From positions 1,044-36,400 of the forward strand of contig LFTF01000037.1 of NCBI GenBank assembly GCA_001512945.1: a stretch of DNA of 35,357 nt, written 5' to 3'. The notes under the pieces are model-generated. The model ran no database searches. It had not been told where the DNA came from and saw nothing but the letters and a program-made list of their open reading frames with translations. The position numbers were made by a program, and so were the translations under genes. The stretch comes from Clostridiales bacterium DTU023 (lineage in GTDB: Bacteria > Bacillota > Clostridia > Saccharofermentanales > DTU023). Of the stretch, positions 1 to 35,357 are shown one piece after another (within the stretch, counting starts at the first letter, position 1; every line of letters begins with the position of its first letter).

Positions 1-16
1 GAGGAGAAGTGAAATC

Positions 17-1279
17 ATGTCTATGAGAATTGGCTATGCATGTCTTACAGTAGGGGTGCCGAACACTCAGTTACGAACCTGCATACTTAAAAACGCCAAC
101 GAAATGGTGTTACAAGGGTTGACACAATCTAATCTAACAGCACTGGATCATATGCTCGATTACAATATAAAAAACGAGATCCAACTTCTACGCATCAGTT
201 CTGACATTGTTCCGTTCGCCTCTCATCCAGAGGTGGAATTCGCGTGGCAAGAATTATTTCATGAGCAGCTGGCGTCATTGGGAGAAAAGGCACGCAATGC
301 CGGGATGCGCCTTTCGATGCATCCCGGTCAATACACCGTGCTCAATTCTCTTACTGATGATGTGGTCAAGCGGGCAGTTATGGACCTCACGTATCATTGC
401 CGTTTTCTTGATGCGCTGGGTATGGGATCGGAATGCAAGATCATTCTGCATGTGGGCGGTGCTTACGGAGATAAGAAAGCTGCCATTAAACGTTTTCAAG
501 ACAACTACGATCTCTTGGCCTCCTCTATTCGCCAACGCCTGGTCATTGAGAACGACGACAAAATTTACAGCATTGATGAGGTGCTTGAGATTGGACTCGA
601 CTGCGATATACCGGTCGTCTTTGACAATCTCCACAATGCGGTGTATCCAAGTGAACAACAAAAGCGAGAGAGTGAATGGATAGCCTTATCTAGTGAGACT
701 TGGAAGGCAGATGACGGGCCACAGAAAATTCACTATTCTCAGCAAGCTGAAGGGAAAAGATCCGGTTCGCATTCCGATACGATATCCGTTCACGAGTTCG
801 TGAATTTTGCGCCACAGCTTCCTGCCGCATGCGATGTGATGCTAGAAGTCAAAGACAAAAATATCTCGGCGGTCAAGTGCATATTGGCAACAGCTAAAAT
901 CGGCAAAATTGAAAAACTAGAAGAAGAATGGGCACGTTATAAATACGCTGTCCTTGAGCGGTCGCCACAAAATTACAAAGCGATAAGTTCGCTTTTGAAA
1001 GACAAAAGCTCTTATCCTGTTTTAGAGTTTTATGACCTTATTGAAAAATCGATTGGTACGATCTCAGAGCCTGGCAAGGCAAAAAACGCCGCGTTACACG
1101 TGTGGGGCTACTTCAAAGATATCGCAACGCAATCAGAAAAACGACGTTTTGAAAGCTTGCTGGAGCAATATCGAGAGGGCAGCGCGACGCTTCAAAGTCT
1201 CAAGCGCCATCTTTACAGATTGTCGGAAAAATACCGCCAAGATTATCTTTTGCAATCCCTCTATTTTTATGACGTATAA
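17..1279 (+). CDS. uvsE: UV DNA damage endonuclease (UvsE/UvdE family)
   Basis: 420 aa ORF starting MRIGYACLTVGVPNTQLRTC with TIM-barrel UvdE motifs (LSMHPGQYTVLNS, ENDDKIYS, VVFDNLHN); SD gaggag just upstream. Confidence 0.92.
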   Translation: MSMRIGYACLTVGVPNTQLRTCILKNANEMVLQGLTQSNLTALDHMLDYNIKNEIQLLRISSDIVPFASHPEVEFAWQELFHEQLASLGEKARNAGMRLSMHPGQYTVLNSLTDDVVKRAVMDLTYHCRFLDALGMGSECKIILHVGGAYGDKKAAIKRFQDNYDLLASSIRQRLVIENDDKIYSIDEVLEIGLDCDIPVVFDNLHNAVYPSEQQKRESEWIALSSETWKADDGPQKIHYSQQAEGKRSGSHSDTISVHEFVNFAPQLPAACDVMLEVKDKNISAVKCILATAKIGKIEKLEEEWARYKYAVLERSPQNYKAISSLLKDKSSYPVLEFYDLIEKSIGTISEPGKAKNAALHVWGYFKDIATQSEKRRFESLLEQYREGSATLQSLKRHLYRLSEKYRQDYLLQSLYFYDV

Positions 1280-1442
1280 ACTCACTTCCCATTTGAAATG
1301 AGATAAAATAAAACATCGTTCAATCCTTAACAGGCGAATTACAGCATTACTACTTGGATGACCCGAAATCACATATGCTAGTATTAGATTGAACTTACGT
1401 TTGTTTTAAGCCAACAGATATTTCTGTTGTTGGAGGATAAAA

Positions 1443-2189
1443 ATGATGGATAATCAAAATTTTATAAATACCCTTACCGATTGGATTAGTAAAGCACAGG
1501 ATATCGTATTTTTTGGAGGCGCAGGCGTGTCTACCGAGTCGGGTGTGCCTGATTTTCGCAGTCCGTCAGGAATTTACGCACAGATGGGTGGCGCGGAAGA
1601 ATATCTTACGTTGGGATTCATGAATCAATACCCTGAGAAGTTTTACGAATTTTATCGAGAATATTTCATGAAATCTGGGATAGAGCCAAATCCCGCTCAT
1701 TATAAACTGGCTGAAATGGAGAGCAAGAACAAACTCACTGCGGTTGTGACCCAGAACGTTGATGGCCTTCACCAGAAGGCGGGGAGCCGGCGTGTTCTTG
1801 AAGTACACGGAAACGGAACAAAGTTTTACTGTCAGCGTTGCGGGACACACTATTCGTTCGATGATGTCGTGGCGACCCAGGGTCCTTTTTACTGTCTGAA
1901 AAATGATTGTGGTGGGCTGGTACGCCCTGATATCGTGATGTATGGTGAATCTCTTGGTAATAAGGTGCTCAACCAATCCATTGACGCAATCGCAAAAGCC
2001 GACCTTGTAATCGTTGGCGGCTCCTCAATGACTGTATATCCCGCCGCCGGTCTGATCCACTACAGAAAGCCTGCCTCTAAGCTTGTCCTTGTCAATCTTG
2101 ACCCAACTCCTTATGACGGCGTTTGCGATCTCGTGGCACACGGACCAATCGGAGAATTGTTTGATCGCCTAGAGATCGCTTCCGAGTAA
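1443..2189 (+). CDS. NAD-dependent protein deacylase, Sir2 family
   Basis: GAGVSTESGVPDFRS, TQNVDGLHQKAG, EVHGNG, a Cys4 zinc site (CQRCG...CLKNDCGG) and VGGSSMTVYPAAG; SD ggagg. Confidence 0.93.
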   Translation: MMDNQNFINTLTDWISKAQDIVFFGGAGVSTESGVPDFRSPSGIYAQMGGAEEYLTLGFMNQYPEKFYEFYREYFMKSGIEPNPAHYKLAEMESKNKLTAVVTQNVDGLHQKAGSRRVLEVHGNGTKFYCQRCGTHYSFDDVVATQGPFYCLKNDCGGLVRPDIVMYGESLGNKVLNQSIDAIAKADLVIVGGSSMTVYPAAGLIHYRKPASKLVLVNLDPTPYDGVCDLVAHGPIGELFDRLEIASE

Positions 2190-2328
2190 CAGGGGGCTGT
2201 TCATTTGTCATTGATAACTCGACCTCTTTTTGTTAGCATAAACTAACTTCAATTTGCGGACTGTAGTGTATCTCCGCTAAACTTGAATCCAATGAGTCCA
2301 TTCAGGACCAATAGGGAGGAAACACTAA

Positions 2329-3780
2329 TTGGACGGCAGTAGCTGTACCGGCCCTCTGTGGAGGGCCCTTCTAGAAAAGCAAACAATCGTAGGAACTTCT
2401 CGCGGTTCGCTTGCGTTCGATTTAATTCTAATATTTTTTCTCATTTTGATAAACGGTTTCTTTGCGGCCGCAGAGATGGCTGTTGTTACCCAAAACGACA
2501 ATAAGATTCGCCGGATGGCCCAAACAGGTCACATCAAGGCGCAAAGACTCTTGCGTTTCGTCGACGATAAGAGCCGTTTTTTGTCGACCATTCAAGTCGC
2601 GATCACGCTGGCGGGGTTCCTGTCGAGTGCCTTCGCAGCTGACAAACTGGCGGGGCGACTTTATCTTGTGGTCGACCCTTTATTGGAGAGACCTTCTCTG
2701 CGAACACTTTTTGTCATCCTGTTAACGATCGTGTTATCGTATTTTATGCTTGTCCTGGGAGAGCTGGTGCCGAAGCGGTTAGCCATGCGAAGACCAGAGG
2801 CGTTTGCTCTGTCCATTGCGGCAGTCCTCAGAGTGTTCGATATTGTGTTCCGTCCCTTTACGCGCCTGCTTGAATTATCGAGCAATGGCATCATACGTCT
2901 TCTGGGGATAGATCCCCAAGAGACGAATCAGCGTGTAACCGAAGAAGAGATACGGATTATGGTGGAAGCGGGAGCCGGATGCGGTGATCTTCAAGAAGAA
3001 GAGGCAACCCTGATCAATAATATTTTCGCCTTTGACGATAAATATGTTTCGGAGATAATGACGCCACGCGTCAATGTAACGGCTGTTCCGCTTGATTCAA
3101 CTTATCCTGAAGCCGTTGAGATCGTCTCCAATGCCTGTTATTCGCGATTCCCTGTTTATGACGATCATATCGATGATATCGTCGGAGTACTGACAGTCAA
3201 AGATCTTCTCAGAGCAGAGAATACGCCGAGCGATGAGCGGTTTACCCTCAAGAAGATATTGAGACCCACTTATTTTGTACCAGAGGGGAAAAAGATCGAC
3301 GTTCTGTTTAACGAGATGAAGCGGCAACACATCACAATGGCTGTGGTAGTTGATGAGTATGGCGGTACGGAAGGAATCGTTACGCTAGAAGATTTGCTCG
3401 AAGAGATCGTCGGTGAAATTGAAGATGAAGATGATGCGCCGGTAACCAGTGTAACGGTCAACACGGATGGTTCGTATGTGTTTAGTGGTTTATTAACCCC
3501 TGCCGAAGCCGGTCGCTATGTTCCAGAGCTCGACGCGCTAAAAGAAGATGATGATTTCGACACAATCGCTGGGTTTATTCTTTCGCTACTGGGTTATATT
3601 CCCGAACGCAATGATAACCCAGAGGTCATGTACGGCAATTTAAAATTTACAGTTCTTGAGATGGATGACAGACGGATCTCACGCATTAAGCTGGAAGTCA
3701 CGTCACCGGATCAGGAAGATCAAGCACAAGCCAAAAATGGTTTTGAGATAGGTGGACCGGAAGACTCCCGGCTCATTTGA
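2329..3780 (+). CDS. Hemolysin/CorC-HlyC family transporter (DUF21/CNNM, CBS pair, CorC_HlyC domain)
   Basis: FFAAAEMAVV DUF21 motif, CBS pair (EIMTPRVNVTAV...SRFPVYDDHIDDIVGVLTVKDLL), VVDEYGGTEGIVTLEDLLEEIVGEIEDE; TTG start after SD gggagg. Confidence 0.9.
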   Translation: MDGSSCTGPLWRALLEKQTIVGTSRGSLAFDLILIFFLILINGFFAAAEMAVVTQNDNKIRRMAQTGHIKAQRLLRFVDDKSRFLSTIQVAITLAGFLSSAFAADKLAGRLYLVVDPLLERPSLRTLFVILLTIVLSYFMLVLGELVPKRLAMRRPEAFALSIAAVLRVFDIVFRPFTRLLELSSNGIIRLLGIDPQETNQRVTEEEIRIMVEAGAGCGDLQEEEATLINNIFAFDDKYVSEIMTPRVNVTAVPLDSTYPEAVEIVSNACYSRFPVYDDHIDDIVGVLTVKDLLRAENTPSDERFTLKKILRPTYFVPEGKKIDVLFNEMKRQHITMAVVVDEYGGTEGIVTLEDLLEEIVGEIEDEDDAPVTSVTVNTDGSYVFSGLLTPAEAGRYVPELDALKEDDDFDTIAGFILSLLGYIPERNDNPEVMYGNLKFTVLEMDDRRISRIKLEVTSPDQEDQAQAKNGFEIGGPEDSRLI

Positions 3781-3788
3781 GGATTCAC

Positions 3789-6638
3789 ATGAAAAAAAAG
3801 GATTTTGATGTACGGCAGACTGCCGTCTCGCTTTTAAGTGGCGAGGAGGCCACCATTACTTCTGTCGAAGAGGTGGAACGTTTGCTTGGCTCTGACATTA
3901 AGGCAGGATTGACAGACCAAGAAGCTAAGCAAAGACTTGAAATACATGGGCGCAATGAGCTGGAAGGGGAGAAGAGCTCTCCGTTTATCCTCAAGTTGTT
4001 TGATCAATTCAAAGATTTTCTCATTTTAATCCTGATCGGAGCAGCTATTATCTCTGCCATCCTGGGAGAGTCAATCGACGCCATTATCATATTGGCAGTA
4101 GTTGTGATCAACGCTATCCTTGGCGCGGTGCAGGAAAATCAGGCGGAAAAAGCGCTGGCAGCTCTTAAGAAAATGTCAGCACCTTACGCGCGCGTTATTC
4201 GAGCAGGCACTACACACGAACTGCCCGCGACAGAACTTGTGCCCGGAGATCTCGTTGAGTTGTCAGCGGGAGATATTGTGCCTGCTGACATACGACTCTT
4301 CGATAGTAGCAACCTCAGAGCCAACGAATCTGCATTGACGGGTGAGTCACTTCCCGTTTCAAAAGACGCAAAAGCGATTTATAACGAGGTGCCTGGCATT
4401 GGCGACCGCACTAATATGGTATTCAGCGGCATGGAGATTGCATATGGGCGAGGCAATGGATTGGTTGTTTCGACTGCGGCGGCGACCGAGATTGGTAAAA
4501 TCGCCGATCGCCTTAAGAGCATTGAAGCAGAGTTGACACCGCTTCAGGTCAACCTTAACAAACTGGGGAAAATCCTGGGAATTCTCTTTCTTTTTATTAG
4601 CGCTATCGTTTTTGGAGTGGGTCTGCTTCAGGGTGGTCAACCGCTCGCGCTCTTTATGACGGCGATCAGTCTCGCTGTAGCCGCAATCCCGGAAGGGCTT
4701 CCGGCCGTTGTCACAATTATACTCGCCCTCGGCATGAACCGTATGGCAAAAGAGAATGCAATCGTCAAGCGGCTTCTCGCGGTTGAGACACTGGGAAGTG
4801 TAGACACCATCTGTACCGATAAAACCGGTACTTTGACACAAAATGAAATGACCGTGACTCGCCTTTATGCCGGTGGTCAAACCTACCAGGTCACAGGGGT
4901 CGGTTATTCAAAAAATGGCAAAATTTTCCGTGACAATGGGGAGAATGCGGATAAAGAGGTTGTCGATGCAGATTCATTAACTGTGATGGACCGTTTGCTC
5001 CAGATTGGAGCACTTTGCAATGATGCGGTTCTCACTCAAACAGATGGTGTTGCTTCCATAATAGGTGATCCGACAGAAGGCGCGATGTTGACTGTTGTCG
5101 AGAAGGGTGGATTATCTGTTAGCGAGCTGCGCGAAGAGAGTCCTATCATTTGGGAGCTTCCGTTTGATTCTGAAAGAAAGATGATGTCGGTCGGTTGCAA
5201 GTTGGAACAACAGCGCTCGTACTCCCTCACAAAGGGAGCTCCCGATAACGTGATTTTCCGTTGCGATTATGAGATGACGACTGATGGCGTCGTTGTGCTT
5301 ACTGATCAAAGACGCGAAGCGATTCTGAGTCAGAATTCTGCCTACGCGCGCAAAGCGCTGCGTGTGCTCGCGTTCGCATACAAGGAGCACGCGGATGAAC
5401 GCTTTGAAGGCGCAGAGCAGGGAATGGTTTTTGTCGGCTTTATGGGGATGATTGATCCTCCAAGGCCAGAAGTCAGAGACGCGATTGACGTGTGTCACAA
5501 TGCGGGTATTTCTGTGGTCATGATTACGGGAGATCACCAGGAAACTGCGGCGGCCATTGCCAATGATCTCAAGCTGCGATCACCTGAAGATGGAATAATT
5601 TCTGGCCACCTGCTGGAAAAGATGTCAGATGATGAGTTACTTGAAGCTTCCCGCTCGACTTCGGTCTATGCGCGAGTTTCTCCGGAACATAAAGTCAGAA
5701 TTGTCGAAGCGCTGAAGCGGTTGGGAAGAATTGTCTCCATGACGGGCGATGGAGTTAATGACGCACCTGCGTTAAAACGTGCCGACATCGGCGTTGCTAT
5801 GGGAATCACCGGAACGGAAGTTGCCAAAGGCGCAGCTGACGTGATTCTCACGGACGATAACTTTGGAACGATTGTCAGCGCGGTTGAAGAGGGGAGAGTA
5901 ATCTACTCTAATATTCGGAAGGTCGTTAGCTTTCTTTTGTCTTGCAATGTAGGAGAAATCCTCGTTATCTTTATTACGAGCATGATATTTGGCCCGGCGT
6001 ATTCGCCATTGATTCCGGTTCAACTCCTCTGGCTCAATCTAGTGACTGACAGCTTCCCTGCCCTTGCTCTGGGTCGTGAACGGGCTGAAGAAGGTATTAT
6101 GCTGCGACAACCTCGCAAGAAAGGGGACAGAATCCTTGACCGTCCCATGATGTGGTCAATTGCTTCTCAGGCGGTTGCCCTCTTCATTGCTGTATTTGTT
6201 GCCTTTAACATCGGACGTTTCTTTTATCCTGATCTGCTTGTTGTTAACGGCCTCACTTCTCACGGAGTTACAGTATCAACGTTTACCATGATGCCTCAGG
6301 CACAGACGATTCCCTCGTGGGGAGCTCACACGTACGCTTTCGTTGCTTTGATTCTCTCTGAGATCCTACGTGTGTTTTCAAGCAGATCTGAGTATTTGTC
6401 AGTCTTCAAGTTAGGATTCTTTTCGAATAAATCTCTGAACAGAGCAGTGTTGCTTTCAGTAGCCTTAACGCTCGTCGTAGTTTATGTTCCTTTTATTGAT
6501 CAGTATTTTAAAACGATCCCGCTAAACTTACGCGACTGGGGGGTTATTCTTGTTCTGATCTTGATTCCGTTCCTTGCGGGAGAATTGTTCAAGCGTATTT
6601 ATTACGCGAAGTTACGCAAAGCACAGCGAGAACTATAG
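3789..6638 (+). CDS. Cation-translocating P-type ATPase (SERCA-like Ca2+ type)
   Basis: LTGES, PEGLPAVVTIILALGMNRMA, CTDKTGTLTQNEM, TGDGVNDAPALK and NLVTDSFPALALG motifs. The ORF track starts at TTG 3777; ATG 3789 after SD ttgagga is preferred. Confidence 0.92.
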   Translation: MKKKDFDVRQTAVSLLSGEEATITSVEEVERLLGSDIKAGLTDQEAKQRLEIHGRNELEGEKSSPFILKLFDQFKDFLILILIGAAIISAILGESIDAIIILAVVVINAILGAVQENQAEKALAALKKMSAPYARVIRAGTTHELPATELVPGDLVELSAGDIVPADIRLFDSSNLRANESALTGESLPVSKDAKAIYNEVPGIGDRTNMVFSGMEIAYGRGNGLVVSTAAATEIGKIADRLKSIEAELTPLQVNLNKLGKILGILFLFISAIVFGVGLLQGGQPLALFMTAISLAVAAIPEGLPAVVTIILALGMNRMAKENAIVKRLLAVETLGSVDTICTDKTGTLTQNEMTVTRLYAGGQTYQVTGVGYSKNGKIFRDNGENADKEVVDADSLTVMDRLLQIGALCNDAVLTQTDGVASIIGDPTEGAMLTVVEKGGLSVSELREESPIIWELPFDSERKMMSVGCKLEQQRSYSLTKGAPDNVIFRCDYEMTTDGVVVLTDQRREAILSQNSAYARKALRVLAFAYKEHADERFEGAEQGMVFVGFMGMIDPPRPEVRDAIDVCHNAGISVVMITGDHQETAAAIANDLKLRSPEDGIISGHLLEKMSDDELLEASRSTSVYARVSPEHKVRIVEALKRLGRIVSMTGDGVNDAPALKRADIGVAMGITGTEVAKGAADVILTDDNFGTIVSAVEEGRVIYSNIRKVVSFLLSCNVGEILVIFITSMIFGPAYSPLIPVQLLWLNLVTDSFPALALGRERAEEGIMLRQPRKKGDRILDRPMMWSIASQAVALFIAVFVAFNIGRFFYPDLLVVNGLTSHGVTVSTFTMMPQAQTIPSWGAHTYAFVALILSEILRVFSSRSEYLSVFKLGFFSNKSLNRAVLLSVALTLVVVYVPFIDQYFKTIPLNLRDWGVILVLILIPFLAGELFKRIYYAKLRKAQREL

Positions 6639-6669
6639 TTACGATCGTTTTTAAATTTGTATTGAGTGC

Positions 6670-6698
6670 TTGACGCCACCGGGAAGAACGCTTATAAT
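6670..6698 (+). promoter_or_regulatory. Sigma-A type promoter of the infC operon
   Basis: TTGACG (6670-6675), 17-nt spacer, TATAAT (6693-6698). Confidence 0.8.
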
Positions 6699-6774
6699 CA
6701 CTCACGGACAAGTAGAAGTTCCGCTTCTCACCTCCAGCTCACGCAAAGAGGTCCGCAAAATCCGATCCAGGTAG

Positions 6775-6808
6775 GCGGTTTTGTTTAGCGGAACAAAACC
6801 GCTTTTTT
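6775..6808 (+). terminator. Intrinsic terminator inside the infC leader (attenuator; candidate L20-type leader)
   Basis: Perfect 11-bp stem GCGGTTTTGTT / AACAAAACCGC followed by T6, located between promoter and infC. Confidence 0.8.
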
Positions 6809-6855
6809 GTTGCCCGTAGAGGAGGTAGGATATCAGACAATCAAACAGGGGCCAC

Positions 6856-7353
6856 ATGATCAATGAGGATATTCGTTATCCCCAGGTTCGATTAGTGGAT
6901 CAAGAAGGTACTATGGTAGGCGTTGTTCCTATTGATGAGGCACAGCGCAGGGCGTATGACGCAGAACTCGATCTTGTGCTTATTTCAGCTTCAGCAGATA
7001 ATCCTGTGTGTAAGATTATGGATTATGGGAAATTCATATTTGAACAGGAAAAAAAGAAGCGCGAAGCCAGAAAGAACCAAAAAATCGTCAATGTCAAAGA
7101 AGTTCAACTCAAGCTGACGACAGAAGAACACGATCTAGACTTCAAGGTTAGAAACGCGAGACGTTTTCTTGAAGCGGGTGACCGAGTTAAGGTAGTAATC
7201 CGCTTCCGAGGCAGAGAGATGGCGCACACGGATCAAGGTTACGATGTCATGGGAGATTTCGCGGAAGCTGTCGCGGATATCGGCACGGTCGACCGTGCGG
7301 CTAGGGCTGAAGGCCGCAATATGATTATGTTTTTAGCGCCTTTAAAAGATTAA
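6856..7353 (+). CDS. infC: Translation initiation factor IF-3
   Basis: MINEDIRYPQVRLVDQEGTMVGVVPIDEAQ...VKVVIRFRGREMAH; followed by rpmI and rplT. Confidence 0.97.
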   Translation: MINEDIRYPQVRLVDQEGTMVGVVPIDEAQRRAYDAELDLVLISASADNPVCKIMDYGKFIFEQEKKKREARKNQKIVNVKEVQLKLTTEEHDLDFKVRNARRFLEAGDRVKVVIRFRGREMAHTDQGYDVMGDFAEAVADIGTVDRAARAEGRNMIMFLAPLKD

Positions 7354-7418
7354 CGTGGCGGGCATAGCCCCCAATAACGATATACAAATAATCAAAGAAC
7401 CTGAAGGGAGGGCATCTT

Positions 7419-7616
7419 ATGCCTAAACAGAAAACACATAGCTCGTCTAAGAAACGATACAAAAAGACCGCAACAGGTAAGTTCGTTCGGTCACAAGCTT
7501 TTAAGAGCCATATTTTGACCAAAAAATCACCGAAGAGAATACGTAAACTACGCAAGTCTACTCTGGTATCGTCGGCAGACGAGAAACGTTTGCGTCGGCT
7601 TCTGCCCTATAAATAA
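7419..7616 (+). CDS. rpmI: 50S ribosomal protein L35
   Basis: [33 protein letters not shown]. Confidence 0.97.
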
Positions 7617-7652
7617 TACGGTGAATCAAGGAAAAAGGGGAGGATAGTTCAT

Positions 7653-8015
7653 ATGTCAAGAGTTAAAAGAGGCTCAGTTTTGCGCCGGCGTCACAAGAGG
7701 GTCTTAAAACAAGCCAAAGGTTATTTTGGAAGAAAAGGCACTCAATATCGTGTGGCCAATCAAGCTGTCATGAAATCAGGCCAATATGCATACGTTGATC
7801 GCAAGAGGAAGAAACGGGATTTCCGTCGTCTTTGGATCGCTCGAATCAATGCGGCCGCGCGGATAAATGGAATGAGTTACAGTCGCTTTATGAACGGTTT
7901 GAATGTGGCAGGTATCGGACTTGACAGGAAAGCACTTGCTGACCTGGCTGTCAACGATAAGCGCGGTTTTGCAGAGCTTGTCACCATTTCTAAAAGTGCG
8001 TTGGCAGCATCATAA
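7653..8015 (+). CDS. rplT: 50S ribosomal protein L20
   Basis: [70 protein letters not shown]. Confidence 0.98.
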
Positions 8016-8044
8016 AGAACGGGTATCCAATACGAAATAGGACT

Positions 8045-8068
8045 AAGGCGGAGGAATCCGCCTTTCTC
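8045..8068 (+). terminator. Probable terminator after rplT
   Basis: AAGGCGGA-GGAA-TCCGCCTT 8-bp stem followed by a short pyrimidine tract. Confidence 0.6.
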
Positions 8069-8151
8069 ATGCATTTGATTGAACGTGCACAGCTAAATTG
8101 CAATGAGTACTGAGTATTGGTAAATAACAAAGAAATGTTCGGGAGCAACCT

Positions 8152-8991
8152 ATGAAAACCGTTGAGTCAAAGGATAATCCACTCTTCAAAAAACTCATTG
8201 CGTGCAGGTCTCCGCATCTTTCAAAGAGAAATCGCTTGATCAAGGTGGAGGGATTGCGTCATGTAGCCGATCTGTTCGCGAGCGGCGTTATGCCGGATGA
8301 TATCTTTATCTCGAACGATGTGAGGGGCAACAATGTGCTCAAACAGTTGCTTGATAGTGTCAATGAAAACGTAACAGGTTTTCTCCAAGAACGAGTGGTG
8401 ATGCTTCCTGACTATCTTTTCGTACGCGCCTCAGAGCTCAAGACACCGCAAGGCATCATGGCGCTGGTTAAGCTGCCTGTTGTGTCACTTGCTGGCCTTT
8501 TAAATTCCTGTAATTCTGAGTCTAAAACGATCCGCTTGCTGTTTCTTGAGGATGTTCAGGATCCTGGTAACGTGGGTACACTGATACGGACAGCAGATGC
8601 GTTTGCCTTTGACGGGGTTATTCTGAGCCAGACAACTGCCTCTCTTTGCAATCCAAAAACAATTTCCGCATCGATGGGCTCGCTATTTCATTTACCGGTC
8701 ATCGAAACCGACAGTACGGTGGAAGACGATATTGTATTGCTTAAAAATCACGACTTTACCATCATCGGCTCTGCGTTGCAGGGAGGGAGACCGGTACAAG
8801 AGTTACCTCCAGAGTCGCGGATTGTTCTTATACTTGGCAATGAGGGCAAAGGGTTATCGGAGGCAGCGCTTGCGAGCGTTGATGACCTTATACGAATTCC
8901 TATGCCGGGCAACGCTGAATCGCTCAACGTCGCTGCAGCAGGTGCGGTTATGATGTGGGAACTGGTCAAACAGATACCTGGCATATTGTGA
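8152..8991 (+). CDS. TrmH/SpoU-family RNA 2'-O-methyltransferase
   Basis: LFLEDVQDPGNVGTLIRTADAFAFDGVILS, LILGNEGKGLSEAAL, IPMPGNAESLNVAAAGAVMMWE. Confidence 0.92.
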   Translation: MKTVESKDNPLFKKLIACRSPHLSKRNRLIKVEGLRHVADLFASGVMPDDIFISNDVRGNNVLKQLLDSVNENVTGFLQERVVMLPDYLFVRASELKTPQGIMALVKLPVVSLAGLLNSCNSESKTIRLLFLEDVQDPGNVGTLIRTADAFAFDGVILSQTTASLCNPKTISASMGSLFHLPVIETDSTVEDDIVLLKNHDFTIIGSALQGGRPVQELPPESRIVLILGNEGKGLSEAALASVDDLIRIPMPGNAESLNVAAAGAVMMWELVKQIPGIL

Positions 8992-9049
8992 TTTAATATT
9001 ATAATGATTTGAATGCAAGCCCAATTATCATCGAAATTGATACACAAGG

Positions 9050-9072
9050 CACAGTCTGGTATGCAGACTGTG
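9050..9072 (+). terminator. Stem-loop between the TrmH-family gene and rpsO (terminator-like or part of the rpsO leader)
   Basis: CACAGTCTG-GTATG-CAGACTGTG perfect 9-bp stem followed by TTTATGTT. Confidence 0.45.
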
Positions 9073-9162
9073 TTTATGTTACAATAATTGGTGGATCATT
9101 CCCTTTCATCGTTTGTTGGCTGAGTCCGGCCCTGACGCTGATTCGGGAGTATAGGAGGATAT

Positions 9163-9426
9163 ATGGACAAAGAAACGAAACAGACCATCATTGACGCGTA
9201 TGCTACGCACCCGAGTGACACAGGATCCCCCGAGGTGCAAGTCGCGCTATTGACGTGGAGAATCAAACATCTTACAGAACATTTAAAGGTTCATAAAGAG
9301 GATTTTCACTCACGTCGCGGACTGTTGAAGCTCGTCGGACATAGACGTGCGCTGCTCGATTATCTGATTACTATCGATATCGATCGCTATCGTACTCTTG
9401 TTGCCCGCCTGGGCCTCAGACGTTAA
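9163..9426 (+). CDS. rpsO: 30S ribosomal protein S15
   Basis: [64 protein letters not shown]. Confidence 0.97.
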
Positions 9427-9439
9427 AGAAGACAACCTT

Positions 9440-9466
9440 GGCGGCGAGTTCTAATAGCTCGCCGCC
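9440..9466. terminator. Stem-loop after rpsO (terminator-like, no strong U tract)
   Basis: GGCGGCGAG / CTCGCCGCC perfect 9-bp stem 14 nt after the rpsO stop. Confidence 0.5.
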
Positions 9467-9587
9467 ATATGTGTTGCCAGATGAGATTGCGGTACTGGGA
9501 CGTAGATTGCGCCCCTCTTCACGATAGAAGAGATGCGGACTCTACTCTCTAATGCCTTAAATCTCACTAGTGAACAATTAAATTGAT

Positions 9588-9657
9588 CGCGCCCGTTGCC
9601 GGTATTCGGCACGTCATTTCGCTGACCCGAACTGATGGGCATTGACGTTCAGGCGCG
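9588..9657 (+). promoter_or_regulatory. Structured multi-helix element in the pnp 5' leader
   Basis: CGCGCC(9588-9593)/GGCGCG(9652-9657) encloses TGCCG-GTATT-CGGCA (9597-9611) and CGTCA(9612-9616)/TGACG(9643-9647) with an inner CCC/GGG. Confidence 0.5.
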
Positions 9658-9688
9658 GAACGCTATGTGTTAGTGAGAGGAAAAATAA

Positions 9689-12214
9689 ATGCAAAAACAC
9701 AAATATGAAATGCAGCTTACGGGCAGACCGTTAACGCTGGAAGTAGGCGAACTGGGTCAGTTCGCGAACGGATCGGTATTAGTCCGATTTGGAGATACAG
9801 TTGTCCTGACAACGGTAACAGCTTCAAACGAACCAAGGGAGGGGATAGACTATTTCCCTCTTTCCGTCGATTATGAAGAAAAAATGTATAGCGTAGGTAG
9901 AATCCCAGGTGGATTTCTCAAGCGCGAAGGTCGTCCCACTGAATACGCTGTCCTGACAGCGCGTTCGATTGACCGGACGATCCGACCACTATTCCCGGAT
10001 GATCTCCGAAACGATGTAGTGGTCAATAACTTGATCCTTTCTGTTGATCATGACAATTCGCCTCAGGTTGCCGCGTTAATCGGCACCTCGGCGGCTCTTT
10101 CGATCTCGGATATTCCGTGGAACGGTCCGGTCGTTGGCGTTCAGGTTGGTATCGTCGATGGTGACATCGTCCTTAATCCCAATCTCGAGCAGTCACAAAA
10201 GTCGGATCTCGATCTCTTCCTTTCTGGCACAATTGACAAGATCAATATGATCGAAGCTGGTGCCAATGAAGTCAGTGAAGAACTGATGATGGAAGCGATT
10301 GAAGAGGGACACAAGGTCATCGCCGAGTTGTGTGAGTTGATCAACCGTATGAGAAGCGAGATAGGCAAAGAATACTTTGAGTATGAGTCGCAAAGCGTAC
10401 CGGAAGAACTCTTGCGCAGTGTGTGTGACGAATATCGTGAGCGCATGCGTGAAGCAGTTCTTTCAGTCGACAAAAGGGTACGTGACTGTGCTGTATCGGC
10501 TTTGAGTAAAGATATACGCACGTTTATAGAGACGGAATTCGAAGACAGTGTCAGCTACACGGCTACAGTGATCGATGAATTGCAAAAGCGTGTTGTGCGC
10601 GATTATCTTCTCAATGAAGAGAGGCGAGTCGACGGGCGTGACCTCAACGAGATCCGACCACTGACAGCCAAAATCGATCTACTGCCTCGAGTCCATGGTT
10701 CCTCACTATTTTCACGCGGGCAGACACAGGTAATGACGATTTGCACCTTAGGTACAGTTGGTGATGCACAGCGTCTCGACAGTATTGAATCTCAAGAAAG
10801 CAAACGTTATATGCACCAATATAACTTCCCGGCTTACAGCGTCGGTGAAGCTCGTCCGAACCGTGGAGCCGGTCGTCGCGAAATTGGGCACGGCGCTCTG
10901 GCGGAACGCGCCCTTCTCCCGGTCCTGCCGGGGATTGACGAGTTCCCCTATGCAATTCGTTGCGTTTCCGAAGTAATCATGTCGAATGGATCTACCTCAC
11001 AAGCATCTGTCTGCTCCAGTTCACTGGCGTTGATGGCCGCAGGTGTGCCAATCAGCAAACCGGTCGCTGGTATATCTTCAGGTCTTATGATTGATCCGGA
11101 AGATACAAGCCGCTATCTCGTGTTCATGGACATTCAGGGTATTGAAGACTTCTTTGGTGACATGGACTTTAAGGTTGCCGGCACTCGTGACGGAATTACG
11201 GCGATCCAGGTTGACATTAAGGTAGATGGTTTGACGCTTGACATCATTCGTGACGCTTTCGCTTTAACACGCGAAGGTAGACTCCAAATTCTTGATGATG
11301 TGATGGCGCCTTGTATCGCTGAGCCGCGCTCTGAGCTTTCGCCCTTTGCGCCTAAGATCGATCAAGTTGACATTCCATCCGATAAAATCCGTGAGGTCAT
11401 CGGAGCAGGCGGTAAAGTTATCCGTCGGATCGTCGAACTCTCTGGGGCGCAGATTGACGTCGAAGAAGACGGATCTGTCGGTCATGTTTATGTTTCGTCA
11501 ACTGATCCCGACGCAAGAAAGAAAGCAGTGGATATTATCCATGCGATCGTCTTTGATCCCGAACCCGGAACTTCCTTTGAAGGCACCGTTACGCGATTGA
11601 TGACATTTGGAGCTTTTGTTGAGATAGCTCCAGGTAAAGAAGGTTTAGTCCACATCTCGAAGATGGCATGGCATCGCGTTGGTAGCGTTGAAGATGTCGT
11701 GAAGGTTGGAGATGTGGTCAAGGTTCATGTATCAGAAATCGATGATCAAGGCCGCCTGAATCTGGCAATGCGCGATCCAGCGGATAAACCAGAAGGTTAT
11801 GTGGAAGAAAGCCGCGAGCGTTCGAGCGGACGGAGCGACAGACGCTCATCCGGATCGAGCGGTGGCAGGAGTTTCCGAAGCAATGACCGAGGCGGACGCG
11901 ATGGTGAGCGTTCTGATTCATACCGGGGACGCGAACGCCGTGATAGCACTCCGCGCTCCGACTCTTACCGAGGACGCGAACGCACTGAAAGTGCGCCGCG
12001 CTCTGATTCGAACCGTGGACGCGAACGCACTGAAAGTGCGCCGCGCTCCGACTCATACCGAAGACGCGAACGCACTAATGATGCACCGCGATCTGACTCG
12101 TATCGCGGACGCGAACGTACCGAAGGTGCGCAACGCGGCGAGCAAAGTGAACGTCGTGATAACGATGATCGCGGAGAACGTAAAGGCGAACCCAGAAACG
12201 AACGCCGTTTCTAA
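9689..12214 (+). CDS. pnp: Polyribonucleotide nucleotidyltransferase with an extended Arg/Ser/Gly-rich C-terminal tail
   Basis: Two RNase PH domains (VRFGDTVVLTTVTAS, SVGEARPNRGAGRREIGHGALAERAL), KH (IREVIGAGGKVIRRIVE), S1 ([40 protein letters not shown]), then about 130 aa of low-complexity tail. Confidence 0.97.
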   Translation: MQKHKYEMQLTGRPLTLEVGELGQFANGSVLVRFGDTVVLTTVTASNEPREGIDYFPLSVDYEEKMYSVGRIPGGFLKREGRPTEYAVLTARSIDRTIRPLFPDDLRNDVVVNNLILSVDHDNSPQVAALIGTSAALSISDIPWNGPVVGVQVGIVDGDIVLNPNLEQSQKSDLDLFLSGTIDKINMIEAGANEVSEELMMEAIEEGHKVIAELCELINRMRSEIGKEYFEYESQSVPEELLRSVCDEYRERMREAVLSVDKRVRDCAVSALSKDIRTFIETEFEDSVSYTATVIDELQKRVVRDYLLNEERRVDGRDLNEIRPLTAKIDLLPRVHGSSLFSRGQTQVMTICTLGTVGDAQRLDSIESQESKRYMHQYNFPAYSVGEARPNRGAGRREIGHGALAERALLPVLPGIDEFPYAIRCVSEVIMSNGSTSQASVCSSSLALMAAGVPISKPVAGISSGLMIDPEDTSRYLVFMDIQGIEDFFGDMDFKVAGTRDGITAIQVDIKVDGLTLDIIRDAFALTREGRLQILDDVMAPCIAEPRSELSPFAPKIDQVDIPSDKIREVIGAGGKVIRRIVELSGAQIDVEEDGSVGHVYVSSTDPDARKKAVDIIHAIVFDPEPGTSFEGTVTRLMTFGAFVEIAPGKEGLVHISKMAWHRVGSVEDVVKVGDVVKVHVSEIDDQGRLNLAMRDPADKPEGYVEESRERSSGRSDRRSSGSSGGRSFRSNDRGGRDGERSDSYRGRERRDSTPRSDSYRGRERTESAPRSDSNRGRERTESAPRSDSYRRRERTNDAPRSDSYRGRERTEGAQRGEQSERRDNDDRGERKGEPRNERRF
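11924..12148 (+). repeat. Five tandem 45-bp (15-aa) repeats in the PNPase tail
   Basis: RGRERRDSTPRSDSY / RGRERTESAPRSDSN / RGRERTESAPRSDSY / RRRERTNDAPRSDSY / RGRERTEGAQRGEQS in register at 45-nt spacing. Confidence 0.85.
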
Positions 12215-12224
12215 AGTAGTTTAA

Positions 12225-12254
12225 TGGACACGGCTTTCGCTTCGTTGTTATGTT
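12225..12254 (+). promoter_or_regulatory. Promoter of the S1/RG-rich gene, homologous to the tRNA-Trp promoter downstream
   Basis: TGGACA-18 nt-TATGTT, aligned with TTGACA-18 nt-TATGAT at 13183-13212 within a longer shared block (GACACGGCTTTCG). Confidence 0.6.
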
Positions 12255-12293
12255 GAATGCCATCTTGGTGTCACTGGAAAGTGTCGCCGAATC

Positions 12294-12330
12294 AGGAGAG
12301 TAACTCAATAGAAGATTACGGTCTCCAAAA
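12294..12330 (+). pseudogene. tRNA-Trp 5'-half remnant in the 5' UTR of the S1/RG-rich gene
   Basis: AGGAGAGTAACTCAATAGAAGATTACGGTCTCCAAAA versus AGGGGAGTGGCTCAATGGCAGAGCAACGGTCTCCAAAA (13251-13288); about 30 of 38 aligned columns identical, last 13 nt perfect. Confidence 0.8.
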
Positions 12331-12342
12331 AGGAAAAATGCA

Positions 12343-13116
12343 ATGGAAAATATGAATGAAAATACCTTTAATCCCCAACCAGGCGATGTCTACGACGGCA
12401 CCGTCAAAAGAATAATGACTTATGGGGCCTTCGTTGAAGTAGCCCCGGGTAAAGAAGGTCTGGTACACATCTCGAAGATGGCATGGCATCGTATTGGCAG
12501 TGTCGAAGATGTCGTCAAAGAAGGCGATGTCGTCAAGGTTTATCTCGAAGGTATCGATGATCTTGGTCGTCTAAATCTGGCAATCCGCAATCCAGCAGAC
12601 AAACCAGAAGATTATGTTGAAGAACGTCGCGAGCGCTCAAGCGGAAGGGGCGACAGGCGTCAATCCGGATCGGGCGGTGGAAGAGATTTCCGCAGCGATG
12701 ATCGGGGCCGACGCGGTGGGCGCTCTGATTTATCAGGATTTAAGGCAGAACCTGGTACAGCGTTTGACGGAACCGTCAAACGATTGATGACATTCGGAGC
12801 CTTTGTTGAGGTTGAGCCGGGCGTAGAAGGCCTGGTCCATATCTCTAAGATGGCTTGGCACCGCGTTGGCAGCGTCGAAGATGTTGTCCAAGTCGGTGAT
12901 GTTGTCAAGGTTTACGTCACAGAGATCGATGACCTAGGTCGTCTCAATCTGTCGATGCGCAATCCTGCTGATAAGCCTGAAGGTTTTGTTGAAGAAAGCC
13001 GTGGACGTTCGGGTGAGAGACGCTCATCTGGTGGTTCAGGCGGCGGCAGAAACTTCCGCAACGACGACCGTGGCGGACGCGGTGGCTCATACGGCGGAGG
13101 ACGCGATCGCCGGTAA
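12343..13116 (+). CDS. Two-S1-domain RNA-binding protein with RG-rich linkers, paralogous to the PNPase C-terminus
   Basis: Two copies of (D)GTVKR(I/L)MT(Y/F)[28 protein letters not shown], each followed by RSSG/RGG-rich sequence; SD AAGGA 8 nt upstream of ATG. Confidence 0.9.
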
Positions 13117-13182
13117 TGGCGCGCTCTGACGCATAAAGCAATGGTGATTGTGCAAACGAACACTGTTGCTAAAATGCTTTGA

Positions 13183-13212
13183 TTGACACGGCTTTCGTAT
13201 CTTTGATATGAT
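13183..13212 (+). promoter_or_regulatory. tRNA-Trp promoter
   Basis: TTGACA (13183-13188), 18-nt spacer, TATGAT (13207-13212). Confidence 0.8.
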
Positions 13213-13222
13213 GAACGCCGTC

Positions 13223-13246
13223 CGGTGGCGCTGAAAAGCGCCACCG
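13223..13246 (+). other. Hairpin in the 5' leader of the tRNA-Trp precursor
   Basis: CGGTGGCGCT-GAAA-AGCGCCACCG perfect 10-bp stem, four nt before the tRNA 5' end. Confidence 0.8.
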
Positions 13247-13250
13247 AAAT

Positions 13251-13325
13251 AGGGGAGTGGCTCAATGGCAGAGCAACGGTCTCCAAAACCGTAGGTTGCA
13301 GGTTCGAGTCCTGTCTCCCCTGCCA
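13251..13325 (+). tRNA. tRNA-Trp (anticodon CCA), 3' CCA encoded
   Basis: Full cloverleaf: AGGGGAG/CTCCCCT acceptor, GCTC/GAGC D stem, ACGGT-CTCCAAA-ACCGT anticodon arm, GCAGG-TTCGAGT-CCTGT T arm, G-CCA. Confidence 0.95.
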
Positions 13326-13332
13326 AAGGGAG

Positions 13333-13359
13333 CCCCAGCGTATATATGGCTGGGGTTTC
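13333..13359 (+). terminator. Stem-loop between tRNA-Trp and tRNA-Pro
   Basis: CCCCAGC / GCTGGGG 7-bp stem followed by TTTCT. Confidence 0.45.
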
Positions 13360-13368
13360 TAAAAAATT

Positions 13369-13445
13369 CGGGGTGTAGCTCAGGTGGCTAGAGTGCTTGC
13401 TTGGGGTGCAAGAGGTCGCAAGTTCAAGTCTTGTCACTCCGACCA
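13369..13445 (+). tRNA. tRNA-Pro (anticodon GGG), 3' CCA encoded
   Basis: CGGGGTG/CACTCCG acceptor, CTTGC-TTGGGGT-GCAAG anticodon arm, TTCAAGT T loop, A-CCA. Confidence 0.93.
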
Positions 13446-13453
13446 ATGTGAAG

Positions 13454-13484
13454 GCTCTGAGATAGTGATATCTCAGGGCTTTTT
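13454..13484 (+). terminator. Intrinsic terminator after tRNA-Pro
   Basis: GCTCTGAGATA-GTGA-TATCTCAGGGC stem (one G-U) followed by TTTTT. Confidence 0.85.
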
Positions 13485-13578
13485 CATTTTACGGCGCTAC
13501 AAGTCTATTGCCGCTATGCCTGCGGTTGTAACAGATTATTTCATCGTATTGTTTGGTGTGCTCATGTATAATAAACGT

Positions 13579-14046
13579 ATGATTGATAACAACAATGAAA
13601 ATCAACCGCTAACCGATGTCATTATCTACACGGATGGAGCTTGTTCAGGCAATCCGGGACCCGGCGGATGGGCGGCGATTATCAGTGTAAAAGACATTGA
13701 AAAAGAGATCTCCGGATTTAATCCTGACACGACCAATAACCGTATGGAAATGTCCGCGGCGCTTTTTGCATTGCAGACATTGAACCGTTCATGCCGAGTT
13801 GACCTATACAGTGACAGCGCATACCTTGTCTCTGCCTTCAATGAGAAGTGGCTTGAGAACTGGCAGAAACGTGGATGGAAAAATGCCGCAAAAATGCCTG
13901 TCGCTAACAAAGATTTGTGGGTTGCTCTCCTGGAAGAGCATGGTCGCCACGATATCACGTGGCATAAAGTCAAAGGTCATTCAGACAATGAATACAACAA
14001 CCGTTGTGATAAAATGGCCGTCAATGAAATTCTCAAGAATACATAA
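13579..14046 (+). CDS. rnhA: Ribonuclease HI
   Basis: IIYTDGACSGNPGPGGWAAII, NNRMEMSAAL, LYSDSAYLV, WHKVKGHSDNEYNNRCD. The ORF track start at 13384 lies inside tRNA-Pro, so the start is moved to ATG 13579 (or 13564). Confidence 0.93.
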   Translation: MIDNNNENQPLTDVIIYTDGACSGNPGPGGWAAIISVKDIEKEISGFNPDTTNNRMEMSAALFALQTLNRSCRVDLYSDSAYLVSAFNEKWLENWQKRGWKNAAKMPVANKDLWVALLEEHGRHDITWHKVKGHSDNEYNNRCDKMAVNEILKNT

Positions 14047-14089
14047 CACCGATAATTAACAAGTTTAAACGATTAGTAGGACGGGAAAT

Positions 14090-14752
14090 ATGAGTCAAAG
14101 ATCAGAAGGCAGGCAGGACAAGCCACAATCGAAGATTCCTGACCAGACACCTTCTGTTCGTTCGTTTGAAATCAAACGCGCGGACAGTAAAGAGCTGGTG
14201 GGAGAGGATTATTTTCAGGAGAAAATCCTTCATGTAGATCCAAGGTTTATCGGACGGATATTTTCGGTCGAAGTTCAGAAAGTCCGCTTGCCTGACGGAC
14301 GAGAGACGACACGTGAGATTGTTCGCCATCCTGGTGGGGCCTGCGTGGTTGCGCTTGATGCAGATGATACCGTCTATCTTGTCCACCAGTACCGTGTTGG
14401 AACGGGAGGTCCGTTGCGCGAAGTCCCGGCCGGCAAACTGGAACCACCGGAAGACGCGTTGAGTTGTGCCCGCAGAGAGCTGGCTGAGGAGACAGGGATT
14501 GTAGCTGATCGCTGGGACTTATTAACTCGTTTTAATCCTTCCCCTGGTTATACGGATGAGATCATAAGTATTTACCTTGCACGAGGATTATCTCAAGGAT
14601 ATGCGCAACCTGATGAAGGGGAGTTCATTTCCTGTGAACGTATTTTATTGTACGATGCACTTGAAGAAGTGAGACAAGGCACGCTCACAGATGGTAAGAC
14701 ATGTCTCGGCATCTTGCTGACGGCCGACCTGATCGGCTATACACGGTTATAG
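14090..14752 (+). CDS. NUDIX hydrolase (ADP-ribose pyrophosphatase-like)
   Basis: Nudix box GKLEPPEDALSCARRELAEETGIVAD; GGACVVALDADDTVYLVHQYR. Confidence 0.9.
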   Translation: MSQRSEGRQDKPQSKIPDQTPSVRSFEIKRADSKELVGEDYFQEKILHVDPRFIGRIFSVEVQKVRLPDGRETTREIVRHPGGACVVALDADDTVYLVHQYRVGTGGPLREVPAGKLEPPEDALSCARRELAEETGIVADRWDLLTRFNPSPGYTDEIISIYLARGLSQGYAQPDEGEFISCERILLYDALEEVRQGTLTDGKTCLGILLTADLIGYTRL

Positions 14753-14758
14753 TGTCGT

Positions 14759-17395
14759 ATGTCTGCTATTGAAAATAAATCGAACGGTAAACCGATGAAT
14801 CGCCAGCAACGCGATCTTCTTGGAACGTTATTCCTTGCCCTCGGCTTATTGTTGGCATTTGCTCTCTATGCACCTGTAACGTGGACAGGGTGGCTGGGCC
14901 GTAACCTCTCTACTGTTAGCACTGGGTTATTCGGATCACTTGCCTATGTCATGCCGGTTGCGTTACTTGCATTCTCATTAATGTTTTTTATTCGAAGAGA
15001 GATTCCCGTTTTGTCGAAAAAAATTGGTGCTCTGTTTTTACTTTACTTGATCGCAGATTCATTGCTTTCGTTATTTACCTTGCCTTATAAAACAATGCTT
15101 GAAGTCATGACACCGATTCCCGAAAAAGGTTGGGCCGGTTTTCATATTATTCGGGAACTGTGGCGGTTTGGCCGTTTTCCCGAGATGATCGGTTCTGGCA
15201 ACAAACTGAGTGGGGGATTGGCCGGCGGTATTATCGCACATCCACTTGAACGCGTGGCAGGTCTTACGGGAGCGCTTATACTTCTTTTCGCTGTTCTTCT
15301 AACCGTTCTTGTGTTTGCGTTTGATCTTTCACCTTCCAGGATACTGAAGCGCGCGGAGCACCTTGTCGCGGATCCGCTGGAGCCGGACAAGGAAGACGAT
15401 CATACCGAGATGATCGAGAATGAACCCCCGGGTATATTTTCACGTATATTTGGGAAAAAGCAAAAGTATCCAGACGAAATTTCTGTCGGAGAATCGGACA
15501 GTTCAGTCGAATTGCCAGGTGAGTCCGCACCCGATGTCACAGGAATAGGTCCTTTGGGCTGGGACTCTTTATACACAAACAAGATGAATGGAGCTTCGGA
15601 ACACGATAGAGAGAACTCATCGTTTGCAAAACCGCCCCCGGGATACCGGCCGATAGAAAAAACCTCCGGAACCTGCAAACCATTGCAGGGCACACCGTAT
15701 CTATTTTCCCCACCAAGAGGTGGAATGACTGAAGATCATACAACACCAGAGTCACAAGACGGTTATTTGCCTTCGGGAGGATTACGGACTCCGGCAGTTG
15801 AGTTTGGGCTCACAGTTGACCGCGAGGATGATAATTTAAACAAGCCGGTAACAAAACAACGCAAACCGGTCAGAACATACAAACCTGAACAGATGAGCAT
15901 GCTGGCAAGATACCAGCCGCCGCCGCTTACTTTGCTAAAAGAAGATAGTGGCATGACGAAAACGCCACAGGAAATGCGAGAGATACGCGAGCTGGGCAGA
16001 AAACTTGAGGAAACTTTAGACAATTTTGGTATTGATGCGAAAATCGTAAATTATACGACAGGTCCTACCATTACACGATTTGAACTTTCTCCCGGCCCTG
16101 GTATCAAAGTCAGTCGGATCGTCAACCTTGCGGACGACATTGCACTTAGTTTAGCGGCGATGGGTGTGCGTATAGAGGCCCCTATACCCGGGAAAGCCGC
16201 GATCGGCATAGAGATACCAAATAGGAAAATGCGTCCTGTATTATTGCGCAGTCTTTTACAATCCAAAGAGTTCAAGCAGGAAAAAGGCCCTCTTGTCGCG
16301 GCACTTGGCCGGGATGTGGGCGGCGAAGCGATCCTGTGTGATTTGAGTAAAATGCCTCATCTGCTGATTGCCGGCGCTACCGGATCTGGGAAATCGGTTT
16401 GTATCAACTCAATTCTGATCAGTATTCTTTACCGGTCTTCACCAGAAGAAGTCCGTATGCTGATGATTGATCCCAAAATAGTTGAACTCAATGTTTACAA
16501 CGGAATTCCACATCTGTTGCAACCAGTTGTCACAAATCCAGAAAAAGCATATGGCGTGCTGAACTATGCGATCGCCGAGATGGAGAGGCGCTACCGTCTC
16601 TTCGCCGATAGGAGAGTACGCGACATTACCTCATACAACAACGCTGTCAGAAAATTGAAAAACCCAGATGAAAACGAAGGTCCGATCCCGAATATTTTGA
16701 TTGTGATTGACGAACTTGCGGATCTTATGGCAATTACGCAGCACCAGGTTGAAAATGCCATCTCACGACTAATGGCTAAGGCGCGTGCCGTCGGTATCCA
16801 TGTGATTATTGCCACACAGCGCCCATCAGTTGACGTCATCACGGGTGTCATCAAGGCTAATATACCTTCGCGCATTGCATTCGCTGTAGCTTCTCAAGTC
16901 GATTCACGCACAATCATTGATTCGGGTGGCGCAGAAAAACTTTTAGGTAGAGGAGATATGCTCTATTATCCGCTCGGCTCTATCAAAGCGATCCGCGGAC
17001 AAGGTTCTTTCGTGACCAACAGCGAGGTTGAGCGTGTTTTATCGTTTATTAAGAGTTATTACCCTGAAAATTACGATGACAAAGTAGCGGCTGCAATCGA
17101 GAATCCAGATGGAGATGACAAGGCAGGCGCTCGTGTTGAAAGCGGAGAAGACGAACTTCTGATGGAAGCGCTCCGCGTGATCATCGAATCAGAATACGCC
17201 GCTGTTTCGCTGTTACAACGCAAGCTATCGGTTGGTTATCCGAGAGCTGCGCGCATTGTAGACCGCTTGAGTGAGCTCGGATATGTCGGCCCCTTTGAAG
17301 GTAGCAAGCCACGCAAAGTACTTATCACACCCGATCAATACGAACGCCTTTGCTCAGACGGCGATGGCGAGGGGAGCGATGACAGCTTTGCGTGA
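14759..17395 (+). CDS. ftsK: DNA translocase FtsK/SpoIIIE
   Basis: N-terminal TM segments, PG/charged linker, Walker [14 protein letters not shown], Walker [14 protein letters not shown]-terminal winged-helix (gamma) domain. Confidence 0.94.
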
Positions 17396-18647
17396 TTCAT
17401 CTTATTATTTCAAAACAGCTGAAATCATTTCAGTTGGTACAGAACTATTGATTGGGCAGACTGTTGACACGAATGCCCATTTTCTATCGGGTCAACTCAC
17501 AGAGCTGGGGATTTCGACTTATCGCCATACGGTCGTCGGTGATAATGAATCACGTCTTGAAAAGGCAATAAGGCTGGCATTGGAAGACAATGATCTCGTC
17601 ATTACGACGGGAGGCCTGGGGCCAACCAGGGATGATTTGACGTCTGCAGTCGTCGCGCATATTGCCGGAGTTTCTCTTGTCAAGGACACAGCGGTTGATG
17701 ATGAATTAAAAAGACGTTATTCTGACAAATCTCGTTTTGATTTTTCTTTTTATCCTACTATCCCGGAAGGCGCGACCGTTTTCATGAATGATAACGGGAC
17801 TGCTCCCGGTTCACTCATTATCTTTTTACAAAGCGACCAGCGGAAAGCCATCCTGATGTTGCCAGGTCCGCCTGATGAGATGAAACCGATGTTTCTCAAG
17901 TACGTCACACAGGCAATGGAACCGTTCTGCCGCTACCGGTTCATCCACAGGTATGTACGCCTCACAGGTATCGGTGAATCAAGTGCTGAACGGCTTGTTC
18001 GGGATCTCATCGATCAACAGGACGATGTCACGATCGCGCCATACGCGTCACCGGGTGAAGTTGTTATCCGTGTCTCTCAGCGACTAGATCTCAATAGCGA
18101 TGTTGACCTTACCGCTGCCGTCATCGAAATACTTTGCGACCGCTTGGGTGAGTATATCTTCGAGGTAGGTCCCAGGTCCCTCGAACAAGTGTTGTTCGAT
18201 TTGTTGGAACAAAAACAAGCTACCTGCGCCTTCGCCGAGTCTTGCACGGCGGGGTTGGCTTCTGCGATACTTGCTTCTGTACCAGGCGTTTCAGGCGTTT
18301 TTATTGGCAGCATTATTAGTTACAGTAATCAAATGAAACACAAATTACTCGGCGTATCTCAAGAGATTCTCACTGTTGAGGGATCCGTCAGCGAATCATG
18401 TGCGCGGGCAATGGCTGCAGGATGCCGTGAAAAAACAGGAGCAGATTTTGCTTTATCCTTTACCGGAATTGCCGGCCCGTCCGGTGGCAGTGACGACCAA
18501 CCAGTTGGTACTGTGTGGATCGCCTGTTCGGGAGATCAAAAAACAAAGGCGGTAGAATTTCATTTCAATGGGAACAGGGAGCGTATCAGGAAACTGGCCG
18601 TCTATGCGGGATTCAATCTTTTGAGAAGGAGTTTACTCGATCTATGA
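17379..18647 (+). CDS. cinA: CinA family (competence/damage-inducible; MoaB-like plus PncC-like domains)
   Basis: [66 protein letters not shown]. Start set to ATG 17379 after SD gagggg, overlapping the ftsK end. Confidence 0.93.
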
Positions 18648-20269
18648 GAAAATCTCAGCGAGAAAAAGGGCAGCTCCTGACAGATCTGCAAGGAAGTGGC
18701 ATGCGTGTTATGTCGTCCAGCCGCGCAACTGCACTCCTAATGTTCTCGCTTGCTACCGCTAAAATCACAGGGTTTGCCCGTGAAATTCTGATCGCGCCGA
18801 CCTTCGGTTATGGTATCAATACAGACGCGTATTTCATTGGTTTTCAGATACCTGATCTATTTTACCAGCTACTAGTCGGCGGCACGTTCGCGGCTGCCGT
18901 GACCCCGGCCGTCTCCTCAGCGCTGGCACGTGATAAGGAAGGTAAACTGTGGCGCAGTCTGAGTACATTTATTAACGTATTCTTGATTGCCTTTCTGATC
19001 GCTATCGTGATTGGAGAAATATTCGCCGGGCCGCTTATCTGGAGCTACAATCCCAGCAAAGATCCCGAAACCATAGAGCGAGCGATCAGGGTTGCCCGGA
19101 CATTATTTCCGCAGACTATTTTTCTGTTTCTTGCCGGCATGTGCGTCGGTGTTTTGAACGGCCACAAATTATTTCAACGTGCAGCCTTTACGAGCACACT
19201 CTACAATGTGGTCTGCATCGTCTTCATGCTGCGCTGGGGCAGTGAGTCGGCAAGCGCTCCGGCAAAAGTCGCTTTCGGCGTTGTTATCGCCGCGGCAGTC
19301 AATTTTTTATATCTCGCATTCATGGCGAGGAAGGTTATACATTACCGTCCTTTAATAGACACGAAAGATAGTGGCTATAAGCGTTTACTTCGACTTGCTG
19401 TCCCCACACTGATCTCCGGAACGGCCATCCAGCTCAATTTGATCATTCAGACAGGGTTCGCCAATCAATTCACAGGGGCTGTGACTTCGTTGCGTCACGC
19501 GCAGACGACATGGAAACTGCCCTACGGCATTTTCGCGCTGGCTGTCGCAAGTGTCATGTCTCCCAATCTGACTAGAGCCTATGCAAACCATCGTTTCGAA
19601 GATATGCGCCAAATTTTTACGGAATCACTCCGCCGCGCTCTTTACTATGTGACGCCTTTTGTTTTGATTTTCGCAGTCATGGCTGAAGAGACGGTTGAGG
19701 CTATCTTTCAATGGGGCGGCGCGATCCCTCAGGAAAATCTTATGATCGAAGCAACCCTTCTGCGTTTTTATTGTCCCGCGATATTTTTCCTTACTTTTTA
19801 TGAAATTGTGAATCAGGCATTTTACGCGCGACACGTCACGCGTGTATCGCTTTTTACGGCGATCATCTCGCTGATACTCAATCCGATATTCTGTATCATT
19901 TTTACACGTACATTTAACATGGGAATTTATGGACTTCCCATCGCTTATGTGCTAAACAGCGTGATCAATATGCTAATGATCTCTATTCTGTACCGTGCGC
20001 ACATTCGTGAAGCGCGACCGTATAGGATGTTGCCTTTCTATCTGAGGCTACTGCTCTGTTCAGCAACCACAGTGATCGTTATTTTGGGTTTAAACACATT
20101 GCCGCTAGATACGAACAATAAGGTTCTTCAATTGGTATTTTATGCTGTCAAAGCTTTGCTTGCTATGGTGACTTACTACTTAACCGGTCTCGCGATCAAT
20201 TTCCGTGAATCACGAGATCTTCAGGGTATGGTTCGGCGTTTTTTAAGACTGTCGCCGACAAGGATGTGA
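18644..20269 (+). CDS. murJ: MurJ/MviN family lipid II flippase
   Basis: ATAKITGFAREILIAPTFGYGINTDAYFIGFQIPDLFYQLLVGGTFAAAVTPAVS; multi-TM. ATGA overlap with the cinA stop; ATG 18701 is an alternative start with its own SD. Confidence 0.92.
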   Translation: MRKSQREKGQLLTDLQGSGMRVMSSSRATALLMFSLATAKITGFAREILIAPTFGYGINTDAYFIGFQIPDLFYQLLVGGTFAAAVTPAVSSALARDKEGKLWRSLSTFINVFLIAFLIAIVIGEIFAGPLIWSYNPSKDPETIERAIRVARTLFPQTIFLFLAGMCVGVLNGHKLFQRAAFTSTLYNVVCIVFMLRWGSESASAPAKVAFGVVIAAAVNFLYLAFMARKVIHYRPLIDTKDSGYKRLLRLAVPTLISGTAIQLNLIIQTGFANQFTGAVTSLRHAQTTWKLPYGIFALAVASVMSPNLTRAYANHRFEDMRQIFTESLRRALYYVTPFVLIFAVMAEETVEAIFQWGGAIPQENLMIEATLLRFYCPAIFFLTFYEIVNQAFYARHVTRVSLFTAIISLILNPIFCIIFTRTFNMGIYGLPIAYVLNSVINMLMISILYRAHIREARPYRMLPFYLRLLLCSATTVIVILGLNTLPLDTNNKVLQLVFYAVKALLAMVTYYLTGLAINFRESRDLQGMVRRFLRLSPTRM

Positions 20270-20331
20270 CCTTGTTCGTTGTTTGACTGCGAGAAATGAT
20301 CGGAAACGACGGATTGGGCCATAGATAGAGA

Positions 20332-20360
20332 TTGACGATTGATCACAGAAACGATAAGAT
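20332..20360 (+). promoter_or_regulatory. recA promoter
   Basis: TTGACG (20332-20337), 17-nt spacer, TAAGAT (20355-20360). Confidence 0.65.
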
Positions 20361-20376
20361 GGAATTAGATGAGAAG

Positions 20377-20388
20377 GAACAAAAGTTC
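20377..20388 (+). promoter_or_regulatory. LexA/DinR-type SOS box upstream of recA
   Basis: GAAC-AAAA-GTTC, matching the Gram-positive GAACN4GTTC core, about 17 nt after the predicted -10. Confidence 0.75.
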
Positions 20389-20439
20389 TGAAAGCAAATA
20401 TCATTAAACATGGGCTGAACAGATAACTAGGAGGTTGCT

Positions 20440-21570
20440 ATGGCTAAAGGAGCCAAATCAAAACAAGACGTCAAACCGACACAAGATAAAGATCGACAGA
20501 AGGCATTAAAAGCGGCACTCGACCGTATAGAAAAAGATTTTGGAAAAGGCGCTGTCCTGACACTTGGTGACACGAGCGTTATGGATGTGGAGTCGATCCC
20601 GACAGGCGCGCTGGCGCTTGACGTAGCGCTCGGCATTGGCGGTTTACCGCGCGGCCGTGTCGTGGAGATCTATGGTCCGGAATCTTCAGGCAAGACAACG
20701 GTAGCACTCCATAGTATCGCCGAAGCCCAAAAATTGGGTGGTATTGCCGCATTTATTGACGCTGAGCATGCGCTTGATCCCGCATATGCAGCAAAACTCG
20801 GTGTTGACATCGATAATCTGATCGTGTCACAACCCGATTACGGCGAACAGGCTCTGGAAATCGCGGAAGCTCTTGCCCGTTCAGGCGCCGTTGATGTCAT
20901 CGTCATAGATAGTGTATCTGCGCTTGTCCCACGTGCCGAGATTGACGGGGAGATGGGCGATGCGGTTGTAGGGTTGCAGGCACGCCTCATGTCACAGGCG
21001 CTCAGAAAGCTTGCAGCGGTCATAAATAAAAGCCGCACAATGGTTATATTTATCAATCAGCTTAGAGAAAAAATAGGCGTCATGTTTGGCAGTCCGGAGA
21101 CCACGTCTGGTGGCCGCGCTCTTAAGTTCTATGCAAGTGTTCGACTTGACGTTCGCAGGATCGGCAAGATTGAACTGGGTGATCAGTTAATCGGTTCGCG
21201 CACACGTATTAAAGTCGTGAAAAACAAGGTAGCGCCTCCTTTCCATGAAGCAGAAGTAGATATTATTTACGGCAGAGGCATCTCTCAGACAGGATGTGTT
21301 CTCGATATGGGAGTTGACGCAGATATTATCAAGAAGAGCGGATCATGGTTTTCTTACAAAGATCAGCGGCTCGGTCAGGGACGTGATAACGTGCGTGTTT
21401 TCCTTGATGACGAGGAGAACAGAGAACTTTACGAAACCATTGAGCAGGAAGTTCGCTCCCATTATCTGTCTGATCTAAAAGGAAAAGACGGGGGATCAAT
21501 CGATTCGGATGGTGATGTGGATGACATTCTGGATACAGATGTCGACGATATGCTCGGACTGGATCTGTGA
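20440..21570 (+). CDS. recA: Recombinase RecA
   Basis: [99 protein letters not shown]. Confidence 0.98.
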
Positions 21571-22043
21571 GTATCACTTCCGAATTTGACAAGGCAAGAC
21601 AAACAGCTGTAGCGTTCATCGGCATCGATCACTCTAAGTCATCGGGTCGCGTCAGGAACAAGCTTCTAACAAAAGGTGTGGATTCATCTATAGTTGATGA
21701 AGTGATTGAGTACCTGTGTGATATCGATTACATTAATGACCGGCGAGCAGCAAAAAGAATTGTCTCACGTTATAAGGGAAGGCGAATTCGATCAAAGCGA
21801 GCGATGGTTGCTGTTTTCATAAATAATGGAATCCCGTTCAAAGTGGCTGAATCCGTGGCGTCATCACTTGAGGACGACCGCGATACGGCGATCAGCTTGT
21901 GTCGATCGACTTATTCGATAATTTCAGAGGAATCGCGGCTCGATATAATGAAACTATTGCATCGCCGCGGTTACCCTGCCGATTTGTCTCGTGAAGTGAT
22001 ACGACAACTGTTGTCCCAAACAGAGGATTCATACGATAACTGA
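21567..22043 (+). CDS. recX: Regulatory protein RecX
   Basis: GTG start overlapping the recA stop; helical repeat protein ([38 protein letters not shown]). Confidence 0.85.
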
Positions 22044-23407
22044 TGAACCAGCCAACTTTTTATCTGCTCTCGCTTGGATGTCCTAAAAACGAGATCGATT
22101 CTGAATGCATGAGTTCCCTGTTGAAAGAAGAGGGGTTTATTTTCGAGCGCGATCCGCAGCTGGCAGATTTCCTCATCGTCAACACATGTGCATTTATTGA
22201 ACCGGCTGTGGACGAAGCCATTGAAGCTATCCTAGAACTTGCGGCAGTGAAAGCAAAAAGGAACGGGGAGCCTGGTCTCATCGTAGCAGGTTGTCTTGCC
22301 CAGCGATATAAAGAAGAGATATTTCAGGAGTTTCCTGAAGTCGATGCCATGCTTGGTACAGGTGAATACGGCAATGTTGTGATTACATTGCAAAAGCTGT
22401 TGCATGGCGAAAATCTTCGCAACGATATTCCCGGGGCGCCCGGCGATGTGTCGTATCTTGATTGCTCGCGTATTCCCTCTGCACCGGGATCAACTTACTC
22501 GTATCTCAAAATAGCAGAGGGATGTTCCAATGCTTGTGCCTATTGCGCCATTCCTAAACTCAGGGGGCCACAAAGGTCAAGACAGCCGGATTCAATTGTT
22601 CGTGAAGCACGCCATCTGGCAAAACTCGGCGTAAGAGAGCTGATTCTTATCGCGCAGGATACAACGCGTTATGGTTTTGATCTACCTAACCGGCCATCAC
22701 TCGCGTCACTTCTCAGACAAATCACAAGGCAAGTCCCCAACATTGAGCTAGTCCGCTGTTTGTACTTCTACGCTGATGCGCTGACCGATGAATTGATCGA
22801 GGAAATGTCAACAAATCCGAAGATAGCTCACTATGTTGATCTCCCCATCCAGCATGCTTCCAATGATGTCCTTGCCAGGATGCGCCGCCACGAAACCATT
22901 GAAATAATTGCCAAGAAGATAGATCAACTGCGGGACCGTATTCCGGGAGTCGTCTTGAGAACGACCGTTATGACAGGATTTCCCGGAGAAACAGAGGCTG
23001 ATTTTAACGAACTGCTGCATTTTATCAAAAAAGTAAAATTCGACAGGCTGGGTTGTTTTGTATTTTCAGCAGAGGAGGGTACTGTCGCGGCTCTGCTTCC
23101 TGACAAGATAGATCCAGACACAGCCGCTCGCCGTCGTGATCTTATTATGGAAGCACAACACTCAATCGCGCTGGAAGCCAATAAAAAAAGGATTGGTGAG
23201 GTAACACCTGTTATCTTTGAAGGCATTGATGACCGTGGTATACTCTTTCAAGGGAGAAGCTACGGTGAAGCACCGGAAATTGATCCCATTATTTTAGTTG
23301 CCGCGACTAAACCTTACTTAACGGTTGGCAGTCGAACACTCGTACGGATTGTTGACGCAGGGCCTTACGAGTTGATAGGGGAGTCTTTAGATGAATATTG
23401 CCAATAA
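22043..23407 (+). CDS. rimO: Ribosomal protein S12 methylthiotransferase
   Basis: SLGCPKNEIDSE, NTCAFIEPAVDEAIEAI, radical SAM IAEGCSNACAYCAIPKLRGPQRSR, C-terminal TRAM domain. Confidence 0.96.
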   Translation: MNQPTFYLLSLGCPKNEIDSECMSSLLKEEGFIFERDPQLADFLIVNTCAFIEPAVDEAIEAILELAAVKAKRNGEPGLIVAGCLAQRYKEEIFQEFPEVDAMLGTGEYGNVVITLQKLLHGENLRNDIPGAPGDVSYLDCSRIPSAPGSTYSYLKIAEGCSNACAYCAIPKLRGPQRSRQPDSIVREARHLAKLGVRELILIAQDTTRYGFDLPNRPSLASLLRQITRQVPNIELVRCLYFYADALTDELIEEMSTNPKIAHYVDLPIQHASNDVLARMRRHETIEIIAKKIDQLRDRIPGVVLRTTVMTGFPGETEADFNELLHFIKKVKFDRLGCFVFSAEEGTVAALLPDKIDPDTAARRRDLIMEAQHSIALEANKKRIGEVTPVIFEGIDDRGILFQGRSYGEAPEIDPIILVAATKPYLTVGSRTLVRIVDAGPYELIGESLDEYCQ

Positions 23408-24014
23408 GTTGACATTGTCAAGAATTATACTGATTCCGTTTATTTTATTTTTTATGTTACCCATCCCATATTGTGAGACATGCCTATTTTCTCAGTTTAT
23501 TGTTTCAGCGCCGGGCCGTGTCATTGCGTTTGTCATTTTTATTTTGGCGGCCATGACTGATATGCTTGATGGGATGTTGGCACGCAAACAGGGTCTTGTA
23601 TCCAATTTAGGCATACTCCTTGACCCCATCGCAGACAAATTGCTTGTATTGTCTGTCTTTGTGGCATTTGTACAACTCCATCGTATCTCGACATTTGTAA
23701 TCGTGTTGATCGCAGCGCGCGAGTTTATCGTGACGGGAATCAGGATGATTGCGATAGAAAATGGAATTGTTATAGCAGCGAGCTGGTTCGGAAAATTGAA
23801 GACGGTATTCCAGATCATCACGCTGTCAGCCCTGCTTTTTGAACCCATCATTGTGCAGTGGCTTGATCCAACTAATCCTTTCCTAGGTTATGGTTCACCG
23901 TGGACTATACCTGGGGATATTCTTGTGGGAATAACCCTGCTCCTGACAGTGCTTTCGGGACTTGATTATTGGCTGAAAAACAGAGAGCTTCTGTCAGGCG
24001 CATTGAAAGTTTAA
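23391..24014 (+). CDS. pgsA: CDP-diacylglycerol--glycerol-3-phosphate 3-phosphatidyltransferase
   Basis: MNIANKLTLSRIILIPFILFF, CDP-alcohol motif AAMTDMLDGMLARKQGLVSNLGILLDPIADKLL (D-DG-AR...G...D...D). Confidence 0.95.
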   Translation: MNIANKLTLSRIILIPFILFFMLPIPYCETCLFSQFIVSAPGRVIAFVIFILAAMTDMLDGMLARKQGLVSNLGILLDPIADKLLVLSVFVAFVQLHRISTFVIVLIAAREFIVTGIRMIAIENGIVIAASWFGKLKTVFQIITLSALLFEPIIVQWLDPTNPFLGYGSPWTIPGDILVGITLLLTVLSGLDYWLKNRELLSGALKV

Positions 24015-24074
24015 TAGACTTCGCGTAGAGTGCAGAACAGCTCACATTGATTTAAACTTCTAGGAGGATAAAAT

Positions 24075-24314
24075 ATGACCAAACAGGAAATTTTGAAAAG
24101 AATCCAGGTAATACTAGCAGAACAGCTGAGTATTGAAGAGGATTCGGTAACGATGACATCTAACATTACAGAGGATTTAAACGCTGACTCGCTTGATATT
24201 GTAGAGCTCGTTATGTCGTTAGAATCTGAGTTTGATATGGCGATTGAGGATGAGGAGGCAGAGCGCATCCGCACGGTCGGTGACGCAGTCGAATTCATCC
24301 ATGTGCATGTATAA
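24075..24314 (+). CDS. acpP: Acyl carrier protein
   Basis: NITEDLNADSLDIVELVMSLESEFDMAIEDEEAE (DSLD phosphopantetheine site); SD aggagg. Confidence 0.96.
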   Translation: MTKQEILKRIQVILAEQLSIEEDSVTMTSNITEDLNADSLDIVELVMSLESEFDMAIEDEEAERIRTVGDAVEFIHVHV

Positions 24315-24364
24315 AAGATAATCTGCCCGGCCTTTTAGACCGGGAGTATTCCCGGGGACCGTTC

Positions 24365-25066
24365 GTGACACTTGACTTGACCACATTGGAGACTAGGCTG
24401 GGTTTTTCATTCAGTAATCAACAGCGATTGCTGGAGGCGTTGACGCATCCCTCTCATGCTTACGAAAACGGCAAGCAAGAAGTGGACAATCAGCGCCTCG
24501 AGTTTTTGGGGGACGCGGTTTTACAGTTACTAGCTTCTGAGTATTTCTTTATTGCCAGACCAGACGCGCCAGAAGGTGAGATGACAAAGCTGCGCGCTGA
24601 CGTTGTCTGTGAGCAGACACTTACTCAGGTTGCCAACAGTCTGCAACTTGGCTCATATTTGCGCCTTGGGCACGGAGAGGCTCTGACGGGAGGAGGCTCC
24701 AATCCGTCAAATCTCTCAGATGCGCTAGAGGCAGTGATCGGTGCGATTTACCTTGAAGGTGATCTTGATCAAGTTCGGCAGGTGGTGGTTCGGTTGTTTG
24801 AGCCCTACTTTAAATTGTCGCTTGCCGGACATTTAACATACGATCATAAAAGCAAGCTTTATGAATGGGCTCAGGCACGCGATGACAAAGATATTTCATT
24901 TCGTGTTCAGGAGGAAATAGGTCCTGACCATGACCGCCGCTATATTGTTGGGCTTTATATCGATGGAATTTTGAAAACTGTCGGATCAGGCAGAACAAAA
25001 AAGGCAGCGGAGCAGGACGCTTCGTTTATATTTTTTAAAGAAAATGATAGAGGATTGATTGGGTAG
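24365..25066 (+). CDS. rnc: Ribonuclease III
   Basis: NQRLEFLGDAVLQLLASEYFF signature, dsRBD at the C-terminus; GTG start. Confidence 0.96.
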   Translation: MTLDLTTLETRLGFSFSNQQRLLEALTHPSHAYENGKQEVDNQRLEFLGDAVLQLLASEYFFIARPDAPEGEMTKLRADVVCEQTLTQVANSLQLGSYLRLGHGEALTGGGSNPSNLSDALEAVIGAIYLEGDLDQVRQVVVRLFEPYFKLSLAGHLTYDHKSKLYEWAQARDDKDISFRVQEEIGPDHDRRYIVGLYIDGILKTVGSGRTKKAAEQDASFIFFKENDRGLIG

Positions 25067-25068
25067 AG

Positions 25069-28000
25069 ATGCTGAAATCACTTGAAATACAAGGATTTAA
25101 GTCTTTTCCCGAGCGTACGGAAATCAGTTTCCACAAGGGCATTACGGCAATCGTAGGCCCCAACGGCACCGGTAAATCAAATATTACGGATGCTATCCGC
25201 TGGGTTCTTGGCGAACAAAGTGCCAAAACTTTGCGCGGCCAGCGCATGGAAGATGTCATATTTAGCGGAACAGCACAGCGTAGACCCGTTAGTTTCTCTG
25301 AAGTAACGCTAACGCTTGACAACTCAAAACACATTCTTCCCATCGATTATGAAACTGTCTCAATTACAAGGCGATATTACCGCTCAGGTGACAGCGAGTA
25401 TCTTATCAATAAAACGCCATGCCGTCTCAAAGATATCACTACGCTCCTGATGGATACGGGGATCGGTCTGGACGGGTATTCTATCATTGGGCAAGGTCGC
25501 ATCGATGACATTCTGAGCAATAGGTCAGAGGACCGTCGAGCGATATTCGAGGAAGCTTCTGGAATTGTTCAATATAGAGCGCGTAAAAGGGAATCCTTGA
25601 AAAGGCTTGATCGAAGCGAACAAAACTTGTTACGCGTCGACGATCTTCTGACAGAATTGTATGACCAGTCCACTTCACTTGAAAAACAGGCGAATGATGC
25701 TCGTTCACATATTGATCTCGCAACGCAATTCCGCAAACTCGACACAGCACTAACGCTTCGTCAGATCGGAAATTTTGAGTTGCAAAGAGCTAAACGCAAA
25801 GACGACGCGGGAATCATACATGCGGATCTCGAACTTGCGCGGTCTGAATTGTGTGATTTGCGTGCCGCTCATGCGGCTGCTGTTTCGTTGATCGATGATC
25901 TTGAGCACCAAGTCGAGCGGGAGCAGAATCGATTCAATGAACAGTCTGTCGCCAAGACAAAATGCATGGGGTTAGATGCGCTCTATAAAGAAAAATATGC
26001 TGGCTCCAAGAAAGGGGCCGAAACATTACTTGAAGAAAAGAATCGTCTGACGATGCAGGTAATGGCTGCAGAGCATGAGCTCACGGGCCGTGGAAACAGG
26101 CGCAATGAATTGGTCGAACGTCGGGACACATCCGTGCGGGAGCTTGGTGAAGCAGGATCTGCGCTCGAAGAAATGAATGCCGCTCTTGACATCTACAACC
26201 GACAAATTGAGACGGCAGTGGCAGAGCGTGAATCCTTGACTGATAGGCTATCAGCGCTTCGTGCTTCGTATCAGGAGAAGGTGGGAGAAAGCCAAGCGCT
26301 CCGCGCCAGGACAGACAGACTCGAAACGGAAAAACAAGCATTAGAACAAGAGAGTGCAGAAAGCGTCGAAACGCTCGATAAACTTCGTAAAGAATTAGAG
26401 GATTTAGAAGACGCGATCGGGATTGACGAATCACTTGCGGATCAAGCACATAAAAATACGCAGGGTGGTCACCTGATAGCAGATGACATTGAAAAATCTA
26501 TGGATGGAACTGCTCATCAAATCCGGCAACTTACTTACGAGGCAGATACGTTGGAACGCCTCGAATCGGGTTATGAAGGATATCATCGACCCGTTCAGTT
26601 ATTAATGCAACAGCTTAAAAAAACTCCACAACAAGGAGTTTATGGTCCACTTGGATCCCTTTTGAGTATTCCCGACACACTCGCGCTGGCACTTGAGACG
26701 TCGCTTGGAGCCACCACACACCATATCGTTTGTGATAATCCTGATACGGCTGAGAGATGGATTGATTGGCTTCACACTTCTCGTTCAGGCCGTGTAACAT
26801 TTTTACCTACTGGATCACTTAACGTGCGCGCGCTCGATGAAAGAACCCTTGCGACCTCATCGCAATCTGGCGGCTGGATTGGTATAGCCAGTGAACTTGT
26901 CGAATGTGAGGAACGAGCCAAGCCAGCACTTGAATTTGTTCTCGGCAGAACCCTTATTGTAGAGACACTGGAAGATGCCATTGCACTAAGCAAGGCACTT
27001 GGTCGTTCGCATACTGTAGTTTCGCTGTCAGGAGATATTGTCCACAGAGGCGGCTCCATGACGGGAGGTTATTGGGCGTCAAAATCGTCCGGAATTCTGG
27101 GTCGACCTAGTCGGATTCGGGCAATCAGACGCGAGATACAAACAAAACAAGAAGAATACCGTGAGCTTGCAGACGAACTTGATCATGCCAAGGACGCGTT
27201 GCGTGAAGCAGCGAGCGAGGAAGAAAAGATTCTCGATCGGCTAGCCACTTCGCGCAGATATTTAGTACGGATGACAGCGGAAGAGCAAGCACTTGCGACG
27301 GCTCATGAGCGATTGGCGCGTGATTTGGAGACTCTCAGAGTTGAGTCCGACATGATTGTCTCCAGAATCCAACAACTTGAATCAGAAATGGCCCGCGACA
27401 AACAGGATAGTATAAACGCGGATTCAAAAAGAATTGAGATAGTGTCGGAGATCTCAATATTGGAGAGTGATCATCGCGAGAAATTGCGTACGCGCGACGC
27501 ATTCCGAAGCGAGACAACCAAATTTGAATTTTCGATTGCATCTCTCGATGAGGCAATTGCAGAATTCGATGCCATGTCAGCCGTATCAAGCAAAGAGATC
27601 GACGCTTCCGGAACAAGGCTCAAGGCAATCGCACGCGAATGGGAGGATCAGACGGCGCGAATGGAACAAGCCCGTACAGATATCGCTGATAACGAGAAGA
27701 AACTTGTATGCGTCACACAGCAACTCAAGGACAGCGAGGAGCTTCTCAAACAGCTCATGGAGCAACGTGAAGATTCATCAGCAAAACAGCGCAAGCTTCT
27801 TGAGGATATGAACGATGCCAATGATCGCGTTGCTTCACTATATGCTGTCAATGAACGTCAAACCGCCGAACTGGATCGCGTGTCACAACAAATAGACGAT
27901 CAGCTTAACAAACTTTGGGAAACGCACGGATTAACTCGCAAAGAAGCGGAAGATGAAGCTGAGGCAATCGACTCTGTATCGCGTTCAACCTCGGAACGCG

Positions 28001-28638
28001 CCGAACTCAAACAGCGGATCGATCAGCTTGGACCAATCAACCATAACGCCATAAAAGATTACGAGTCGCTGAAAGCACGAATTGATTTCATGTCATCACA
28101 GCGTGAGGATATCGAAGAGGCGCGGATTGAATTAGAAGGGATTGTACGCGAGCTCGACAAGTCGATGCGTGAACAATTCAATGCAACTTTTAAAGAGATT
28201 AACCGAAATTTCAATCAGGTATTTGAAGAGCTGTTTTCTGGCGGACAGGCTGAGATCCTGCTCGAAGGAGAGAGTGATGTGCTTGAGGCAGACATTAGCA
28301 TACAGGCTCAACCTCCGGGCAAAAAACTTCAGAAACTATCGCTACTTTCAGGTGGTGAGCGTTCCCTCACAGCCATTGCGTTACTATTTGCTATTCTCAA
28401 ACTCAAACCGGCCCCATTTTGTGTGTTTGATGAAGTCGAATCGGCACTTGATGATGCGAATGTCAAACGTTTTACTGACTATGTGCGACGCTACGCTTGG
28501 TCGATGCAGTTCATTCTCGTTACGCACCGAAAAGGTACCATGGAGGCGTCTGACAGGCTCTATGGTGTAACAATGCAAGAGCGTGGCATATCGCGCGTGA
28601 TTTCCATGGTGTTGTCTTCGGCACTTGCCTTACAGTAA
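25069..28638 (+). CDS. smc: Chromosome segregation protein SMC
   Basis: GFKSFPERTEISFHKGITAIVGPNGTGKSNITDAIRWVLGEQ, coiled coils, hinge, LSGGERSLTAIALLFAILKLKPAPFCVFDEVESALDD. Confidence 0.97.
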   Translation: MLKSLEIQGFKSFPERTEISFHKGITAIVGPNGTGKSNITDAIRWVLGEQSAKTLRGQRMEDVIFSGTAQRRPVSFSEVTLTLDNSKHILPIDYETVSITRRYYRSGDSEYLINKTPCRLKDITTLLMDTGIGLDGYSIIGQGRIDDILSNRSEDRRAIFEEASGIVQYRARKRESLKRLDRSEQNLLRVDDLLTELYDQSTSLEKQANDARSHIDLATQFRKLDTALTLRQIGNFELQRAKRKDDAGIIHADLELARSELCDLRAAHAAAVSLIDDLEHQVEREQNRFNEQSVAKTKCMGLDALYKEKYAGSKKGAETLLEEKNRLTMQVMAAEHELTGRGNRRNELVERRDTSVRELGEAGSALEEMNAALDIYNRQIETAVAERESLTDRLSALRASYQEKVGESQALRARTDRLETEKQALEQESAESVETLDKLRKELEDLEDAIGIDESLADQAHKNTQGGHLIADDIEKSMDGTAHQIRQLTYEADTLERLESGYEGYHRPVQLLMQQLKKTPQQGVYGPLGSLLSIPDTLALALETSLGATTHHIVCDNPDTAERWIDWLHTSRSGRVTFLPTGSLNVRALDERTLATSSQSGGWIGIASELVECEERAKPALEFVLGRTLIVETLEDAIALSKALGRSHTVVSLSGDIVHRGGSMTGGYWASKSSGILGRPSRIRAIRREIQTKQEEYRELADELDHAKDALREAASEEEKILDRLATSRRYLVRMTAEEQALATAHERLARDLETLRVESDMIVSRIQQLESEMARDKQDSINADSKRIEIVSEISILESDHREKLRTRDAFRSETTKFEFSIASLDEAIAEFDAMSAVSSKEIDASGTRLKAIAREWEDQTARMEQARTDIADNEKKLVCVTQQLKDSEELLKQLMEQREDSSAKQRKLLEDMNDANDRVASLYAVNERQTAELDRVSQQIDDQLNKLWETHGLTRKEAEDEAEAIDSVSRSTSERAELKQRIDQLGPINHNAIKDYESLKARIDFMSSQREDIEEARIELEGIVRELDKSMREQFNATFKEINRNFNQVFEELFSGGQAEILLEGESDVLEADISIQAQPPGKKLQKLSLLSGGERSLTAIALLFAILKLKPAPFCVFDEVESALDDANVKRFTDYVRRYAWSMQFILVTHRKGTMEASDRLYGVTMQERGISRVISMVLSSALALQ

Positions 28639-28665
28639 TTAGACGCGCTATGACAGTGGAGAACA

Positions 28666-29580
28666 ATGATGGGATTATTCGATTCATTTAAACAGGGGTT
28701 AACAAAAACACGTGATTTCCTGACCGCTCAAATAAACAAAGTGGCCGCCGGCATCGGTGTCTTTGATGACGACATGCTCGATGAGCTTGAGATGACACTC
28801 ATCCAGGCTGATTGCGGAATCACAGCGTCAACTGAGGCCGTTGAAGCCATTCGCGATTATATACGCGAAACAGGGGATGCGACTCGTGAAGGAGTGTTAA
28901 GGTCATTGTCCAATACACTGGCGTCCATGATTAGTGAAAAAAAATTACAAGTCCAGCGCGGTCAATTAACGATCTATTTAATGATAGGTGTCAACGGCAC
29001 AGGCAAGACAACTACTGCGGCAAAGCTAGCCCAACGCGCGAAGAACGATGATTTCAGAGTATTGATGGCGGCAGCTGACACCTTCCGCGCAGCAGCTATT
29101 GAACAGCTCAAAGTATGGGGTGAGCGCACAAAGACTACCGTGATCGCCCACGAAACGGGCTCTGATCCTGCGGCGGTTGTTTTTGATGCGATCCACGCGG
29201 CAAAAGCAAGATCAACCGAACTTCTGATCATTGATACTGCCGGACGCCTTCATAATAAGAAAAATTTGATGGGGGAACTTGCGAAAATCAGACGCATTAT
29301 TGATCGCGAAGCACCCGATGCTCATCTTGAAACACTGCTTGTCATAGATGCGACAACAGGGCAGAATGCCATCATTCAAGCGCGTGCTTTTCATGAAGTG
29401 ACAACTGTTACTGGACTTGTCGTCACAAAGTTTGACGGGAACGCAAAAGGCGGTGTCGCCATCGCAGTCGCCCGCGAAACAGGATTACCTATTAGTCTTG
29501 CGGGATTTGGTGAGAATGCAGAGGATCTGCGAGATTTCGATCGCGAACTCTTTTTAAAGGCACTTCTTCCCGAATCGTAA
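28666..29580 (+). CDS. ftsY: Signal recognition particle receptor FtsY
   Basis: [79 protein letters not shown]. Confidence 0.96.
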
Positions 29581-29607
29581 ATTCATTATGACTGTCAATA
29601 CAATCAC

Positions 29608-29636
29608 TTGACAGCCATGACAACCCATTGTATGAT
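29608..29636 (+). promoter_or_regulatory. Promoter of ylxM-ffh
   Basis: TTGACA (29608-29613), 17-nt spacer, TATGAT (29631-29636). Confidence 0.75.
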
Positions 29637-29642
29637 TGCCTC

Positions 29643-30065
29643 ATGCAAAAAGAGGCGAGTAATCGAATCGGACCGGTTCATACCGACGTATGCCTATGGC
29701 TTGACTATTATGGTGAGCTCTTGAGCGCGCGTCAAAAAGAGATCGTGAGTCTTTACTATGATGAAGATTTATCACTTTCAGAGATAGCCAGTTTAACAGG
29801 CTTAACAAGACAGGGCATACATGACCGGATCAGAAGGGGAGTAGCCAAACTTGAATCATATGAATCGGCGCTTGCGTTAGTGGAACGAGATCTGAAAATT
29901 GAAAATATTCTACAACAGTCATTGAGGTTCTGCGAAAAAGATGATAGCGACAGAGTCCGAGACTGTCTCGATAAATTGTGGAAAATTCTTAAACCCGGAG
30001 AAGATGTGATCACAGATGTAGCCGATGAAGGCCGGGAATCGAGAGGTGACAATGGCATTATTTGA
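29643..30065 (+). CDS. ylxM: YlxM/p13-like SRP-associated HTH protein
   Basis: LSARQKEIVSLYYDEDLSLSEIASLTGLTRQGIHDRIRRGVAKLESYE; directly upstream of and overlapping ffh. The ORF track start is TTG 29628; ATG 29643 is preferred. Confidence 0.9.
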   Translation: MQKEASNRIGPVHTDVCLWLDYYGELLSARQKEIVSLYYDEDLSLSEIASLTGLTRQGIHDRIRRGVAKLESYESALALVERDLKIENILQQSLRFCEKDDSDRVRDCLDKLWKILKPGEDVITDVADEGRESRGDNGII

Positions 30066-31398
30066 GAATCTCAGTTCACGATTGAGCCGTATCACAGACG
30101 CGATGCGCGGCAAAAGTCGCGTAACCGAAAAAGACATCAAGGATATGATGCGTGAGATCAGACTCGCGCTTCTGGAAGCCGATGTCAACTATCAGGTTGT
30201 CAAAGATTTGACAGCGGAGATCAGCGACAAGGCACGCGGTTCAGATGTGTTAGAAAGTCTCACACCCGGACAGCAAGTTGTCAAAATTGTTTACGAAGCG
30301 CTGATCACTATTCTCGGTGAAGAGGAAAAACTTACAGTTTCATCGACCGGATTTACGGTCATCATGCTATACGGATTACAAGGGACAGGCAAGACGACAA
30401 CCGCTGCCAAACTCGCGCTTCACCTCAAAGATAAGGGCAAAAAGCCGATTCTGGTCAGTGTTGACACGCACCGACCGGCAGCCCAAGATCAGTTGCGTAT
30501 TCTAGCGGAACAAATTGATGTAGAGTGCTACATTGATCCCTCGGAGAAGAGCGCGACCGCTATCGCCGTTCGTGGCGTAGAGCGCGCCCGTTATATGATG
30601 TGCGACACTATGATTGTCGATACAGCCGGTCGTATGACAGTCGATGATGAGCTGATGGAAGAACTCAAGGCGATCAATGCAGTTGTTAAACCCGATGAAA
30701 GGCTTCTCATAGTCGATGCCATGATCGGTCAGGAAGCTGTCAACATAGCGGAAGCATTTGACAGGCAGATTGGTCTTGATGGTTTTATCATGACAAAACT
30801 CGACGGCGATGCGAGAGGTGGTGCGGCACTCTCCATTAGGCGCATGACGGGCAAACCGATCAAAATGATCGCAACCGGAGAAAAAGTCGGAGACCTCGAA
30901 GTATTTCACCCGGACCGCCTTGCATCCAGGATTCTCGGCATGGGGGATGTCCTGACGCTGATCGAAAAAGCGACAGATGCGTTCGATGAACAGCATGCCC
31001 AAAAGACGATGGACCGTCTCAAATCGAATCGTTTCACGATGCAGGATATGCTGGAACAACTCGAGCAGATCCGAGGTATGGGGTCTATGCAAGAGATGTT
31101 GGCGATGATTCCCGGTGTCGGAAAAAAACTCGGAAATGCTGAGATCGACGAACGAGAACTTGCCCGAACGCGCGCGATTATTCAATCAATGACCATGCGC
31201 GAACGAGAAAACCCAAAGGTATTGAATGCCTCACGTCGCCGCCGTATCGCGGCGGGAAGCGCGCTGACAGTGCAGGATGTTAACCGCGTTGTGCGTCAAT
31301 ATGATGATATGTTGAAAATGATGAAGCAGTTCGGCATGCTTGGCGGAGATAAAAAACGCCGCCGCGGCCGGATGCCTTTCAGCGGATTTGGCATCTAA
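30052..31398 (+). CDS. ffh: Signal recognition particle protein Ffh
   Basis: [73 protein letters not shown], methionine-rich M domain. Start set to ATG 30052 after SD gagagg. Confidence 0.97.
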   Translation: MALFENLSSRLSRITDAMRGKSRVTEKDIKDMMREIRLALLEADVNYQVVKDLTAEISDKARGSDVLESLTPGQQVVKIVYEALITILGEEEKLTVSSTGFTVIMLYGLQGTGKTTTAAKLALHLKDKGKKPILVSVDTHRPAAQDQLRILAEQIDVECYIDPSEKSATAIAVRGVERARYMMCDTMIVDTAGRMTVDDELMEELKAINAVVKPDERLLIVDAMIGQEAVNIAEAFDRQIGLDGFIMTKLDGDARGGAALSIRRMTGKPIKMIATGEKVGDLEVFHPDRLASRILGMGDVLTLIEKATDAFDEQHAQKTMDRLKSNRFTMQDMLEQLEQIRGMGSMQEMLAMIPGVGKKLGNAEIDERELARTRAIIQSMTMRERENPKVLNASRRRRIAAGSALTVQDVNRVVRQYDDMLKMMKQFGMLGGDKKRRRGRMPFSGFGI

Positions 31399-31480
31399 TA
31401 TTTAATCCTGATAGCGGACTTCAACAAGCCGGCAATAGCCTGTTTGAGAAGATAGAACAAAAACAAATTTGGAGGAAAAC

Positions 31481-31726
31481 ATGGCAGTAAAAATTCGCCT
31501 CAAACGAGTAGGCAAAAAGAAACAACCTTATTACAGGGTGGTAGTCGCGGATTCGCGTTTCCCACGAGATGGCCGTTTTATTGAGGAGATCGGAACGTAT
31601 GATCCACACACGAACCCTTCGACTTTTAAAGTGGACGCCGATAAGGCGAAGGACTGGATTGCCAAAGGCGCCCAGCCAACCGAAACCGTCAAGAAGCTGC
31701 TCAAATACAATGGCATTTTGGAGTAA
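31481..31726 (+). CDS. rpsP: 30S ribosomal protein S16
   Basis: [45 protein letters not shown] 31481 after SD ggagg. Confidence 0.97.
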
Positions 31727-31729
31727 GCG

Positions 31730-31960
31730 ATGAAGAATTTATTAAAATCAGTAATCGAACCATTGATACAATATCCCAACGATTTGGTGATCAGTGAAGA
31801 AATTCGTGGCCGTGACGTCACACTCAGTGTAGGCGCTCATCCTGAGGATATCGGACGTGTTATCGGCAAGGGAGGCCGCAGAGCTCATGCCATCCGCGCG
31901 GTCATGAAAGCAAAAGGCGCAATCGATGGCAAACGCGTCTCCGTTGATATCCTTTCATGA
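31730..31960 (+). CDS. khpA: KH-domain RNA-binding protein (KhpA/YlqC family)
   Basis: VGAHPEDIGRVIGKGGRRAHAIRAVMKA; between rpsP and rimM. Confidence 0.92.
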   Translation: MKNLLKSVIEPLIQYPNDLVISEEIRGRDVTLSVGAHPEDIGRVIGKGGRRAHAIRAVMKAKGAIDGKRVSVDILS

Positions 31961-32517
31961 AGTGTCCCTATCTGCTTATCGGCTATTGTCAGCGCGCGCA
32001 CGGCGTCTTGGGAGAGGTGCTCGTAAAGAATCTCTCCGACGACGACGCGCGCTTTTTTAAAGGCTTATCCTGCCAGTTAATGAGCAGCGCCGATACAACC
32101 CCGCACGGTCAATTGAAAATTGTAAAAGTCCGCTCGACGCCACAAGGACTTATTCTGGCGGTTGAGGGGATTGAGACACGTGAAGCAGCCGGCCGCTTGG
32201 CCGGCACTTACCTCGCTGTCAGCAGAGAAAATGCCGTAGAACTCGAAGATGAGTATGAATTCTATTCGGGGGACCTGATCGGTGCGCATGTAAAAGATCT
32301 TGTTAGAGGTGAACTCGGACGTGTAACAGATATTATGAATGCGGGCAGCGGAGACATTCTCGTCGTTCGAAAGCAGCCTGAAAATGATCTCTTGATTCCG
32401 TTTCGTCGCGCGATCGTTCACGCGTGCAATCCTGAAGAGGATATGATCATTGTTGAGCTACCGGAAGGACTCTTTGAGCTTTACCGGAAAGCTTCCAACG
32501 AAACGAACCCCAGGTGA
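31957..32517 (+). CDS. rimM: Ribosome maturation factor RimM
   Basis: LIGYCQRAHGVLGEVLVKNLSDD, EFYSGDLIGAHV, PRC-barrel C-terminus; between khpA and trmD. Confidence 0.94.
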   Translation: MKCPYLLIGYCQRAHGVLGEVLVKNLSDDDARFFKGLSCQLMSSADTTPHGQLKIVKVRSTPQGLILAVEGIETREAAGRLAGTYLAVSRENAVELEDEYEFYSGDLIGAHVKDLVRGELGRVTDIMNAGSGDILVVRKQPENDLLIPFRRAIVHACNPEEDMIIVELPEGLFELYRKASNETNPR

Positions 32518-32520
32518 CAC

Positions 32521-33276
32521 ATGTCCATCATGTTCTCTGTATTATCACTATTTCCTGAACAGGTATTGTCAGCGCTTGATCACAGCATTACAGGTCGCGC
32601 GATCGCTCACGAGCATATTGAGATGGCACTCGTTCAAATTCGTGACTTTGCTGTTAATGACTACGGACAAGTCGATGATGCGCCCTATGGCGGCGGACGT
32701 GGCATGGTCATGATGTGCGATCCAGTATACAACGCGTGGCGTTCGGTTATCGGGGATGATGACACTGATGTCAGGACAATCTACCTTAGTCCTGCAGGAA
32801 AAGTGTTTGACCAGGCTATGGCCCTTTCATTGTCCGAGGAACAGCACATTGTCCTCATCTGCGGCCACTACGAAGGCGTTGATACTCGTGTGATCGAAGA
32901 GATCCAGGCCGAGGAAGTATCGATAGGGGACTTCATACTGACTGGTGGCGAACTTGCCGCTGCTGTGATCATTGACGCCGTCACGCGCCTGATACCGGGA
33001 GTGCTTCCTGATCAAGAAGCCTGGCAGCTCGAGTCATTTTCTGACGGTCTCCTTGAATGGCCGCAGTACACACGTCCACGCGCATGGCATAGTCGCACAG
33101 TGCCGGGAGTTCTTTTGTCGGGACATCAAGCCAATATTGACCGCGAACGCAGTGTCTTGCAGCTTCTTGAAACAATACGCAAAAAGCCTGCTCTGCTGAA
33201 GAGTCGGAAGATTGATCTTGAGCTATGGGAATTGTTAGCGGAACGCTTGGCTGACGAGGCGTTTGAGGAATCTTAA
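32521..33276 (+). CDS. trmD: tRNA (guanine-N1-)-methyltransferase
   Basis: FSVLSLFPEQVLSALDHSITGRA, DDAPYGGGRGMVMMCDP, LICGHYEGVDTRVIEE, SIGDFILTGGELAAAVIIDAVTRLIPGVL. Confidence 0.97.
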   Translation: MSIMFSVLSLFPEQVLSALDHSITGRAIAHEHIEMALVQIRDFAVNDYGQVDDAPYGGGRGMVMMCDPVYNAWRSVIGDDDTDVRTIYLSPAGKVFDQAMALSLSEEQHIVLICGHYEGVDTRVIEEIQAEEVSIGDFILTGGELAAAVIIDAVTRLIPGVLPDQEAWQLESFSDGLLEWPQYTRPRAWHSRTVPGVLLSGHQANIDRERSVLQLLETIRKKPALLKSRKIDLELWELLAERLADEAFEES

Positions 33277-33488
33277 CCGATACACCAATCGTGTCATTTA
33301 ATTGGTCATTTTCAAATTGATGAGCTTGAGATCGTTTTCTCAGGACATAAGATACATCATATAGTGAACTTCAAATGTATACTAAGGATGGTTTCAAAAT
33401 TCAAGCGATGTAAGGTAACACTAAGCCTGTTATCCAGACATTCATTTTCTAGTATTTTGAATCCACACGATACGAAGGAGGAACATGT

Positions 33489-34637
33489 ATGTTGTACAAA
33501 ATTGTTGATCGTTTCCCAGAAGATATGATTTTTAAAGAGACTGGACCGCTTATCTCTCTTTATCAGTCAACCCACAGATATTTTCCAGATAATAAGCAAG
33601 ACCCGATTGTCTTCAAAAACCTTTTGCGAGATATTGAAAATTCGTTGAAACAGAAAGTTGACTCAGCTTTTATCGATAAAATCATGAAACCACTCTACGA
33701 AATCAGACGAGATACTGATTTTTGGAATAACACTTTGGATGGGTTGGCCGTGATGGCAAGTGAAAACAAATGTATTGTTTATAAACTTCGCAACCCGGTC
33801 AAAGATTTCGCAGTAGTGTCTAACAGCTTTCATGTTAAACCGCTTCTACAGACTTTCCAGAGCCTCGAAAACTATCAGTTGCTTGGATTAAGTCGCGAAA
33901 ATTTTGTGCTTTATCAAGGTAATCGGTATGGTTTCCAAGAAGTTGAGATAGATCCTGACATTCCCAGAACAATGACAGATGTCTTAGGCGATCAGTTGTC
34001 CGGCTCACATTTGTCGCATGGCACGTATGCCGGGGCAGGCGTTTCAGCCTACCACGGTCATGTAGATGCAAAAGATGAAATTGACAAAGATACAGAAAAA
34101 TATTTTAGATATGTAGATTCATTCGTCTTCGAAAACTATTCAAAGCAATCAAAACTGCCACTTATTTTGGTCTCACTTAAGGAACATCGTGCCAAATTAA
34201 AATCCTTAAGCAATAATACCTATTTGCTTGAAGAGGGTATCAATAAATCGATTGACTCTCTTGAATTAGATGAAATCCAAAAACAAGCCAGCGCAATCAT
34301 AGAGACCTTTGATTTTGATAAAATGAAAATATTGGCTGACTCGTACGCAAAGGCTGAGGCAGATTCCTTAGGCTCATCTGATATAGCGCAAGTAGCGAAA
34401 GCGGCTCATGAAGGGCGTGTCAAAACGATATTGCTCGAAGAAAATAAAATTATTCCCGGGAAGATCTGCTTTAGCACAGGGGAGATAGAACCCTGTGATA
34501 TATCCAGCCCCGATTGTGGTGATATCCTGAATGACATGGCTGACTTGGTTCTGTTGAATAGGGGAGACGTATTTGTCTTAAATAGTGTCAAAATGCCTAG
34601 CACTACAGGGATAGCCGCCACCTACAGGTACAAATGA
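33489..34637 (+). CDS. Bacterial archaeo-eukaryotic release factor (baeRF)-like protein
   Basis: N-terminal GPLISLYQSTHRYFPDNKQDPIVFKNLLRDIE resembles the VSIYLPTHR...FKNLLRE signature of the baeRF families as I recall it; C-terminal LLNRGDVFVLNSVKMPSTTGIAATYRY fits an eRF1 domain-3-like end; SD ggagg. Confidence 0.65.
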   Translation: MLYKIVDRFPEDMIFKETGPLISLYQSTHRYFPDNKQDPIVFKNLLRDIENSLKQKVDSAFIDKIMKPLYEIRRDTDFWNNTLDGLAVMASENKCIVYKLRNPVKDFAVVSNSFHVKPLLQTFQSLENYQLLGLSRENFVLYQGNRYGFQEVEIDPDIPRTMTDVLGDQLSGSHLSHGTYAGAGVSAYHGHVDAKDEIDKDTEKYFRYVDSFVFENYSKQSKLPLILVSLKEHRAKLKSLSNNTYLLEEGINKSIDSLELDEIQKQASAIIETFDFDKMKILADSYAKAEADSLGSSDIAQVAKAAHEGRVKTILLEENKIIPGKICFSTGEIEPCDISSPDCGDILNDMADLVLLNRGDVFVLNSVKMPSTTGIAATYRYK

Positions 34638-34717
34638 TTAAGTGTCTATAATCTTTTATTAAAGGGTTTGCAAAAGAACTCTGTTTGATACATACTCAAT
34701 AAGCTAAAAACATCAAA

Positions 34718-34756
34718 GGGGATGGTAAATCTGCCAGAAGGTGGATTACCATCCCC
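34718..34756. terminator. Long stem-loop downstream of the baeRF-like gene (terminator-like)
   Basis: GGGGATGGTAA(ATC) ... (GGA)TTACCATCCCC, 11-bp perfect base stem. Confidence 0.45.
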
Positions 34757-34930
34757 AAACTTATGCCCAAAACAATAACGAAATGTTCCGAAAAGTCTGG
34801 TTGTTCCACTAAGTAACCATGGAAGCCTTGAGAACGTTTAATTGTACGGTGGGGAAGTGCGTGACGGTTCACCGTTATTTTTATGCGTATCACCCCAATG
34901 ATGTTTATTATTAAAGGAGAAAATTAACTT

Positions 34931-35357
34931 ATGAAAAAAATCATTGCAATCTTGTTGCTATTCGTTGTCCTTATGACAGCGGCATGCCAATCTGCGAATC
35001 CCGGACAGGGTACTGGCACCACAGTGCCGGCCGAACCGACCGTGACAACACCAGTCGAAACACAACCTCAAACAACGCCTATACAAGAACCACAGGGCGA
35101 CTTAAAAACGATCCTCACTCAAATTGTCGAGGCGGCAGGCCTTCAAGATCTTATGGAAGGTTGCATGATCGATGAAGTTAAATCGGATGAAGTGGGCTTT
35201 TTGATTGGCGCAGAATCGTTTGATGGAAAATTTGAAGAAGGCGTCTCCATGCAGCCGCTCATCAATGTTAACCCATTTGCGATGGCTATGTTCCAATTGG
35301 CTGATGGGGATGACCCCGTTGCCTTTGCCAAAGAGTTGAAAGAAAAGGCCAATCTGC
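34931..35357 (+). CDS. Putative lipoprotein, truncated by the window end
   Basis: MKKIIAILLLFVVLMTAACQSANPGQGTGTTVPAEPTVTTPVETQPQTTP...: signal peptide, lipobox-like TAAC, Thr/Pro-rich linker; SD aaggag. Open reading frame continues past 35357. Confidence 0.75.
   Translation, partial: MKKIIAILLLFVVLMTAACQSANPGQGTGTTVPAEPTVTTPVETQPQTTPIQEPQGDLKTILTQIVEAAGLQDLMEGCMIDEVKSDEVGFLIGAESFDGKFEEGVSMQPLINVNPFAMAMFQLADGDDPVAFAKELKEKANL

Follow-up and report, generated by a model that had tools for sequence, protein, structure and literature searches.

We propose that a tandem duplication, running from codon 610 of pnp to the anticodon loop of the tRNA-Trp gene that follows it, has very probably given rise to a new gene with a captured tRNA promoter, in which half of a tRNA is carried along as a transcribed passenger. 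The window, i.e. the whole stretch of 35,357 nucleotides analysed here, is part of a 1.4-Mb genome in 132 contigs. It holds a legible natural gene birth: for promoter, leader, Shine-Dalgarno and start codon alike, the parental bases can be identified one by one within the window.

Parent genes and their arrangement in relatives

The coding part of the duplication stems from pnp (9689-12214, forward strand, as are the other features of the duplication), which encodes a polynucleotide phosphorylase of 841 aa with two RNase PH domains, a KH domain and one S1 domain as assigned by Pfam, and a tail rich in RG and SYRGRER. Direct repeats (D1/D3, spacing 815) and a codon-level alignment identify the segment from codon 610 to the stop (11516-12214), comprising the KH-S1 linker, the S1 domain and the tail, as the parent of the new gene. 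The pnp tail also contains in-frame direct repeats of 45 nt at 11908-12132, with units of SYRGRERTESAPRSD.

The parent of the tRNA half is an intact tRNA-Trp(CCA) at 13251-13325 (ARAGORN; Rfam, 71.4 bits), and the tRNA calls on the window place a tRNA-Pro at 13369-13445. Alignment locates the tRNA-Trp promoter at 13183-13212, with TTGACA, 18 nt, TATGAT and an extended TG, matching 11 of 12 consensus positions, followed by a predicted hairpin in the pre-tRNA 5' leader (13222-13245) that covaries across the genus.

Nine further members of the genus carry tRNA-Trp behind pnp, preceded by the same promoter and hairpin, i.e. they have the single-copy ancestral arrangement expected of a tandem duplication. 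Among the pnp-like relatives obtained by scanning 85,462 species genomes, those with tRNA-Trp in reach were checked and gave one S1 match each; no second close S1 gene was found at the locus among 39 relatives' genomes. The duplication, found in one genome, appears to be specific to this lineage as far as can be seen.

The tRNA half and its junction with pnp

Alignment to 13251-13325 reveals a 5' half of tRNA-Trp at 12293-12330, which spans the first bases through the anticodon loop and differs from the intact tRNA-Trp(CCA) by seven substitutions and one deletion. The homology stops after CTCCAAAA (12330) and the 3' half is absent; a tRNA was not detected here by ARAGORN or, even at E<=1, by Rfam, and an Rfam search of the leader returned no other RNA family either. 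An earlier sequence-only reading of this DNA had described a tRNA-Trp 5' half in an mRNA leader, lacking its 3' half and hence a cloverleaf, that ends at the anticodon loop and passes into a Shine-Dalgarno and start codon, and our analysis agrees with it, also in the coordinates. Its account of the start signals holds in part: both are present, but the long frame starts at the second ATG (12343), the ATG at 12338 opening five codons only.

The shared sequence is considerably larger than the tRNA half. Positions 12196-12330 (135 nt) are a 76% copy of 13154-13288, and as this match to the tRNA-Trp upstream region has E = 1.7e-19 in a search of the whole genome, it is not due to chance. The homology reaches about 100 nt upstream of the tRNA start, covering hairpin, promoter, spacer and the end of pnp. 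By repeats and alignment, the first part of the copy, the pnp end and spacer (12196-12221), shares 77% identity with the sequence from 13154 onward, ahead of the tRNA-Trp promoter. It is followed by the copied promoter (12225-12254), aligned as TGGACA, 18 nt, TATGTT and an extended TG, a weaker match to the consensus than the parent (9 versus 11 of 12), and by the copied 5' leader hairpin (12262-12292), predicted to fold as UUGGUG.CACU GGAA AGUG.CGCCGA and retained to an extent not beyond chance.

Comparison of all three sides places the junction at 12330/12331, where the tRNA-Trp anticodon loop is joined to pnp codon 610; the breakpoint scar that the sequence-only reading had raised as one option is thereby supported and given its position. 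From 12331 onward, the DNA is a copy of pnp from 11516 onward, at a spacing of 815 and in the same reading frame, i.e. a collinear direct copy with a junction that joins the end of the unit to its start, as in a tandem duplication. As microhomology at the junction amounts to no more than about 1 nt, the event resembles illegitimate recombination.

The start signals originate from pnp codons. Where pnp has AGA AAG AAA GCA GTG GAT (R K K A V D), the new gene has AGG AAA AAT GCA ATG GAA, and the sequence and codon alignment match the Shine-Dalgarno (AGGAAA) and ATG (12331-12345) to AGA AAG AAA GCA GTG of pnp (11516-11530). The Shine-Dalgarno derives from the Arg-Lys-Lys codons ahead of the GTG, and since the alignment with pnp is in frame from the junction onward, the start ATG (12343) is the former GTG (11528), a Val codon.

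Alternatively, the half may be the remnant of an attachment site, left by an element that once inserted into the anticodon loop of tRNA-Trp and has since disappeared. Islander, in which 159 of 3919 islands had 5' tRNA fragments (PMC4383910), accepts as an island configuration a 5' fragment that precedes the intact tRNA in the same orientation and has its end at the anticodon loop, and the locus resembles such fragments in lying beside an intact copy. In contrast to them, less than 1 kb separates the copies and host DNA is duplicated on both sides of the fragment. The 0.9 kb in question, against an Islander minimum of 2 kb, contains no integrase or mobile gene; no integrase was found between or beside the fragment and the intact tRNA, with only the S1 gene between them. 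Nor is the shared sequence limited to an attachment core, as it extends beyond the tRNA through the promoter into the end of pnp, and the DNA past the junction is pnp. The absent integrase and the over-long homology rule against this explanation, leaving it a very slight probability.

RNase P recognises the acceptor/T-arm stack of its substrates, and tryptophanyl-tRNA synthetase (TrpRS) needs the acceptor end. A tRNA mimic, e.g. the decoy for either enzyme suggested by the sequence-only reading, would profit from the anticodon CCA and its loop, which are intact, but the T arm, the 3' acceptor strand, the CCA end and the 3' strand of the anticodon stem (CCG replaced by AGG) are absent, so that the half offers neither a cloverleaf nor an acceptor/T-arm stack, in line with the blank tRNA searches. 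As the parts that RNase P or TrpRS recognise are missing, a decoy is very unlikely, with a chance close to nil.

The new double-S1 gene

The new gene (12343-13116), characterised using Pfam, dN/dS and a tree, encodes 257 aa with two S1 domains, S1-A and S1-B, each followed by an RG-rich tail. Relative to the S1 domain of pnp, dN/dS amounts to 0.16-0.17 for S1-A and 0.06-0.08 for S1-B, with 53% and 63% of the fourfold sites changed, respectively. Because dN/dS is low while over half of the fourfold sites have changed, the gene is an old duplicate kept by purifying selection.

The second S1 domain (12702-13085) is a further in-frame copy, at a spacing of about 372 nt. In a tree of the three S1 domains of the window and the pnp S1 domains of 18 relatives, pnp S1, S1-A and S1-B of the window cluster with 99% support, apart from every other pnp, and S1-A pairs with S1-B (86%). 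Given this pairing, the second S1 domain probably arose after the large duplication. This order is favoured, not settled, and an AU test did not reject the grouping of pnp with S1-A (P = 0.26).

The product is most likely a small S1 RNA-binding protein. It scores 105.5 bits against NCBIfam NF040579, below the curated cut-off of 117, and resembles the CvfD/Ygs/GSP13 proteins of this family in consisting of free-standing S1 domains with short tails, but differs from them in having two S1 domains and in originating from pnp.

Proposed mechanism

Combining these data, we propose the following course of events. An illegitimate tandem duplication in this lineage copied a unit with its start at pnp codon 610 in the KH-S1 linker and its end in the tRNA-Trp anticodon loop, including the S1 domain, tail and stop codon of pnp as well as the promoter and 5' hairpin of tRNA-Trp. 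The resulting order is pnp, promoter copy and tRNA half, followed across the junction by the pnp 3' end, promoter and tRNA-Trp. The upstream promoter and tRNA half in this way landed before the copied pnp 3' end, making it a separate gene with a captured stable-RNA promoter. In conjunction, the Arg-Lys-Lys codons became the Shine-Dalgarno and the Val (GTG) codon an ATG, with translation from a former internal codon, and the tRNA half would be carried as a passenger in a transcribed leader of about 80 nt. A later in-frame duplication probably added the second S1 domain.

Promoter capture by tandem duplication is already known, from the E. coli long-term experiment, where it placed citT under the rnk promoter (PMC5918244), and from further experiments with E. 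coli and B. subtilis (PMC11111574). As in these cases, a duplication via short or no homology puts a copied gene behind the copied promoter of a neighbour. Unlike in these cases, the promoter comes from a tRNA gene, the captured piece is a 3' fragment of pnp whose start codon arose from an internal one, and its product is both old, with over half of its fourfold sites changed, and retained. The window is a well-preserved natural case with a tRNA promoter, and suggests that, through capture of such a promoter, a fragment of a protein can come to be expressed and later be kept by selection. It also calls for caution: half a tRNA in the leader of an mRNA may be no more than a scar.

Structure and conservation of the leader

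Another reading would make the retained half and 5' hairpin a structured leader with control over the translation or stability of the S1 mRNA. In its favour, the predicted fold has two hairpins in a row (-21.3 kcal/mol, z about -2), the entire leader is conserved above third codon positions, and one pair of the GGAGA/UCUCC stem has been strengthened from G.U to A-U. However, this stem, taken for a new local hairpin by the sequence-only reading, is otherwise inherited, since GGGGA and UCUCC already pair, and more strongly, when the intact tRNA-Trp half is folded by itself (-13.5 kcal/mol, compared to -8.0 for the present half). When 20,000 mutants were drawn at random from the intact half, with as many changes as the present half carries, 47% matched or exceeded the folding of the present half, or 6.9% if the types of change were kept, i.e. 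selection for the GGAGA/UCUCC hairpin is not significant in this test. The copied 5' hairpin retains nine of ten pairs, as do 16% of random mutants (52% with types kept), which likewise speaks against selection for it.

The Shine-Dalgarno and ribosome-binding site lie outside the hairpin of the tRNA half, and the predicted accessibility of the site is 0.65 both with and without the half (0.925 and 0.928 in a longer transcript), so sequestration of the Shine-Dalgarno by the half finds no support in its deletion. Identity to the parent is 77% for the half, 77% for the spacer, 80% for the promoter and 68% for the 5' hairpin, and in this respect the half does not exceed the spacer or the rest of the leader (Fisher P = 1). 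The equal accessibility and the equal conservation speak against the half having become a translational control element, as had been suggested earlier, and a structured leader is decidedly improbable in view of these data together with the mutant tests.

At 76% identity, the whole 135-nt leader exceeds the roughly 45% expected from third codon positions on the branch of the new gene. This may reflect constraint on the leader as a whole, but as the spacer shares the excess, it is explained just as well by gene conversion between the copies or by an overestimated yardstick. The unchanged anticodon side of the half (ACGGTCTCCAAAA), picked after the fact, is suggestive. As far as tested, the half is ordinary as a leader element; a literature search returned nothing to the point on a tRNA half in an mRNA leader.

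Promoter copy and expression

The promoter copy keeps the -35 element, the 18-nt spacing and the extended -10, and judged from these features is presumably active. Each copied hexamer has lost one genus-invariant base (TTGACA to TGGACA, TATGAT to TATGTT), and because of these losses it is possible, if rather unlikely, that the copy has lost its activity altogether and that expression of the S1 gene depends entirely on read-through from pnp, after which no terminator-like site was found. The promoter is, however, the best-conserved segment of the leader (80%), with spacing and extended -10 intact, which argues against a dead promoter.

If the captured promoter still behaves like a tRNA promoter, the new RNA-binding protein would be tied to growth rate. 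A fuller scheme, in which the pnp-derived double-S1 RNA-binding protein stands under stable-RNA growth-rate control and is made in step with tRNA-Trp, the half and hairpin being kept as a functional leader, is clearly unlikely. The interval from the new S1 gene to the tRNA-Trp promoter (13117-13182) yielded no terminator-like site, so the S1 mRNA may continue into tRNA-Trp, with tRNA processing generating its end.

The tRNA-Trp leader and promoter across the genus

The 5' hairpin between the parent promoter and tRNA-Trp (13213-13250) varies in sequence across the genus while its pairing is kept. In a comparison of ten genus genomes, i.e. that of the window and nine others, plus the leader copy, 94% of cells are paired and 13 are changed on both sides, compared to 4.5 in shuffles (0 of 500 reach 13). 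Covariation of this kind is, to our knowledge, unusual for a hairpin in the 5' leader of a pre-tRNA; a literature search on such hairpins returned nothing to the point.

The tRNA-Trp promoter (13181-13221) is almost invariant across the genus, beyond the hexamers too. The exact form of its motif TTGACACGGCTTTC occurs once in the genome, and among the near matches examined none lies directly before a tRNA except the two copies of the window; one near match lies about 0.6 kb from a tRNA-Leu. An inverted pair, ACGGC ... GCCGT (ATTGACACGGCTTTC ... TATGATGAACGCCGTC), flanks the promoter spacer and -10 and could be an operator; in the leader copy, one of its arms is altered (GCCAT).
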